Made by a program: the position numbers and the translations under genes. Under the pieces are notes generated by a model, which had not been told where the DNA came from, searched no databases, and saw only the letters and a list, made by a program, of their open reading frames with translations. Below, in pieces: positions 1 to 64,000 of a stretch of 64,000 nt of DNA (position 1 is the stretch's first letter; each line of letters starts with the position of its first letter). This DNA comes from Corynebacterium callunae DSM 20147 (GTDB lineage: Bacteria > Actinomycetota > Actinomycetes > Mycobacteriales > Mycobacteriaceae). The DNA lies in NCBI RefSeq assembly GCF_000344785.1, contig NC_020506.1, positions 372,001 to 436,000 on the forward strand, written 5' to 3'.

Positions 1-1
1 C

Positions 2-931
2 AGAGAGCTAGATCCGCAGTTTCCAGATGTCCAAGTTACCAAGACAGAGTGGGCTACGGATGTTGCTCAAGGTGTGTTGTTTGGCGACTTGATGGAAAAA
101 GATACGGTTCCATTTTTTATTGGCATGTTATCTGTGGGCGCTCTTGGCTTTATTCCGATTATAGGAGGGGGGCTATCTTCGGTAGCAGATATTCGTGATG
201 CCATTGCTGCGTTGGTGAAGCAGGATTATGTTACCTGTGGAATTGCCCTTGTTGGGATAATTCCATTTGCTGGAGATGCAGTGGCACTTGGTAAAAAAGT
301 AGAGAAGTTCATCGCGAGAGCTCCTCATCTAGCGCCCCAAGTGGCTGGTGTTATTTCTCGGGCTCCTAAATTTACGGACGATACCAAAGAATTCCTTCTT
401 AAAAAGGTGTGGGGACAGAGCTGGGATCACTTGATCTCCGAAGGTTCAACCAAAGCTTCTTTAATAAGGCTCAGCAACGATGGCCGAACAAATATCACTT
501 TTCTCAGCAAGATAATTAAGGAACGTCCGGGTCATAAAAAAGGGCGTTCAGTTAGCCCTATGAAGGATGGAAGAGATGGCGAAGAATGGTTAAAGAAGAA
601 TATCCAAACTAAGAGCGGGGCGGTCTCTTCCCAAAAAGTCCTTAAAACCGATGGATGTGTGCAGGTTTGTAACTCCTCGAATCGCCGTTTTGATGTTTTT
701 GCAGATGGCATCGCACATGAATCAAAGGTGGGGTACACCACTCTGACTGAAAGCATTAAGAAGCAAATTGAATCTGATGCGTATTTGATGAAGACAGGCC
801 AAATCGACGGCGCTCAGTGGCACTTTTTCCCAAGTGAAATCGCACAGTCAGGTCGCTTGGGTCCTAGTGAGCCTTTACTTGATCTTCTTGATCAGCACGG
901 GATAAAGTACACTATTCACCTTCCCAAATAA
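2..931 (+). CDS. Polymorphic toxin C-terminal part, nuclease-like (5' end outside window)
   Basis: The frame is open from the first bases of the window, so this is the tail of a larger protein (309 residues visible); the GTG at 74 is only an internal codon. Two hydrophobic Gly/Pro/Asp stretches (GFIPIIGGG and VGIIPFAGDAVALGKKVEKF) resemble the pre-toxin segment of polymorphic toxins. The C-terminal 110 residues carry E (DGEEW), D (RRFDVF), ExK-like (AHESKVG) and a following KKQIESDAYL helix, the order expected of a restriction-endonuclease-like (PD-(D/E)XK) toxin domain. The gene is more AT-rich than its neighbours, suggesting transfer. No immunity gene follows: the convergent ramB begins 70 bp on. 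The toxin call is inferred from motifs only. Confidence 0.55.
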   Translation, partial: RELDPQFPDVQVTKTEWATDVAQGVLFGDLMEKDTVPFFIGMLSVGALGFIPIIGGGLSSVADIRDAIAALVKQDYVTCGIALVGIIPFAGDAVALGKKVEKFIARAPHLAPQVAGVISRAPKFTDDTKEFLLKKVWGQSWDHLISEGSTKASLIRLSNDGRTNITFLSKIIKERPGHKKGRSVSPMKDGRDGEEWLKKNIQTKSGAVSSQKVLKTDGCVQVCNSSNRRFDVFADGIAHESKVGYTTLTESIKKQIESDAYLMKTGQIDGAQWHFFPSEIAQSGRLGPSEPLLDLLDQHGIKYTIHLPK

Positions 932-949
932 GCAACTGAAAAGGCCGAA

Positions 950-975
950 CCCCGCGCACTGGTGCAGTGGCGGGG
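950..975 (-). terminator. Hairpin between toxin tail and ramB
   Basis: CCCCGC/GCGGGG arms extended by CACT/AGTG around GGTGC form a strong stem. Read on the minus strand it is followed by a T-rich stretch (TTCGGCCTTTTC), so it most likely ends ramB transcription. It may also stop the convergent toxin transcript. Confidence 0.6.
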
Positions 976-1000
976 GAGAGGAGCGTCGACAAGCACGCTT

Positions 1001-2425
1001 TTAATAAGGCGCGATTGTTGATTCGTGGGCGTCGATGTTAATGCGTCCATGCACCGAGGGGAAGGCGCGCTGCGCGCAGTTCTCGCGGGTGCACACGCGG
1101 CAACCGGAACCGATCGGAGTGGCGGTGGAAAGATCCTGCAGGTTGAAGCCTCGCGAATAGACGGTTCGATCCGCGTGGCGGGCCTCGCAGCCAAGGCCGA
1201 TGGCGAACATCTTATCCACCTCACCATAACGGGCCTCGTGGTGTCGTACAGTGCGCGAAATCCACAGGTAGTTACGCCCATCGGGCATCTGCGCGAATTG
1301 GCGCAGTACTTGGCCGGGGTTGGTGAAGGTTTCAAAAACATTCCATAGCGGGCAGGTTCCGCCGTAGTGGGTGAAGTGGAAACCGGTGGCGGATTGGCGC
1401 TTGGACATATTGCCGGCGCGATCAACTCGCACAAAGGTAAAGGGGATGCCGCGCAGGTTGGGGCGCTGCAGGGTGGACAGGCGGTGCGCGGTGGTCTCAT
1501 ATCCCACGCCAAAGAGCTGTCCGAGGAATTCAATGTCATAGCCGGACTTCTCGGCTTCATTGTGGAAAATCTTATAAGGCAGCATGACGGCTGCGGCAAA
1601 GTAGGAAGCCACACCGCGGATCGCTAGGGTGCGGGCTTCGGGGGTGGACCAGATGCCATCGTCCACAATGCCTTCAATGAGGTCATTGGCTTCCAGGTAA
1701 CCCAGCTCGGTGGCCATGCGGAAAGCTTTTTGACCAGGGCTGAGGCGGGCATGGATAGTTAGTAGCCGGGTTTCGGGATTGAAGTGGTGCAGGGTGCCGG
1801 TTTCCTCTTTGGAGGTTTCGATGGTGACATCGTGATCCAGCTGCAGCCGGCGGGTGATTGAATCTTCCATGGCACGCGCATCATAAGGCTGCCAACCTAG
1901 CTGTGCGGCAATGGCTTCCGCACGGCGATCGAGGGCATCAAAGTAATTCTGGCGCGCATAAATAAAATCTCGCACTTCCTCATGCGGCATGCTCACGGCT
2001 TCCGCGATGGGGCGACGTTCCTCTGGAGTGCTATTGCGGTTATCCACCGCGATGGAGAGTTTGTCACGCACATTGCGATAACGCTGGTGCATTTCCACCA
2101 TGGCGCGCGCTAACTGTGGATGGTTATAGACCATCTCCGAAAGCTCTTGGAGCTCCACATTTGCCGGATTAATCTCACGATCCAGCATGACATCTTGGAC
2201 CTCGGCGAGCAGCCGGGAATCATCATCGCGAGAAAAGAAAGTGGCGTCAACGCCGAAGGCCTCAGTGATACGCAGTAGAACTGGCACCGTTAGTGGACGT
2301 ACATCATGTTCGATCTGATTGACATAACTGGCAGACAGGCCCAGCGTTGCCGCCAGCGATGCTTGGCTGAGGTCTCTTTCCCGGCGCAACTGGCGCAACC
2401 GGGACCCCACATAAGTCTTTCCCAT
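1001..2425 (-). CDS. ramB: Transcriptional regulator RamB (acetate/propionate metabolism)
   Basis: 474 residues. An N-terminal Cro/CI-type helix-turn-helix (about 8-60, with [13 protein letters not shown]) is followed by an IrrE/DUF955-like domain and a C-terminal DUF2083-type region with a cysteine cluster ([10 protein letters not shown], about 440-455). This architecture and the divergent position to sdhC match C. glutamicum RamB, a regulator of acetate and glyoxylate-shunt genes and of its own gene. The expected zinc-peptidase HExxH is replaced by ATELGY, so peptidase activity is unlikely. A TATAGT box (2437-2432) lies six bases before the ATG, so the mRNA is probably leaderless. A RamB-like site lies at 2479-2488. 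Confidence 0.93.
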
Positions 2426-2431
2426 GGCACG

Positions 2432-2437
2432 ACTATA
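2432..2437 (-). promoter_or_regulatory. -10 box of ramB, leaderless start
   Basis: TATAGT on the minus strand is separated by six bases from the ramB ATG at 2425, so transcription and translation would start at nearly the same base. Confidence 0.55.
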
Positions 2438-2478
2438 GCGTGATCGGCATCACCTTAACCACTCTTGGCAATATGGTG

Positions 2479-2488
2479 TTGCAAACTT
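2479..2488 (-). promoter_or_regulatory. Candidate RamB binding site
   Basis: AAGTTTGCAA on the minus strand matches the core of the RamB motif known from C. glutamicum (TTTGCAA with A-rich 5' side). It lies about 55 bp upstream of the ramB start, consistent with the autoregulation known for RamB. Confidence 0.5.
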
Positions 2489-2522
2489 GTGGATTTCTGG
2501 GGGCTTGCAGCCCCTAAAAAGG

Positions 2523-2559
2523 CGCTTTTCGACGCACCCCAGGTGGGCGTCGAAAAGCG
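2523..2559. repeat. Inverted repeat with CGTCGAAAAGC in both arms
   Basis: The arms CGCTTTTCGACGC and GCGTCGAAAAGCG flank an 11-base loop and form a perfect 13-bp stem between ramB and sdhC. It could be a terminator or a protein site. Each arm is a copy of an 11-mer found ten times in the window (see findings). Confidence 0.7.
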
Positions 2560-2625
2560 GGGTTTGGTCTTTTAATCTTTTGGTTGATACCAAACGGGGT
2601 TAAAAACCTCCCCCGTAGCTAATCC

Positions 2626-2641
2626 TGTGAGCAAGCTCACT
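2626..2641. promoter_or_regulatory. GlxR (cAMP-CRP-like) binding site
   Basis: TGTGAGCAAGCTCACT fits the GlxR consensus TGTGA-N6-TCACA with one mismatch. GlxR control of sdhCAB is established in C. glutamicum. The site is about 205 bp upstream of the sdhC ATG and 200 bp upstream of ramB, so it could serve either gene. Confidence 0.75.
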
Positions 2642-2717
2642 TGTTCGTGGAAATGTTGAAAAAACCTCTAGTTTTCGCAGGTAGATTAACTTCAATTAAA
2701 TGAGCGTCAAATGACAG

Positions 2718-2736
2718 TGAAGTAAGGCTTGCCTAA
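2718..2736 (+). promoter_or_regulatory. Possible DtxR box upstream of sdhC
   Basis: TGAAGTAAGGCTTGCCTAA matches the DtxR consensus TTAGGTTAGGCTAACCTAA at 14 of 19 positions. Iron control of sdh by DtxR/RipA is known in C. glutamicum. The match is modest. Confidence 0.35.
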
Positions 2737-2847
2737 AACAGGTGTCTAAGTGTGGGGAAACGCACCTTTAGGCATGGTGGGGGAGTGCGCTTTGACTAGT
2801 GGACGCGTGCCGCTCGGAAGTAGAGTGACTACGACACTGGAGGTGCC

Positions 2848-3621
2848 ATGACTGTTAGAAATCCCGACCGTGAGGCAATCCGTCACGGAAAAATTACGAC
2901 GGAGGCGCTGCGTGAGCGTCCCGCATTCCCGACCTGGGCAATGAAGCTGACCATGGCCATTACTGGCCTAATCTTCGGTGGCTTCGTTCTTGTTCACATG
3001 ATCGGAAACCTGAAAATTTTCATGCCGGATTACGCAGCCGATTCTGCGCATCCGGGTGAACCACAAGTAGACGTCTACGGCGAATTCCTGCGCGAGATCG
3101 GTGCTCCGATCTTCCCACATGAATCCGTTCTCTGGATCCTACGAATTGTGCTGCTCGTTGCACTCGTTCTGCACATCTACTGTGCATTCGCTCTGCACGG
3201 CCGCTCAAGCCAATCCCGCGGCAAGTTCCGCCGTACCAACCTGGTTGGTGGCTTCAACTCCTTCGCAACCCGCTCCATGCTGGTTACTGGAATTGTGCTG
3301 CTTGCCTTCATTATCTTCCACATTCTCGACCTGACTGTCGGCGTTGCACCAGCAGCTTCCCAGGCATTCGAGCATGGCGAAGTTTATGCAAACATGGTTG
3401 CTTCCTTTAGCCGCTGGCCGGTCGCAATCTGGTACATCATTGCCAACCTAGTTCTCTTTGTCCACCTGTCTCACGGCATCTGGCTCGCTGTGTCTGACCT
3501 CGGCATCACTGGCCGCCGCTGGAGGGCAATCCTGCTCGCAGTTGCGTACATCGTTCCTGCCCTCGTTCTGATCGGCAACATCACGATCCCATTCGTCATC
3601 GCAGTCGGCTGGATTAGCTAG
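2848..3621 (+). CDS. sdhC: Succinate dehydrogenase cytochrome b558 subunit
   Basis: 257 residues, the di-haem membrane anchor that passes electrons from SdhB to menaquinone. Five hydrophobic segments are visible (about 32-52, 95-117, 143-163, 191-215, 227-253). Candidate axial haem histidines are H50, H109, H158 and H206/H209, a pattern of the B. subtilis-type single-anchor family. ATG follows CTGGAGGTGCC, a good ribosome site. First gene of sdhCAB; sdhA starts 19 bp downstream. Confidence 0.95.
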   Translation: MTVRNPDREAIRHGKITTEALRERPAFPTWAMKLTMAITGLIFGGFVLVHMIGNLKIFMPDYAADSAHPGEPQVDVYGEFLREIGAPIFPHESVLWILRIVLLVALVLHIYCAFALHGRSSQSRGKFRRTNLVGGFNSFATRSMLVTGIVLLAFIIFHILDLTVGVAPAASQAFEHGEVYANMVASFSRWPVAIWYIIANLVLFVHLSHGIWLAVSDLGITGRRWRAILLAVAYIVPALVLIGNITIPFVIAVGWIS

Positions 3622-3640
3622 GTAAAGGTAGGAATATTTA

Positions 3641-5653
3641 ATGAGCATTATCTCTGAAACCACCCCACGCCCAGAATTTAAGCACCCGGTTTCCATCCTC
3701 CCAGAGGTTTCCGCCGGCACCGTTCTGGACTCTGCTGAGCCTGCAGGCGTTCCCACCAAGGACATGTGGGAATACCAAAAAGACCACATGAACCTGGTCT
3801 CCCCACTTAACCGTCGCAAGTTCCGCGTCCTCATCGTTGGTACCGGTCTTTCCGGTGGCGCTGCAGCTGCAGCCCTCGGTGAACTCGGCTACGACGTTAA
3901 GTCCTTCACTTACCACGACGCTCCTCGTCGTGCGCACTCTATTGCTGCACAGGGTGGCGTTAACTCCGCCCGTGGCAAGAAGGTTGATAACGACGGCGCA
4001 TACCGGCACGTTAAAGACACCGTTAAGGGTGGCGACTACCGCTGCCGCGAGTCTGACTGTTGGCGTCTAGCCGTCGAGTCCGTTCGCGTTATCGACCACA
4101 TGAACGCCATCGGCGCTCCATTTGCTCGTGAATACGGCGGAACCTTGGCAACCCGTTCCTTCGGTGGTGTGCAGGTGTCCCGTACTTACTACACCCGTGG
4201 ACAAACCGGACAGCAGCTACAGCTTTCCACCGCTTCCGCGCTACAGCGCCAGATCCACCTTGGCTCCGTAGAGATCTTCACCCACAACGAAATGGTTGAT
4301 GTCATCATCACCGAACGTGATGGACAGAAGCGCTGTGAAGGCCTGGTTATGCGTAACCTCATCACCGGTGAGCTCACCGCTCACACCGGACACGCAGTTG
4401 TCCTGGCAACCGGTGGTTACGGCAACGTCTACCACATGTCCACCCTGGCGAAGAACTCCAATGCATCCGCAATCATGCGTGCATATGAAGCTGGCGCATA
4501 CTTTGCATCCCCATCCTTCATTCAGTTCCACCCAACTGGCCTGCCTGTGAACTCCACCTGGCAGTCCAAGACCATTTTGATGTCTGAGTCGCTCCGTAAC
4601 GACGGCCGCATCTGGTCACCTAAGGCTCCAAACGATGATCGCGATCCAAACAGCATCCCTGAGGACGAGCGCGATTACTTCCTGGAGCGCCGCTACCCAG
4701 CGTTCGGCAACTTGGTTCCACGCGATGTGGCATCCCGTGCGATCTCTCAGCAGATTAACGCCGGCCTTGGTGTCGGCCCGCTGCACAACGCCGCTTACCT
4801 GGACTTCCGCGACGCTACCGAGCGCCTCGGCCAGGACACCATCCGCGAGCGTTACTCCAACCTCTTCACCATGTACGAAGAGGCAATTGGTGAAGATCCA
4901 TACGCCACCCCAATGCGTATTGCTCCTACCTGCCACTTCACCATGGGTGGCCTGTGGACCGACTTCAATGAAATGACCTCCATCCCAGGTCTTTTCTGCG
5001 CCGGTGAAGCATCTTGGACCTACCACGGTGCAAACCGTCTGGGTGCAAACTCCCTGCTTTCCGCTTCTGTTGATGGCTGGTTCACCCTGCCATTCACCAT
5101 CCCTAACTACCTCGGCCCATTGCTGGGTACTGAGGTTCTGGCAGAGGATGCTCCAGAGGCAGTTGCAGCAATCGAGCGTGCTCAGGCTCGTATTGATCGC
5201 TTGATGAACATCAAGGGCGACAACCCACACGGACCTGATTACTACCACCGCCAGCTCGGCGATATCTTGTACTTCTCCTGTGGCGTTTCCCGAAATGTCG
5301 AGGACCTTCAGGATGGCATCGACAAGATCCGTGCCCTCCGCGAGGACTTCTGGAAGAACATGCGCATCACCGGTAGCCCAAATGAGATGAACCAGGTTCT
5401 CGAGTACGCAGCACGCGTTGCTGACTACATTGACCTTGGCGAGCTCATGTGTGTCGACGCCCTCGACCGCGACGAGTCCTGTGGTGCACACTTCCGTGAC
5501 GATCACCTCTCCGAAGACGGCGAAGCTAAACGTGACGACGAGAACTGGTGCTTCGTCTCCGCATGGGAGCCAGGCGAGAACGGTACCTTCATCCGCCACG
5601 CTGAGCCACTGTTCTTCGAGTCCATCCCGCTGCAGACAAGGAACTACAAGTAA
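3641..5653 (+). CDS. sdhA: Succinate dehydrogenase flavoprotein subunit
   Basis: 670 residues. Catalyses succinate oxidation with covalently bound FAD at the inner face of the membrane. Visible are the Rossmann motif VGTGLSGGAAA (about 66-76), the flavin-attachment segment RRAHSIAAQGG, the active-site FHPTG and a C-terminal region with HGANRLGANS that binds FAD. Length fits the corynebacterial/B. subtilis long form. Its TAA overlaps the sdhB ATG by one base, indicating coupled translation. Confidence 0.97.
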   Translation: MSIISETTPRPEFKHPVSILPEVSAGTVLDSAEPAGVPTKDMWEYQKDHMNLVSPLNRRKFRVLIVGTGLSGGAAAAALGELGYDVKSFTYHDAPRRAHSIAAQGGVNSARGKKVDNDGAYRHVKDTVKGGDYRCRESDCWRLAVESVRVIDHMNAIGAPFAREYGGTLATRSFGGVQVSRTYYTRGQTGQQLQLSTASALQRQIHLGSVEIFTHNEMVDVIITERDGQKRCEGLVMRNLITGELTAHTGHAVVLATGGYGNVYHMSTLAKNSNASAIMRAYEAGAYFASPSFIQFHPTGLPVNSTWQSKTILMSESLRNDGRIWSPKAPNDDRDPNSIPEDERDYFLERRYPAFGNLVPRDVASRAISQQINAGLGVGPLHNAAYLDFRDATERLGQDTIRERYSNLFTMYEEAIGEDPYATPMRIAPTCHFTMGGLWTDFNEMTSIPGLFCAGEASWTYHGANRLGANSLLSASVDGWFTLPFTIPNYLGPLLGTEVLAEDAPEAVAAIERAQARIDRLMNIKGDNPHGPDYYHRQLGDILYFSCGVSRNVEDLQDGIDKIRALREDFWKNMRITGSPNEMNQVLEYAARVADYIDLGELMCVDALDRDESCGAHFRDDHLSEDGEAKRDDENWCFVSAWEPGENGTFIRHAEPLFFESIPLQTRNYK

Positions 5654-6402
5654 TGAAACTGACACTTGAGATCTGGCGTCAGGCAGGCCCTACTGCGGAA
5701 GGCAAGTTCGAGACCGTACAGGTTAACGACGCCGTTCCACAGATGTCCATCCTGGAACTGCTTGACCACGTAAACAACAAGTTCATCGAAGAAAACAAAG
5801 AGCCTTTCGCCTTTGCTTCTGACTGCCGCGAAGGTATTTGCGGTACTTGTGGTCTCCTCGTAAACGGCCGTCCTCACGGTGCCGACCAGAACAAGCCTGC
5901 CTGTGCGCAGCGTCTGGTCAGCTACAACGATGGCGACACCCTGAAGATCGAGCCACTTCGTTCCGCAGCCTACCCGGTTATCAAGGACATGGTTGTTGAC
6001 CGTTCCGCTCTGGACCGCGTCATGGAGCAGGGTGGCTACGTCACCATCAACGCTGGTACCGCACCAGACGCTGATACCCTGCACGTCAACCACCAAACCG
6101 CTGAGCTTGCACTCGATCACGCAGCCTGCATTGGCTGTGGCGCTTGTGTTGCAGCTTGCCCTAACGGTGCAGCTCACCTCTTCACCGGTGCAAAGCTCGT
6201 TCACCTCTCCCTTCTCCCACTGGGTAAGGAAGAGCGCGGACTTCGTGCCCGTAAGATGGTCGACGAGATGGAAACCAACTTCGGTCACTGCTCCCTTTAC
6301 GGTGAGTGTGCCGATGTTTGCCCTGCAGGCATCCCCCTGACCGCTGTGGCAGCTGTCACTAAGGAACGTGCGCGTGCAGCTATCCGTGGTAAAGACGACT
6401 AG
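5653..6402 (+). CDS. sdhB: Succinate dehydrogenase iron-sulfur subunit
   Basis: 249 residues. An N-terminal ferredoxin-like domain holds a [2Fe-2S] site (C58, C63, C66, C84). The C-terminal domain has two further cysteine sets (CIGCGACVAACPN and CSLYGECADVCP) for the [4Fe-4S] and [3Fe-4S] clusters. It relays electrons from SdhA FAD to the haems of SdhC. Last catalytic gene of the operon; the start overlaps the sdhA stop. Confidence 0.97.
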   Translation: MKLTLEIWRQAGPTAEGKFETVQVNDAVPQMSILELLDHVNNKFIEENKEPFAFASDCREGICGTCGLLVNGRPHGADQNKPACAQRLVSYNDGDTLKIEPLRSAAYPVIKDMVVDRSALDRVMEQGGYVTINAGTAPDADTLHVNHQTAELALDHAACIGCGACVAACPNGAAHLFTGAKLVHLSLLPLGKEERGLRARKMVDEMETNFGHCSLYGECADVCPAGIPLTAVAAVTKERARAAIRGKDD

Positions 6403-6489
6403 TCTAAAATCTAAGTAATTTTTCCACAGGCTAAGCATTCTCTTCGGAGGATGTTTAGCACTGTTCGACAAGAAAGACGAGTGAACGCC

Positions 6490-6819
6490 ATGTCCTCCGC
6501 GAAGAAGAACACCGCCCCGGAGCGTATGCACTACATCCAGGGTTATGTACCAGTGAGCTACAACGCTCCACACTCCTCCCTGGATCGCTCCTCCACCTGG
6601 ATCGGAATGGGCCTTCTGCTCGCTTCCCTTGCTGGTATCGGTGCAGTGCTCTTCGGAATCGGCGCAAACAGCGTTGGTCAGCAGCAGGAAAACTGGATGC
6701 TCTACACCATCATCGGCGTAGTTTTTGCCGTTGTATGCCTCGTTCTTGGAACTGTTTTGATTATGAAGGGCCGTTCCGCTTACCACGCTTATGCAAAGGA
6801 AACCGGTCGCTCCCAGTAA
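6490..6819 (+). CDS. Small membrane protein downstream of sdhB
   Basis: 109 residues, two predicted membrane segments (about 37-60 and 71-93) with a charged N-terminus. The ATG at 6490 is preferred because GAAAGACGAG lies about nine bases before it. An upstream ATG at 6451 has its GGAGG directly abutting and would add a non-conserved-looking tail. The gene sits 87 bp after sdhB and before a terminator, so it is probably co-transcribed with sdhCAB. A homologue occupies the same place in C. glutamicum. Function unknown. Confidence 0.8.
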   Translation: MSSAKKNTAPERMHYIQGYVPVSYNAPHSSLDRSSTWIGMGLLLASLAGIGAVLFGIGANSVGQQQENWMLYTIIGVVFAVVCLVLGTVLIMKGRSAYHAYAKETGRSQ

Positions 6820-6857
6820 TCGCCTTTAGATAGGCAGACTGAATCAGCAGCACCTCC

Positions 6858-6905
6858 GAAAACACCCTCTCACCCTGGTTCTACCTGGGCGAAAGGGTGT
6901 TTTTC
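6858..6905 (+). terminator. Terminator of sdhCAB and the following membrane gene
   Basis: AAAACACCCT pairs with AGGGTGTTTTT around a 20-base loop that itself holds CCTGG/CCTGG. The stem runs into a T stretch. Confidence 0.8.
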
Positions 6906-6944
6906 ATTGAGCTAACTTAGCTAGCAGCTAGCGCAGAGCAAAAA

Positions 6945-6977
6945 GAAGCCCGCTGCACTTGTGGAAAGTGCAGCGGG
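6945..6977 (-). terminator. Terminator of the winged-helix gene
   Basis: CCCGCTGCACTT pairs with AAGTGCAGCGGG around a short loop. On the minus strand it is followed by CTTCTTTTT, the layout of an intrinsic terminator for the gene ending at 7056. Confidence 0.75.
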
Positions 6978-7055
6978 TGATCTCAATGTTTACAGTTTTT
7001 AACCTGTTTGCTGAAAACAACTCTACACCATTTTTGCTCAGCCAAACATCCAGCC

Positions 7056-8042
7056 CTAAACCGGCAGCGCCTCACCTTGAACTACCTTGAATGGCTTGAA
7101 CACACCGTTTTTGCCCGGTCCAATGCTAAACAAGTGCTCTGAATCCATCAGGTGGGTCCGGTCGGTGTAGGAGAGTAGGTATTCATCAAAAGCCGGCAGA
7201 GTGAGTTCTGGTTCCAAGGCTGACGCTACCTCTTCGGAAGTTACAGACTCAGCCCAGGCAGGGATCCACATTTCTTCTTTATTTGGGCCTGCAACCTGCA
7301 CAATTTCTCCACGCCCAGCCAGGAATGCAACTCCTTTTCGCAGATCTCGCAAAGTAAGGCCAGACCACCACTGCACATCCTTGATGGTGGCAGCGCCGCG
7401 GGAATAGAAGTAGCGGCGAGTCATTTCAAATAGGGCTTCATCACCGCGCAAACCCAAAGAAAGTGGGCAAATGGAGTCGAGTAGCACAAAGGTATCTTCG
7501 TTATCCACCGGTGGTCCTTGGACAATGTTGCCCTCCCCGCCAAAGTGACGGAGCAAGTGCTGTCCGCGGTGTTCGCCGGGGTCAACATCTACGGAACGGA
7601 ATAGTTCATATGCTTGGCTTCTAGGCACAGGGGCAATAGCGGCGTGCTCGCTGAGCACCTCGTGTGCGCGGTGAACGGCGGCGTCGTCAAGCCCAAGTTG
7701 GTGACGTCGCTTGGCGGAGGCCGCAACGATGCGTGGGGAGCAGAGCAGTGTCATCCAACGGACGTCTTCGGCGGCCAGGATTTGGTGGGTGCCACGCTGG
7801 GACCAACTGCGTATGAGCAGGGAGGTTTCCAGGGCGGTGGCTGCTGTACCGGGCTTGTGGGAGCGGATGTCTAGGGCGACCAAAGCGGATCCGCGTTGTT
7901 GTGCCTGGCTGGCCAACATATGTTTGGCGGCACCTACCGCGGAATCCATGGCGAAGGTTCGTGGAAAAGCCGTAGAGGGGGCAAGGAGCTGGGCAATTAA
8001 GCGCAGCGCGCGGATGCGACCAAGTGAAAGTGGGGCATTCAT
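7056..8042 (-). CDS. Winged-helix DNA-binding domain protein (AlkZ/HTH_42-like)
   Basis: About 328 residues starting at the ATG at 8042 (MNAPLSLGRIRALRL). The longer frame to 8096 would overlap the divergent promoter and adds an uncharacteristic tail. The segment YFYSRGAATIKDVQWWSGLT, a short helix-turn-helix with aromatic QWWSGL, and the PAFDEYLLSYTDR region are hallmarks of the actinobacterial winged-helix family related to the AlkZ DNA glycosylases. Whether it is a glycosylase cannot be told; the family has many uncharacterised members. Divergent from the DUF445 gene. Confidence 0.65.
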   Translation of the reverse strand: MNAPLSLGRIRALRLIAQLLAPSTAFPRTFAMDSAVGAAKHMLASQAQQRGSALVALDIRSHKPGTAATALETSLLIRSWSQRGTHQILAAEDVRWMTLLCSPRIVAASAKRRHQLGLDDAAVHRAHEVLSEHAAIAPVPRSQAYELFRSVDVDPGEHRGQHLLRHFGGEGNIVQGPPVDNEDTFVLLDSICPLSLGLRGDEALFEMTRRYFYSRGAATIKDVQWWSGLTLRDLRKGVAFLAGRGEIVQVAGPNKEEMWIPAWAESVTSEEVASALEPELTLPAFDEYLLSYTDRTHLMDSEHLFSIGPGKNGVFKPFKVVQGEALPV

Positions 8043-8113
8043 ACCCCTGAAATTACCCTGAAACTTGGACACACTATGCATTCGTGTCCCAGGCACAGTA
8101 CATAATGGGCGCT

Positions 8114-9424
8114 ATGGGAAATCACGAACTTCAGCATGCACAAAATTCGGTGCCTGGACCAGCTCCGGAGGTGGAGGCGGCGCGGCGTCGCGAACTGCGC
8201 CGCCACAAGGCTTTTGCCACTGGATTGCTGATCTTTGCGGCATTGATTTATTTGCTGTGTCGCTATGTAGAAACTCGCCCTGGGGAGACTGCAACATGGG
8301 TGGGTTTTGTGCGTGCCGCAGCGGAGGCCGGCATGATCGGCGGTTTGGCGGACTGGTTTGCCGTCACCGCCCTGTTCCGCCATCCGCTTAAGCTGCCAAT
8401 TCCGCATACTGCGATTATTCCGCGCAAAAAAGACCAGCTTGGTGAGGCTTTAAGCGGCTTTGTGGGCGATAACTTCCTCAATGCGCAGTTGATTACAGAG
8501 AAAGTCTCCCAGGCGCAGATTCCTGAGCGTGCCGGCAAGTGGCTGGCGCAACCGGAAAATGGTGAGAAAGTATCCCGTGAGGTGGGCAAACTGACCGCCA
8601 ATATTGTGCGCGCCATCGACCCCAAGGATGCCGAAGCTGTTATTAACGCTGCAGTGATCGACAAGCTGGGGGAGCCTGCGTGGGGTCCGCCTGCCGGGCG
8701 CCTGCTGGAGCAGCTGATTGCGGAGGGTAAAACCGAGCCAGTGGTGCAGGAACTTGCGCAGTGGCTGCATAAAAAGGCGCTGGGTTCCGAGGAACTCATT
8801 GACCGCCTGCTTAATGAGCGCCGCCCGATTTGGGCGCCGAAATTCACCGCGCAGCTGGTCAGCGGCAAGGTTTATGAGGAAGTTATTAAGTTCACCGCTG
8901 CCGTTGCCGAGGATCCCAAGCACGAGGCACGCATTTCGCTGCGCCGCTTCCTCAATAATTTGGCCCAGGACCTGCAATATGACGCCGCCATGATCACCCG
9001 CGTGGAAAAAATCAAGCAGGATGTCATGGGCTCGGCAGCGATTGCGCAGGCTGCGCCGACGATTTGGGAGTCGGCCTCCGCCTCCCTCATCGACGCCGCC
9101 AGCGACGAGTCATCCCTGCTCCGCCGCAAAATCGCCGAGGCCTCAGTGGTCTGGGGTCAAAGAGTGCTTGACGACGAAAACCTGCGCAGCTCACTGGATA
9201 ATCGCATCACAAAAGCTGCCGCCTTCTTGGCAGATAACTACGCCCCCGAGGTCACCAGCATCATTTCCGAAACCATCGAACGCTGGGATGCAGATGAGGC
9301 TTCTGAAAAGATTGAGTTAATGGTTGGTAAAGATCTGCAATATATCCGCCTCAATGGCACCATTGTGGGTGCATTAGCTGGCCTTGGCATTTACACTGTG
9401 TCTCATATCTTATTCGGCGCTTAA
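8114..9424 (+). CDS. DUF445 membrane protein
   Basis: 436 residues from the ATG at 8114 (alternative ATG at 8105, GTG at 8084; no clear ribosome site decides). One N-terminal membrane segment (LLIFAALIYLLCRYV) precedes the family signature AGMIGGLADWFAVTALFRHP and IPHTAIIPRKKDQLGEALSGFV. A long helical region and a C-terminal hydrophobic segment (NGTIVGALAGLGIYTVSHIL) follow. DUF445/YjiN-like proteins are inner-membrane proteins of unknown role. The next small gene starts 12 bp on. Confidence 0.8.
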   Translation: MGNHELQHAQNSVPGPAPEVEAARRRELRRHKAFATGLLIFAALIYLLCRYVETRPGETATWVGFVRAAAEAGMIGGLADWFAVTALFRHPLKLPIPHTAIIPRKKDQLGEALSGFVGDNFLNAQLITEKVSQAQIPERAGKWLAQPENGEKVSREVGKLTANIVRAIDPKDAEAVINAAVIDKLGEPAWGPPAGRLLEQLIAEGKTEPVVQELAQWLHKKALGSEELIDRLLNERRPIWAPKFTAQLVSGKVYEEVIKFTAAVAEDPKHEARISLRRFLNNLAQDLQYDAAMITRVEKIKQDVMGSAAIAQAAPTIWESASASLIDAASDESSLLRRKIAEASVVWGQRVLDDENLRSSLDNRITKAAAFLADNYAPEVTSIISETIERWDADEASEKIELMVGKDLQYIRLNGTIVGALAGLGIYTVSHILFGA

Positions 9425-9435
9425 AGGAGTTTTAA

Positions 9436-9834
9436 ATGTCCACTTTTGGAGACGCTGCTTCTGAGCTTGGCGATGTTGCAGGCAAAGTAGGAAAGCAAGT
9501 CCGTGAGGAACTTTCTGAAAAAGAAACCCTCAACAAACTAAAAACCGAAGCCACCGAGGCTTTTCAGCAGGCTAAAGCTGGTGATGTTGTTGCTGCTGGC
9601 AAGGATTTCGCCCGTGATGCTGGCGAGATCCTCAAGGAAGTGGCCACCTCTGTGCGTGGCGCGCTGAGTGAATCCGATACTGATAAGGTGAAGACTGCAT
9701 TTAGTTCTGTCGTGGAAAGCTCGCGCGATAAGCTTGATGAGACTTTGGAAAAGCGTAAAGCTAAAAAAGCCAATTCCGCCGAAGACGGTGGGGAAGATAT
9801 TATCGACGGAGAAGTAATTCCTCCGCAAAGCTAA
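9436..9834 (+). CDS. Helical, charged hypothetical protein
   Basis: 132 residues, no cysteines or membrane segment. It is rich in Ala, Glu, Lys and Asp with amphipathic heptad-like stretches (VGKQVREELSEKETL, KLDETLEKRKAKK), so it should be mostly alpha-helical or coiled coil. AAGGAG lies seven bases before ATG. Placed 12 bp after the DUF445 gene and 19 bp before the DUF2516 gene, it looks like the middle of a three-gene operon. A specific function cannot be assigned. Confidence 0.7.
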   Translation: MSTFGDAASELGDVAGKVGKQVREELSEKETLNKLKTEATEAFQQAKAGDVVAAGKDFARDAGEILKEVATSVRGALSESDTDKVKTAFSSVVESSRDKLDETLEKRKAKKANSAEDGGEDIIDGEVIPPQS

Positions 9835-9852
9835 GGAAGTTCCACATAAATC

Positions 9853-10158
9853 ATGGATATGCAAATGCTTTATAACGGCACCAGTTGGTTCATCTGGGGC
9901 ATTTTCACCCTGATTGGAATCTTTGGCTTTATCGGAGCTTTCCTTGCTGCCACCACTCGCGAAGATGCCTTTGAGGTGGCAGATCGTCAAAAGAAGCTGG
10001 TCTGGGTGGCCATGCTCATCGCTTCTGGATTTGTCCTCATCGTGCTGGGTACCGCAGTTCCAATCTTGCCATGGGTGGGCATCGTCCTCATCGGCATCTA
10101 TTGGTTTGATGTACGACCACAAATCAAGGGAATCCTCGAAGGTGCCGGCGGCTGGTAG
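9853..10158 (+). CDS. DUF2516 family small membrane protein
   Basis: 101 residues with three hydrophobic segments (about 11-33, 47-66, 70-84) and the typical C-terminal YWFDVRPQIKGIL, which with the ADRQKK loop is characteristic of the actinobacterial DUF2516 family. Function unknown; members are conserved small membrane proteins. It follows the helical protein gene with a 19-bp gap and ends before a terminator. Confidence 0.75.
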   Translation: MDMQMLYNGTSWFIWGIFTLIGIFGFIGAFLAATTREDAFEVADRQKKLVWVAMLIASGFVLIVLGTAVPILPWVGIVLIGIYWFDVRPQIKGILEGAGGW

Positions 10159-10175
10159 TTTTTAACGCAATTTTT

Positions 10176-10209
10176 CCCTCATCTCCACAGTGGAGATGAG
10201 GGGATTTTT
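10176..10209 (+). terminator. Terminator after the DUF2516 gene
   Basis: CCCTCATCTCCAC pairs perfectly with GTGGAGATGAGGG, followed by GATTTTTT. Confidence 0.88.
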
Positions 10210-10251
10210 TGTGGCAAAATTGAATAAAGAAGAATGAAAGGGGGATTAATA

Positions 10252-10452
10252 ATGCCAGCATTTTTGATTGAGTATCACCGTCCTAGTGGTCGCGTGAAGT
10301 GCACTCCCTTCGATTCTCTTATTGAAGCTACTCGAGAGCGCATTAGGCTTGATCGTCTTAACGAAGATCCAGATATGGAGATCGTTGCGATTTCTGGGGC
10401 GAGTGAAAATGTAATTCGCCATTCGCACTCGCGTTATTTTGCTGCAGTTTAG
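10252..10452 (+). CDS. Short hypothetical protein
   Basis: 66 residues, soluble and charged, with a compact alpha/beta look. The ATG at 10252 is chosen because GAAAGGGGG sits ten bases upstream; the in-frame ATG at 10234 lies before that site. It stands alone between two terminators, so it is probably monocistronic. No family recognised. Confidence 0.6.
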   Translation: MPAFLIEYHRPSGRVKCTPFDSLIEATRERIRLDRLNEDPDMEIVAISGASENVIRHSHSRYFAAV

Positions 10453-10474
10453 CGGCGGTTTGACGTTAGTTTTC

Positions 10475-10515
10475 AAAATGTCCAGCACTTGAATTTCAAG
10501 TGCTGGACATTTTAT
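10475..10515 (+). terminator. Terminator after the short hypothetical gene
   Basis: AAAATGTCCAGCACTTGA pairs with TCAAGTGCTGGACATTTT, an 18-bp perfect stem with A- and T-runs at the two ends, so it can work in both directions. Confidence 0.88.
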
Positions 10516-10545
10516 TTGTGGAAAGTCCCTCCGTTGCGACACTAA

Positions 10546-10563
10546 AAGTGACTTGATTCACTT
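10546..10563. promoter_or_regulatory. Inverted repeat upstream of the tetR-MFS operon
   Basis: AAGTGA-N6-TCACTT is a perfect interrupted palindrome about 75 bp before the TetR start. It is a candidate second operator, but its sequence differs from the TTGCACT palindrome, so another regulator could use it. Confidence 0.4.
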
Positions 10564-10600
10564 GATATGGAACGCGTTAACAACTTCACCCGGTGCAATA

Positions 10601-10629
10601 TTGCACTCAGTGCAAAAGTTCACTAGGTT
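10601..10629 (+). promoter_or_regulatory. tetR promoter with operator over the -35
   Basis: TTGCAC (10601-10606), 17 bases, then TAGGTT (10624-10629) form a promoter placing the start of transcription at the GTG at 10637, so the mRNA is likely leaderless. The -35 box is part of the perfect palindrome TTGCACT-C-AGTGCAA (10601-10615). Binding there by the TetR product would block the polymerase. Confidence 0.6.
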
Positions 10630-10636
10630 TACTTGA

Positions 10637-11278
10637 GTGGATATTGAAGAGCAACCCTCGTTGAGGGAAATCAAACGTAAAAAGACCTTGGAAGCGATCG
10701 AAGATAACGCAACCAGACTGGTCTTGGAGCGTGGGTTCGACAATGTCACCGTCGAAGATATTTGTGCTGAAGCTGGGATCTCTAAGAGAACTTTCTTCAA
10801 CTATGTGGAATCTAAAGAAGCCGCCGTCATCGGCTCCAGCTTTAGAGTTCCCTCTGAAGGAGAGCGCGAGGAATTTCTCGCAGTAGAGCATGATGATGTT
10901 TTTGACAAAGCTTTTGAACTGGTCATCAACTTGATCGGTAGCCATGATCACTCCACAGGAGGGCTCTCCGGAACGATCATGAAGCGCCGCAAAGAGATCC
11001 GATTTAACCATCCCGAACTGGCAATGCAACACTTTGTCAGATTCCACGAAGGTCGCGCGGTTTTGGAAGATCTGCTCCGTGATTACTTCATCAAGTGGCC
11101 CGAGGCGCAACGCCTGAAGGAAAGCCCAGAAACTGAAGCTATCACCATGGTTGGCATCCTGGTCACCGCAGTTTTTCAAGGTTCCAGGAAGTGGCATTCA
11201 CTACCTGAAGTCACCCAAATAGATTTCCGCGCCTGCTGCCAAAAGGCATTAAATAATATTTTTCTTCTTAAAAGGTGA
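10637..11278 (+). CDS. TetR-family regulator of the adjacent MFS exporters
   Basis: 213 residues. The N-terminal domain shows the TetR helix-turn-helix VEDICAEAGISKRTFFNYV (about 36-54). The C-terminal ligand domain is not recognisable beyond the family fold. GTG start without leader (see promoter). The stop overlaps the region of the next gene's ribosome site (AAAGGTG), so the regulator and two DHA2 exporters form one operon, the usual arrangement for an auto-repressor that is released by an exported compound. The ligand is unknown. Confidence 0.88.
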   Translation: MDIEEQPSLREIKRKKTLEAIEDNATRLVLERGFDNVTVEDICAEAGISKRTFFNYVESKEAAVIGSSFRVPSEGEREEFLAVEHDDVFDKAFELVINLIGSHDHSTGGLSGTIMKRRKEIRFNHPELAMQHFVRFHEGRAVLEDLLRDYFIKWPEAQRLKESPETEAITMVGILVTAVFQGSRKWHSLPEVTQIDFRACCQKALNNIFLLKR

Positions 11279-11286
11279 ACAACAAA

Positions 11287-14582
<3,296 letters not shown>

Positions 14583-14588
14583 ATAGTA

Positions 14589-14626
14589 ATGCCCCGTGGA
14601 AACCTGAAAGTTTCCGCGGGGCATTT
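14589..14626 (+). terminator. Terminator between exporter operon and purU
   Basis: ATGCCCCGTGGAAAC pairs with GTTTCCGCGGGGCAT (one mismatch), followed by TTTTGC. The convergent purU ends six bases on and may share it. Confidence 0.82.
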
Positions 14627-14631
14627 TGCAT

Positions 14632-15546
14632 TTAATCAAAAACTACGGTGCGATTTCCATAGACCAAAACGCGGTCCTCTAGGTGGAATCGCAAACCGCG
14701 AGCCAGCACCTGCTTCTCCGCATCGCGGCCAAGACGCTGCATCTCAGCAGGGGTATCCTTGTGCGTCACGCGGATAACATCCTGCTCAATGATGGGACCG
14801 TCGTCGAGATCAGGGGTGGCATAGTGGCAAGTCGCGCCAATCAGCTTCACGCCACGGCTATATGCCTGGTGATAAGGGCGCGCACCCATAAATGACGGCA
14901 AGAAGCTGTGGTGAATGTTAAGCACGCGGCCAGCCCACATCTCACAAAGATCCGGTGGCAAAATCTGCATAAAGCGTGCGAGCACAATCGCATCCGGCTC
15001 ATAACCATTAACGATCTCTGCGACCTGGTCAAAAGCCTTACGCTTGCCCACTGCATCCTTAGGGAAAGGCACGTGGAAAAACGGCACATTGTGGTTCTCT
15101 GCGATATAACGCAAATTATCGTGATTGCCCACCACTGCGACAACTTCCATCGGATAGTCATTCTCCGCCACACGGCCGAGCAGATCGTGCAGGCAGTGAC
15201 CCTCCTTGGACACCACCAACACAGCCTTCTTCACCTGTGCGGTGTCGGTGAACTTCCACTTAGCGCGAGGACCAAATTCCTCCGCGATAGGAGCGAATTC
15301 CTCCCGCAGCTGCTCAATGGACATATCAATGGATTCCGCGCGGATAGCTTGGCGCGTAAAGAACCAGTTAGAATCCGGGTCAGTAAAGTAACCCGCCTCA
15401 GTAATCCAGCCCCCTCGCTCCGCGAGAAAAGAAGAAAGCTTTGCGACGATACCCGTGGAGTCTGGGCAGCCGAAAGTAAGCACAAATTGACGCTCCTCCG
15501 GAGCGGTGCTGGGGCGATTACGGATCTCAGAAGAACTCGGAGTCAT
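14632..15546 (-). CDS. purU: Formyltetrahydrofolate deformylase
   Basis: 304 residues. Hydrolyses 10-formyl-THF to THF and formate, supplying formate and balancing one-carbon units. An N-terminal ACT domain (about 20-95, with [16 protein letters not shown]) precedes a formyltransferase-type domain with the catalytic region [19 protein letters not shown] and the aspartate in [18 protein letters not shown] box (15559-15554) lies seven bases before the ATG, so the transcript is probably leaderless. Divergent from deoC. Confidence 0.93.
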
Positions 15547-15553
15547 TTATCGG

Positions 15554-15559
15554 ATTCTA
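15554..15559 (-). promoter_or_regulatory. -10 box of purU, leaderless start
   Basis: TAGAAT on the minus strand is followed seven bases later by the purU ATG. No ribosome site is present, which supports a leaderless mRNA. Confidence 0.5.
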
Positions 15560-15596
15560 CCTTGGATATCTGGCGATGCTAAGTAGGGTAGGAGAT

Positions 15597-16259
15597 ATGA
15601 CTATTTCCCGCGCCCAGATGGCCACACTGCTCGACTACACCTTGCTCGGACCAGAAGTAACTAAAGTCGAACTTGCTGTATTTATAGAAGAGGCCATCGA
15701 GCTGGGCGTTGGTGCTATTTGTGTCCCCAACAACATGGTCAATCTCACTAAAAAGGCGCAAGAAGCTGGCATTACCGTGGCTACTGTAGCTGGATTCCCC
15801 CATGGAAAAACCCCCGCTTTAGTAAAAGGTGCCGAGGCGCGCCTGGCAGTGCAAAATGGAGCTTCCGAAATTGACGTGGTTCTTGACATTGCCAATGTAA
15901 AAGCCGCTGATCCCAATGTTTTGCTCTCTGAAATCGTGGCGATCCGCGAAGCCGTGCCTTCACCCATTGTGCTGAAGCTGATTCTCGAGACCGCAGTGCT
16001 CTCACCCGCAGCTATTGCCGTTGCGGTACGCGCTGCACGAGCCGCCGGTGCCGACTTTGTAAAAACTTCTACCGGATTCCATCCCGCCGGCGGCGCCACT
16101 TTAGAAGCTGTGCGAGCTATGGCTGCGGCTGGCGAAGGAAAAATCGGCATCAAAGCCTCAGGTGGCATCCGTACTTGGGAAGATGCTGTTGCATTTGTTG
16201 AAGCCGGCGCCACTCGCATTGGCACTTCTCAGGCTGCGGCTATTTTGCGGGAGGGTTAG
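15597..16259 (+). CDS. deoC: Deoxyribose-phosphate aldolase
   Basis: 220 residues. Cleaves 2-deoxyribose-5-phosphate to glyceraldehyde-3-phosphate and acetaldehyde in nucleoside salvage. The Schiff-base lysine is in [15 protein letters not shown] and the second conserved lysine in [18 protein letters not shown] near the N-terminus is typical. The ATG at 15597 is chosen because GGTAGGAG lies just before it; the longer frame from 15576 lacks a site. Length matches the family. Confidence 0.94.
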
Positions 16260-16310
16260 GGGCTGGGGCGCTGGTGTTGCCGCAGCTCACGCCACTCAAG
16301 GAATTAAAAG

Positions 16311-16721
16311 CTACACCTGGCAATCGATAAGGTTGTGCAGCAGTTCTTCGGGAGCGCCGAATAATCGCAAAGCTGAGGTGTCATAACAATGGGAGCCGTT
16401 GGAAGTGTGGCCATTGGGTGCGATTTCTAACCATTGTCCATCAACCCACTGGAAGTTTTGTAATTCCTCGCTATCCGGCTTGCCACCGCTGGCCCAGCCA
16501 GAATCACAAAATAGCAGGGTGTAGCCCATCTCTTGGAAAATCTCGGGATCACAATGGGTTGGCACTGGTGGGCGATAGATTGTTGCGGTAACTGTGGTGG
16601 TGGAACCCGCATCGCCCTCGTCACTAAAAGGCAAGTACATCCACACCACAATGGCCCCAGCTGCGCCGACCATGGACATAAAAGTGGTGGTCAGCAGTGC
16701 AGTTCGGGCCGGCGTGGACAT
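16311..16721 (-). CDS. Membrane-anchored exported hypothetical protein
   Basis: 136 residues. Residues 7-30 form one hydrophobic segment (ALLTTTFMSMVGAAGAIVVWMY), an anchor or uncleaved signal. The outside part has four cysteines (HCDPE, LLFCDSG, HCYDTS, DCQV) that could form two disulfides. It starts five bases after the csoR stop on the same strand and may be co-transcribed with csoR-copA, but no metal-binding motif is obvious. Function unknown. Confidence 0.65.
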   Translation of the reverse strand: MSTPARTALLTTTFMSMVGAAGAIVVWMYLPFSDEGDAGSTTTVTATIYRPPVPTHCDPEIFQEMGYTLLFCDSGWASGGKPDSEELQNFQWVDGQWLEIAPNGHTSNGSHCYDTSALRLFGAPEELLHNLIDCQV

Positions 16722-16726
16722 GATTT

Positions 16727-17041
16727 TTAGGTTTTGGAGAATCGGGCGATGGCGTCGGAAACTTCTTTGAGCTTGGCGTCGAGTTCTTCTCCGCCGAGCC
16801 CCGCTGCATCCTTAACGCAGTGAGCGAGGTGGTCGTCGAGAAGCCCAAATGCCACATTTTTGAGGGCGGAGTTAACGGCGGCAATCTGGGTGAGAATGTC
16901 GATGCAGTATTGTTCCTCGTCGATCATGCGGTGAATGCCACGGGTTTGGCCTTCGATGCGCTTGAGTCGGGCCAGGTAGCGGGCCTTTTCCTCGATATAG
17001 CCGTGGGTGTGGCCCTCGGCGTGGCAGCTATTTTCACTCAT
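16727..17041 (-). CDS. csoR: Copper-sensing repressor CsoR
   Basis: 104 residues, all-helical DUF156 family. The Cu(I) ligands fit the CsoR pattern: C46 (QYCIDI), H71 (DDHLAH) and C75 (HCVKD), spaced C-x24-H-x3-C. Cu(I) binding releases the tetramer from GC-rich palindromes. The ATG overlaps the TGA of copA by four bases, so repressor and pump are one operon, copA first, under the palindrome at 19319-19337. Histidines at the N-terminus (CHAEGHTHG) may add metal affinity. Confidence 0.92.
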
Positions 17042-19278
17042 TTTGAATTCCTCGATTTAAAACCGCGCAGGCGCAGGGAGTTGGAAACTACAAAAACTGA
17101 ACTAAAGGCCATTGCAATGCCCGCGAGCATCGGGTTGAGCAGCCCAAGTGCAGCAATTGGTATTAGCGCCACATTGTAGGCGAAAGCCCAGAAAAGGTTG
17201 CCCTTGATGGTGCCTAAAGTTTTGCGGGAGAGGTCGATGGCATCCACTGCTGAATGAAGATCATTGTTCATGAGCGTGATATCGGAGGCCTCGATGGCAA
17301 CGTCGGTACCAGCGCCCATGGCCAGACCCAGATCTGCTTGAGCGAGGGCTGCCGCATCATTGACACCATCGCCAACCATGGCCACATTTTTTCCTGCTGC
17401 CTGCAGTTTCTTTACTTGTTCCACTTTTTCAGCAGGCATTACCTCCGCGATAACTTCCGTAATGCCAACCTCGGCGGCAACGGCACGCGCAGCGCCATAA
17501 TTATCGCCAGTGAGCAAAATTGGGGTCAGCCCAAGGTCCTTGAGCTGCGCAATTGCCGCGGCAGAAGATGGCTTGACACTATCGCGCACACTAATGACGC
17601 CGTGCTCAACGCCATCCACAGAAACCACAACCGGAGTTCCACCCTCAGCTTGGGAACGTCGAAAAGCGTCTAAGAGTTCGCCCTGCAACGGCCGAACCGG
17701 CCGGCCAACCTGAATCTCGCGCCCATCAACCCGGGCAAAAACGCCCTGACCTGCAGTGTTCTTAAAGTCCGTGGCCGTGCGGGGCGTCCCAGCAAGGGCA
17801 ATCGCCTGCGCAATTGGGTGTTCAGAGAGCTTTTCGACGGATGCAGCGAGATCGATTAGCTCTTGCTCGGAGATTCCCGCCGCGGTGACAGCAGCCACGG
17901 ACATATTTCCGCTGGTCACAGTGCCAGTCTTATCGAGGACGATGGTATCAACCTTCTTGGTGGATTCCAGCACCTCCGGTCCCTTAATTAACAGGCCGAG
18001 CTGCGCACCGCGTCCCGTACCGACCAAAAGCGCAGTAGGAGTAGCCAAACCCAGGGCACAGGGGCAGGCGATGATGAGCACAGCAACCGCAGCGGTAAAT
18101 GCCGCGGACAGGCCATCGTCAGTGAAAATGAGGTGGCCGGCAAGCGTAAGCAGGGAAATGACAATAACCACCGGCACGAAGATCTGCGAGATCTGATCCA
18201 CCAGCCTTTGCACGGGCGCCTTGTGGGATTGGGCATCGCTAACGAGCTTTGCCATCTGGGCGAGCGTGCTATCTGCGCCGAGCCGAGTGACCTTGACCAG
18301 CAAACGGCCGGAAGTGTTCAGCGTTGCACCGGTGACTTTATCGCCAGGAGTGACTTCAATGGGCAGGGATTCGCCGGTGAGCATGGACTGATCAATCGCG
18401 GAGGTGCCTTCCATCACGACGCCGTCGGCTGCGATTTTCTCGCCGGGGCGGGTGACAAAAATATCTCCAACTACCAGCTGGCTGATGGGAATGCGCAGCT
18501 CAGCATTGTCGCGAATGACGGCAGCATCTTTTGCTCCCATATCCAGCAGCGCTCTTAAAGCTGCGGAGGATTGTCCCTTAGCTTTGACCTCAAACCAGCG
18601 GCCTAGCAATAGGAAGGAAATAACCACTGCGACAGTTTCCAAATAAATGTCATCCATGGTGGATTCTGTGGGGAAAAGATGAAATTCCATCTTCATTCCG
18701 GCGTGGCCGGCGGTTCCTAAGAAGAGAGCCCACAGGGACCAGAGATATGCCGCGGCAGTTCCCAAGGAAACCAAAGTGTCCATGGTGAAAGAACCATGCT
18801 TGAGATTTGCCCAGGTTGCCTTATGGAAAGGTGCGCCACCCCAGAAAAACACCGGGGTGACCATTGTTAAAACAGCCCACTGCCAATTGTTGAACTGCAG
18901 CGCCGGAACCATGCTGAGCAGCACAATTGGCACCGAAAGGGCAGCGGAAATGAGCAGGCGGTGCTTGAGGTCGGCTGCTTCTTCCTCCCTGGCAGCATCG
19001 ATTCGATCCTGGCCGTCGGGCGTGTGTTCTTCATCCTGTGCAGGGGTGGAAGTCATGGAAAAAGCGCTATAACCTGCGCCTTCTACAGTTTTGATGAGCT
19101 GTTCTGGGGCAACCAGGCTGGGATCATAACTTACCTGTGCGGACTCGGTGGCGTAGTTAACTGAGGCGGTGACCCCTTCTAACTTGTTGAGTTTTCTTTC
19201 CACCCGGGCGGAGCAAGAAGTACAGGTCATACCGGTTACACCAAGATCAACGGTGGCGATGTTTGGAGTGGTAGGCAT
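17038..19278 (-). CDS. copA: Copper-exporting P1B-type ATPase
   Basis: 746 residues. Pumps Cu(I) out of the cytoplasm. An N-terminal metal-binding domain has GMTCTSC (C19, C22). Membrane segment 6 holds [10 protein letters not shown] (about 405). The P-domain has the phosphorylated aspartate in DKTGTVTSG (about 447), the TGES motif (LTGESLP), [13 protein letters not shown] and [14 protein letters not shown], all intact. First gene of the copA-csoR operon with a CsoR-type operator just upstream. It serves as a reference for the degenerate ATPase at 49455. Confidence 0.94.
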
Positions 19279-19318
19279 TTTTAGTCCTTTGAAAATGGGG
19301 ATGTGCTACCACTTAGCT

Positions 19319-19337
19319 TATACCCCGGTGGGGTATA
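19319..19337. promoter_or_regulatory. CsoR operator upstream of copA
   Basis: TATACCCC-GGT-GGGGTATA is a perfect 8-3-8 palindrome of the type recognised by CsoR repressors, 41 bp before the copA ATG. Confidence 0.85.
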
Positions 19338-19345
19338 TAACAAGG

Positions 19346-19376
19346 CTAAAAACACCGCCCTTGGTTGGGGCGGTGA
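19346..19376 (-). terminator. Terminator of the LmeA-like gene
   Basis: On the minus strand CACCGCCCC pairs with GGGCGGTG and is followed by TTTTTAGCC. It separates the lmeA-like gene from the copA promoter. Confidence 0.75.
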
Positions 19377-19393
19377 GGGGTGCGTCGAAAAGC

Positions 19394-20209
19394 TTAGTTT
19401 GCGCTCTCCAGGGTGCGGACGTTGATATTTTGGCCGGTGAGTGTGACATTAATGCCACCTTCTGCCACCTCAATATCGGAAATCTGCAGGCCGCCGGCAA
19501 CGTTCTGAATGGAAGACTTCACGCCTTCAGTCAACATATTGGACACCTCATCAGGCAGACTGAAGCCAAAAAGCTCAGAATCGGTGATCTCAAAAGCGAG
19601 CTGACCATTAAGAACTAGTGGTCGCAGGTTGGCGCGTGCTGCACCGTCGGTGAATTCCACCTCCACTGACTGATTCTCTGGATTTGAGGTGATATTGGTG
19701 ACTTTGACCAATTCCTGCACCAACATCGCGGCCAGTCCAGCATCTTCCGTGGTTCCGCCAGCTGCCTCAGCCATTTGCTGCTGCATGGTGGCCAACACAA
19801 ACTCATCGGAGGCGAAAGTAGTGAGAGTCAGGTTCTCTGCCACTGGATTCTCGCGATCCCGCACGCCCAAGCCGCCGAGCTCAATTGTGGCCTGCGGGGT
19901 GCCAGTGATCTCAGGGGCAGAAGTTGCGCCGCCAGGATAAGTGATCTGCACCGTGTTAGGCGTATCCACCGTAACCTCATCAATACTGCCTTTGACCAGG
20001 CCCAACAGCAGGGGAGAAGCGCCAAAGCTAATCGACGGCTCCTCCTCGACGGTGATCCCTTGCTCCGCCGCCTGGTTTTGGAATTCCTCTTTCAGCTGCT
20101 TGCCGACCATCCAGCGCAGGCCGAACTCCGCGATGATCACCAAAATCAGCAAAACAACCACAATAGTGAGCAGAACTTTAGGAAATACAGATCTTTTTGA
20201 TTTAGCCAC
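19394..20209 (-). CDS. DUF2993/LmeA-like lipid-binding exported protein
   Basis: 271 residues from the GTG at 20209, which has AAGGGAGACTGGGAAC before it; the ATG at 20230 has no ribosome site. The N-terminus is KSKRS followed by a hydrophobic anchor (VLLTIVVVLLILVIIAEFGLRW). Then come the family-typical VGKQLKEEFQNQA, SFGASPLLLGLVKGSIDEVTV and a beta-rich domain. DUF2993 proteins include mycobacterial LmeA, a periplasmic phospholipid-binding protein involved in lipomannan/mannan length. The role here is inferred from family only. Confidence 0.75.
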   Translation of the reverse strand: MAKSKRSVFPKVLLTIVVVLLILVIIAEFGLRWMVGKQLKEEFQNQAAEQGITVEEEPSISFGASPLLLGLVKGSIDEVTVDTPNTVQITYPGGATSAPEITGTPQATIELGGLGVRDRENPVAENLTLTTFASDEFVLATMQQQMAEAAGGTTEDAGLAAMLVQELVKVTNITSNPENQSVEVEFTDGAARANLRPLVLNGQLAFEITDSELFGFSLPDEVSNMLTEGVKSSIQNVAGGLQISDIEVAEGGINVTLTGQNINVRTLESAN

Positions 20210-20624
20210 GTTCCCAGTCTCCCTTATCATTCAGGTGTTTTAAAGTTTTCCACGCCACAATCTCATAAAAGCTTGCTGGGAATGCTGTTGAGGTGCCGAT
20301 TTTGGGTCGGTTTTGTGCCGCGCCCGGGGCATGACCATGGCGGGCGTGCGGATTTACGCAAAAAGGACGCCTGGCGGAAGTTTTTGTCGTAAATCGGCAC
20401 CGAAATGGGCGCATTTTGGTGCCGATTTGCACAAATATTCGATGCAACACTATGGATTTTCGTAAATTGGCACGCTTCCCGCTCAAACCTCGGAAAATTG
20501 CACTGCAGCTGCAAAAATAACCACCATCTAGAAGGCGATTTACGGGCATAAAAACGAGCCTAGTACCTTCTTGGTCATTAGCAAATATAAGCGCTTTAAA
20601 TTGGCTCCAGGCAAATCCCTAAAA
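20210..20624. other. Intergenic region with repeat element, no gene seen
   Basis: 415 bp with no credible gene; open frames here follow the palindromes. It contains repeat copy A (20344-20475) and looser related fragments on both sides, such as GTGCCGATTTTGGGTCGG near 20294 and GCGATTTACGGGC near 20534. Confidence 0.7.
20344..20475. repeat. Four-armed palindromic intergenic repeat, copy A
   Basis: Four arms alternate in direction: GCGTGCGGATTTACGCAAA (20344), CGTAAATCGGCAC (ends 20400), GTGCCGATTTGC (starts 20419) and CGTAAATTGGCACGC (ends 20475). The offsets from the first base (56, 75, 131) are the same as in copies B and C. It can fold into two successive hairpins. It lies between two minus-strand genes. 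Confidence 0.85.
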
Positions 20625-21452
20625 TTAGGGCGCAACAACATCCCAGGGCACAGTTAAGAGGCAGTCACCCACACGTCGCCGGGGGATTTCAATGGGCCAG
20701 CCTTGTTCAACAAGCATCAGCCGAGCCTTTTCCCAGCGCACCCGCGGTCCATAGGGCTCCCAGCCGGCGGAATAATCCCAGGCAGCATCAGCAGCGGCAA
20801 GCAAAGAGTAGATCTTTTCGCCGGGAACATTGCGGTGGATCAGCACCTTTGGCAGTCGTTCGGCCACGTCAGAAGGTTTTTCTACACCCCAAGGATCCCA
20901 TGCCAGCGTTAATGTCACAGGACCGGTTGCATCCAAGGTGATCCAGCTGCAGCGTCTGCCGATTTCATCGCAGGTGCCTTCAAAAAATAATCCACCGGGG
21001 GCAAGTCGAGAGGTGACGGTATTCCACGCATCGGCAACCTGCTCCACATCGTATTGGCGCAGCACATTGAAGGCCCGCACAAGTTGGGGCTGATAGCCGG
21101 CTAGTTCAAAGCCGCCAAGCTCGAAGGAAACTCCGCCTTGAGCAGGTAAAACTCTTTCGGGATTAATTTCTAGGCCCACCACGCGCATTTTTGAATCGAG
21201 GCGGTGTAGCCAGCGTCCCCATTCCACGGTGGTGGTGTGGCTGGCGCCGTAACCGACATCCAAAGCCAGAGTCCCAAAACCATAGCCAGCTACAAGCGAG
21301 CGGACCCGGTCATGATGAAAGCACCACCGATCGAAGCGTCGTAGACGATTCACACCGGTGGTGCCACGAGTGATCACGCCAATTGGCTTAATTTTTTTCC
21401 CAGTTGTTGGGACATTAAATGAAGCGCGGAGATTATGAGCGTGATCGACCAT
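20625..21452 (-). CDS. Predicted SAM-dependent methyltransferase
   Basis: 275 residues. A class I methyltransferase fold is suggested by ALDVGYGASHTTTVEWGRWL (motif I, about 63-82) and the acidic strand end MRVVGLEINPERV. Later segments have the family layout FNVLRQYDVEQV and LAPGGLFFEGTCDE. The substrate is unknown. It starts 12 bp after the stop of the DUF2505 gene on the same strand, so the two may form an operon. It ends near the repeat region. Confidence 0.75.
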   Translation of the reverse strand: MVDHAHNLRASFNVPTTGKKIKPIGVITRGTTGVNRLRRFDRWCFHHDRVRSLVAGYGFGTLALDVGYGASHTTTVEWGRWLHRLDSKMRVVGLEINPERVLPAQGGVSFELGGFELAGYQPQLVRAFNVLRQYDVEQVADAWNTVTSRLAPGGLFFEGTCDEIGRRCSWITLDATGPVTLTLAWDPWGVEKPSDVAERLPKVLIHRNVPGEKIYSLLAAADAAWDYSAGWEPYGPRVRWEKARLMLVEQGWPIEIPRRRVGDCLLTVPWDVVAP

Positions 21453-21464
21453 GAAGAGATGTGT

Positions 21465-21968
21465 TTAGAGGTTCTCGGAGATCCACTTTTCGGTGAGTGC
21501 ACCTTCGTTGCCGAAGAGCTCGCCAAGTGCGTCGGCTACCTTTGGCTCGATGGCAGGGCCCATGAATGGGATGTTGACGGAGACTTCATTGCTGTATGCA
21601 AAGGTGGTGGCGGTGTCGTCGCCATTCACAGCGATGGTGCCCTTGAAGTCAACTGGGGTGCCCTTGACGTCTGCAAGGTAGTTGATGGTGCCAGCGTTGT
21701 TGTTGAATGCTGGAACGTTAACTACTCGCTTGACCTTGAGTGCCTGGCTGATCATGGCGCGCACTGCCTCTGGAAGTACGTCCAATGGAAGTACCTCGAA
21801 GAGGGTGACATCTGCGCTGCCGTCGGCTGCAGAGAACTCATTCACCTCGCCTGCTTCTGGGGAGAGGTTTGCTGCGATGTAGGCCCAGTACGCTTCAGTG
21901 GTCAGCGCCTCGTGGACCTTATCGATGGGCTGATTAATGGTAATTGTGTTTTCGCTACGCGTTGCCAT
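21465..21968 (-). CDS. DUF2505 family protein (SRPBCC fold)
   Basis: 167 residues. MATRSENTITINQPIDKVHE is followed by ALTTEAYWAYIAANL, typical of DUF2505 proteins, which have the hydrophobic-cavity SRPBCC (Bet v1-like) fold. They may bind lipids or other small hydrophobic molecules; no catalytic motif is visible. It diverges from murB with only 24 bp between the two start codons, so their promoters must overlap the opposite genes. Long plus-strand frames across this gene are shadows. Confidence 0.8.
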   Translation of the reverse strand: MATRSENTITINQPIDKVHEALTTEAYWAYIAANLSPEAGEVNEFSAADGSADVTLFEVLPLDVLPEAVRAMISQALKVKRVVNVPAFNNNAGTINYLADVKGTPVDFKGTIAVNGDDTATTFAYSNEVSVNIPFMGPAIEPKVADALGELFGNEGALTEKWISENL

Positions 21969-21992
21969 GCAGTTAAGACTACCGTTAGTAGG

Positions 21993-23099
21993 GTGTTGGA
22001 TTCATCGCTAGCCCAAGAAATTGCCGCAATTGACGGTGTAGAACTTGATTCTGAGGTCACTTTTGCTGATCTCACGACCCTCCATATAGGGGGAAAACCG
22101 CGCCTAGCTGTGCGTTGTCGGACCACCGCCGCGGTGGTTGCCGTTGTTAAATTGCTTGACGACGCCTCCCTCCCGCTGCTCATTGTGGGCGGGGGCTCCA
22201 ACCTTGTTGTCGCCGATGGCGATTTAGATGTGGTTGCTGTCATCATCGAAGCCGATGCAGTAAGCGTGAATTTTGCCGAGTCCACCATCACCGCTGAAGC
22301 TGGAGCACAGTGGGATGATGTTGTGGCCTTCTCGGTGGAATCCGGGTTGGGCGGAATTGAATGTCTTTCCGGAATTCCAGGTTCTGCAGGTGCCACGCCG
22401 GTGCAAAATGTGGGAGCCTATGGCACGGAAGTATCTGATGTATTAACTCAGGTGCAGCTTTATGATCGTCACTCTGGTGAGGTCTCCTGGGTACCAGCCT
22501 CCGAGTTGGAGTTGGCATATCGCTATTCAAACCTGAAGTTCACAAATCGTGCCGTGGTTTTGGCCATCACCATGCAACTATTGCCAGATGGTTTGTCCGC
22601 CCCTTTGCGATACGGCGAGTTGGCTCGTCGATTAGCAGTTTCGGCGTCTGAGTGGCAACCACGCCGCCCTATTCGACTAGTCCGCGATATGGTGCTGGAA
22701 TTGCGCCGCGGCAAGGGCATGGTGGTCGATGCAGGCGACCATGACACCTGGTCAGCGGGCTCATTTTTTACCAACCCCATCGTCGATCCTGCAGTTGCCA
22801 CCTCCGTTTTTGAAAAAGTTGGCGAGCCCACAATGCCGCGCTACCCAGCAGGCGAGGACAAAGAAAAGCTTTCCGCAGCCTGGCTTATTGAGCGTGCAGG
22901 TTTTGCCAAGGGACACCCCGGCCCTGGCGCAAAAGCTGCGCTGAGCAATAAACACACCTTGGCGCTGACTAATAGGGGAGAAGCGAGCGCAACTGACCTG
23001 CTGCGCCTCGCCCAGGAAATTCGCGCCGGGGTACACGATGCTTTTGGAGTGACCTTAGTTCCTGAACCCGTATGGATTGGAATGAGTATCGATGACTGA
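21993..23099 (+). CDS. murB: UDP-N-acetylenolpyruvoylglucosamine reductase
   Basis: 368 residues. Reduces UDP-GlcNAc-enolpyruvate to UDP-MurNAc with FAD and NADPH, second committed step of peptidoglycan synthesis. FAD-domain marks are LHIGGKPRLAVR, GGGSNLVV, SGIPGSAGATPVQNVGAYG and YRYSNLKF. The C-terminal domain has SAGSFFTNPI and NKHTLALTN. GTG at 21993 is chosen (VLDSSLAQEI). The frame is open 558 bp further upstream, but that part is antisense to the DUF2505 gene. The stop overlaps the next gene by eight bases. Confidence 0.93.
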   Translation: MLDSSLAQEIAAIDGVELDSEVTFADLTTLHIGGKPRLAVRCRTTAAVVAVVKLLDDASLPLLIVGGGSNLVVADGDLDVVAVIIEADAVSVNFAESTITAEAGAQWDDVVAFSVESGLGGIECLSGIPGSAGATPVQNVGAYGTEVSDVLTQVQLYDRHSGEVSWVPASELELAYRYSNLKFTNRAVVLAITMQLLPDGLSAPLRYGELARRLAVSASEWQPRRPIRLVRDMVLELRRGKGMVVDAGDHDTWSAGSFFTNPIVDPAVATSVFEKVGEPTMPRYPAGEDKEKLSAAWLIERAGFAKGHPGPGAKAALSNKHTLALTNRGEASATDLLRLAQEIRAGVHDAFGVTLVPEPVWIGMSIDD

Positions 23100-23733
23100 T
23101 TTCGCGGAAGTACCCGGCACTGCAGCTCCCTTGCACAATGCTCTCAACGCGGCGGGCTATCCAGACCTGGAATCGCTTGATGGAGTGCCCTATAAAACGC
23201 TTATTGCGCTGCATGGAGTGGGCAAGGTTGGATTGGGGCGCATCCAGGTAGCTTTGGAGGAACGCGGCCTAGCGCTTGGCGCAGAAACCAAGGGCGCCAC
23301 CATTACAGCTGGTCATACCGGCAAAGTAGCCTCCGATATCAAAACGCATATCACCGGCGTGGATCCGCTGAACTATATCGAGGCGCTCGACACCCCGCGC
23401 CGGGTGGAGCATGGCAAGCAGCTTTTGGAAATTTTCAACCGCGTCACCGGGGCAGAGCCCAAGATGTGGGGACCTTCGATGATCGGCTATGGAGAAACCC
23501 ACTACATCTCCCACACCGGCCGCGAAGGCGATTGGTTCCAAGTGGGATTTAGTCCTGCCAAGTCCAAGATTTCGCTTTATGGCCTTAAAGACTCTGAGCG
23601 TGGAGCTAAGCTTTTGCCGGAATTGGGCAAGTACACCGAGGGCCGAGGCTGTGTGTACATCAATAAGCCTGAAGATGTTGACCTTGAGGTGTTAGAGCAG
23701 CTCATCGCCACTTCTTGGGCCACCTTAAACTAA
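23092..23733 (+). CDS. Helix-hairpin-helix plus DUF1801 protein
   Basis: 213 residues. The N-terminal third (TAAPLHNALNAAGY to GLGRIQVALEERG) resembles a helix-hairpin-helix (LIALHGVGKVGLGRI), a possible DNA contact. The C-terminal part is DUF1801: WGPSMIGYGETHYISHTGR and GDWFQVGFSPAKSKISLY. DUF1801 proteins have a fold like the iron-chaperone YdhG, but no function is fixed. It overlaps the end of murB by eight bases and ends at a bidirectional terminator. Confidence 0.78.
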   Translation: MTDFAEVPGTAAPLHNALNAAGYPDLESLDGVPYKTLIALHGVGKVGLGRIQVALEERGLALGAETKGATITAGHTGKVASDIKTHITGVDPLNYIEALDTPRRVEHGKQLLEIFNRVTGAEPKMWGPSMIGYGETHYISHTGREGDWFQVGFSPAKSKISLYGLKDSERGAKLLPELGKYTEGRGCVYINKPEDVDLEVLEQLIATSWATLN

Positions 23734-23780
23734 AAATATGCGGTAGCTGGGAAGATTTCCCGCAGCTACCGCATATTTTT
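23732..23780. terminator. Bidirectional terminator between DUF1801 gene and fadD
   Basis: AAAAATATGCGGTAGCTG pairs with CAGCTACCGCATATTTTT, an 18-bp perfect stem with A- and T-runs on opposite sides. It ends both convergent genes. Confidence 0.9.
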
Positions 23781-25485
23781 ATTTCTGAGTCTTCTTAATC
23801 AACTCGGCCTGAACTTCGCGACGGCGAATCTTGCCCATTTGATCGCGAGGCATCTCCTCAAAGTGATAGAAGGTGCGTGGAACCTTGTAGCGAGTGAGGT
23901 TTTCGCGGGCGAATTCCTTCAAGCCCTCTGGGTTCAGTGCAGCGCCTTCCACCAGGGTGATAGCTGCAACAACATTCTCAGAGCCATCTTCTCGTGGCAA
24001 TCCAACTACCGCAGCATCCTGAATATCAGGGTGCTCGATGAGGACTTCTTCCACCTCAACCGGATAAACGTTGAAGCCGCCGGTGATGATGACTTCCTTG
24101 ATACGAGCAACCAAACGTACAAAGCCATCTTCTTCCATGACTCCGACATCGCCGGTGCGGTACCACTCGCCGTGGAAGCTGGAGGCGGTTGCTTCTGGCT
24201 GATTGAGATAGCCCTGGAAAACCTGTGGGCCCTTAACCAAAACTTCGCCCTCAGTGCCATCTGGCAGGGTCTCATCGAGGTTTTCTGGATTAGCAATGCG
24301 AACCAGGGTGTCTGGGAAAGGAATTCCCACATAACCTGGGCGACGGCTCTTATTCATGGGGTTACCCACGATGATTGGAGAGGTCTCGGTGAGGCCATAA
24401 CCTTCCACCAGCAGGCCACCGGTGTGGCTTTCCCAACGCTCAACAGTGCGTGTTGGCAGGGTAGAGGCGCCAGAGAAGGAATTGCGCACGCCCTTAATTG
24501 GGATGTTCATCTCATCAGAGGCGTCGACGATCTTCTCGTAGAGAGTAGGAACGCCGGGCAGCCAAGTGGGAGTGTGCTTCTTCATCAGGTTCATGATGAG
24601 GTCGATGCGTGGAGTTGGCAGCAGCACCATTTCGCCGCCGATAAACACAGAGAGGGTTCCGACCATGGTCAGGCCATAGGCGTGGAACATTGGCAGGGCA
24701 CCGAGCAGGCGCTCTGGTTTATCGCCAAGACCAGGTACCCAGCTTTTACCCTGCAACAAATTGGCAAAAAGGTTGCCGTGGGAAAGCTGCGCGCCCTTTG
24801 GACGGCCAGTGGTGCCGGAAGTGTAGAGAATCAGGGCGATGGTCTCTTTTGTGACTGAAGGTTCGGAAACTACATCTTCGCCTTCGCCACCCATTGCGGC
24901 ACTCTTGAGAGTCTCATAAGGCACAGTGTTGGGTGCAGTTCCGGAGAGGGAATCGCGAGTCTTACGCAATGCAGGGATAGGCAGCTTCAGAGCAAAACGC
25001 TGCAGAGTTGGCATTGCGTTGATCATGTTGACGGAAACGATGGTTTCCAAAGGAGTCTCACTGCGAAGTTTTTCCACAGTTGGAGCAGCCTTATCCCACA
25101 CAATTGCTACGCGTGCGCCATGATCCTTAAAAGGCTCCAAAAGCTCATGGGCGGTGTAGAGCGGATTGTGCTCGATGACAGTGGCGCCCAGCTTGAGTGC
25201 TGCGTAGAAAGCTGCAATGTGCTGCGGGCAGTTTGGCAAGACGATGGCTACGCGGTCACCAGGGCGAACACCCAGGGCACGCAAGCCCGCTGCAATGCTA
25301 CGAACTTCTTTGTCCAGCTCCGCATAGGTTTGGGTGCGGCCAAAGAAGTAGGTGGCTGACTTTTCGGCATTGATGGCCAGGTTGTTGTCATAAACGTCCA
25401 GCAGCGTGGTCTCGCCATATTCAAGAGAGTGCGGAGTCCACTCGGGATAGTGCTGGAGCCAGGCCTTGGTTTCGTATGCTGACAT
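23779..25485 (-). CDS. fadD: Long-chain fatty acid--CoA ligase
   Basis: 568 residues, ANL superfamily. Activates fatty acids to acyl-AMP and then acyl-CoA. Motifs are the P-loop LILYTSGTTGRPKGAQLSHG (about 215-234), the adenylate motif VEGYGLTETSP, YRTGDVG and the hinge/catalytic lysine region MPRDQMGKIRRREV near the C-terminus. GAAGGGACAGC precedes the ATG at 25485. Corynebacteria make fatty acids by a type I synthase and feed them to mycolate synthesis, where acyl-CoA/AMP enzymes act. Which chain length it uses is unknown. Confidence 0.9.
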   Translation of the reverse strand: MSAYETKAWLQHYPEWTPHSLEYGETTLLDVYDNNLAINAEKSATYFFGRTQTYAELDKEVRSIAAGLRALGVRPGDRVAIVLPNCPQHIAAFYAALKLGATVIEHNPLYTAHELLEPFKDHGARVAIVWDKAAPTVEKLRSETPLETIVSVNMINAMPTLQRFALKLPIPALRKTRDSLSGTAPNTVPYETLKSAAMGGEGEDVVSEPSVTKETIALILYTSGTTGRPKGAQLSHGNLFANLLQGKSWVPGLGDKPERLLGALPMFHAYGLTMVGTLSVFIGGEMVLLPTPRIDLIMNLMKKHTPTWLPGVPTLYEKIVDASDEMNIPIKGVRNSFSGASTLPTRTVERWESHTGGLLVEGYGLTETSPIIVGNPMNKSRRPGYVGIPFPDTLVRIANPENLDETLPDGTEGEVLVKGPQVFQGYLNQPEATASSFHGEWYRTGDVGVMEEDGFVRLVARIKEVIITGGFNVYPVEVEEVLIEHPDIQDAAVVGLPREDGSENVVAAITLVEGAALNPEGLKEFARENLTRYKVPRTFYHFEEMPRDQMGKIRRREVQAELIKKTQK

Positions 25486-25570
25486 GCTGTCCCTTCAATA
25501 GCGATTGATTTGTTCCCTTAAGTATATAGAGGGCAGGTGTACTTAAGCTCCTCCCATTAAACACAGCCCC

Positions 25571-25576
25571 TAGAAT
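25571..25576 (+). promoter_or_regulatory. -10 box of mshA, leaderless start
   Basis: TAGAAT is followed after six bases by the mshA ATG, with no ribosome site, suggesting a leaderless mRNA. No convincing -35 is visible. Confidence 0.45.
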
Positions 25577-25582
25577 AGACCC

Positions 25583-26854
25583 ATGCGCATCGCAATGATC
25601 TCCATGCATACCTCCCCGCTACAGCAGCCGGGAACGGGTGATTCTGGAGGAATGAACGTCTACGTTTTGTCCACTGCCAAGGAGCTGGCAAAGCAGGGCG
25701 TAGAGGTAGATATTTATACCCGAGCCACGCGACCATCCCAGGGTGAGATCGTAAATGTGGCCCCTAACCTGCGGGTTATTAATATCGTGGCAGGTCCCTA
25801 TGAAGGCTTGGCCAAGGAAGAACTGCCTACTCAGCTGGCGGCTTTTGCCGGCGGCATGTTGGTATTTACGCGCCGTGAAAAGATTGAATATGATCTCATT
25901 CACTCTCACTATTGGCTATCTGGCCAGGTGGGTTGGCTGATGCGCGATATGTGGCGCATTCCTCTAGTGCATACTGCACACACCTTGGCTGCGGTGAAAA
26001 ACTATTATCGCGATGACACCGACACACCTGAATCGGAAGCGCGGCGTATTTGTGAGCAGCAATTGGTGGATAATGCCGATGTGCTGGCCGTGAATACGCA
26101 GGAAGAATTACAGGATTTGGTGCATCACTATGACGCAAATCCGGAGCACATTTCAGTGGTGTCGCCCGGTGCTGATGTCACGCTTTATAACCCGGGCAAT
26201 GATCGTGCTACTGAGCGTTCCCGCCGTGAGCTGGGTATTCCTTTGCATACCAAAGTGGTTGCCTTTGTTGGTCGCTTGCAGCCCTTTAAAGGTCCGCAGG
26301 TGCTCATCCGCGCGGTTGCGGAGCTTTTCCGCCGCGATCCTAATCGCAATTTGCGAGTAATCATTTGTGGTGGCCCTTCAGGGCAGAATGCCTCTCCAGA
26401 TACCTATCGCAACCTGGCAGTGGAGTTGGGCGTCGAAAAGCGTATTCGCTTTCTTGATCCCCGCCCGCCGGCCGAACTGGTTTCGGTCTATCGCGCCGCC
26501 GATATTGTCGCGGTGCCGAGCTTTAATGAGTCCTTTGGGCTGGTCGCCATGGAGGCACAGGCCAGCGGCACGCCCGTGGTGGCTGCACGCGTGGGTGGCC
26601 TCCCGATTGCCGTTGCAGAGGGCGAAACCGGGTTGCTCGTGGACGGTCACGATCCGGCCCTGTGGGCCGACACCCTTGCAACGCTGCTTGACGACGACGA
26701 AACTCGCATCAGAATGGGAGAAGACGCAGTTGAGCACGCCCAAGCTTTTTCCTGGTTTGCTACGGCGGCACAGCTATCCTCCCTGTATAACGAGGTAATT
26801 GCCAATGACAGCGTAGATGGCCAAACCCGTTTTGGAGCAGCGGGCGGAGTGTGA
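25583..26854 (+). CDS. mshA: D-inositol-3-phosphate glycosyltransferase (mycothiol synthesis)
   Basis: 423 residues, GT4 family (GT-B fold). Transfers GlcNAc from UDP-GlcNAc to inositol-3-phosphate, first step of mycothiol, the main low-molecular thiol of Actinobacteria. The N-terminus has [13 protein letters not shown], the central part [11 protein letters not shown] and [12 protein letters not shown], and the C-terminal donor-site segment [18 protein letters not shown] with the E-x7-E pattern. [11 protein letters not shown] starts the second domain. It precedes gpmA by 60 bp. Confidence 0.95.
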
Positions 26855-26914
26855 TCGCTTGCATATCGTGAATTCAACGCGCAATTGAACTCATAAAGTG
26901 GCAAACTAGTATCC

Positions 26915-27661
26915 ATGACTAACGGAAAACTGATTCTTCTGCGTCACGGTCAGAGCGAATGGAACGCATCCAACCAGTTCACTGGATGGGTCGACGTCAA
27001 TCTGACTGCGCAGGGTGAGGCTGAAGCCAAGCGTGGCGGCGAGCTCCTCGTTGAGGCCGGTATCCTGCCAGACGTTCTTTATACCTCTTTGCTGCGTCGT
27101 GCGATCCGCACCGCAAACATCGCGCTGAACAGCGCAGATCGTCACTGGATTCCCGTTGTTCGTGACTGGCGCCTCAACGAGCGTCACTACGGTGCGCTGC
27201 AGGGCCTGAACAAGGCTGAAACCAAGGACAAGTACGGCGATGACCTCTTCATGCAGTGGCGTCGTTCCTACGACACCCCACCACCAGAGCTTGCCGACGA
27301 CGCTGAGTTCTCCCAGGCTAACGATCCTCGTTATGCAGAACTTGAGACCGTGCCTCGCACCGAGTGCCTCAAGGATGTTGTTATCCGCCTGATCCCTTAC
27401 TTCGAAGAAGAGATCTTGCCTCGCGCACAAAAGGGTGAGAACGTTCTTATCGCAGCTCACGGCAACTCCCTGCGTGCGCTGGTGAAGCACCTTGATGGCA
27501 TCTCCGATGCAGACATTGCCGAGCTCAACATCCCAACCGGTATCCCACTGGTTTATGAGATTGCTGAAGACGGCAGCGTAGTAAACCCAGGTGGCACCTA
27601 CCTGGATCCTGAAGCAGCAGCAGCTGGCGCAGCAGCAGTGGCAAATCAGGGTAATAAGTAG
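26915..27661 (+). CDS. gpmA: 2,3-bisphosphoglycerate-dependent phosphoglycerate mutase
   Basis: 248 residues. Interconverts 3- and 2-phosphoglycerate in glycolysis. It has the phosphohistidine motif [17 protein letters not shown] (H about 11), [27 protein letters not shown] and the second catalytic histidine in [14 protein letters not shown], all as in cofactor-dependent mutases. The C-terminus is Ala-rich. senX3 begins ten bases after the stop, so a joint transcript is likely, as in M. tuberculosis, where gpm1 also precedes senX3. Confidence 0.96.
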
Positions 27662-27671
27662 CTACTTGTAG

Positions 27672-28913
27672 GTGGGCACTTTTCTTGCTTTCGTTTTGGG
27701 CGTGGTCCTCATGGGCCTCGCCCTACCTGCGTATTCCCGAATCAAGGACAGACTGCGCCGCCACAAATCAGCAATTACCCTTTCTCAAAATCAGGTAACC
27801 ACGGTGGGCCAGGTCTTGCACCTAGCCATTCAGGGCTCACCAACTGGCATCACCGTTGTGGACCGCACCGGTGATGTCATCCTTTCCAATGGCAGTGCCC
27901 ATGAGCTGGGCATTGTCCACGAGCGCACGGTTGACAATGAAGTGTGGCGCGTGGCCCAGGAAGCTTTCCAGGACCAAGAAACCCATTCTTTAGATGTTTA
28001 TCCAGATAAAAACCCGCGTCGCCCGGGCAACCGCATCACTGCAGTGCAGGCCGTAGTTAAACCCCTAACGCTTATCGACGACCGCTTTGTGATCATCTAC
28101 GCAACCGATGAATCCGAAAATGTGCGTATGGAATCCGCTCGCCGTGACTTCGTAGCCAATGTCTCCCATGAACTTAAAACCCCTGTTGGTGGCATGGCTC
28201 TATTGGCTGAAGCGCTGATGGAATCCTCCGATGACCCTGAACAAGTGGTTTATTTTGGATCCCGACTCCACCGCGAAGCTCACCGCATGGCGGATATGAT
28301 CAACGAGCTCATCTCCCTTTCCAAGCTGCAGGGTGCTGAACGACTCCCCGATATGGAACCCGTCAAAGTGGATTCCATCATCGACGAAGCCATCGAAAGA
28401 ACCCAACTTGCCGCCGACAATGCAAATATCGAAATTGTCCGTGGTGATCGCACCGGAGTCTGGGTGGAAGCCGATCGTTCCCTCCTGGTTACTGCTGTAG
28501 CTAATTTGATCAGCAACGCAATTAACTATTCCCCCAAGTCAGTGCCGGTTTCTGTATCCCAAAGCATCCGTAACAACGTGGTGATGATCCGAGTTACTGA
28601 CCGTGGCATCGGAATTGCACCCGAAGATCAGGGCCGCGTTTTTGAAAGATTCTTCCGCGTGGACAAAGCTCGTTCCCGACAAACCGGCGGAACTGGCCTT
28701 GGCCTGGCTATTGTTAAGCATGTGATGGCCAATCATGGCGGTAGTATTAGTTTGTGGTCGCGTCCAGGAACTGGCTCCACATTCACGCTCGAACTTCCTG
28801 TCTATCAACCAGAGTCCAAGGAACCGGCTGAAGCTAAGCAGGGTCCAAGTTTAGACTCACCAATTCGCACGACTGCGTCCAGAAATTCGGGACGCCGAAA
28901 GGAAAAATCATGA
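27672..28913 (+). CDS. senX3: Sensor histidine kinase SenX3 (phosphate limitation)
   Basis: 413 residues. One N-terminal membrane helix (about 2-18), a PAS-like domain (about 45-140), dimerisation/phosphoacceptor box FVANVSHELKTPVGG (H about 165), then N-box NLISNAINYSP and the G-boxes DRGIGIAPEDQG and GGTGLGLAIVKHV. Mycobacterial SenX3 signals phosphate starvation to RegX3; C. glutamicum has the same pair as CgtS3/R3. GTG start; the stop overlaps the regX3 ATG by four bases. Confidence 0.93.
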   Translation: MGTFLAFVLGVVLMGLALPAYSRIKDRLRRHKSAITLSQNQVTTVGQVLHLAIQGSPTGITVVDRTGDVILSNGSAHELGIVHERTVDNEVWRVAQEAFQDQETHSLDVYPDKNPRRPGNRITAVQAVVKPLTLIDDRFVIIYATDESENVRMESARRDFVANVSHELKTPVGGMALLAEALMESSDDPEQVVYFGSRLHREAHRMADMINELISLSKLQGAERLPDMEPVKVDSIIDEAIERTQLAADNANIEIVRGDRTGVWVEADRSLLVTAVANLISNAINYSPKSVPVSVSQSIRNNVVMIRVTDRGIGIAPEDQGRVFERFFRVDKARSRQTGGTGLGLAIVKHVMANHGGSISLWSRPGTGSTFTLELPVYQPESKEPAEAKQGPSLDSPIRTTASRNSGRRKEKS

Positions 28914-29605
28914 CGACAATCCTGATCGTTGAAGATGAGGAATCGTTGGCGGATCCTTTGGCCTTCCTTCTCCGCAAAGAAGGTTTTGACACCATCATCG
29001 CAGGTGACGGCCCTACAGCTCTTGTAGAATTCAGCCGCAATGATGTTGACATCGTGCTTTTGGATCTTATGCTTCCCGGAATGTCCGGCACTGACGTTTG
29101 CAAAGAACTCCGTACCGTCTCTACTGTCCCGGTAATTATGGTGACTGCCCGCGACTCTGAGATCGATAAAGTTGTGGGTCTAGAGCTCGGCGCCGATGAC
29201 TATGTGACCAAGCCATATTCCTCACGCGAGCTCATCGCCCGTATCCGTGCAGTACTGCGCCGCCGTGGAGTTTCGGAAAGCGAAGCCGAAGAGGTTGATG
29301 ACGATCAAATCCTCGAAGGTGGCAGGGTAAGAATGGACGTTGACAGCCACACAGTCAGCGTTGATGGCAAGCCAGTCAGCATGCCTTTGAAGGAATTTGA
29401 TCTTTTGGAGTATTTGCTGCGCAATGCTGGCCGAGTACTCACCCGCGGCCAGCTTATTGACCGCATTTGGGGCGCAGATTATGTCGGCGACACCAAAACC
29501 CTCGATGTTCACGTCAAGCGATTGCGTTCCAAGATCGAAGAAGAGCCTTCTCGCCCCCGTTACCTAGTAACTGTGCGTGGCCTGGGCTATAAATTCGAGC
29601 TCTAA
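28910..29605 (+). CDS. regX3: Response regulator RegX3
   Basis: 231 residues, OmpR/PhoB family. Receiver domain with the acidic pair EDEE, the phosphorylated aspartate in VLLDLMLPGMSG (about 52), the threonine of VTARDSE and the lysine in VTKPYS. C-terminal winged helix with LLEYLLRNAGRVLTRGQL and the recognition region TLDVHVKRLRSKIEE. Partner of SenX3 with an ATGA overlap. Repeat copy B begins ten bases after the stop. Confidence 0.95.
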   Translation: MTTILIVEDEESLADPLAFLLRKEGFDTIIAGDGPTALVEFSRNDVDIVLLDLMLPGMSGTDVCKELRTVSTVPVIMVTARDSEIDKVVGLELGADDYVTKPYSSRELIARIRAVLRRRGVSESEAEEVDDDQILEGGRVRMDVDSHTVSVDGKPVSMPLKEFDLLEYLLRNAGRVLTRGQLIDRIWGADYVGDTKTLDVHVKRLRSKIEEEPSRPRYLVTVRGLGYKFEL

Positions 29606-29881
29606 CCCCATAAAGCGTGCCGATTTACGCAAATATGCAATAACGAACGTGTATTCGTCGTAAATTGGCACGATATTTGGGTCTAGATGGTGCCGATTTA
29701 CGAAGAAAAGCACTAGACCAGACGGTTTTAGGGCACATCGGCACGACTGTTGAATAAAATTCGAAATCAGGTTCTAAAAGTAGCGCTTTATATGGCTGTT
29801 TAAGCGCCTAAATCTGTGGTCCCAATATAAAAGTTCATCCGGGGTGGGAACCGAGCTGAGACGCGCGCAGTCCAAATAGGT
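29606..29881. other. Intergenic region after regX3 with repeat copy B
   Basis: 276 bp without a gene. The first half is repeat copy B; the remainder is AT-rich with CAATATAAAAG near 29824, a possible promoter for the following gene. No terminator other than the repeat hairpins is seen after regX3. Confidence 0.6.
29615..29746. repeat. Four-armed palindromic intergenic repeat, copy B
   Basis: Arms GCGTGCCGATTTACGCAAA (29615), CGTAAATTGGCACG (29659-29672), GTGCCGATTTACG (29690-29702) and a shorter CATCGGCACG (29736-29745) stand at the same offsets as in copies A and C. The fourth arm is partly eroded. The 60 bp downstream also resemble those after copy C. Confidence 0.85.
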
Positions 29882-30778
29882 ATGGGGGATTACCTATTTT
29901 TCAGACATCCAGTGCGCTATAGAGAAGTAGCAGCAGAAATTTCCAAAAAAGAGTTCTATCGGCATTTCACGAAGGTCATAGGAAACGTCTATCTGCGCAA
30001 TGATCTCTTATCGAAGCGGCATAATTTGTCATTAGCACTGCTCAAACGCTATCCCGATGGGGTACTAAGGGGCTTTGCTGCGCTGCAATATCGCGGATAT
30101 GAGTTGCTCGATGAGAATTGGAAGCCAATCATCACCGTTTCTTCCCAAGATGGCAAGCCTAAAAATGACCTTGTCAAAGTGATTCGGCGTAAAAATCCTG
30201 ATGAATTACAAAAAGTTAAGGGATATTCGCTGGTCACTGATGCCCAAGCCTTAGTTGATATTGTCTCGATGCCGGAAACTGCGATGAAGTTTGAGGAACA
30301 GGTGGCTTTGCTTGATCACCTGCTGCGACAAAACCCATATTTGCGCACTGAGCTGGGAAAACATGAGTGTTTAAAAGAGCTTTTGGAATACTCAAATATC
30401 TTTGCAGAATCACGTCCGGAATCGATAGTTAGGGTACGTCTGCAAAAAGCCGGGATGGGCACGTTTGTGACGCAATTTAGGGTGGAGTATCAGGAGCGAC
30501 GGTATTTTTTAGACCTAGCTGATCCATATTCTTTTGTGGGCATTGAATACCAAGGAATCTGGCACTTTAATTCCAAACAGCGTGCTGATGATATAGATCG
30601 CAAAAATGATTTGGCAGACGCAGGTTGGACAGTATTTGAAATTTCTGCAGAGACACTTCATGACAAAAAGCGTTTTGCCGACATTTGTCAGAGAATCAAG
30701 AACATCAGAAAAGCCAGAATGGCCGAGCGACAGCGGAGACTTCCGCTTTCTCGGCCACTGAATGGGGATGAATTTTAG
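29882..30778 (+). CDS. Protein with C-terminal Vsr/DUF559-like endonuclease fold
   Basis: 298 residues. The N-terminal half is unrecognised, resembling the winged-helix/AbiEi-like front part common in such actinobacterial proteins. The C-terminal 100 residues have ESIVRVRLQKAG, FLDLADPYSFVGIEYQG, DIDRKNDLADAGWTVFEIS: the pattern of the DUF559/Vsr-like PD-(D/E)XK fold with D and E in the LDLADP/GIEYQG strands. The role may be defence or toxin-antitoxin; this is inference. It is AT-rich and overlaps the convergent permease stop by four bases. Confidence 0.65.
   Translation: MGDYLFFRHPVRYREVAAEISKKEFYRHFTKVIGNVYLRNDLLSKRHNLSLALLKRYPDGVLRGFAALQYRGYELLDENWKPIITVSSQDGKPKNDLVKVIRRKNPDELQKVKGYSLVTDAQALVDIVSMPETAMKFEEQVALLDHLLRQNPYLRTELGKHECLKELLEYSNIFAESRPESIVRVRLQKAGMGTFVTQFRVEYQERRYFLDLADPYSFVGIEYQGIWHFNSKQRADDIDRKNDLADAGWTVFEISAETLHDKKRFADICQRIKNIRKARMAERQRRLPLSRPLNGDEF
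30721..30756. terminator. Nested hairpin inside the 3' end of the endonuclease-like gene
   Basis: GGCCGAG pairs with CTCGGCC, and inside them AGCGGA pairs with TCCGCT. The two convergent genes overlap, so this coding-region hairpin may be their only barrier. No T-run follows on the plus strand, so its strength as a terminator is uncertain. Confidence 0.4.
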
Positions 30779-33345
30779 CTAATTGCTTCCAGTGGCGAAA
30801 TCTTGGAAGCCCTATTGGCAGGGATCAAAGCGGCTATGGCGCCTACTGCAATGGTGGCCAGCAGCATCAGGGTGATCTGTGTCCATGGTAGTTCTACTGG
30901 CGCCATGCCTTTAGACCGCAGGGAGCTCACAATTGCCCAACCGGTGAAAGTGCCCATCAACAGTCCGCTAAACGCGCCATGGATAGACAAAATGACAGAT
31001 TCCAAGGTGACCATGCGACGGATTTGTCCACGTTGCATACCAGTTGCTCGCAAAATGCCAATTTCTCGAGTGCGTTCGCTGAGTGACAAAATTAGGGTAT
31101 TCACAATGCCCAATACTGCGATGATGACAGCAAGTGCTAGCAGACCGTAGACAATTCCCAGGAGTTGGTTAATTTGGGTTCCTAGGCTGCTGCGGAATTC
31201 TTCATTGGATTTCACCTGCACGATGAGGAAGGAAGAAACTGCCGCAGTAAGGTTTTCACGGAGATCAGCATCAGAAATGGTGCCGTCGCTAGTAATAAAC
31301 ACCTGGGAGCGGTGATAATCCGCGGGATTGGTGACAACTCTTTGAGTCGCAGCGTAATTCACTACCAAATGCCCGAGCAGATTCGTTTCGGCATAAATGC
31401 CGGTAATGGGAACCAAAATGCCATCTTCGGAGCCATAAGGGGTGACGGGGATTTCATCGCCCACTTTGAGATCTGATTGATCTGCATAGGTGGTGGAGAT
31501 CATTGCGCCGGGCTTTTTATCATCAAATGCCTCGCCGGAACGCACAGCTAGATCCATAAAATGCCCGATATCGCCATCAAAGACGGTGGTTGATTCATTA
31601 TCCCAACGGTTTGCGGCGAGCTCGCCTGTCATCAAGGTGCCTACTTCGGCAACTCCTGGAACGTCTTCGGCTTTATCTGCAACGCCTGCGGACATGGACA
31701 AGGAGCGTGATCCGCCAGCAGGTTGGCCGGGGACCATCGTTCCGCCGATGGTGTCGAGGACAAAAGAAGCCTTGATGGAGGATTCCATGGATCCAAAGAC
31801 ACTGGCGCGGGTGGTCGCGCCAATAACACCAACGCAGGCAACCAGGCCCACACTTAAGGTCACCGCAAGTGCGGTTGTTGCTGATCGACGCGGGTTTCTT
31901 AAGGTGTTGCGCTGTGCCAGTTTGCCCACAGCTCTAAAAGGAGCCATCAAAATGACGCCTAAGGTACGCCCGGTAATGATGATCAAGCTGGGGCCACTGA
32001 GAGAAATTGAGAGGAAGACCAGTAGGGTGCCGGCACCAATTAGGGCCATGCGTGGTTCGGTGCCAAGCTCGCCACCATTCACTGCAGACACCAGGGCGCC
32101 AGCAATGGTTAAGGCAATTCCGGCAGTCATAGTGATTGCACCGGCAATGTTTTTAAGCATGCCAAGGGCCGTACTGCGGGAGTCGGAAGATTGGAAGGCC
32201 TGCACCGGTGGCAGATTGCCAGCGCGGTGAGCTGGGGCAATAGCACTCAAGACAGTTGCAGCGACGGCGAAAACCAGTGGGAAAATAAAAGAGCTGGGGT
32301 TATATGAGATTCCGATAGAAGAGAGCGAATCGCCCCATCTATTGAGAAATTGCACCAGCGCATTGACTACGGCAAATCCCAAAGCGATGCCGATGAGCCC
32401 ACCGATCGCGCCGATGAAAACTGCTTCCATCACCACGGAGAAACCGATTTGGAAGGAGGACACACCGATGGAACGCAGCAACGCGAATTCACTGGTGCGC
32501 TGCGCCACGATCATGGCGAAGGTATTGGCGATGATGAAAGAACCAACAATCAGGGCGATGGCCGCAAAAGCGATGAGGATATAGGTCATAAACTCAAGCT
32601 GTTTGGTGGTATCACCAGTGGTTTCTTCAATAATTTGCTGGGGGAGCAGGGGCATAAGATCGCGGTGGCTTTTGCCAATACGATTGCGCACCGCCATTGG
32701 ATCGGCACCATCTTTAACGGCAATGGTGATCTGGCTGGCGTGGGTTCCATTGGTAAAAAGCTCAATATAACGAGATTCAGAAAAGCCCACTCCGATCCAG
32801 CCGGCGACATCGGAATTAGATTCAAAAATGCCAGCAAGGGTTGCGTCGATACGCTCAGTCGGGGTGACAACAGTAACCTTGTCGCCCACGCTGAGGTTGC
32901 CACGCTCGGCGGCGGAGGTATTGACAATGATTTCATTGTCGCCATTGGGGGCGCTGCCCTCGACAATTGTAGGCTCGGGGGAGACCCATTTATTGGGTGG
33001 ATAAACCGCAAAAGGATGGGTGCCGGAGCTGCCGGCCTGCAAGGGCTGACCATTGGAGTTAGTAAGGATCAGCGCCGACTGGCCGGTCATGGTGGTGCCA
33101 GAGGGGGTACCGGGACCATCGCCAATGATGTTGACGGCGCGGACTTCGGGGTAACTCGAGATTTCTGAGATTACCTCGAAGGGAACCCCATCAGGATTAT
33201 TTTGCTGAGCGATCACACCGAGATCCACACCCTCAACGCCGGCATCCACAATGGAGGAAAAGGTGCGCTCCAGGGAATTGGTGAGCAGCAAAGAGCCACA
33301 CAAAAATGCGGTGCCCAAAACCACGGACAGCACTGTCAGCAACAT
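30775..33345 (-). CDS. FtsX-like ABC transporter permease (start unclear)
   Basis: 856 residues from the ATG at 33345. Two copies of the FtsX/MacB permease module with a MacB-like periplasmic part: hydrophobic blocks near residues 1-25, 250-360, 400-480 and the last 130. Cytoplasmic helices such as RTSEFALLRSIGVSSFQ and RTREIGILRATGMQRGQ are typical. The frame continues upstream with in-family residues (PLRTITWRSVIANKLR) but with no ATG, GTG or TTG before a stop at 33488; GGAGG followed by an ATC at 33456 is a candidate rare start. No ATPase gene is adjacent. Confidence 0.85.
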   Translation of the reverse strand: MLLTVLSVVLGTAFLCGSLLLTNSLERTFSSIVDAGVEGVDLGVIAQQNNPDGVPFEVISEISSYPEVRAVNIIGDGPGTPSGTTMTGQSALILTNSNGQPLQAGSSGTHPFAVYPPNKWVSPEPTIVEGSAPNGDNEIIVNTSAAERGNLSVGDKVTVVTPTERIDATLAGIFESNSDVAGWIGVGFSESRYIELFTNGTHASQITIAVKDGADPMAVRNRIGKSHRDLMPLLPQQIIEETTGDTTKQLEFMTYILIAFAAIALIVGSFIIANTFAMIVAQRTSEFALLRSIGVSSFQIGFSVVMEAVFIGAIGGLIGIALGFAVVNALVQFLNRWGDSLSSIGISYNPSSFIFPLVFAVAATVLSAIAPAHRAGNLPPVQAFQSSDSRSTALGMLKNIAGAITMTAGIALTIAGALVSAVNGGELGTEPRMALIGAGTLLVFLSISLSGPSLIIITGRTLGVILMAPFRAVGKLAQRNTLRNPRRSATTALAVTLSVGLVACVGVIGATTRASVFGSMESSIKASFVLDTIGGTMVPGQPAGGSRSLSMSAGVADKAEDVPGVAEVGTLMTGELAANRWDNESTTVFDGDIGHFMDLAVRSGEAFDDKKPGAMISTTYADQSDLKVGDEIPVTPYGSEDGILVPITGIYAETNLLGHLVVNYAATQRVVTNPADYHRSQVFITSDGTISDADLRENLTAAVSSFLIVQVKSNEEFRSSLGTQINQLLGIVYGLLALAVIIAVLGIVNTLILSLSERTREIGILRATGMQRGQIRRMVTLESVILSIHGAFSGLLMGTFTGWAIVSSLRSKGMAPVELPWTQITLMLLATIAVGAIAALIPANRASKISPLEAIS

Positions 33346-33527
33346 TCGAAGCTTATTGGCAATAACAGAGCGCCAAGTAATGGTGCGCAGCGGGGAATTT
33401 AAAAACGCCTTGGCGGAAATGAGGATGGTGCGTAAACCAGGATCTCGGCGAGAGATAGCTGCCTCCAGACGTTTTGTCGGTAATTTTTAGGGTCGATTCA
33501 GTTTAACCGCGAGGGTAGACACGGATG

Positions 33528-34445
33528 TTACTCAACTACCTTTGCGTTCGAATCAGCAACAGGGACAACAACAGTAGCCGGATGCTGAGAACGCAAATGT
33601 GCTGGTATTGCGCTGCGGGCCACCAAATATTCTCGCAGCATGTCAAATGCGGCATCACCCATGAGTGCGCGCATTTCATTTTCCTGGGTTTGCCACATTG
33701 GTGAACCGCCGGCATGGCAACGTGGGGAAGTGGTGCAGTACCAATCGAAGTCCTCGCCACCGTTTCCCCAGCCACGGCGGTTGTATTCGGTGATGGTGGT
33801 GCGCAAAATCTGGTGCCCATCGGGGCGCTCTTCCCAGTCCTCTAAGCGTCGCAAAGGCAACTGCCAGCACACTTCGGGCTTGACCACGGTGAGATCTTGT
33901 CCGGTTTCTGCACCCCATTGGTGGAGCGCGCATCCAGCGCCGGTTTCCCAGCCCACACGATTGGCAAAAATACAAGCGCCTTCAATCGTCACGGTTTTTA
34001 GAGCTGGTTCTGGATTGCCATCTTCATCATCAAGCTCATCCCATTCCAACCAGGGCTCCAAGTCCACGCCATCTGAGGTGGCTAAATAGGAATCGGTGGT
34101 GTCTGGTCGGAGCTGCCAATATTTTGCGGGCATCATGGCGACGGCATCATAAAGCTGATCGCGGTCGGTTTCATCGGAGAGGAAAGCGCCGTGGACGCAG
34201 CAGCCAACGCTGGGGTTTGTAGCATCAATGCCTAAACAATCGGGGGTACCAAAGGTGCAATTCCAATGGGATTCAATCCACGTTAAATCGATGCTAAAAA
34301 CATGATCTGGATCGGCTGGATCAGCGAATTCATACCATTCACGTGGGAAATCAGGGGCGAGCTCCTCACCGGAACGGATGGATGCAGCAGCGGGGGAGGA
34401 CTCGGGGAATCCTAAAAAAATTGGAGTTGAGTTTGGCCGATTCAC
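33528..34445 (-). CDS. Cysteine-rich conserved protein (Rv0495c-like)
   Basis: 305 residues, soluble. Conserved-looking cysteines occur in [42 protein letters not shown] and [13 protein letters not shown], suggesting bound zinc or an iron-sulfur cluster, as in YkgJ-like cysteine clusters. Its place next to ppx, divergent and 33 bp away, is that of Rv0495c in M. tuberculosis. Function unknown. The start at 34445 is taken because the frame has no better-supported alternative. Confidence 0.75.
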
Positions 34446-34478
34446 ACTTTGTCACCCTAGACCGTCTAACCTTTAAGT

Positions 34479-35408
34479 GTGAGATTAGGTGTATTAGATG
34501 TGGGCAGCAATACTGTCCACCTAGTTGCAGTAGATGCGCGTCCCGGTGGACATCCAACCCCGATGAGCAATTGGCGTACGCCTTTGCGTCTGGTGGAGCT
34601 CCTCGATGCCGATGGCGCGATCTCAGAAAAAGGCATTAACAAGCTAACCGCTGCGGTTGCAGAGGCTGCAGATTTGGCAAAGACGCTGGGCTGCGCTGAG
34701 TTGATGCCTTTTGCCACTTCCGCGGTGAGATCGGCCACCAATGGCGATGCAGTGCTTGATCACGTGGAAAAGGAAACCGGCGTGCGCCTGGATATCCTTT
34801 CCGGTGAGGATGAAGCACGGCTGACTTTCCTTGCGGTACGTCGCTGGTATGGCTGGTCAGCGGGTCGAATCACCAACCTAGATATTGGTGGCGGCTCGCT
34901 AGAGCTGTCTTCTGGCACCGATGAATCCCCTGATATGGCTTTCTCTTTGGACCTGGGTGCGGGCCGTTTGACGCACAACTGGTTTGATACTGATCCACCG
35001 TCACGTAAGAAAATTAACCTCTTGCGCGATTACATTGACGCAGAGCTTGCAGCACCTACTCGTCAGATGCGCACCTTAGGGCCAGCGCGGGTGGCAGTAG
35101 GTACTTCTAAGACCTTCCGTACCTTGGCACGCTTGACTGGTGCCGCGCCGTCTTCCGCTGGACCCCATGTCACCCGTACACTAACAGCGCCAGGCTTAAG
35201 GCAGCTGATTGCTTTTATCTCACGCATGACTGCTGCTGACCGCGCTGAGCTGGAAGGTATTAGTGCGGATCGCTCCCACCAGATTGTGGCGGGTGCATTA
35301 GTTGCGGAAGCTGCAATGCGTGCGTTGGATATTGAGAAGGTAGAAATTTGTCCATGGGCGCTGCGTGAAGGCGCGATTCTAACCAGAATCGACAAAGGTC
35401 TCGAATAA
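34479..35408 (+). CDS. ppx: Exopolyphosphatase (Ppx/GppA family)
   Basis: 309 residues, short form without the C-terminal HD-like region. Removes terminal phosphates from polyphosphate. Sugar-kinase/Hsp70-like ATPase fold marks are [13 protein letters not shown] (phosphate 1), [14 protein letters not shown] with the catalytic Glu region, and [12 protein letters not shown] (phosphate 2). C. glutamicum carries a Ppx of this type in the same place. GTG start. Together with senX3-regX3 upstream it puts two phosphate-related functions in one neighbourhood. Confidence 0.9.
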
Positions 35409-35433
35409 TTATTAAGGAAAGGAGTTGGCGAAC

Positions 35434-36246
35434 ATGAGCGAAGAAAAACTCACAGTCGCTGAGCTGATGGCGCGTGCTTCCAAGGAAGGGCAAACCAATG
35501 ACGCTCCCCGTCGTCGTAGACGTCGCAGTCTTGAAGATGGTGGCGTTTCAGTTGCCGAGTTGACCGGCTCCATTCCTGCGGTCAAAGAAAAGCCCGCGGA
35601 GTCTCGACACTCTGCAGTGCCAATTGATGCCCCAGCGGAAAACACTGAGCTTGTCGACGAAACCCCCCAGGTGGCAACCGAGGCTGTAAAGGTCGAGGAA
35701 AAAGCGCCGGCAGCGCCCGTCGAAAAGCAAGAGGCCAAGGCGCGCCCAGCGCCGAGCAATGAAGAGACCATGGTCTTGAGCATTGTTGATGAGAAGGATC
35801 CAATCCGCCTGACCACTGGTGCTTTCCCGGTGGTCCCGGCTGCTGCGGCAAAGCCTGCGGTCCAGCCTGATTTTGCGGAGGAGCCAGCTGACGTCTCTGA
35901 GACCACCCAGATGGCTGCAATCACCGACACTGACACTCATGCTGCCATTGAGGTTGAGGAAGAGACTGCAGAAGTAACCGAGTCCACCGAGGGCAAGATG
36001 TCTGTTTTTGCCATCATCCTCATGGCAATCGTTGGAGTCGTGCTTGGCGTTGTGGTCTTTATGGGCTTTGAGATGCTCTGGGGCCGTCTAAATAACTGGC
36101 TAGTTGCCGTGCTTGCAATCGCTGTGACCCTCGGTATGGTGGGAATTATTCACGCTATCCGCACCTCACGCGATGGTTTTAGCATGTTCCTAGCGGGCGT
36201 CGTTGGTCTGGTTATGACCTTCGGTCCCCTCCTAATTGTCATGTAA
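35434..36246 (+). CDS. Conserved membrane protein downstream of ppx (Rv0497-like)
   Basis: 270 residues. The first 190 are charged and disordered ([18 protein letters not shown], then Glu/Pro/Ala-rich), followed by three hydrophobic segments at the C-terminus ([57 protein letters not shown]). ATG at 35434 has AAAGGAGTT upstream; a TTG at 35425 sits on that site. It occupies the Rv0497 position between ppx and proC. Function unknown. Confidence 0.75.
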
Positions 36247-36296
36247 TTAGCCCCCAAAGCTGCACAACTGGGGTGGTTAGTGGCAGTGTGGGGGAC

Positions 36297-37109
36297 ATGA
36301 CAAATATTGCTGTAATTGGTGGCGGTCAGATCGGCGAGGCTTTGGTCTCCGGTTTGGTCGCAGCAAACACCAACCCTTTGAATATTCGAGTGACCAACCG
36401 CAATGAAGAACGCGGCAAAGAACTCCATAAGCGTTATGGCATTGTCAATCTCACCGATAACGCTCAGGCTGTTGATGAAGCCGATGTAGTGTTCCTCTGC
36501 GTTAAGCCCAAGGGCATTCTCGATGTCATTTCCGAGATCACCGCAACCCTGGACAATAACTCCGCACAAAGCGTGATTGTGAGCATGGCAGCTGGCATCA
36601 GCATCGGCGCCATGGAAGAAAACGCCTCCGCTGGACTGCCAGTGGTGCGCGTGATGCCAAATACCCCGATGCTGGTCCGCAAGGGCATGAGCACCGTAAC
36701 TCCCGGCCGCCACGTCTCCAAAGAACAACTTGAGCAGGTCAAGGAATTGCTGGGCACCGTCGGCCACGTGGTGGAAGTTGCAGAATCCGATCTTGATGCC
36801 GTCACCGCTATGTCCGGATCTTCACCCGCCTACCTCTTCCTGGTAACAGAGGCGCTTATCGACGCCGGGGTCAACCTAGGATTGTCGCGTGCAACCGCCA
36901 AGGAACTTGCGGTTGCAGCTTTTGAGGGTGCGGCCACCATGATGCAGGAAACCGGCACAGAACCTGCCGTCCTGCGCGCTGGAGTGTCCTCGCCGGCAGG
37001 CACCACCGTTGCTGCCATTCGCGAGCTGGAGGAGAGCGGCCTGCGCGGTGCTTTCTACCGAGCCGCCCAAAAGTGCGCTGAACGCTCCGCAGAATTAGGC
37101 AAGCAATAA
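36297..37109 (+). CDS. proC: Pyrroline-5-carboxylate reductase
   Basis: 270 residues. Last step of proline synthesis, reducing P5C with NAD(P)H. Rossmann motif [17 protein letters not shown] at the N-terminus; the C-terminal dimer/active-site region has [23 protein letters not shown] and [21 protein letters not shown] at 36297 follows GGGGG and gives the known family length; the earlier start at 36273 adds eight residues. Confidence 0.94.
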
Positions 37110-37355
37110 CGTTATTGCCCTGTTATCGGCCCGTTGTCTGGGGTGAATTTTCAAGAAAACGATTTTTTCACCACAGGCACGTGACCTGGCTTTTCACTTA
37201 AGCCACATTGTGTCCCGGGGGAATCTTCCGCGTGTTTAAGCAACAATTGTCGCACTGATAACAAAAATCACGCTAAGCTGAACCAGGCAAAAGCGTGATC
37301 CTACTGCGGGAGGGGAAGCCTGCAGCGCGCACTTTGCTGAAGGGTAGTGATAGTT
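37110..37355. promoter_or_regulatory. Upstream region of the BldC-like gene
   Basis: 246 bp without a gene. ATCACGCT (37267-37274) and AGCGTGAT (37292-37299) form a perfect 8-bp inverted repeat with a 17-base loop. It may be an operator or an mRNA hairpin. A weak promoter (TTGTCG at 37248 and TAAGCT near 37273) overlaps the left arm. Confidence 0.4.
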
Positions 37356-37547
37356 ATGGCTAGAGAAGATAATGGAACCTTTTTGACGGTTGCTGAGGTC
37401 GCGGAGATTATGCGCGTATCCAAGATGACCGTCTACCGGCTAGTTCACTCTGGTGAGTTGCCAGCGGTTCGCGTGGGACGCTCATTTCGCGTTCATGAAA
37501 AGGCTGTTAATGAATACTTGGATTCCTCCTTTTACGAGGCTGGATAA
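37356..37547 (+). CDS. BldC-like excisionase-family DNA-binding protein
   Basis: 63 residues, MerR-type winged helix: FLTVAEVAEIMRVSKMTVYR (recognition helix) followed by SGELPAVRVGRSFRVHEKAV. It is a stand-alone HTH_17/excisionase domain like Rv0500A and Streptomyces BldC, which bind DNA as co-operative head-to-tail arrays and regulate development. Position between proC and the bS22 gene matches Rv0500A. The ATG at 37356 is favoured over the GTG at 37347. Targets unknown. Confidence 0.85.
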   Translation: MAREDNGTFLTVAEVAEIMRVSKMTVYRLVHSGELPAVRVGRSFRVHEKAVNEYLDSSFYEAG

Positions 37548-37577
37548 ATCCACGTTTGGCATAATTGCCTTTTCTAG

Positions 37578-37635
37578 AAAACCTCTTTAGGTATTTACCG
37601 GAAGCAAATTCCGGCAGCTACCTAGAGAGGTTTTT
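37578..37635 (+). terminator. Terminator after the BldC-like gene
   Basis: AAAACCTCTTTAGGTA pairs with TACCTAGAGAGGTTTTT, with an inner stem CCGGAA/TTCCGG, and ends in a T-run. Confidence 0.82.
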
Positions 37636-37819
37636 CTTTTTGGCAGTACCGATTTTTGGTGCTTAATGGCCTTAAATGTAAGATAGAACAATCGTGCCAG
37701 CGCACACCCTTGGATTAACCATCGCGGAAACTCCGGTGGTGTACCTCCGAAAGTGCACTTCGGCAACAAGTGCTGGCAGGTTTGTACGTACAACATCTAT
37801 CAAAGCGAGGGAAACCGTA

Positions 37820-37921
37820 ATGGGTTCTGTCATCAAGAAGCGCCGTAAGCGCATGTCCAAGAAGAAGCACCGCAAGATGCTGCGTCGTACTCGCGTTCAG
37901 CGTAGAAAATTGGGCAAGTAA
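37820..37921 (+). CDS. Small ribosomal protein bS22 (AURKAIP1/COX24 domain)
   Basis: 33 residues, half of them Lys or Arg ([18 protein letters not shown] and QRRKLGK). It is nearly the same as the mycobacterial 33-residue protein (Rv0500B) found in the small ribosomal subunit as bS22. ATG with GCGAGGGAAACC upstream. It was too short to be expected by length-based gene calling; the larger frame from 37694 is a chance extension. Flanked by terminators, so a monocistronic unit. Confidence 0.88.
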
Positions 37922-37930
37922 ATCTTGTGC

Positions 37931-37976
37931 AAAATACCGCCTGCACACTCTTCGGAGTGGGCAGGCGGTATTTTTT
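37931..37976. terminator. Bidirectional terminator after bS22
   Basis: AAAATACCGCCTGC and GCAGGCGGTATTTTTT form a long stem with an inner CACTC/GAGTG. It also covers the end of the convergent phosphatase gene. Confidence 0.88.
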
Positions 37977-39039
37977 ATTTCTGCAGGCTTTTCTTAATGC
38001 GCCAGCCGGTCACGCTAAAAGCTGCAGTGGCTAAGGCTGGTAGACCATAAGCGCGGGCTGCTTTACGCAGGCTGCGGAAGTCTCGGACTGCCCAGCCACG
38101 CTTGATGGCCTCCGCGCGGAGCTTCTTATCGGGATTCACGGCCACCGCGGTGCCCACCATGGACAGCATGGGGAGATCGTTAATAGAGTCTGAGTAGGCC
38201 GTACAGCGCGCTAGATCCAGCTTCTCAATAGAAGCTAGGGCAGCCACTGCATGGCGCTTGCCAGGGCCGTGCAGGATATCTCCCACTAAACGACCAGTGA
38301 AGATGCCATCCTTAGCCTCTGCAACTGTGCCAATAGCACCAGTAAAACCCAGCCGCTTGGCCAAGATCTGAGCTAATTGCACCGGAGTGGCAGAAACCAG
38401 CCACACTTGATGGCCGGCCGCAATATGCATATCAGCCAGTTGTTTGGTGCCCGGCCACAGCTTTTCCGCCATGTGGTTATCAACAATTTCCTCACAAAGC
38501 TCCACCAGCTCTGCCACGGAACGGCCCTTAATAAACTCCAGCGCTTGGAGGCGGCCCTGTGCCACATCCTCGGCATTTTCTGAGCCGGTAACCTTAAACT
38601 TCAATTGCTTCCAGGCCACCGGCAGGATTTCACGAACCTTGAAGAACTTCTTTCGGAACAGTCCCTGGGCAAAAACAATGAGCGAAGACCCCTGAATAAG
38701 GGTGTTATCCACATCAAAAAATGCAGCTGCTCCTATGTCTTGGGGCACATCTGGATCAGGGGAGCTGACATGGAAAGCTCCGGCGGCCTCGATTGCACCT
38801 GTGACTGAATCCACTCCGGCATGGAAATCATCAAGCTCCAGCCCATAAATTGAAGCCACCGCCTGAGTGGCCGCGGCCTCTCCGGCCAGGCGCTGAGTTT
38901 TTTCGTCGATAGGCGGAATAGCATGATCTTCCAGGAAGCGACGCAAGTTTCCCCTGGTGGAGCTCCAGCTGGCGAGGAAATCTTCCGGTGTGCCGACCGT
39001 TTCAAAATCCCAATTGCCAAAAGTGCTGTCGGAGCTCAT
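37975..39039 (-). CDS. HAD-IB family phosphatase (SerB1-like)
   Basis: About 354 residues from the ATG at 39039 (the frame runs to 39078). HAD motif I is [13 protein letters not shown], motif II includes SATP ([10 protein letters not shown]), and motif III/IV is [15 protein letters not shown]. Members are called phosphoserine phosphatase-like, as Rv0505c (serB1) in the same genomic place. A hydrophobic C-terminus ([16 protein letters not shown]) may attach it to the membrane. Substrate not proven; a phospholipid phosphatase is also possible. Confidence 0.82.
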
Positions 39040-39166
39040 GAGATGACTAAAACCTTCCCTGTGCCGCGTGTATAACAACGCTGGGCGAATGTGGCCAAGG
39101 TCACCAACTCAAAGCCTTAACCTGAGGCTTTGAATGGTGTTATTGACCGAAGTGAGTATCGTATCC

Positions 39167-39487
39167 ATGGTAAAGCTTTTGGGATTCCTCTGCTTGCGGA
39201 GGGCATCAAAATTCAAAGAAGGGCAGCGTTTACCTGTGTCTCTAGAGTCAACGTCACATACCGTGGACATCATTGTGCGCGATAACTGCGGCTCCTGTGT
39301 GCGGGTAAAAGCGCAGATTCTGCCCATTTTGCAGGCTGCTGGAATCGAATTACAAGAACACAATGTGGATCAAGATCCTGCACTCAAAATCGAATTTGGG
39401 GATCGTGTTCCAGTGATTTTGGTTGACGACGAAGAGTTCTCGGCATGGGAAGTTGATAACGACGACTTAGCCAATGCTTTGTTGTGA
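39167..39487 (+). CDS. Glutaredoxin-like protein (DUF836 type)
   Basis: About 106 residues from ATG 39167; a shorter start at the GTG at 39236 would give 83 residues, close to the family length, and no ribosome site decides. The fold core is VDIIVRDNCGSCVRVKAQI with a CGSC redox pair, then VDQDPALKIEFGDRVPVILVDDEE with the cis-proline (RVPV). It corresponds to Rv0508, between serB1 and hemA. Likely a cytosolic thiol-disulfide protein; partner unknown. Confidence 0.8.
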   Translation: MVKLLGFLCLRRASKFKEGQRLPVSLESTSHTVDIIVRDNCGSCVRVKAQILPILQAAGIELQEHNVDQDPALKIEFGDRVPVILVDDEEFSAWEVDNDDLANALL

Positions 39488-39572
39488 TGACCGCGATTGA
39501 ACGCTACGTTGAATTAAATAACAAAGATTCATTCTTTTGGTGGATCAACAACTCCGTTGAAAGTCGGGTGTA

Positions 39573-40967
39573 ATGGTGAGTGTGCTCATTGTGGGAATGT
39601 CCCACAGGTCAGCACCGGTGGCGCTCTTAGAGCGCCTAAGTATGGACGATTCGGTTCGTGGTGAAACAACACAGGCATTGCTGGGGCGCGCCTCACTGTC
39701 AGAGGCAATGATTGTCTCTACGTGTAACCGCCTGGAGGTCTACACCGTAACCAATAGTTTCCACACCGGCGTTAATGATGTTGTCGAGGTCTTGCACGAG
39801 GTCAGTGGCGTAGATATTGAAACTCTGCGCGGCTACCTTTATGTACGCTATGCCGACGCCGCCGCTGAACACATGCTGGTTGTTACCTCCGGCCTGGACT
39901 CCATGGTGGTTGGCGAACAACAAATCATTGGCCAAGTTCGCAACGCTTATCAAGCAGCAAGTGCCTCCGGTTCCGTCGGACCTGCACTGCACTCCCTGGC
40001 ACAAACCGCACTGCACACCGGCAAGCGTGTACACACCGAAACCAATATCGATGACGCTGGCGCTTCCATGGTGTCCTTCGCTATTGATCAAGCACTGGCA
40101 CAAATGGGCATTGACCCTGCCTCTGAAAAGCCACTAGCTGGCAAAACTGCGCTGGTTTTGGGCGCAGGTGCGATGAGTTCTTTGGCAGCTACCCACCTGG
40201 GTAAAGCCGGAATTGATCGCCTTGTATTGGCAAACCGCACCCGCGAGCGCGCCGAACGCATGGCTCAGCACTCCGAAGAAGCTGGAGTTGCAGCCGAGGT
40301 TATTGACTTCGAAGAACGTACCTTTGTACTAAATCGCGTGGACATGGTGGTTTCTGCAACCGGTGCCGATGACTTCACCATCAAGCCCAGCGATATCCCT
40401 GTTGACGCTGCATTGATGCTGGTAGACCTTTCCATGCCACGCGATATTGACGATGCCTGCACCGAGATTCCAGGTGTTGATCTGGTTAATATTGAGCGCC
40501 TGCACAAAACCAATAGGGAAGATCCATCCGCAAATTCCCCTCGCGAAGCCGATGCCTTGGCAATCGTCCGCGAAGAACTCGAGGCTTTTACCTCTGAGCA
40601 GCGCATTCGCGATATCGTCCCGGCTGTTTCTGCACTGCGCAAACAAGCAGCCGACGTCGGAACCGAAGAGCTGGAAAGGCTTCGTCAGCGCGCGCCGGGA
40701 ATCTCCGAAGATGACTGGGCAGAAGTAAATCGCACCGTGCGTCGTGTCGTCGACAAGCTTCTGCACCAGCCCACTGTGCGGGTAAAGGAACTGGCCGCCC
40801 GCTCCGGCACTGTCTCTTATGATTCTGCTTTGCAGGAGCTCTTTGGTTTGGAGGCCGTGATCACCAACGCAGCGCCTTCGACGACTTCCGTTAACGCCTC
40901 GGAACTGCCCGATGCGGGTATCGTCGCCTTTGTTAACTCAACTTCTGCAGGACAAACCAGGGAGTAA
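39573..40967 (+). CDS. hemA: Glutamyl-tRNA reductase
   Basis: 464 residues. Reduces Glu-tRNA to glutamate-1-semialdehyde, the first step of C5-pathway tetrapyrrole synthesis. The catalytic cysteine is in [11 protein letters not shown] (about 50). [16 protein letters not shown] is the family signature, the NADPH domain starts at LVLGAGAMS, and a C-terminal dimerisation helix bundle follows. hemC starts one base after the stop. In relatives haem acts on its stability and on hrrSA/DtxR control, not visible here. Confidence 0.95.
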
Positions 40968-40968
40968 C

Positions 40969-41865
40969 ATGACCTTAAAAATCGGTACTCGAGGATCAAA
41001 GCTAGCCACCACCCAGGCTGGCCATATGCGTGACCAGCTCAAATACTTTGGTCGCGACGCAGAGCTACATATTGTTACCACCCCTGGCGATCTCAATATG
41101 TCCCCCGTGGAACGCATCGGTGTTGGCGTATTTACCCAAGCGCTGCGCGACGTCTTGGAAAAAGGCGAATGCGATATCGCCGTGCACTCCATGAAAGATC
41201 TGCCCACCGCAGCCGATCCTCGTTTCCACCTGGTTGTTCCCACCCGCGCAGATTCCCGCGAAGCCCTCATTGCCCGCGATGGCCTGACTCTTTCCGAGTT
41301 GCCAGAAGGTGCAAAAGTAGGAACTTCTGCGCCTCGCCGCGTTTCTCAACTGCGTGCATTGCGTCCTGACCTGGAGATTTTGCCACTGCGCGGAAATATC
41401 GACACCCGCATGGGCAAAGTGACCTCCGGCGAACTCGATGCCGTCATGCTGGCATACGCTGGGCTTACCCGAGTTGGAATGCAAGACCGCGCCACCGAAG
41501 TTTTTGATCCCGACGTCATCATGCCTGCTCCTGCGCAGGGTGCACTTGCCATTGAATGCCGTGCTGACGATACCGAAACCATCCGCGCTCTCAATATGCT
41601 CATGCATGCAGACACCTATGTCTCCGCCATCGCAGAACGCACCGTTTTGAATAGGCTGGAAGCAGGCTGCACCGCTCCAGTAGCAGCTCATGCCACACTC
41701 GGAGGATATTCCGGCGACACCATGACCCTTACTGCAGGTGTTTTTGCACTCGACGGTTCCCGCCAGCTTGTATTCACTGTTGAAGGTGACGGCGCACGCC
41801 CTGAAGAGCTTGGTGAACTGGTCGCTGCACAGCTTATTTCCGAAGGCGCTGCTGAGCTTTTGTAA
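40969..41865 (+). CDS. hemC: Hydroxymethylbilane synthase (porphobilinogen deaminase)
   Basis: 298 residues. Condenses four porphobilinogens into hydroxymethylbilane. The dipyrromethane cofactor cysteine is in [13 protein letters not shown] (about 230). VHSMKDLPT and [15 protein letters not shown] hold the conserved acid/base residues. ATG at 40969 has GGGAG upstream and sits one base after hemA; the longer frame from 40912 overlaps hemA. The hem order then breaks: 690 bp of non-coding DNA and four other genes come before hemD. Confidence 0.95.
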
Positions 41866-42555
41866 TTTCTTTGCGGGTTCCGTGGTGTTTTGGAACTCTA
41901 GCAGCGCTTTTGCTGGGCCTTTGCTGAGCTTTTGCAGGATGGGAAATGCTCGGCCTGCTTCGCCGCCCCGAACTTGCCTGAAATGGCTGGGGTTTGTCCA
42001 AGAATCGCCTTGAAAATGCCCCAAACTGGGCTCGAACTAGCTCCGGACTGGGCCTGGACTTGGCCCGGAAGCGCCAAGGCGTGCGAATTTACGCAAGTTT
42101 CAGTACTTGGGGGTCTGTTTTGCGTAAATCGGGATCAAAATCAGCCCAGAGTGGTCCCGATTTACGCAAACTGATACGCCTCCTGGCATATTTTGCGTAA
42201 ATCGGCACGCTCGATGAATAAAACTCAAAGTTAGCCCTAAAAGCCCAGGTGCTATATGGCCTTCTGAGGCCTTGAAATACCTTGAACCATACTCTGGCTA
42301 GCTTGGGATGTTTAGGGTCCTTAAATCGCCTTCTCTGGAGTAGCTCGTTCGGACCCAAAATCCTCACTGCCGCCGCGCCAGCCACGCCAGGAACAGCGCC
42401 AGCCCCCGCAGCATCGTCACGCGGAAAATTACATGTATTTTAAGAATTTTTTCTGCAACACTTAAGTTTCTGCCAGTTTGAGAGGCACAATTCGTGCCAG
42501 AATTGTGTAAAAGCCAGAGCAGCCGAGACTTTCGGTAGAAAAGAGAATTAGTGTC
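41866..42555. other. Long intergenic region after hemC
   Basis: 690 bp without a credible gene. 41866-42075 has short direct repeats of GCTTTTGC/CCTTTGCTG (41920-41940). 42079-42210 is repeat copy C. 42215-42290 resembles the flank of copy B. The remainder up to 42555 is GC-rich then AT-rich with no clear feature. Confidence 0.65.
42079..42210. repeat. Four-armed palindromic intergenic repeat, copy C
   Basis: Arms GCGTGCGAATTTACGCAA (42079), TGCGTAAATCGGGATC (42121-42136), GTCCCGATTTACGCAAA (42154-42170) and TTTGCGTAAATCGGCACGC (42192-42210) match copies A and B in order and offsets. Arms 2 and 3 carry GGGATC/GTCCC in place of GGCAC/GTGCC: a paired change that roughly keeps the stem. Confidence 0.88.
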
Positions 42556-42933
42556 GTGGCTGAGCTAAAGATTAATGACAACAATGTCACCGTGCATCTT
42601 TCCTGGTGGGAGAAGATCGGCGCGCGCCGTAGCCATTTGACGGTTCCACGTCGCGCAATCCGCGAAATTAAAGTTGTGGACAATGTCATTGATGCAGTGG
42701 ATATTCCTCTAAAGAGGGCAGGGCGAATTCGTATCCCAGGTGTTTTTGTCGTGGGAACCCGGGCTTATACAACTCAAAAAGTTGATGAGGTTTGCCGGGA
42801 GAATGAGTTCTCTGTTTGCCGCAAAAATGAGCCTGGCCTGGTTATTGAGCTGGAAAATATCAGCATTGACCGCATTGTTATTTCTACGCCTAATGCGCAA
42901 CGTTATGCTCGTGAGCTCGCCACAGCACGTTAA
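42556..42933 (+). CDS. Conserved hypothetical protein, PH-like
   Basis: 125 residues, soluble, alternating beta strands (VTVHLSWWEKIGARRSHLTV, IREIKVVDNVIDAV, GLVIELENISIDRIVIST) reminiscent of the small PH-like domain proteins of Actinobacteria. GTG start with weak ribosome site. Two cysteines (CRENEFSVC). Monocistronic, followed by the PfpI-like gene 77 bp on. No function assigned. Confidence 0.65.
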   Translation: MAELKINDNNVTVHLSWWEKIGARRSHLTVPRRAIREIKVVDNVIDAVDIPLKRAGRIRIPGVFVVGTRAYTTQKVDEVCRENEFSVCRKNEPGLVIELENISIDRIVISTPNAQRYARELATAR

Positions 42934-43010
42934 TAATCCAATAAGTAATAAATAGGTACACTCGGGTCTTGTAATTCTTGTAACGAACCACAATTTTTGA
43001 GGAGAGTTCA

Positions 43011-43544
43011 ATGGCCAAGAACATTCTTGTTATTTCAACGGAATTTGGTACCGAGCGCGATGAGCTGACAGTGCCAGTTGAGAAGCTTAAGGAACTGGGA
43101 CACCAGGTTACGGTGGCAACTCCGACCGGCAAGCCAGTACAGACAGTCTTGGGGGATAAGGACTGGGACTTTGTTTTCCCTGCTGACGCCACTATTCAAG
43201 AGGTTGGCGCAGAGAAATTTGATGTTATTGTGCTGCCGGGTGGCACTGTGAATGCTGATCAGGCGCGCATTAACACCGATATTCAGGCGATACTCAAGGC
43301 GCAAGCTGCGGGTGGGCGCGCGATTGCGGCTATCTGTCACGCACCCTGGGTGCTTATCGACGCAACCCTCGCTCCCAAGAAGAATCTCACCTCCTACACC
43401 AGCATCAAGATTGATCTGGAAAATGCTGGCGCACAATGGAGCGACGTTCCTGTAAAGGTGTGTAATGCTGGCGATTGGAAGCTCATTACTTCCCGCAATC
43501 CTGGTGATCTTGAGGAATTTGTCGCAGCAATCGATCAGGCTTAG
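43011..43544 (+). CDS. DJ-1/PfpI family protein (type 1 glutamine amidotransferase-like)
   Basis: 177 residues. The nucleophile elbow is AAICHAPWVLIDA, with Cys followed by His as in PfpI/YhbO-type proteins. The conserved glutamate that sets the Cys pKa is in STEFGTERDELTVP. Family members act as peptidases, deglycases or stress chaperones; which applies cannot be decided. ATG has GAGGAGAG upstream, a strong ribosome site. Lies in the insert between hemC and hemD. Confidence 0.85.
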   Translation: MAKNILVISTEFGTERDELTVPVEKLKELGHQVTVATPTGKPVQTVLGDKDWDFVFPADATIQEVGAEKFDVIVLPGGTVNADQARINTDIQAILKAQAAGGRAIAAICHAPWVLIDATLAPKKNLTSYTSIKIDLENAGAQWSDVPVKVCNAGDWKLITSRNPGDLEEFVAAIDQA

Positions 43545-43610
43545 CAATCCCTTTGGTAGGCGAGCAGTATCCTAAAGTCATAAGACTGCCTAGTGAAGGA
43601 ATGGAATTTC

Positions 43611-44051
43611 ATGCCCGGAAAAATCTTGCTGCTTAATGGACCAAACCTCAACATGCTGGGACTGCGTGAACCAGATATTTATGGACACGACACCCTCGAG
43701 GACGTCGTTGCTTTGGCCTCCGCAGAAGCTTCAAAGTATGGGCTAGAGATTGACGCACTGCAAAGCAATCACGAGGGTGATCTCATCGATGCACTGCACA
43801 AAGCTCGCGGCACTCACCTCGGTTGTGTGATTAATCCCGGCGGTTTGACCCATACCTCGGTTGCTTTGCTGGATGCGGTTAAGGCCTCTGACCTGCTAAC
43901 TGTTGAGGTGCACATTAGCAATCCTCATGCTCGCGAAGAATTCCGCCACCATTCCTATATTTCGCTCGCCGCCATCGCCGTTTTTGCTGGCGCCGGTATC
44001 CAGGGATACCGCTACGCTGTTGACTTGCTGGCGACCAGGGCACAGGCCTAG
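43611..44051 (+). CDS. aroQ: Type II 3-dehydroquinate dehydratase
   Basis: 146 residues. Dehydrates 3-dehydroquinate to 3-dehydroshikimate (shikimate pathway or quinate catabolism). Signature LLNGPNLNMLGLREPDIYG holds the catalytic Tyr region; the conserved NHEGDLID and VHISNPHAREEFRHHSY carry the active-site His and Arg. ATG at 43611 follows GAAGGAATGG. In C. glutamicum the equivalent gene (aroD/qsuC) sits at this locus inside the quinate/shikimate qsu cluster; here the other qsu genes are missing. Confidence 0.93.
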   Translation: MPGKILLLNGPNLNMLGLREPDIYGHDTLEDVVALASAEASKYGLEIDALQSNHEGDLIDALHKARGTHLGCVINPGGLTHTSVALLDAVKASDLLTVEVHISNPHAREEFRHHSYISLAAIAVFAGAGIQGYRYAVDLLATRAQA

Positions 44052-44078
44052 CGCTTTTCGACGGATGCTGGTGGCGCT

Positions 44079-44375
44079 TTAGCGCCCCCGCTGGGATTTT
44101 TCCCTATCGATAGCATCCTTTGCTTCTTTCAACCCAGCACCAGTTATTTCGCGATGCCTCTTAATCGCAGCAATTTCCTTGCCGTCATTTAACAGGGCAA
44201 GTACCTCAGGATGTAAAGCTGAGGTGCGTGGCATGAGCGATCGCGGAATGCTGGGCTGAAGCTCGGTTGCTTGCAACAATTGATCAATGAGCTGTTGTTG
44301 ACGTGCAGCGGTTTCTTCTAAGGCGCTGATTCTAAGTTTGAGGGACTGAATTTCTGCGTCATTTTTGCCGAACAT
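44079..44375 (-). CDS. Small protein with coiled coil and bL12-like C-terminal motif
   Basis: 98 residues from the ATG at 44375 (AAAGGGG just upstream; the frame extends to 44498 without support). The N-terminus is a short coiled coil (IQSLKLRISALEETAARQQQ). The C-terminus, GKEIAAIKRHREITGAGLKE followed by AKDAIDR, closely follows the pattern of the ribosomal stalk protein bL12 C-terminal domain. Such proteins may bind translation factors or simply share the fold. Convergent with aroQ; function unknown. Confidence 0.68.
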   Translation of the reverse strand: MFGKNDAEIQSLKLRISALEETAARQQQLIDQLLQATELQPSIPRSLMPRTSALHPEVLALLNDGKEIAAIKRHREITGAGLKEAKDAIDREKSQRGR

Positions 44376-44873
44376 GAACCCCTTTATACCAGGGGCTGAT
44401 TTAATTTGATGTTCATTGTGAAATCTCGCAGAGTGAGAAAAAGTTGCTGCCCCCGCAGTATCAACAAAGTGTGGCCAATATGGCATTAGAGCCCTCAATG
44501 GTATGGCAAATTGAGGCTGTGAACTGCATGTTTGGGGAAAATTAGGGACCTAATGTGTGCTGCAAATTGGGGGTTTGATAAAAGCAGCACTAACAGCCGT
44601 TTTCCTAAAATGGCGTCACTGAATTATCGTGTATATACCACACGTTAAACGCCCAATAAGAGGGTGGTCACTTTTGGCCACACCGGCGGGGATCATTAGA
44701 GATCGCTGCATTTTAGTTGGGCGTGAAATTGTGCGCCGACCAGTTACGTCCTCATCCGGATGCGGTCAGTGTGCATCATCAACTTCTGTGCAAACCGGAT
44801 CTTCAGATTCGGCTTTTTTCTTGTTGATGATGCATGTTGGTCGCTTTCGAGACAAGAACTAGAAAAGATATTG
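44376..44873. promoter_or_regulatory. Leader region upstream of hemD
   Basis: 498 bp between the divergent bL12-like gene and hemD. CGTGTATATACCACACG near 44627 is an inverted repeat with a TATATA core, a possible promoter or operator. The last 110 bp contain the hairpins listed separately. Small frames here (for example 44629-44862) have no ribosome site and are not believed. Confidence 0.5.
44772..44834 (+). promoter_or_regulatory. Nested hairpin with internal terminator before hemD
   Basis: TGCATCATCAAC (44772-44783) pairs perfectly with GTTGATGATGCA (44823-44834). Inside the 39-base loop CCGGATC pairs with GATTCGG (44795-44812) and is followed by CTTTTTTC, an intrinsic terminator shape, 54 bases before the hemD ATG. 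ATCCGG at 44754-44759 could pair with CCGGAT and open the terminator. This suggests transcription attenuation. Confidence 0.45.
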
Positions 44874-46658
44874 ATGACTATCGCCCAAAAGGCCGAGATG
44901 GCTGATACCAGCGGGATCGAAACCAGCCAGGTTTCCGAGACCTCCGGGGTTGAAACGCCCGTAACAGGAAAATTGCGTCCTGTTGCGTCGCATGATGAAC
45001 AAGCGGAAGAGTTACTTCCAGGCAAGGTCATTTTTGTTGGAGCAGGGCCGGGTAATCCAGATCTGCTGACGGTTCGTGCGCGCGAAGTACTTGGAAACAC
45101 AGTCCGAGCAATTACTGATGAACAAGTACTTGAGGGAGTGCGTGCTTTTGTAGCCACGGAAATCCCAGTTCCTGAGGATAAACTTCAGGAAGCAGAAGAT
45201 GCCTATGAAGCTATGTGCATTGCTGCCAAAGAAGCTGGTGCCCGCCGTAAACCAGCACGTCCAGCACCTCCAACTGCCGCTGAAATTGTTGAGGTCACGG
45301 AATCCAATCCAGCCGAGATTGTCTCTCTAGTTAAAGAGGCAATGTCGCACGGTGGAGATGTCATTCGCCTTGTTACCGGTAATCCTTTAAGCAGTGATTC
45401 TGTTTTGGCGGAAATCTCCGCTGTTTCTGCAGCAGGATTTGAATTCCAGGTTGTTCCAGGAATGTCACTTCCGGCTACGGTTCCTGCTTTTGCGGGCATT
45501 GCATTGGGCTCTACTTATACCGAAACCGATGTTAATGGCGTTGACATTGACTGGGATCAGCTGGTCAGCGCTCCGCAGCCTTTGGTTTTGCAGGCCCGTG
45601 AGCAAGATTTGGGGCGCATTGCTGATGAGCTTAAGTCCCGCAATATGCCAACAGATACGCCAGTTTCTGTCACTGCGCACGGTACAACCCGTTTGCAGCG
45701 CACCTATGACACCACTCTGGCGGGCTTGGCCAAGCTTGATGGTGAATTAACTGGACCTTTGGTTGTCACCCTTGGAAAAGGCGTGGATGATCGCGCTAAG
45801 TATTCCTGGTGGGAAAACCGTGCCCTTTATGGTTGGCGAGTTCTAGTCCCGCGTGCCAAGAACCAGGCCGCGTCTATGAGCGAGCGCCTGAGCAGCCATG
45901 GTGCAATTCCAATGGAAGTGCCCACCATTTCTGTCGAGCCACCTCGTAACCCTGCACAAATGGAACGCGCAGTAAAGGGAATCGTTGAGGGTCGCTATCA
46001 GTGGGTAGTGCTTACCAGCGTTAATGCTGTTAAAGCAGTGTGGGAAAAGATTTCAGAATTTGGTCTCGATTCACGATCTTTCGCCGGTGTGCGTATTGCT
46101 GCAGTTGGTGAAAAAACCGCTGCGGAGATCCGTGCCTTGGGTATTACTCCTGAGCTTTTGCCACCACGGACTCGTCAAAACGCAAAGGGCCTGGTTGAGG
46201 TCTTCCCTGAGTATGTTGAAGAGCTTGACCCCGTAGGTCGGGTTTTGTTGCCTCGCGCTGACATTGCCACCGACGTCTTGGTTGATGGTCTGAGCGAACT
46301 CGGCTGGGAAGTGGAGGATGTGGTTGCTTACCGCACCGTCCGCGCTGCGCCTCCAAGTGCGGAAATCCGCGACATGATCAAAACCGGTGGCTTTGATGCC
46401 GTGGCTTTTACCTCTTCTTCAACGGTGAAAAACCTAGTCGGAATTGCTGGAAAGCCACATCAGCGCACCATTATTGCCTGCATTGGGCCGATGACTGCAG
46501 CTACAGCTGAAGAATTGGGCCTGCGCGTAGATGTAATTCCAGAGGTCGCAGAGGTTCCAGATCTTATCGATGCACTTGCCGAGCATGTGGCTCATTTGCG
46601 AGCTATTGATCAGCTTCCACCTGCACGTAAGAAGCGCCGGCGTCGTAAAGCTTCTTAA
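44874..46658 (+). CDS. hemD: Uroporphyrinogen-III synthase fused to a SUMT-like domain
   Basis: 594 residues. The N-terminal part (about 50-285) is like uroporphyrinogen-III C-methyltransferase: KVIFVGAGPGNPDLLTVRA and VVPGMSLPATVPAFAGI. The C-terminal part (about 320-575) is uroporphyrinogen-III synthase (LVPRAKNQAASMSERL, VLTSVNAVKAVWEKI, AFTSSSTVKNLV), which closes hydroxymethylbilane to uroporphyrinogen III. The methylase GGDP loop reads RLVTGNP, so SAM binding is doubtful. ATG at 44874 has AGAAAAGA before it; the frame is open to 44760 but would contain the terminator. The C-terminus ends in a basic KKRRRRK tail. Confidence 0.88.
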   Translation: MTIAQKAEMADTSGIETSQVSETSGVETPVTGKLRPVASHDEQAEELLPGKVIFVGAGPGNPDLLTVRAREVLGNTVRAITDEQVLEGVRAFVATEIPVPEDKLQEAEDAYEAMCIAAKEAGARRKPARPAPPTAAEIVEVTESNPAEIVSLVKEAMSHGGDVIRLVTGNPLSSDSVLAEISAVSAAGFEFQVVPGMSLPATVPAFAGIALGSTYTETDVNGVDIDWDQLVSAPQPLVLQAREQDLGRIADELKSRNMPTDTPVSVTAHGTTRLQRTYDTTLAGLAKLDGELTGPLVVTLGKGVDDRAKYSWWENRALYGWRVLVPRAKNQAASMSERLSSHGAIPMEVPTISVEPPRNPAQMERAVKGIVEGRYQWVVLTSVNAVKAVWEKISEFGLDSRSFAGVRIAAVGEKTAAEIRALGITPELLPPRTRQNAKGLVEVFPEYVEELDPVGRVLLPRADIATDVLVDGLSELGWEVEDVVAYRTVRAAPPSAEIRDMIKTGGFDAVAFTSSSTVKNLVGIAGKPHQRTIIACIGPMTAATAEELGLRVDVIPEVAEVPDLIDALAEHVAHLRAIDQLPPARKKRRRRKAS

Positions 46659-46685
46659 AAGAAGTTTTTGAGTAGGGTGTTGTCC

Positions 46686-47111
46686 ATGGACATCCAGCAA
46701 CTCGACGCAGAAACAAATGCATGGAAAGACAGCCTCCTGCGCACCGCGCGGGAGGCTGGATTTACGCTTGCAGCCCCTCAGATCTATGAAGATTTTGAAA
46801 CCACAGTTGCGCAATATAAAGAATCAGCGGCGCAGCAACCAGATTTAGATGTCACGGATCTCCAACAAATGTTTGGAGTTGTGGTGGGGGAGTTTCTGCG
46901 CCAGGAAATTGGCATGGAGTGGGCCGTAATCACTGATGAATATGGCACTGACTTGGCTATTATTTCCGAAGCTCAGGATGGCTCTTATGTTTATTCCTGC
47001 CCAATTGTGGTGGTGGGCAAAAGATTTTCTCCTGATTATGAAAAAGGACAGCTAGAGGGCTTTTGCAATCAATTTATTGCTACCTCAAAAGCACGTTTAG
47101 CAGCCCGCTAG
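46686..47111 (+). CDS. DUF3806-like hypothetical protein in the hem operon
   Basis: 141 residues, soluble. FGVVVGEFLRQEIGMEWAVI and a PIVVVGKRF-like strand are typical of DUF3806-type small proteins; the N-terminal part is helical. ATG at 46686 is preferred over an earlier TTG at 46668. Lies 27 bp after hemD and 81 bp before hemB on the same strand, probably co-transcribed. No link with haem is apparent from the sequence. Confidence 0.65.
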   Translation: MDIQQLDAETNAWKDSLLRTAREAGFTLAAPQIYEDFETTVAQYKESAAQQPDLDVTDLQQMFGVVVGEFLRQEIGMEWAVITDEYGTDLAIISEAQDGSYVYSCPIVVVGKRFSPDYEKGQLEGFCNQFIATSKARLAAR

Positions 47112-47192
47112 CCCCGTTTTGAGCAAAGCGTGTCCACCCCAGTCTCTATGATGGGATAAGACCTAAAAATGAACGTGAAAGAAGGATCAACC

Positions 47193-48206
47193 ATGAGTGA
47201 ATTTAATGATTACTCCCAGCACCTTATTCGCCGCCCACGCCGTTTGCGCAGTAACCCTGCAATGCGGGAATTAGTAGCAGAAACTTCTTTGCGTCCGGCC
47301 GACCTCATCCTGCCGATGTTTATCGCTGACGGCATCACCGAGCCACGCGAAATTACCTCCATGCCTGGAGTTTTTAACCACACCAAGGATTCCCTGCTCA
47401 AAGCTGCACATGAGGCGCTGGATGCGGGTGTGCGCTGCGTGGATCTCTTTGGTGTGCCAGTGGATGCAGATAAGGATGCCACCGGTTCTCAGGCCTGGGC
47501 GGAAGACGGCATTTTGAATGTCGGATTAACCGCGCTGCGTGAGGAATTTGGCGATGACCTCATGGTCATGGCTGATACCTGCTTGGATGAATTCACCGAT
47601 CATGGCCATTGCGGTGTGGTGAGCTTGGATCGTTATGGCAACGCTGTGGTTGATAATGACGCCACCCTGCCTCTTTACCAGCAGATGGCCGTTGCCCAGG
47701 CTAAGGCTGGAGCTCACATTATTAGCCCTTCCGGAATGATGGATGGCCAGATTGCGGCTATTCGTGGCGCACTTGATGCTGAGGGCTTTGAAGATGTCGC
47801 CATTATGGCTTATTCCGCAAAGTATGCTTCTTCCTTCTTTGGTCCCTTCCGCGAGGCCGTGGGTTCCTCCCTCGAAGGCGATCGTCGTACCTACCAGCAG
47901 GATCCTGCCAACCTGCGCGAGTCACTCCTCGAAGTTGAGCTTGATATCGCAGAGGGTGCAGACTTTGTCATGGTCAAGCCTGCATTGCCATATTTGGACG
48001 TGCTTACCCGCGTTGCAGAAGCTTCTCCGGTCCCAGTTGCTGCGTATCAGGTGTCTGGCGAATATGCCATGATTCAGGCAGCGGGACTTAATGGATGGAT
48101 TGATACCGAGGCTGTCATGATGGAATCCTTGATCTCCATTAAGCGCGCTGGTGCCAACCAGATTCTTACCTACTTCGCTACTGAAGCAGCCCGCAAACTG
48201 CGCTAA
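47193..48206 (+). CDS. hemB: Delta-aminolevulinic acid dehydratase (porphobilinogen synthase)
   Basis: 337 residues. Joins two 5-aminolevulinates to porphobilinogen. The Schiff-base lysines are in [18 protein letters not shown] and [12 protein letters not shown]. The metal loop reads [14 protein letters not shown]: compared with the zinc type (C-x-C...C) the middle Cys is Asp, a mixed form. GAAAGAAGGA lies before the ATG at 47193, which fixes the start. In the hem cluster after hemD. Confidence 0.94.
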
Positions 48207-48246
48207 CACCGGAGTTTAGAAACACGTCAACTAAACTAGGACTCCT

Positions 48247-48843
48247 ATGAGTATTCTTCCCAACCTCACTCCCAAAAAATCCTCCACCCCCAGCCCGGTA
48301 GAGGATAAAGAGCAGCGCACTCAGCCTGCTCATAAAGGTGATGGTGGCACCAAGGGCGAAACACTCCAATTGTTGTTCAAGGTGTGGGCGGTGATGATCG
48401 GTCTGGAGCTAATCCACCAGATCTTCAATGTGGTCATGACGTTTATGGATCCCGCAGCCTTGCGCGCAGTGGCTGCTGAACAAGCCACCGCAGAAGGTTT
48501 GTCGGAGTCCATGGTTGATGCCACTGTCCTTGCCGCCACCTTGGTGATGGGCTTGATTAACCTCATTGTCATCGCGATTCTGGCGTGGATGGTGGTGGTA
48601 GTTAAAAAACACACCAAACGCACACCCACGGCATTTATGTTGCTGACTATCTTCAGCTTCTTCTTTATGCTGCGTACCCTCATGCTTTTCTTCGCATCCC
48701 CGGGTGCCATGGACATCCCCATCGCACTTTATGCCGTTGACGGCTGCATCCAAATCCTCATCGGCGTCAGCGCCGGCATAGCCTATGCACTCTCGCGCAG
48801 CGATGAGTCCATCAAATGGCTAAACGATTCCCCAAAACCTTAA
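48247..48843 (+). CDS. Conserved membrane protein 1 after hemB
   Basis: 198 residues, four hydrophobic segments (about 43-68, 95-121, 132-152, 162-180) with a charged N-terminus rich in Lys/Ser/Pro. It starts 40 bp after hemB and is followed by another small membrane protein and the ATPase-like gene. The order hemB plus small membrane proteins recurs around Rv0512-Rv0514. The stop codon is followed after seven bases by one copy of the CGTCGAAAAGC repeat (sense GCTTTTCGACG). Function unknown. Confidence 0.72.
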   Translation: MSILPNLTPKKSSTPSPVEDKEQRTQPAHKGDGGTKGETLQLLFKVWAVMIGLELIHQIFNVVMTFMDPAALRAVAAEQATAEGLSESMVDATVLAATLVMGLINLIVIAILAWMVVVVKKHTKRTPTAFMLLTIFSFFFMLRTLMLFFASPGAMDIPIALYAVDGCIQILIGVSAGIAYALSRSDESIKWLNDSPKP

Positions 48844-48870
48844 AAACCACGCTTTTCGACGGAGCTTCCC

Positions 48871-49383
48871 ATGCCGAGTATGTTCCCTTCACCCGCCACG
48901 GGCGGCGACGATATTAATCGCCGACCAGTCCACGAACCTTCAGCGGCAGACGGCACCATGCCAAAGTTGCTCAAAGCCGTGTTCTGGATGCTCTTAGCAA
49001 CTGCAGCTTTTATGATCCTCACTGGCCTCATTTTGTATACTGCCGGCTACACGGGCCCCGCGGACATGGATGAGAGCTACAAAGAAGCGGTGGTAAACAA
49101 CCAGAAGTTCATTGGTGGAATTAACGCTTTTGCGGGTGTGGTGATCGCAGCCCTGACGTCGCAGCTGCCCCGTGGAGGTAAGACCCCACGCCGCGTGCTC
49201 TTGGCATTAATGATGCTGGTGGTTCTTGTTGATCTGCTATCTTTTGCCACCCGTGCAGGTGGCTTTGCTTTGGGAATTATCGCTGTGCTCTTGGCTTTGG
49301 AAGCGCTGTTACTTTTTAGGCCTTCCATTAGCGATCACATCGATCGAAACCATATGGCGCGAGTAATGAACCAAAGAAAATAG
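48871..49383 (+). CDS. Conserved membrane protein 2 after hemB
   Basis: 170 residues, four hydrophobic segments (about 31-56, 80-97, 108-127, 129-150) after a polar N-terminus. GACGGAG precedes the ATG. Same strand as hemB and the ATPase-like gene 71 bp on; similar small proteins sit beside hemB in mycobacteria. Function unknown; it could assist the pseudo-ATPase, but this is only suggested by position. Confidence 0.7.
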   Translation: MPSMFPSPATGGDDINRRPVHEPSAADGTMPKLLKAVFWMLLATAAFMILTGLILYTAGYTGPADMDESYKEAVVNNQKFIGGINAFAGVVIAALTSQLPRGGKTPRRVLLALMMLVVLVDLLSFATRAGGFALGIIAVLLALEALLLFRPSISDHIDRNHMARVMNQRK

Positions 49384-49454
49384 GGTTTGCTGCTTATACT
49401 GTGGTGTCATTAAGCTAATCGCTTTTGTCCCTCTCTCACCCAAGAAAGTTGATT

Positions 49455-52091
49455 GTGAGCACCCCGGAGCACCAAGAGGTGGAAAACGCAGTTGATTCCG
49501 CCATCAACGACGCTAAATCAGCCGCCCTTAAGGCTGGCATCGGCATGCGGACAAAAGCTGAGGATGAAGACGAAGCCTTATTAGATCTTGGGTCTAAAGT
49601 CTCGATGGGCTTTGAACTAGAAGGTCTTGAAGGGGCACCGTCACTGGTAGCTGTGGAAAAGGCATTGGAAGAAATTCCCGGTGTCTCAACAAGAATTATT
49701 TACCCCACTGCAACTGCCTGGATTACTGCCACCGATCGGCTCGATCCAGAGACAATCATTAGTGTCTTTGCCACTTTTGGTATCAAAGCGCAGCTTTCAA
49801 ACTCTTCACTTTTGCGCCGTCACCAACGCTTAAGCGCAGAAGCCGGCCGTGAGGCACGCGTTGAGAGATTTCGTTCCCGGATGGAATCCAATCGCATTAG
49901 TCCACGTGTACGCAGGCATAACCGTGAAGAACTGCTGGCAGCGTTAAAAGCCCGCGAAAGTGGCTGGATTAAACGCAAACATAAGAGCACCGAAGCCGGC
50001 GACCTCAATATGACGGGTGATGTGCTTTTTACCGCCCGTGCGCTAATTACGCCTTTACGTTTATGGGTATGTTTGCCTTTGACGTTGATAGTGCTGGTGT
50101 TGTCTTTTAAAACTTCGCTGCAATTTGATTATTGGCAGTGGTTGGTTGCTGTTCTGGCACTGCCGGTGGTGACTTGGGGTGCTTGGCCCTTCCACCGAGC
50201 TGCAGCTGGAGGTATTCGACGTGGTATTTCTGCGCTAGATGCGACCAGCTCAGTGGCGATTATTGCTGCCTATTTGTGGTCGATCGCCATGTTGTTATTC
50301 CAAACCCCAGGTGAACCTGGATGGCGCTCCTATCCTGCGTGGTTTGCTTTTAACTATGGCACTCTCACCCAAAATGAGATTTATTTTGACGTAGCCTGTG
50401 GAATGACAGTCTTGCTCTTGGCGGGGCGTTTGCTTACTCGTCGCACCAGCCGAACCAGTTTGTTGGCAGAGCTTGACCGGCTACAAGTTGATCCCCAACG
50501 TATTGTCACCGTGGTTCGCAAACACCGTATGAGCCGTGTTGTGGAAGAGCTGCAAATTCCAGTGCAGGAAGTACGCGTAAGTGATGACGTCATCATTCCG
50601 GCAAATACGATGATTCCGGTTGATGGAATGGTAATTGGTGGAAAATCCAAGATCGCTGCCAGCATCATCATGGGTGAGGATGCTCGCGAGGTCAAGGTAA
50701 ATGACAAAGTTACCGCGGCCAGCCTCAACCTGGAAGCAGAACTGAAAATCCGTGTGATGCGCACCGGACACCGCACCAAAATTGCCGCTGTGCACCGCTG
50801 GGTCAAAGAATCCACAATGCGAGAAAACCGCCACAATCGTGCGTCGATAAGATCTGCAGGAACCCTGGTTCCTGTTGCCTTTACTATCGCGGTGGTGGAC
50901 TTTGCCCTGTGGGCGCTGATTTCTGGAAATATTTATGCAGCTTTTACCACCACTCTCGCGGTCCTGGCCTGTGTTGCTCCGGTAGCGCTGGCGCTGTCGG
51001 CCCCGCTGGCAACCAAAAATATTATTGAAGCCGCAGCTCGCGGCGGCATGCTGGTGCGCAGCGGTGAAATTTTCCGCGTTCTTGATGACGTGGACACTGC
51101 CGTTTTTAACCGCGTGGGCACCCTGACTGATGGTCAGATGATGGTGGAAACCGTCACTGCTGACAAGGGTGAAGATGCCGAATTAGTGTTGCGCGTCGCC
51201 GGCGCACTGGCTATGGAATCTCCGCACGCTGTGTCCCAGGCACTGGTGAAGGCCGCCCGCGAAGCCCGTGATGCCGGTGCCGGTGGCGAGAACATTCCGC
51301 ACTGGATTGAAGTGGGAAATGTAGAAATCACCGAAGAAGGAAGCTTCCTCGGCAATATTGAGATCCCCATGGCTAACTCTTCCGGTCAGCTGAAGATGCG
51401 TTCAGTGGAAGCGATGTTGTGGCGCCCGCGTTCTATGACCGAGGTGCGAGCAACCCTGAGCCCTCGTCTAACCGCAGCGGCAATCTCTGGCGGTGCACCA
51501 CTGATTGTGCGATGGAAGGGTAAAGACCGCGGAGTCATCACTCTCAATGACCATGTGCGTCCCGATGCAGCCGATGCCATTATCGATATTGAAGAACAAG
51601 GCATTGAAACCATGATGCTCTCGCGCGACACTTATCCGGTGGCACGCCGTTACGCTGACAGTTTGGGCATCACCCATGTGTTGGCAGGCATCGCGCCGGG
51701 TAAAAAGCCACAGGCGGTGCGCGCTGTGCACACCCGTGGATCAACCGTTGCGATGATTGGCGATGGTTCCGTCTTGGACTGTCTCAGAGTTGCCGACGTC
51801 GGAATTTTGATGGGCGTGGATAACCCACGGGAGCTGCGCGATGATTCCGATGATCCAGCAGCGGACGTGGTGTTGCTGCGCGAGGAAGTTTCCTCGGTAC
51901 CGCATCTTTTCACCTTGGCGCGTCGATACGCAAAATTGGTCAATGGAAACCTGTCCCTGGCCTGGGGTTATAACGCAGTGGCCATGTTGATGGCCATTTC
52001 GGGTGTCTTGCACCCGATGGCGGCAACGGTGTTCATGCTGACCTCCTCGCTCCTTATTGAGTGGCGCTCTGGGCGCGCTCGCCGCTACTAA
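49455..52091 (+). CDS. Degenerate P1B-type ATPase (probable pseudo-enzyme)
   Basis: About 878 residues from the GTG at 49455 (AAGAAAG upstream; the frame opens at 49425). The whole P1B-ATPase layout is kept: an N-terminal metal-domain-like fold without CxxC, eight-segment membrane part, actuator and P/N domains. Yet the catalytic motifs differ: CPC is CVAP, the phosphorylated Asp of DKTGT is Asn (FNRVGTLTDG, codon 51108), TGES is MGED, TGD is SRD and GDGxND is GDGSVLD. The frame is intact, so this is a preserved protein, not a broken gene. It cannot pump by the normal cycle; a regulatory or haem-related role is a guess. Confidence 0.85.
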   Translation: MSTPEHQEVENAVDSAINDAKSAALKAGIGMRTKAEDEDEALLDLGSKVSMGFELEGLEGAPSLVAVEKALEEIPGVSTRIIYPTATAWITATDRLDPETIISVFATFGIKAQLSNSSLLRRHQRLSAEAGREARVERFRSRMESNRISPRVRRHNREELLAALKARESGWIKRKHKSTEAGDLNMTGDVLFTARALITPLRLWVCLPLTLIVLVLSFKTSLQFDYWQWLVAVLALPVVTWGAWPFHRAAAGGIRRGISALDATSSVAIIAAYLWSIAMLLFQTPGEPGWRSYPAWFAFNYGTLTQNEIYFDVACGMTVLLLAGRLLTRRTSRTSLLAELDRLQVDPQRIVTVVRKHRMSRVVEELQIPVQEVRVSDDVIIPANTMIPVDGMVIGGKSKIAASIIMGEDAREVKVNDKVTAASLNLEAELKIRVMRTGHRTKIAAVHRWVKESTMRENRHNRASIRSAGTLVPVAFTIAVVDFALWALISGNIYAAFTTTLAVLACVAPVALALSAPLATKNIIEAAARGGMLVRSGEIFRVLDDVDTAVFNRVGTLTDGQMMVETVTADKGEDAELVLRVAGALAMESPHAVSQALVKAAREARDAGAGGENIPHWIEVGNVEITEEGSFLGNIEIPMANSSGQLKMRSVEAMLWRPRSMTEVRATLSPRLTAAAISGGAPLIVRWKGKDRGVITLNDHVRPDAADAIIDIEEQGIETMMLSRDTYPVARRYADSLGITHVLAGIAPGKKPQAVRAVHTRGSTVAMIGDGSVLDCLRVADVGILMGVDNPRELRDDSDDPAADVVLLREEVSSVPHLFTLARRYAKLVNGNLSLAWGYNAVAMLMAISGVLHPMAATVFMLTSSLLIEWRSGRARRY

Positions 52092-52240
52092 TAAAACCTG
52101 CCACCGCACAATGCGTGGACTTTAGGGCGGGCGTAGTGCACAATCTCAGCCCCCGATATCCACCCTTTTATTGATGAAAATCTCCTTAATTAGGTGTGGC
52201 TTCTTTCCCAAATTTCCTTCAATGGGGCAAGATTAAGCCC

Positions 52241-53317
52241 ATGTCTTCTCACTCCGTTTCGGCCACACGCCGAGTTTTGCACAATGCACCTTTATTAGAT
52301 GCCATCAACGGCAAAACCCCCACCCGCACCCCAGTGTGGTTTATGCGCCAGGCCGGGCGCTCCCTTCCGGAATATAAAAAAGTCCGCGAGGGAATCGGCA
52401 TGTTGGACTCTTGTTTCATGCCGGAACTTTTGGCTGAAATCACCTTGCAGCCAGTGCGTCGCCACGATGTAGACGCTGCAATTTTGTTCTCTGACATTGT
52501 GGTTCCACTACGCGCTGCAGGCGTAGCCGTAGAAATTGTGCCCGGTCGTGGCCCAGTTCTCGACGCTCCTATCCGCACCCGCGAGGATGTTTCAAACCTG
52601 CCAATTTTGGATGTCGATGTTCCTGAGGTTGCTGCGGGAATTGGCATTATCTTGAAAGAACTAAATGAACAGCAAGCTCTCATCGGTTTTGCAGGTGCAC
52701 CATTCACCCTGGCCAGCTACCTGGTTGAGGGCGGACCTTCCAAAAACCACGAGAAGACCAAAGCAATGATGCATGGCGATCCAGAAACCTGGCACGCACT
52801 CATGCAGCGTTTGGTTCCAACCATCGTTAACTTCCTCAAAGTCCAAATTGACGCTGGCATTGATGCCATGCAGCTCTTTGATTCTTGGGCAGGCTTCCTC
52901 ACCGAACGTGATTACACCGAATTTGTATTGCCTTATTCCACCGAGATTCTCCAGGAAATTGAGCAGTACGCAATCCCCCGAATCCACTTTGGAGTGGGCA
53001 CCGGCGAAATCCTCGGCGCGATGAGCCGTGCAGGTTCTGAGGTCATGGGTGTGGATTGGCGCGTGCCTTTGGACAAAGCAGCAGAGCGCATTGCTGCAGT
53101 CTCCGGACCAAAGGTATTGCAGGGTAACCTGGACCCTGCATTGTTGTTTGCAGGTACCGACCCACTAACCCGGGAGGTTGCCCGTATTAAGGCGGAGGCT
53201 GCCACAGCCATTGCCGCTGGAAATGCCACCGGCCATATCTTCAACCTGGGACATGGCGTACTGCCAAACACCGTGGCAGAAGATATTACAGAGGCGATTT
53301 CAATCATTCACGCCTAA
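52241..53317 (+). CDS. hemE: Uroporphyrinogen decarboxylase
   Basis: 358 residues. Removes four carboxyls from uroporphyrinogen III to coproporphyrinogen III. Typical are TPVWFMRQAGRSLPEYKKVR with the active-site Arg pair, ILFSDIVVPLRAAG with the catalytic Asp, and NLGHGVLPNT with the conserved His. ATG at 52241; the frame begins at 52196 without a site. 150 bp after the ATPase-like gene, 114 bp before hemY. Confidence 0.95.
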   Translation: MSSHSVSATRRVLHNAPLLDAINGKTPTRTPVWFMRQAGRSLPEYKKVREGIGMLDSCFMPELLAEITLQPVRRHDVDAAILFSDIVVPLRAAGVAVEIVPGRGPVLDAPIRTREDVSNLPILDVDVPEVAAGIGIILKELNEQQALIGFAGAPFTLASYLVEGGPSKNHEKTKAMMHGDPETWHALMQRLVPTIVNFLKVQIDAGIDAMQLFDSWAGFLTERDYTEFVLPYSTEILQEIEQYAIPRIHFGVGTGEILGAMSRAGSEVMGVDWRVPLDKAAERIAAVSGPKVLQGNLDPALLFAGTDPLTREVARIKAEAATAIAAGNATGHIFNLGHGVLPNTVAEDITEAISIIHA

Positions 53318-53431
53318 AGAAAGTGGATCTAGCGTCAGGCGGAGTGTTCCTGTCACTAGATGCGCAGTGTTAATAAGGTGATTTTTCGCCCCAAGTACCG
53401 CTAAAGTACCTCGCTGATTTAAGGAAGTTTT

Positions 53432-54793
53432 ATGCGTTTTGCCATCATCGGAGCAGGACTTGCAGGTTTAACTGCAGCCTATGAAATCCACAAGGCTGAT
53501 CCAGCAGCCCATATTGATGTCCTTGAGGCAGGGGAGCGTATCGGTGGCAAATTGTTCACTGTGCCTTTTTCCTCAGGCCCCACCGATATTGGTGCAGAAG
53601 CTTTCTTAGCAGCGCGCTCTGACGCCCTGGAGTTCTTCCAAGAGCTTGGCCTGGGTGATTCTCTGGTGGCGCCATCAGGTGCGAAATCCCAGTTTTTTGC
53701 AGGTGGCACCTTGCAGGAGTTTCCTGCCGGGGGCGTAATGGGTATCCCCGCCACCCCACCGGCAGGAGCAGCAGATGCACCTTTTGAATGGACCCCGGGG
53801 TCTGATATTTCAGTTGGTGCTTTGGTGCGTCAGCAATACGGCGATGAAATCGTCGATAGCGTTGTCTCCTCCTTGTTGGGTGGCGTTTATTCATCCACTG
53901 CCGATGATCTGGGCCTACGTGCTAGCGTTCCGGCGTTGGCTGCTGCCTTGGATCAACTGGCGGAGGCTGGCCAGCCAGTTACGCTAAGCGCTGCAGTTAA
54001 AGCTGTAGAAGCCCAGCGCGCTGCAACTAAAAAGACTGCGGAAACTCGCCCAGTATTCCAAACCTTCAAAGGTGGATACGCCGAGCTTTATGAGGCTTTG
54101 GCAGAACAATGCGGCGCCGATATTCACTTAGATTGCTTTGTCTCTGCAATTACCAAGTCCGGTGCCGGATTTGCCATCAAGGGCGGTGGCGAAGGCATTT
54201 ATGATCGCGTGATTTTGGCGGTGCCAGCACCAACTGCAGCCGTTTTGCTTCGTGATCTCACCCCAGCTGCAGGAAATCACCTTAAGGCCATTAAGTTGGC
54301 TTCCTCTGCAGTGGTGGGCATGCACTTTGATGATGCCACCGGCCTGCCAGAAAACTCGGGCGTGTTGGTGGCCGTGGGTGAGCCTGGAATTACTGCCAAG
54401 GCCTTCACCTTCTCCTCGAAGAAGTGGCCACATATCGCTGAGCGTGGCGGCGCACTAATTAGAGCTTCCTTTGGCCGTCTCGGGGATGAAAAGACCGCCC
54501 GAATGGATGAAGATGCTCTTGTGGATGCAGCACTTGATGATCTCCAGACCATTACTGGTTTTGATGGCCGTGCTGCAGGATTGTCAGAAATTTATGTGCA
54601 GCGCTGGTTTGGTGGATTACCTGCCTATGGTGTTGACCACATTCAAACCGTGGCTGCTGCGCGCGCCGAAATTGCTGTGATTCCAGGGCTAGAGGCCATC
54701 GGCGCGTGGGCTGGGGGAGTGGGAGTGCCTGCAGTTATTGCAGATGCGCGTGCTGCTGTGCAGCGACTTCTGCAGCTTCCCACCAACAGCTAA
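53432..54793 (+). CDS. hemY: Protoporphyrinogen/coproporphyrinogen III oxidase, HemY type
   Basis: 453 residues, FAD-dependent amine-oxidase fold. The N-terminus is IIGAGLAGLTAAYEIHK with the dinucleotide motif and an EAGERIGGK continuation; RWFGGLPAYGVDH and the C-terminal GAWAGGVGVPAVIADA are FAD-site marks. In Actinobacteria this enzyme oxidises coproporphyrinogen III to coproporphyrin III (coproporphyrin-dependent branch), so it is functionally CgoX. AAGGAAG precedes ATG. Confidence 0.92.
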   Translation: MRFAIIGAGLAGLTAAYEIHKADPAAHIDVLEAGERIGGKLFTVPFSSGPTDIGAEAFLAARSDALEFFQELGLGDSLVAPSGAKSQFFAGGTLQEFPAGGVMGIPATPPAGAADAPFEWTPGSDISVGALVRQQYGDEIVDSVVSSLLGGVYSSTADDLGLRASVPALAAALDQLAEAGQPVTLSAAVKAVEAQRAATKKTAETRPVFQTFKGGYAELYEALAEQCGADIHLDCFVSAITKSGAGFAIKGGGEGIYDRVILAVPAPTAAVLLRDLTPAAGNHLKAIKLASSAVVGMHFDDATGLPENSGVLVAVGEPGITAKAFTFSSKKWPHIAERGGALIRASFGRLGDEKTARMDEDALVDAALDDLQTITGFDGRAAGLSEIYVQRWFGGLPAYGVDHIQTVAAARAEIAVIPGLEAIGAWAGGVGVPAVIADARAAVQRLLQLPTNS

Positions 54794-54885
54794 AACCCTA
54801 AAGAACTAGCCCCATCCCACAGCCCAAAAGGACACTATGTGGGGTGGGGAAACTAATTTTAGGGCAAGTCTGTCAATGCCCTGGA

Positions 54886-54913
54886 TTGGATTCACAGCTT
54901 CAATCAATACAAT
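54886..54913 (+). promoter_or_regulatory. hemL promoter, leaderless
   Basis: TTGGAT (54886-54891), 16 bases, TACAAT (54908-54913). Transcription should begin about base 54920, at the ATG at 54921. No ribosome site precedes that ATG. Confidence 0.6.
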
Positions 54914-54920
54914 GACTGAT

Positions 54921-56243
54921 ATGACTTCATCCTTTAAGGGTACTTCCGCCAATATTGCCCGCTCAGCGCACTGGTTTGAACAAGCTCAAAAGTTGACTCC
55001 GGGAGGTGTGAATTCCCCAGTTAGGGCTTTTGGTTCTGTCGGGGGCCAGGCTCGTTTTATTGAAAAGGCACATGGCTCCACCCTTATTGACGTGGATGGA
55101 AATGAATATGTGGACCTCGTCTGCTCTTGGGGTCCAATGCTAATGGGCCATGCCCACCCTGAGGTTGTAGAAGCTGTTCAAAAAGCAGTGGTTAATGGCC
55201 TATCTTTCGGCGCTCCTACCATTGGTGAAGTTGAGCTTGCCCAGAACATCGTAAAGCGCACCTCGGTTGAAGAGGTCCGCTTGGTTAACTCCGGCACCGA
55301 GGCCACCATGTCTGCAGTTCGTTTAGCTCGTGGATATACCCGCCGTTCCAAGATTTTGAAGTTTGAGGGCTGCTACCACGGCCACGTAGACGCTCTTTTG
55401 GCTTCTGCAGGTTCCGGCGTGGCAACTTTCGCACTACCTGATTCTCCTGGCATCACCGGTGCGCAGACCTCAGATACCATCGTGGTTCCTTATAACGATA
55501 TTGAAGCGGTCCGTAATGCATTTGCTCAGTACCCCGGCCAGATTGCCTGCATTATTGCAGAGGCTGCAGGTGGCAATATGGGCACCGTTGCCCCTCTAAA
55601 TGGATTTAATGACAAGTTGCTCGCCATCGCACATGCCGATGGTGCGCTGCTCATCCTGGATGAGGTCATGACCGGTTTCCGTACCTCTTATCGCGGTTGG
55701 TTTGGCGTCGATAAGGTCACCGCTGACCTCGTGACCTTCGGCAAGGTTGTGTCCGGCGGTTTGCCTGCCGCAGCGTTTGGCGGCAAGGCTGAGATCATGA
55801 ACATGCTGGCCCCACAGGGCCCGGTTTACCAGGCAGGTACCCTGTCCGGTAACCCAGTTGCGGTTGCAGCTGGTCGGGCTTCTTTGAGGCTTGCCGACGA
55901 AAACCTCTACAACACAATCAACGCTAACGCCGATCGCCTGGACAGCCTGATTTCAGCTGCGCTTACCCGCGAAGGTGTAGCGCACCATATTCAGCGTGCC
56001 TCCAATATGCTTTCCATCCGTTTTGCAGAAGGCGAAGGCCACAACTTCAGTGATATGAAAGCTGCGGATACTTTCCGCTTTGCACCTTTCTTCCATGCAC
56101 TTCTTGATCATGGCGTTTATGGCCCACCAAGTGTTTTTGAAACCTGGTTTGTTTCTTCGGCGCTAACGGACGATGATTTCCAGAAGATTGAAAACGCACT
56201 TGTGCCCGCTGCCCGCGCAGCTGCTGCAGCCACCCCAAACTGA
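54921..56243 (+). CDS. hemL: Glutamate-1-semialdehyde 2,1-aminomutase
   Basis: 440 residues. PLP enzyme that makes 5-aminolevulinate from glutamate-1-semialdehyde, partner of hemA. The PLP lysine is in [43 protein letters not shown] and [12 protein letters not shown] are family marks. The start at ATG 54921 fits the leaderless promoter; ATG 54912 overlaps the -10 box, and the frame from 54837 is an unsupported extension. Phosphatase gene follows 12 bp on. Confidence 0.94.
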
Positions 56244-56255
56244 CCCGAAGGCATC

Positions 56256-56864
56256 ATGAGCTCAACGATTGTCCACCTCGTCCGACACGGCGAGGTACAC
56301 AACCCGGAAAAGATTCTCTACGGCCGCATGCCCGGCTACCGACTTTCCGCCCGTGGACGCAGCCAAGCAGCTGCCACCGCCGCCTCCTTCAAGGGGCATG
56401 ACGTCACCTATCTCGCTGCATCTCCATTGCAGCGTGTGCAGGAGACTTCCCAACCTTTTGCCGCGATTACCGGCTTGGACGTCATCACCGATGATGATCT
56501 CCTCGAGGCAGGAAACCGCTTTGAAGGTCTGCGCACTAAAGGATTGCGTTCCCAATTATGGAATCCGGTGCGCTGGCCTTTGATGCGCAACCCTAGTTTG
56601 CCCAGCTGGGGTGAGCACTATGAGGACATACTCGAGCGCATGATAGCAGCAGTGGAGCGTGCTCGCGTTGCAGCCGAAGGTCACGAGGCCATCTTGGTTA
56701 GCCACCAGCTGCCTATTGTTTGCGTACAAAGGTATGCCCGTGGCAAGCAGCTATGGCATAACCCTGCTGCTCGTCAGTGTGATTTGGCATCGGTAACCTC
56801 CTTGGTTTTCCAGAATGACCAAATTGTTGATGTCCACTACAACGAACCAGCACAGGAGATTTGA
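56256..56864 (+). CDS. Histidine phosphatase family protein
   Basis: 202 residues. VHLVRHGEVHNPEKILYGR holds the phosphohistidine (about 10); ASPLQRVQETSQPFA and LVSHQLPIVCV with the second His complete the phosphoglycerate-mutase-like site. A different group from gpmA: likely a phosphatase of unknown substrate. GAAGG lies before ATG, and the thioredoxin-like lipoprotein gene starts six bases after the stop, so it is in the hemL-ccs operon. Confidence 0.88.
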   Translation: MSSTIVHLVRHGEVHNPEKILYGRMPGYRLSARGRSQAAATAASFKGHDVTYLAASPLQRVQETSQPFAAITGLDVITDDDLLEAGNRFEGLRTKGLRSQLWNPVRWPLMRNPSLPSWGEHYEDILERMIAAVERARVAAEGHEAILVSHQLPIVCVQRYARGKQLWHNPAARQCDLASVTSLVFQNDQIVDVHYNEPAQEI

Positions 56865-56870
56865 TCAATC

Positions 56871-57494
56871 GTGCGTTTAGCTAAGTTTGCAGCGATACTA
56901 GCAGTGGTAACTCTCGGCTCAGTGACGCTGGTTGCTTGCGGAGAAGACTCCACCGCTGGCACCGATGCGGTTGCCGTCGGTGGAACCTTCCAATTCCACT
57001 CCCCAGGTGGCCAAACTGAGATTTTTTATGATGAAGCAGAGCGTGAAAACTTGGCTGATATCAGTGGTGAATCCCTCATGGATGAAACCCAAGAAATCAA
57101 CCTCGCTGATTTTGAGGGCCAAGTTGTGATTCTTAATGCCTGGGGCCAGTGGTGTGCGCCTTGTCGTTCAGAATCTGATGACCTCCAAACCATCCATGAA
57201 GAACTCCAAGCTGCCGGCGATGGTGAAACTCCTGGTGGCACCGTGTTGGGTATTAATGTCCGTGATTATTCTCGCGATATTGCCCAAGACTTTGTCACTG
57301 ACAACGGTATTAGCTACCCCAGCATTTATGATCCACCTTTTATGACTGCAGCTCAGCTGGGTGGCGTACCAGCCTCTGTTATTCCAACTACCATCGTGTT
57401 GGATAAGCATCACCGCCCCGCAGCAGTCTTTTTGCGGGAAGTTACTTCCCAAGATGTCCTTGACGTTGCTCTGCCTTTGTTGGATGAGGCCTAA
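56871..57494 (+). CDS. TlpA/ResA-like thioredoxin lipoprotein (cytochrome c biogenesis)
   Basis: 207 residues. Signal peptide with lipobox LVACGED, so a membrane-bound lipoprotein. The thioredoxin active site is WGQWCAPCRSE; the cis-Pro region is ASVIPTTIVLD. Family role: reduces the CxxCH cysteines of apocytochromes outside the cell. GTG start. The stop abuts the ccdA ATG directly (TAA-ATG), which suggests translational coupling with its electron donor. Confidence 0.92.
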   Translation: MRLAKFAAILAVVTLGSVTLVACGEDSTAGTDAVAVGGTFQFHSPGGQTEIFYDEAERENLADISGESLMDETQEINLADFEGQVVILNAWGQWCAPCRSESDDLQTIHEELQAAGDGETPGGTVLGINVRDYSRDIAQDFVTDNGISYPSIYDPPFMTAAQLGGVPASVIPTTIVLDKHHRPAAVFLREVTSQDVLDVALPLLDEA

Positions 57495-58301
57495 ATGTCT
57501 GAACTAATTGTGGCCCAAGGTATTGGCCAACAATTTGCCGATATCGCCACCACCGGGCCACTGTTCTTAGGCATTTTGGCAGCAGCACTGGCTGGTCTTG
57601 TTTCTTTTGCCAGCCCCTGCGTGGTGCCATTGGTACCGGGATATATTTCCTATTTGGCAGGCGTTGTTGGTGGGGAAGTGGAATATACCGCTGACGGCAC
57701 CAAGGTGAAGAATAAGCGGCTCGCGGTAGGCGGCGCTGCATTGTTGTTCATTTTGGGCTTTACGGTGGTATTTGTCCTGGCCACGGCTACCGTTTTTGGT
57801 GCGATTAGCGCATTGACCCTGAATGCGGAAACTTTGATGCGCGTGGGTGGTGTAGTCACCATCATCATGGGCATTGTGTTTATGGGATTTATCCCAGGGC
57901 TGCAACGAGATACCCGCATGGCACCAAAACGCTGGACTACTTGGTTGGGCGCACCACTGCTCGGCGGAGTGTTTGCACTGGGCTGGACTCCTTGTTTAGG
58001 GCCAACTCTTGCTGCGATTATTTCGGTTTCGGCGGGTACTGAAGGTATGACTGCAGTGCGTGGTGTGGTGCTGATTATTGGTTATTGCCTGGGTTTGGGA
58101 CTGCCATTTTTGCTTATTGCACTGGGCTCTTCCAAAGCACTGACCGGTGTTAATTGGCTGCGCAAGCATTCTCGCACCATTCAGATTATTGGTGGTGTCC
58201 TGCTGATTTTGGTCGGCGTGGCTTTGTTGTCCGGTTCTTGGGCAATTTTTATCAACTGGGTTCGCCAGTGGACTGTCGAATATGGTGCCACGCTGATTTA
58301 A
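57495..58301 (+). CDS. ccdA: Cytochrome c biogenesis protein CcdA
   Basis: 268 residues, six to seven membrane segments. The two transport cysteines are in SFASPCVVPLVPGY and GWTPCLGPTLAAI, the conserved pair of CcdA/DsbD. It passes reducing power from cytosolic thioredoxin across the membrane to the TlpA-like lipoprotein encoded just upstream. Same operon as resB and ccsA. Confidence 0.94.
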   Translation: MSELIVAQGIGQQFADIATTGPLFLGILAAALAGLVSFASPCVVPLVPGYISYLAGVVGGEVEYTADGTKVKNKRLAVGGAALLFILGFTVVFVLATATVFGAISALTLNAETLMRVGGVVTIIMGIVFMGFIPGLQRDTRMAPKRWTTWLGAPLLGGVFALGWTPCLGPTLAAIISVSAGTEGMTAVRGVVLIIGYCLGLGLPFLLIALGSSKALTGVNWLRKHSRTIQIIGGVLLILVGVALLSGSWAIFINWVRQWTVEYGATLI

Positions 58302-58355
58302 GCAGCACCCCAGTTTTCCCCATCTTTTCAACCTAGGAAGCGAAGCAGCACAACA

Positions 58356-59981
58356 ATGCTAAAAATAGTCAAGGTTTACGCAAAAAAGGCGTGGCACTGG
58401 CTCACCAGTATGCGCACCGCACTGGCGTTGCTGTTTCTTTTGGCGATCGCGGCAATTCCGGGAGCTTTGCTACCGCAGCGTTCGCTAAATGAATCAAATG
58501 TCACCGAGTACTTGGCCAATAATGGCAAGCTCGCCGAGATTTACGATAAATTGCAGCTCTTCGACGTATTCTCTTCGTCGTGGTTTACCGCTATTTATAT
58601 GCTGCTTCTCATCTCCTTGGTCGGCTGTATCTTGCCACGAAGCTGGGATCACTACAAAGCCATGCGCGCACCCGTGGTGCGGGCGCCGCGCAACCTGACT
58701 CGCCTTAACCACCACGGTGAGGGGGTCGTCGATAAGCCCGCTGAGGAAGTTAAAAAAGACGCGCTGAAACTTCTCAAAGGCTGGAAGATTACCGAGTATT
58801 CTGCTGCCGAGGACCGCGCTGGTGTGGCTTCAATTGCGGCGGAAAAAGGATATATTCGCGAGTTTTTCAACCTGGTATTCCACTTGGGAATTGTGGGCGT
58901 GATTCTTTCCGCAGGTCTGGGCCGACTTTTTTATTATGAGGGCCAGGTAATCGTGGTTACCGATGGTGAGCAAAATTCCACCTTCTGTAATACGGCAACC
59001 GCCAACTATGACTCTTTCCGTGCGGGTGCAAATTTTGATGGCACTGGTTTGAATACTTTTTGTTTTGAAGCTCATGATTTCTCGGCTGATTATTTGTCTA
59101 ATGGTCAGGCTGAGATGTTCCGCTCTAATATTTCTTATGCAGTGGGCGATGACATCCAAAATGATCCAGAGACCTGGGAAGATTATGAGCTGCGTGTGAA
59201 CCACCCGCTGCGCGTTGCAGGCGATCGTGTTTACTTGCAAGGCCACGGCTTTGCGCCAACTTTTACTGTGACCTGGCCAAATGGTGAGACCCGTACTCAA
59301 ACTGTGCAGTGGCGCCCCGATGATCCAACCTTCTTCCTGTCATCTGGTGTGATGCGTTTTGATCCTCCCGCCGGCATGTACCCGGATCTTTATGAACGCC
59401 GCCAAAACCAGCTGGCTATTCAGGGTCTTTTTGCTCCTACCGCGCAATGGGAGGGCGACAATAATGAATTGCTTACCTCTTCTTATCCAGCGATGACGGA
59501 TCCTGCCGTAGCTATTGATATTTACCGCGGTGACAACGGCCTGGATACCGGTATTGGGCAGTCGCTATTTAGCCTGGATTCTTCCCTGATGCACAGCGGT
59601 GTTTTGCAAAAGATTGAGCGCGTAAACCTGCAGGTTGGTGATACCGTCACTCTCGACGATGGCACCACTGTTTCCTTCGATGGCGCTTCTGAATTTGCCA
59701 ACTACCAGGTCAGCCATGACCCATCTCAAAACTGGGTGCTGGTTACCGTGGTGACCGCGCTGGTCTCCCTGGTTGGCTCCCTGGTTGTACGTCGTCGTCG
59801 TATCTGGGTGCGCCTGTACCCACAAGAAGATGGCACCACTCGCGTAGAAACCGGTGGTATTGCCCGAACTGACCGCGCTGGTTGGGGTGGAGAGTATGAG
59901 AAGTTCCACCGCCAGCTGCTGGGGTTGGAAGAAGAAGATGAAGACGAAGAGTACTTCGTCGACAATGACCGGGATTCCTAA
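58356..59981 (+). CDS. resB: ResB/Ccs1-like cytochrome c biogenesis protein
   Basis: 541 residues. System II synthetase component. Hydrophobic segments near 14-38 (TSMRTALALLFLLAIAAIPG), 76-95, 172-192 and 455-475 flank a large extracytoplasmic domain (about 200-450), as in ResB. LRRQ-like and IREFFNLVFHLGIVG hold a conserved His. The C-terminus is acidic (LEEEDEDEEYF). It binds apocytochrome and presents it for haem attachment with CcsA. 55 bp after ccdA, 115 bp before ccsA. Confidence 0.92.
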   Translation: MLKIVKVYAKKAWHWLTSMRTALALLFLLAIAAIPGALLPQRSLNESNVTEYLANNGKLAEIYDKLQLFDVFSSSWFTAIYMLLLISLVGCILPRSWDHYKAMRAPVVRAPRNLTRLNHHGEGVVDKPAEEVKKDALKLLKGWKITEYSAAEDRAGVASIAAEKGYIREFFNLVFHLGIVGVILSAGLGRLFYYEGQVIVVTDGEQNSTFCNTATANYDSFRAGANFDGTGLNTFCFEAHDFSADYLSNGQAEMFRSNISYAVGDDIQNDPETWEDYELRVNHPLRVAGDRVYLQGHGFAPTFTVTWPNGETRTQTVQWRPDDPTFFLSSGVMRFDPPAGMYPDLYERRQNQLAIQGLFAPTAQWEGDNNELLTSSYPAMTDPAVAIDIYRGDNGLDTGIGQSLFSLDSSLMHSGVLQKIERVNLQVGDTVTLDDGTTVSFDGASEFANYQVSHDPSQNWVLVTVVTALVSLVGSLVVRRRRIWVRLYPQEDGTTRVETGGIARTDRAGWGGEYEKFHRQLLGLEEEDEDEEYFVDNDRDS

Positions 59982-60095
59982 AATCCCAGTGAGCTAGCCC
60001 ACCAGATCCGTTTTGACATTAGTTTCTTAAATTCAAAGCGGGTAGGGTGACACACAATCCAAATAATTCGCAAAAGAATAAGGGTGGATGAATCC

Positions 60096-61103
60096 ATGTT
60101 GCCCGTCAACCAAACGTATGCGCAATTCTCCGATACCGCGTTTGCTTCGGCTTTTATCATCTATGCACTGGCGCTAATCCTGTCGCTTGTTTATTACGTC
60201 AAACAACAGAGCATCATCGATGCTCACCGCGAGGCAGTACGTCAGCGCGAGCTAGTTAATGCCGGCGGAGTCAGCGATTCCGCTGACCCAACCGAGAGTG
60301 CCTCCACGCTTATCGACGAAGAGACTCTCGCAGCACGTGAAGAATCCGCCCGCAGATTAGCCAATATGACCCAGTCACTCATGTGGCTTGGTGTGCTGGT
60401 TCATCTCGCCTCTGTGGTGATGCGTGCGCTTTCTGCCAGCCGTTTCCCCTTCGGCAATCTTTATGAATACATCCTCATGGTGACCCTCTTCGCCATGTTG
60501 GCAGCTACCTTCGTGCTGCAGCGTCCACAATTCCGCGTTATGTGGCCTTGGGTTATCACTCCAATGCTGGCACTGCTCTTTTATGGTGGTACCGAACTTT
60601 ATGCAGACTCCGCACCTGTTGTGCCAGCCCTGCAGTCTTTCTGGTTCCCAATCCACGTTTCCACTGTTTCTGTCGGCGCTTCCATTGGCATTGTCTCCGG
60701 TATTGCTTCACTGCTTTACCTCTTGCGTATGTGGCAGCCAAAGGGCAATGAAAAGGGCTTCTTCGGTGCTGTAGCTAAACCGCTACCATCTGCCAAGGCC
60801 TTGGATAACCTGGCTTATAAGTCTGCTATCTGGACCGTGCCAATCTTCGGTCTGGGTGTTATCTTGGGTGCGATTTGGGCTGAAGCTGCATGGGGCCGTT
60901 TCTGGGGCTGGGATCCAAAGGAAACTGTTGCCTTTATTACCTGGATTCTTTACGCCGGTTACCTGCATGCTCGTGCAACCGCTGGTTGGCGCGATACCAA
61001 GGCTGCTTGGATTAACATCCTGGCCCTGGCAACTATGATTTTTAACCTCTTCTTTATCAACATGGTTGTGTCCGGCCTGCACTCTTATGCTGGCTTGAAC
61101 TAA
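60096..61103 (+). CDS. ccsA: CcsA/ResC haem lyase component (cytochrome c synthase)
   Basis: 335 residues, eight or more membrane segments. The haem-handling WWD domain is WGRFWGWDPKETVAF (about 265-279). External and cytoplasmic-facing histidines flank it (VHLASVV, IHVSTVS, LHARA, LHSYAGLN). Together with ResB it forms the system II holocytochrome c synthase. ATG at 60096 has AAGGGTGG before it; the frame from the GTG at 60084 would use that same site. Confidence 0.93.
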   Translation: MLPVNQTYAQFSDTAFASAFIIYALALILSLVYYVKQQSIIDAHREAVRQRELVNAGGVSDSADPTESASTLIDEETLAAREESARRLANMTQSLMWLGVLVHLASVVMRALSASRFPFGNLYEYILMVTLFAMLAATFVLQRPQFRVMWPWVITPMLALLFYGGTELYADSAPVVPALQSFWFPIHVSTVSVGASIGIVSGIASLLYLLRMWQPKGNEKGFFGAVAKPLPSAKALDNLAYKSAIWTVPIFGLGVILGAIWAEAAWGRFWGWDPKETVAFITWILYAGYLHARATAGWRDTKAAWINILALATMIFNLFFINMVVSGLHSYAGLN

Positions 61104-61113
61104 GCATTAAATC

Positions 61114-61162
61114 AGCAAAGAGCCGGTACTTGTATAAAACAAGTACCGGCTCTTTGCTATTT
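61114..61162. terminator. Bidirectional terminator between ccsA and arsR-like gene
   Basis: AGCAAAGAGCCGGTACTTGT pairs perfectly with its complement at 61139-61158, then ATTTT. It serves both convergent genes. Confidence 0.92.
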
Positions 61163-61163
61163 T

Positions 61164-61544
61164 CTATTCCACAGTCGTTGCAGCGTCTGAAGTTTCAAAA
61201 ATCTGCGAAACCAAATGTGCGTTTTCGCTATGAATGCTGAAATACGCCCATTTCCCGCATTGTTTGCGAGTGACCAAATTAGCTGCCAGCAGCTTTTTCA
61301 TATGGTGTGTCACTGTAGGGGCAGAGATGTTAAGCGTATTGGCCAAAAGATTGGCGCTGACCTTGGAATGGGTGGAAGTGGCTATGAGGTAAAGAATCTC
61401 TAAACGGGTGCAATCTCCGAGTGCCTTATAAAACTTACTGGCTTCTGCTGCTATTTCTGCAACTTCATGAGGCACAGCATCAAAACCTACTTCCGGGTGG
61501 GGAAGTGGAGAAGCGGCCGTCGGAAATGAAGTGGCAGAGGTCAT
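61164..61544 (-). CDS. ArsR-family winged-helix regulator
   Basis: About 126 residues from the ATG at 61544; the frame extends to 61568 with TTG. Winged helix: KALGDCTRLEILYLIATS, then LANTLNISAPTVTHHMKKLL (recognition helix) and wing NLVTRKQCGKWAYFSI. The usual ELCVCDL metal site of ArsR/SmtB is absent, so it may sense something else or use other ligands. A DtxR-like box overlaps its promoter (61556-61574), suggesting iron control. Convergent with ccsA. Confidence 0.85.
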   Translation of the reverse strand: MTSATSFPTAASPLPHPEVGFDAVPHEVAEIAAEASKFYKALGDCTRLEILYLIATSTHSKVSANLLANTLNISAPTVTHHMKKLLAANLVTRKQCGKWAYFSIHSENAHLVSQIFETSDAATTVE

Positions 61545-61555
61545 TTCTCCAATAT

Positions 61556-61574
61556 ATAGGTTTGGCAAGCCTAA
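61556..61574. promoter_or_regulatory. Candidate DtxR iron box at arsR-like promoter
   Basis: ATAGGTTTGGCAAGCCTAA matches the DtxR consensus TTAGGTTAGGCTAACCTAA at 15 of 19 positions and lies 12 bp upstream of the start at 61544, over the likely -10 (TATATT on the minus strand). Confidence 0.6.
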
Positions 61575-61599
61575 GTGAACATATTGGGGAAGATTGCGC

Positions 61600-61632
61600 T
61601 AAAAAACCACCCGCTTTAAAAAGCGAGTGGTT
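61600..61632 (-). terminator. Terminator of the coiled-coil membrane protein gene
   Basis: On the minus strand AACCACTCGCTTT pairs with AAAGCGGGTGGTT (one mismatch) and runs into TTTTTT. Confidence 0.78.
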
Positions 61633-61644
61633 GGGAAAAATCTT

Positions 61645-61977
61645 TTAAGCAGTGGGGTCTGCTGGCTTATCCTTATCCTGATCATCCTCAGGTTTCTGGG
61701 GCTCAACTGGTTTTTCTGGAGTGGCGTAACGCTCACGGGCTCGTTTGAGGCGTTCTTCCTCTTCCTTCTGAGCCGCTTCCTCCGCACGACGCTGTTTAAA
61801 GCGCTTCTTTTCAATCGTCCACAAGAAGTCCTCATCATCGTCGGGGCCTTTGACCTGTCGAGGCGCCTGGGCAGCATTATTTTTTCCGGCTCGGCTCTTC
61901 CAGGTGGATGGTTTAAAAGCCATCCACAAAAGTACTACGGCTGCGATGATCAAAATAAGTAGCAAGAGTCTACCCAT
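61645..61977 (-). CDS. Single-pass membrane protein with charged coiled-coil tail
   Basis: 110 residues. Residues 3-20 are a membrane helix (RLLLLILIIAAVVLLWMAF), followed by a cytoplasmic charged region with a predicted coiled coil (KKRFKQRRAEEAAQKEEEE) and an acidic, Pro-rich end. GAGAAAG lies before the ATG. No family function known; typical of small corynebacterial envelope-associated proteins. Monocistronic. Confidence 0.72.
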   Translation of the reverse strand: MGRLLLLILIIAAVVLLWMAFKPSTWKSRAGKNNAAQAPRQVKGPDDDEDFLWTIEKKRFKQRRAEEAAQKEEEERLKRARERYATPEKPVEPQKPEDDQDKDKPADPTA

Positions 61978-62067
61978 TGTCTTTCTCCTCTATTTATCCT
62001 CTGTTCTTACCTTACGGAAAGTGCGCGCATTGTTTAATAAAGATGACGATTGAGTAGGGTTGAAGGG

Positions 62068-62388
62068 GTGAGTGAGTCGAATTCCCAACACCCCCCGGAG
62101 CTAAACCCTCAGGTACGGGCTGCCGCACGTAAAAATGTCCTCATCTATGGTCTTGCAAGACTGGGACTTTTTATTGTCCTAACAGCTGTTATTCATGGTC
62201 TGGCGCTGCTTATTAGTGCACCAGTGCCGTTGGTGATGTCTGCGCTGCTGGCTTTGATTGTGGCATTCCCACTGTCCATGCTGGTTTTTAATAAATTGCG
62301 CGTTAATGCCACTCAAGCAGTAGCAACCTGGGATGCCCAACGCAAAGCCCATAAGAAGTGGGTTCGTGATGAGCTTGCAGACCGCTAA
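62068..62388 (+). CDS. DUF4229 family membrane protein
   Basis: 106 residues. Two membrane segments (YGLARLGLFIVLTAVIHGLAL and VMSALLALIVAFPLSMLVF) and a basic C-terminus (AQRKAHKKWVRDELADR) fit DUF4229. The GTG at 62068 is chosen: a TAGGGT at 62055 lies seven bases before it, pointing to a leaderless transcript. A TTG at 62050 is possible. It converges on menA with three bases between the stops. Confidence 0.7.
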   Translation: MSESNSQHPPELNPQVRAAARKNVLIYGLARLGLFIVLTAVIHGLALLISAPVPLVMSALLALIVAFPLSMLVFNKLRVNATQAVATWDAQRKAHKKWVRDELADR

Positions 62389-62391
62389 AAA

Positions 62392-63303
62392 CTACAGATT
62401 TAAGGCTTGAGAAACAGCCAGTGCGACACCACTTAACACTGCCCAAATTGCCATAGCGCGCCCGGTTGCACCAATAACTGGAATAAGGTCCTTGCCGGTT
62501 GCCTTATTCAGGATTGGTTTAGCTGCGCGTAATGCCAAAGGCAGTGCAACCCAGGCAATAAGCACTGGCCAAGCAGCTACAGCCATTAGTAGCGACATGA
62601 TAAAGGGCATGGAGACCAGTGCGACAAATAGCTTGCGGGCTCCAGCATCTCCCAAGCGCACTGCGAGGGTGATTTTTCCAGCTTCAGCATCGGTGGGGAT
62701 ATCGCGAATATTATTGGCCAGGTTCACACCGGCCGACATGGATCCCACACCGACGGCAGCTGCTAGTCCGATCCAGCTAACAAAGCCAGCTTGGGTGAAT
62801 TGCGTTCCCAAAACGGCGACCAAACCAAAGAAGATGAAGACGGCGATCTCGCCAAATCCGCGGTAGCCATAGGGGTTTTTGCCACCGGTATAAAACCAGG
62901 CCCCCAAAACGCAGAGCACGCCGATTAAAATGAGCCACCAAGCACTGGTCAAACTCAACGCAGTACCAGCTACTCCGGCAACACCAAAGGAAATAAACGC
63001 AGCATTTTTTACCTGCTGAGGTTTTGCAAGCCCAGAACCGGTAAGTCGCAGCGGGCCGGTGCGGTCCTCATCAGTACCCCGGATACCGTCGGAATAATCA
63101 TTGGCATAGTTGACGCCGATGATTAAAGCCCAGGCAACTACCAATGCGAGCAGCGCTTTCCACCACACAAAACCATCGTGGAAGGCGGCTGCGCCCGAAC
63201 CTGCGATAACAGGTGCAAAGGCATTAGCCCAGGTATGCGGGCGGGCGCCTTGGAACCAATCGGAGGCGGTTGCTGTGGATTTCTGGGGAGCAGATTGAGA
63301 CAT
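62392..63303 (-). CDS. menA: 1,4-dihydroxy-2-naphthoate polyprenyltransferase
   Basis: 303 residues, UbiA family, eight to nine membrane segments. Attaches the polyprenyl chain to DHNA, making demethylmenaquinone, the electron carrier that SDH reduces. The aspartate-rich motifs are NYANDYSDGIRGTDEDRTGP and LANNIRDIPTDAEAGK. The N-terminus has ARPHTWANAFAPVIAGSG, typical of MenA. Same relative position, after the ccs cluster, in C. glutamicum. Confidence 0.93.
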   Translation of the reverse strand: MSQSAPQKSTATASDWFQGARPHTWANAFAPVIAGSGAAAFHDGFVWWKALLALVVAWALIIGVNYANDYSDGIRGTDEDRTGPLRLTGSGLAKPQQVKNAAFISFGVAGVAGTALSLTSAWWLILIGVLCVLGAWFYTGGKNPYGYRGFGEIAVFIFFGLVAVLGTQFTQAGFVSWIGLAAAVGVGSMSAGVNLANNIRDIPTDAEAGKITLAVRLGDAGARKLFVALVSMPFIMSLLMAVAAWPVLIAWVALPLALRAAKPILNKATGKDLIPVIGATGRAMAIWAVLSGVALAVSQALNL

Positions 63304-63498
63304 ACCTTCTATCTTCCCTCATTGTTGCTCAGCGGTGAAAAATATCGTGGCAGTGGTGAAAAAATTAGTACCAGCCAGCGAAGGTGACCAAAACCGCAGC
63401 CCGGCGCAGGCGCTGAAACAGGGCGTCCAAGCCACTTCCGGCTATTGTGTGAGGAGGTCTTAAATTAGGAAACGCACGAGGAGGAGTCGCAGAAGTTT

Positions 63499-64000
63499 AT
63501 GTGGATTGGTTATGCGGTTCGACAAATTGCCAGTATCTTCCTCACCCTGCTGCGTATGCTGCCCCTTTCCTTGCGTAATAAATTTGCTAAAGGGAAAATC
63601 CCACAGCAGGGACCAGTGGTTATTTCTCTTACCACCCACGGCAAACGCATAAACCAGGTGCATTTCACGATCGAATCCATCGCGCGCGGTTATCATAAAG
63701 CGCCCATTGTGTTGTGGCTGGATAAGCAGGATTTTGAAAGTGAATGGCCCGCCACCCTCAAAAGATTGGTGGATCGTGGCCTCCAGGTGCGCTGTAGTGA
63801 TGGCTTTTATGGGCCACATACCAAATATTGGAATCAATTCCGCCTGGTCAAAGGCACCGGTGTGCGCGTGGCCACCGTTGATGATGACATGATTTACCCG
63901 GAGTGGTTCCTGCAACGTTTGCTGTTTATCGGCGACCTCCGCAATGACGCGGTAGTTGCCTACCGGGCGCACAGAATTGAGCTTCGCGACGAAAAGATGC
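63499..64000 (+). CDS. Glycosyltransferase-like protein (3' end outside window)
   Basis: The reading frame opens at ATG 63499 and has no stop before the window end (167 residues visible). After an N-terminal hydrophobic stretch (QIASIFLTLLRMLPL) come VISLTTHGKRI, APIVLWLDKQDF, YGPHTKYWNQFRL and VATVDDDMIYPEWFLQRL. The DDD triplet after a hydrophobic strand is the metal-binding DxD of GT-A fold glycosyltransferases, so this is probably a sugar transferase for envelope or capsular polysaccharide. GAGGAG lies upstream. Confidence 0.7.
   Translation, partial: MWIGYAVRQIASIFLTLLRMLPLSLRNKFAKGKIPQQGPVVISLTTHGKRINQVHFTIESIARGYHKAPIVLWLDKQDFESEWPATLKRLVDRGLQVRCSDGFYGPHTKYWNQFRLVKGTGVRVATVDDDMIYPEWFLQRLLFIGDLRNDAVVAYRAHRIELRDEKM

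What the first reader, a model, noticed from the sequence alone, without database searches (positions are those of the whole stretch)
20344..20475. 132-bp four-armed palindromic repeat with identical spacing at three intergenic loci
Copies at 20344-20475, 29615-29746 and 42079-42210 each have arms in order forward, reverse, forward, reverse built on GTGCCGATTTACGCAAA. Measured from the first arm, arm 2 ends at +56, arm 3 starts at +75 and arm 4 ends at +131 in all three. Sequence between arms has drifted while spacing has not, and copy C shows paired changes in arms 2 and 3. That suggests selection on a folded DNA or RNA form (two hairpins in a row) or a non-autonomous mobile element. All copies are between genes.
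Basis: seen in the sequence. Interest (0 to 1): 0.72.

Follow-up and report, generated by a model that had tools for sequence, protein, structure and literature searches.

The report
Spreading palindromes paired with nuclease-like gene
In a small group of corynebacteria, a DNA element built around long palindromes has spread between genes, dozens of times per genome in several species, and in some genomes its palindrome sequence matches a copy sitting directly in front of a gene for a DNA-cutting-type protein, which suggests an undescribed kind of mobile repeat.

Summary
The genome (size equal to Corynebacterium callunae DSM 20147) holds 13 copies, 3 in the window, with near-constant arm offsets. 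The element is longer than reported (about 250-300 bp): two palindromes plus a conserved right-hand tail. Copy B lies directly 5' of ORF 29882-30778, which weakly resembles PD-(D/E)XK endonucleases (MTES_1575/DUF559/Vsr-like). Full-length homologues occur in 7 of 242 genus genomes (13 intact genes); palindromes lie upstream of all 13 (12 by automatic search, one by eye). The same 7 genomes give 6 to at least 93 tail matches; 32 comparison genomes give 0-2 borderline ones. Arms differ between species and paralogues, yet dispersed copies are enriched for the arms of their own genome's gene-linked copy for 5 of 11 genes. No Y1 (RAYT) transposase, Rfam family, plasmid or phage relative was found. 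Covariation and RNA wobble tests were negative overall. Best reading: a REPIN-like non-autonomous repeat whose arms are recognition sites of an unrelated, nuclease-type partner, site and enzyme co-evolving. Linkage and co-occurrence are shown; binding, cutting and movement are inferred. Several palindrome classes lack a matching gene in their genome.

The parts
20346..20473 (+). Copy A, twin palindrome (arms 20346-20362, 20384-20400, 20419-20435, 20457-20473)
20493..20605 (+). Copy A, right-hand tail
   Evidence: R2 match E 4.4e-14; this copy was one of the 32 sequences of R2
29617..29744 (+). Copy B, twin palindrome (arms 29617-29633, 29655-29671, 29690-29706, 29728-29744), the gene-linked copy
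29749..29842 (+). Copy B, right-hand tail (cut short at its 3' end)
   Evidence: R2 match E 1.1e-8, model 3-96 of 120; not among the sequences of R2
29846..29875 (+). Promoter-like pair GGGAACC ... GCAGTCCAA in front of the gene; GGAACC ... AGTC is shared by all 13 gene-linked loci; ECF-sigma-like by recalled consensus
29882..30778 (+). Partner gene, 298 aa, weakly similar to PD-(D/E)XK endonuclease families (MTES_1575/DUF559, below curated cut-offs); the only homologue of its family found in this genome
42081..42208 (+). Copy C, twin palindrome (arms 42081-42097, 42119-42135, 42154-42170, 42192-42208)
42213..42330 (+). Copy C, right-hand tail
   Evidence: R2 match E 2.5e-15; this copy was one of the 32 sequences of R2

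Best explanation
The repeat is a non-autonomous, REPIN-like dispersed element of about 250-300 bp: two long DNA palindromes, where both are well kept about 72 bp apart centre to centre, followed by a conserved tail. It belongs to a two-part system with a gene (29882-30778 here, one copy) for a protein weakly resembling PD-(D/E)XK/Vsr-like endonucleases, which sits just 3' of a copy of the element. Shown: the linkage, the co-occurrence, the shared architecture, the match of arm sequence between gene-linked and dispersed copies of the same genome for five genes, and purifying selection on the gene. Inferred: the protein recognises the arms as double-stranded DNA, nicks or cuts at the element, and thereby drives copying into intergenic sites and/or gene conversion among copies (a homing-like process), so that recognition sequence and enzyme turn over together in each lineage.
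For: Linkage: of 13 full-length homologues (E < 1e-90, 7 of 242 genus genomes) 12 have a palindrome in the upstream stretch by an automatic finder (score 16 or more, no shuffle control at that score) and the 13th (G093/437k) imperfect ones by eye. R1, built only from C. callunae copies, hits just upstream of genes in G241, G093 and G089. Co-occurrence: tail matches at E<=0.1 number 17, 70, 93 (all scored), 85, 93 (all scored), 10 and 6 in those 7 genomes; 32 other genomes, 7 of them with only distant relatives of the protein, have 0-2 (best E 0.009). Cognate arms: C. callunae 11/11 own vs 1/80 foreign copies; G093 12/20 vs 0/71 and 4/20 vs 0/71; G089 11/20 vs 5/71; G117 10/20 vs 12/71; in G096 a dispersed tandem pair carries the arms of the gene-linked copy, by eye. 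Architecture: at least one strong palindrome in 80 of 91 copies against 3.6-5.5% of shuffles; 15 of the 18 copies with two strong palindromes have centre distances of 69.5-74 bp. Mobility: gyrB site filled in four species and empty in G089. Gene: all 13 intact, dN/dS 0.07-0.21 in six of eight pairs. Arms behave as repeated sites, not covarying stems.
Against: No binding, cleavage or transposition is shown. Own-genome arm enrichment is not significant for 6 of 11 genes (p 0.12-1); for G241/1649k it is 0 of 20. A class with arms like ACCAGACAGGCGTGCCAA is the commonest in the G241 set and occurs in G117 and G093 without a clearly matching gene there (by eye). Only 18 of 91 copies show two strong palindromes, and in the gene-linked copies of G109, G096 and G089/RR the detected pairs are 53.5, 53.5 and 101.5 bp apart. 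R2 was trained on 32 sequences from the 7 positive genomes, including 9 of the 10 gene-linked tails that it lists, so those matches are by construction. The protein is below curated cut-offs where scores were shown; it also weakly hits RAP, an RNA-linked domain, in 4 of 8 members. The single-sequence model is uninformative (pLDDT 37). No target-site duplication or exact junction was established. C. callunae alone has more G-U than A-C (18 vs 5).
Confidence: 0.6

Rival explanations
1. MITE-type element moved by an ordinary transposase encoded elsewhere; the nuclease-type gene merely hitchhiked or uses the element as a regulatory region.
For: Short, intergenic, multicopy, inverted-repeat-bearing. 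Several arm classes have no matching gene in the genome.
Against: The arm 17-mer (up to 2 mismatches) occurs only inside element copies in C. callunae (26 of 26 matches), so no insertion sequence carrying it as an end was seen there; co-occurrence with the gene; linkage; arms differ by lineage while the tail persists. Transposases as such were not searched for, apart from Y1.
Confidence: 0.15
2. The protein is a regulator (domesticated nuclease) and the palindromes are its operators, forming a regulon.
For: The gene copies have palindromes upstream of a promoter-like sequence, as expected for autoregulation; arms behave like repeated binding sites.
Against: Dispersed copies share a homologous tail of about 110 bp, not just sites; solitary arms with up to 2 mismatches are not found in C. 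callunae; 25 of 27 loci examined (12 in C. callunae, 15 others of which 8 are gene-linked) lie in tandem or convergent gaps by automatic ORF calling, and in the 2 called divergent the gene upstream (hemC by Pfam, deoC by recall) points towards the element; tandem arrays of 2-3 whole units.
Confidence: 0.1
3. Structured RNA (for example a guide or OMEGA-like RNA upstream of its nuclease, or a 3'-end stabiliser).
For: Position 5' of a nuclease-type gene and long hairpins resemble that layout; G-U excess in C. callunae alone; weak RAP-domain similarity in 4 of 8 proteins.
Against: No G-U/A-C asymmetry over five genomes (161 vs 146); no arm covariation in C. callunae; tail hairpin shows no covariation (61 of 500 shuffles pair as well); no Rfam match at gathering score in the window and only a sub-threshold microRNA match in 10 further loci; promoter-like sequence and start codon lie 3' of the element, so it is probably outside the mRNA.
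Confidence: 0.08
4. Genome-structure or defence role: palindromes mark self DNA or shield the chromosome from a nuclease that attacks incoming DNA.
For: Nuclease-type gene under purifying selection; two of eight members hit a methyl-directed restriction profile weakly (best E 0.0021).
Against: Tail matches vary from 6 to at least 93 among related genomes and a site filled in four species is empty in a fifth. Neighbourhoods were not systematically scanned for defence genes.
Confidence: 0.07

Closest known systems
REPIN-RAYT system (REP doublets and REP-associated tyrosine transposases; PMC3116915, passages seen)
   Same: Intergenic paired palindromes; each partner gene sits beside its own palindrome flavour; several flavours per genome; non-autonomous copies; distinctive single-copy partners; co-evolution of site and protein proposed
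   Different: No Y1 (PF01797) protein in any of the 7 genomes; partner resembles PD-(D/E)XK; unit is about 250-300 bp with a long tail
EDxHD / PD-(D/E)XK (Vsr-like) homing endonucleases (PDB 3r3p 'mobile intron protein', weak profile match E 0.29; that this is I-Bth0305I is recalled)
   Same: Possibly the same endonuclease superfamily; possible cut-and-repair spread
   Different: No intron, intein or single target gene seen; many intergenic copies; similarity is not significant
Bacterial MITEs (PMC10969869, seen in a search listing only; general features recalled)
   Same: Short, non-coding, multicopy, inverted repeats
   Different: No parent transposon with the same ends seen in C. callunae; four internal arms; target duplications not established
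DUF559 / MTES_1575 proteins (Pfam PF04480, PF18741)
   Same: C-terminal domain resembles them in 6 and 8 of 8 members at E up to 1 (best 2.2e-4 and 6.5e-6)
   Different: The full-length family was found only in 7 of 242 genus genomes; below curated cut-offs in the proteins whose scores were shown

Membership tests
REPIN-RAYT | Partner gene of the Y1/HUH tyrosine transposase family | tested here: not met
   PF01797: 0 of 7 genomes, while the control set rang in 6 of 14
REPIN-RAYT | Partner gene adjacent to a palindrome of the same flavour as dispersed copies | tested here: met
   Significant own-vs-foreign enrichment for 5 of 11 genes tested, not for 6
MITE | Terminal inverted repeats shared with an autonomous transposon in the genome | tested here: not met
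   Arm 17-mer (up to 2 mismatches) only inside element copies, 26 of 26; only C. callunae was tested, and only for the arms
MITE | Target-site duplications | tested here: inconclusive
   One filled/empty comparison across species, flanks too diverged
Structured non-coding RNA | Covarying stems or wobble excess on one strand | tested here: not met
   exception: C. callunae alone 18 G-U vs 5 A-C
Homing endonuclease (EDxHD / PD-(D/E)XK) | Endonuclease domain homologous to the family | tested here: inconclusive
   MTES_1575 in 8 of 8 members, best 6.5e-6, below cut-off where shown; PDB 3r3p E 0.29
Homing endonuclease (EDxHD / PD-(D/E)XK) | Cleaves the cognate empty site and is copied in by repair | not testable with these tools
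   needs protein and DNA substrates
Rfam families | Covariance-model match at gathering score | tested here: not met
   0 matches to 4227 families in the window; in 10 further loci one match at E 0.094, 25.6 bits against a gathering score of 90

The most novel reading that the evidence does not exclude
A mechanistically new class of bacterial mobile repeat: a resident PD-(D/E)XK/Vsr-type endonuclease, not a transposase, recognises four-arm palindromes and spreads or homogenises them by cut-and-repair, so that the palindromes of a whole genome switch sequence together as the enzyme changes specificity.
Probability: 0.42. Interest if true: 0.92.

Novelty: categorically new. Interest (0 to 1): 0.78.

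Why it matters
REPIN-RAYT is the main example known to me of a bacterial repeat population tied to one resident protein (recalled, with passages of PMC3116915). A second, unrelated system in C. glutamicum relatives would suggest that such arrangements evolved more than once, give a function to a group of DUF559-like proteins, and provide a harmless, genetically tractable host in which site-enzyme co-evolution can be tested directly.

Tried and rejected
Folded RNA: rejected (with the C. callunae exception in 106). A third hairpin in the tail looked convincing by eye but failed the covariation count. RAYT/REPIN membership: rejected. Plasmid or phage origin: no match for a C. callunae copy or a G117 copy; no viral relative of the protein. 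Relatives outside the genus: of 397 genomes drawn from the order only our own gave a full-length match at E<=1e-25; G261 and G374 gave partial ones. Lagging-strand preference: 86 of 147 listed tails leading-strand, p 0.047, treated as uninformative. Structure prediction from one sequence was useless and no fold search was made. Two weak R1 matches in G058 and G027 (E 0.0025, 0.0046) were only looked at by eye and dropped. Literature: the listings show no description of these repeats; two stem-loop surveys (PMC2267715, PMC1590033) mention Corynebacterium once each, for C. diphtheriae (passages); the C. glutamicum sRNA and transcriptome papers (PMC4046766, PMC3890552; passages) do not mention such repeats in the passages shown. 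Only open-access papers were searchable.

Full report
OBSERVATION. Ten of twelve arms match GTGCCGATTTACGCAAA with at most 3 mismatches against 0.13 expected matches. In the whole genome (G000, 2,928,683 bases, 3 contigs) there are 26 matches with at most 2 mismatches, all by coordinate inside element copies, and none for the reversed pattern. The size equals that printed for Corynebacterium callunae DSM 20147 (PMC4510995, passage). A sequence-only model (R1, from 11 copies) gives 25 matches at 13 places: 11 full copies, a half copy at 327 kb and a divergent copy at 17.3 kb between two tRNA-Ala genes. Arm1 to arm4 offset is 111 bp in 9 full copies and 112 bp in two, which have one extra base between arms 2 and 3.

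THE ELEMENT IS LARGER. Conservation runs on past arm 4: TGAATAAAAC, an A-rich stretch, then CTAGAAGGC..TTTAAGGC and, some 55 bp on, a CCTTAAATCGGC-like end. Tandem copies lie 279 to 355 bp apart (G109 279, 279, 286 and 302; G096 290; G241 304; G117 355; coordinates). In the window the tails are 20493-20605, 29749-29842 and 42213-42330.

OTHER GENOMES. R1 found relatives at E<=0.001 in 3 further genomes of the 242, and there most arms have a different sequence while layout and tail are kept: for example GTGCCGATCGCACGGAT in G093. A tail model (R2, 32 sequences: 10 gene-linked and 22 dispersed, all from the 7 positive genomes) run on 39 genomes gave matches at E<=0.1 in G000 (17), G093 (70), G241 (93, all that were scored), G089 (85), G117 (93, all that were scored), G109 (10), G096 (6); five of the other 32 genomes had 1-2 borderline matches (best E 0.009) and 27 had none. 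Only three sequences of R2 come from G117, so its matches are nearly all new. Matches are not exactly copies: in C. callunae 13 of the 17 are the known places, 3 are weaker tail-only places and one is an opposite-strand match over the 187-kb copy. G117 has the contig length that I recall for C. glutamicum ATCC 13032.

THE PARTNER GENE. Behind elements in G241 and G089 I noticed a related ORF. In C. callunae its only homologue is window 29882-30778, directly behind copy B. A profile of 8 members (A3) finds full-length homologues (E < 1e-90) in exactly the same 7 genomes, 13 genes in all; 44 of 242 genomes match at E<=1e-10, the next best at 1.9e-41 and partial, most others only in the C-terminal half. 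In 397 genomes drawn from the order only our own gave a full-length match (E<=1e-25). Upstream of 12 of the 13 genes an automatic finder (score 16 or more) reports palindromes; for the 13th, G093/437k, I see imperfect ones by eye (G117, G109 and G096). A tail match is listed there for 10 of 13, but 9 of these 10 tails were in the R2 training set, so only copy B is independent; of the other three, two have partial tails by eye and G241/1649k none (the list was cut). R1, trained on C. callunae only, hits just upstream of genes in G241 (566676-566871), G093 (457940-458113) and G089 (439394-439448). With 13 copies and 2,647 protein genes in C. callunae, chance adjacency is about half a percent per gene (inference). 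GGAACC ... AGTC lies between element and start codon in all 13, so the element is probably not in the mRNA. The C-terminal domain matches MTES_1575 in 8 of 8 and DUF559 in 6 of 8 members, RAP and DUF2726 in 4 each, all weakly; the nearest solved structure is a mobile-intron protein, E 0.29. Invariant D208, E219 and H225 would fit a PD-(D/E)XK-type site (assignment recalled). All 13 ORFs are intact; dN/dS is 0.07-0.21 in six pairs, four of them with dS above 1, and two pairs are saturated. At the shared response-regulator locus the regulator is 89-90% identical between C. callunae and four other genomes while the partner protein is 45-48% identical: it evolves fast but under constraint.

COGNATE ARMS. 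I took 20 dispersed copies each of G117, G241, G089 and G093 (from the best listed ones, not a random sample; one of G117, L235, is a tandem neighbour of a gene-linked copy) and 11 of C. callunae (all but copy B and the divergent one). Arms of 11 gene-linked copies were compared with all 91 (14-mers, at least 13 identical). Own against foreign: C. callunae 11/11 vs 1/80; G093 12/20 vs 0/71 and 4/20 vs 0/71; G089/RR 11/20 vs 5/71; G117/RR 10/20 vs 12/71 are significant (p 0.0041 or less); six others are not (p 0.12-1). Total 60/211 own, 36/790 foreign. The gene-linked copies of G109 and G096 matched none of the 91 and no own-genome set was fetched; one tandem pair in G096 has the arms of its gene-linked copy by eye. 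Against the reading, many copies match no gene of their own genome, above all the ACCAGACAGGCGTGCCAA class of G241; lost genes or broader specificity may explain this.

SPACING AND NATURE OF THE ARMS. At least one strong palindrome (score 20 or more) is found in 80 of 91 copies (3.6-5.5% of shuffles); 18 copies have two, and of these 15 have centre distances of 69.5-74 bp, two 83 and one 140.5. Among the gene-linked copies five gave two palindromes (score 16 or more): 71.5 and 72 bp apart in G241, but 101.5 in G089/RR and 53.5 in G109 and G096. About 72 bp is close to seven helical turns, which would suit a protein complex on duplex DNA (inference). Mismatches in stems show no strand bias (G-U 161, A-C 146, p 0.42), though C. 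callunae alone gives 18 vs 5. In C. callunae the arms of one copy are no more alike than those of different copies (not tested elsewhere). RNAalifold preferred a 1-4/2-3 fold, possible because all arms are alike. I read the arms as four instances of one recognition site rather than a covarying fold.

MOBILITY. Between gyrB (name recalled) and a hydrolase-like gene an element sits in C. callunae, G093, G241 and G117, in the same orientation but with lineage-specific arms, and G089 has a short gap without it (by eye). For 8 of 13 C. callunae loci, a flank (1.35 kb) matches a flank of an element locus in another species (73 loci compared, partly overlapping; chance level not computed), in one case (1269 kb) with opposite orientation by eye. 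So sites persist or are reused while element sequence turns over. G109 and G096 share sites but differ in tandem copy number (3 vs 1, 2 vs 1), and their homology at the gene-linked locus breaks off 18 bp before arm 1. Of 27 loci (12 in C. callunae; 8 of the rest gene-linked) 25 lie in tandem or convergent gaps by automatic ORF calling, and the two 'divergent' calls look mis-assigned.

MECHANISM AND STATUS. Shown: family, architecture, linkage, co-occurrence, cognate arms for five genes. Inferred: binding, nicking or cutting, and spread or conversion by repair. It works like REPIN-RAYT but is not a member: no Y1 protein was found in the 7 genomes. Rated categorically new because the partner superfamily and the element layout both differ from the repeat systems I compared; the literature check covered open-access papers only.

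Noticed in passing
window 2524, 2548, 12138, 17657, 17829, 19383, 26431, 35718, 44053, 48851: CGTCGAAAAGC occurs 10 times in the window against 0.04 expected; several lie near ORF ends; a separate repeat or chromosome-architecture motif.
   Followed up: partly
L129 (G000:17286-17534): A strongly diverged element copy lies between two tRNA-Ala (tgc) genes.
   Followed up: partly
L107/L108 (G000:1268946-1270076): Two nearly identical element copies 929 bp apart share an adjoining terminator-like hairpin, so the duplication included flanking or tail sequence.
   Followed up: no
L135/L141 (G241:566328-566871): A first element copy is followed by the first codons of the partner gene and then by a second copy with the whole gene, apparently a tandem duplication of the gene's 5' end.
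   Followed up: no
window 11433-11732 and 13040-13339: Two 300-bp stretches 1607 bp apart, 70% identical, apparently paralogous coding sequence.
   Followed up: no
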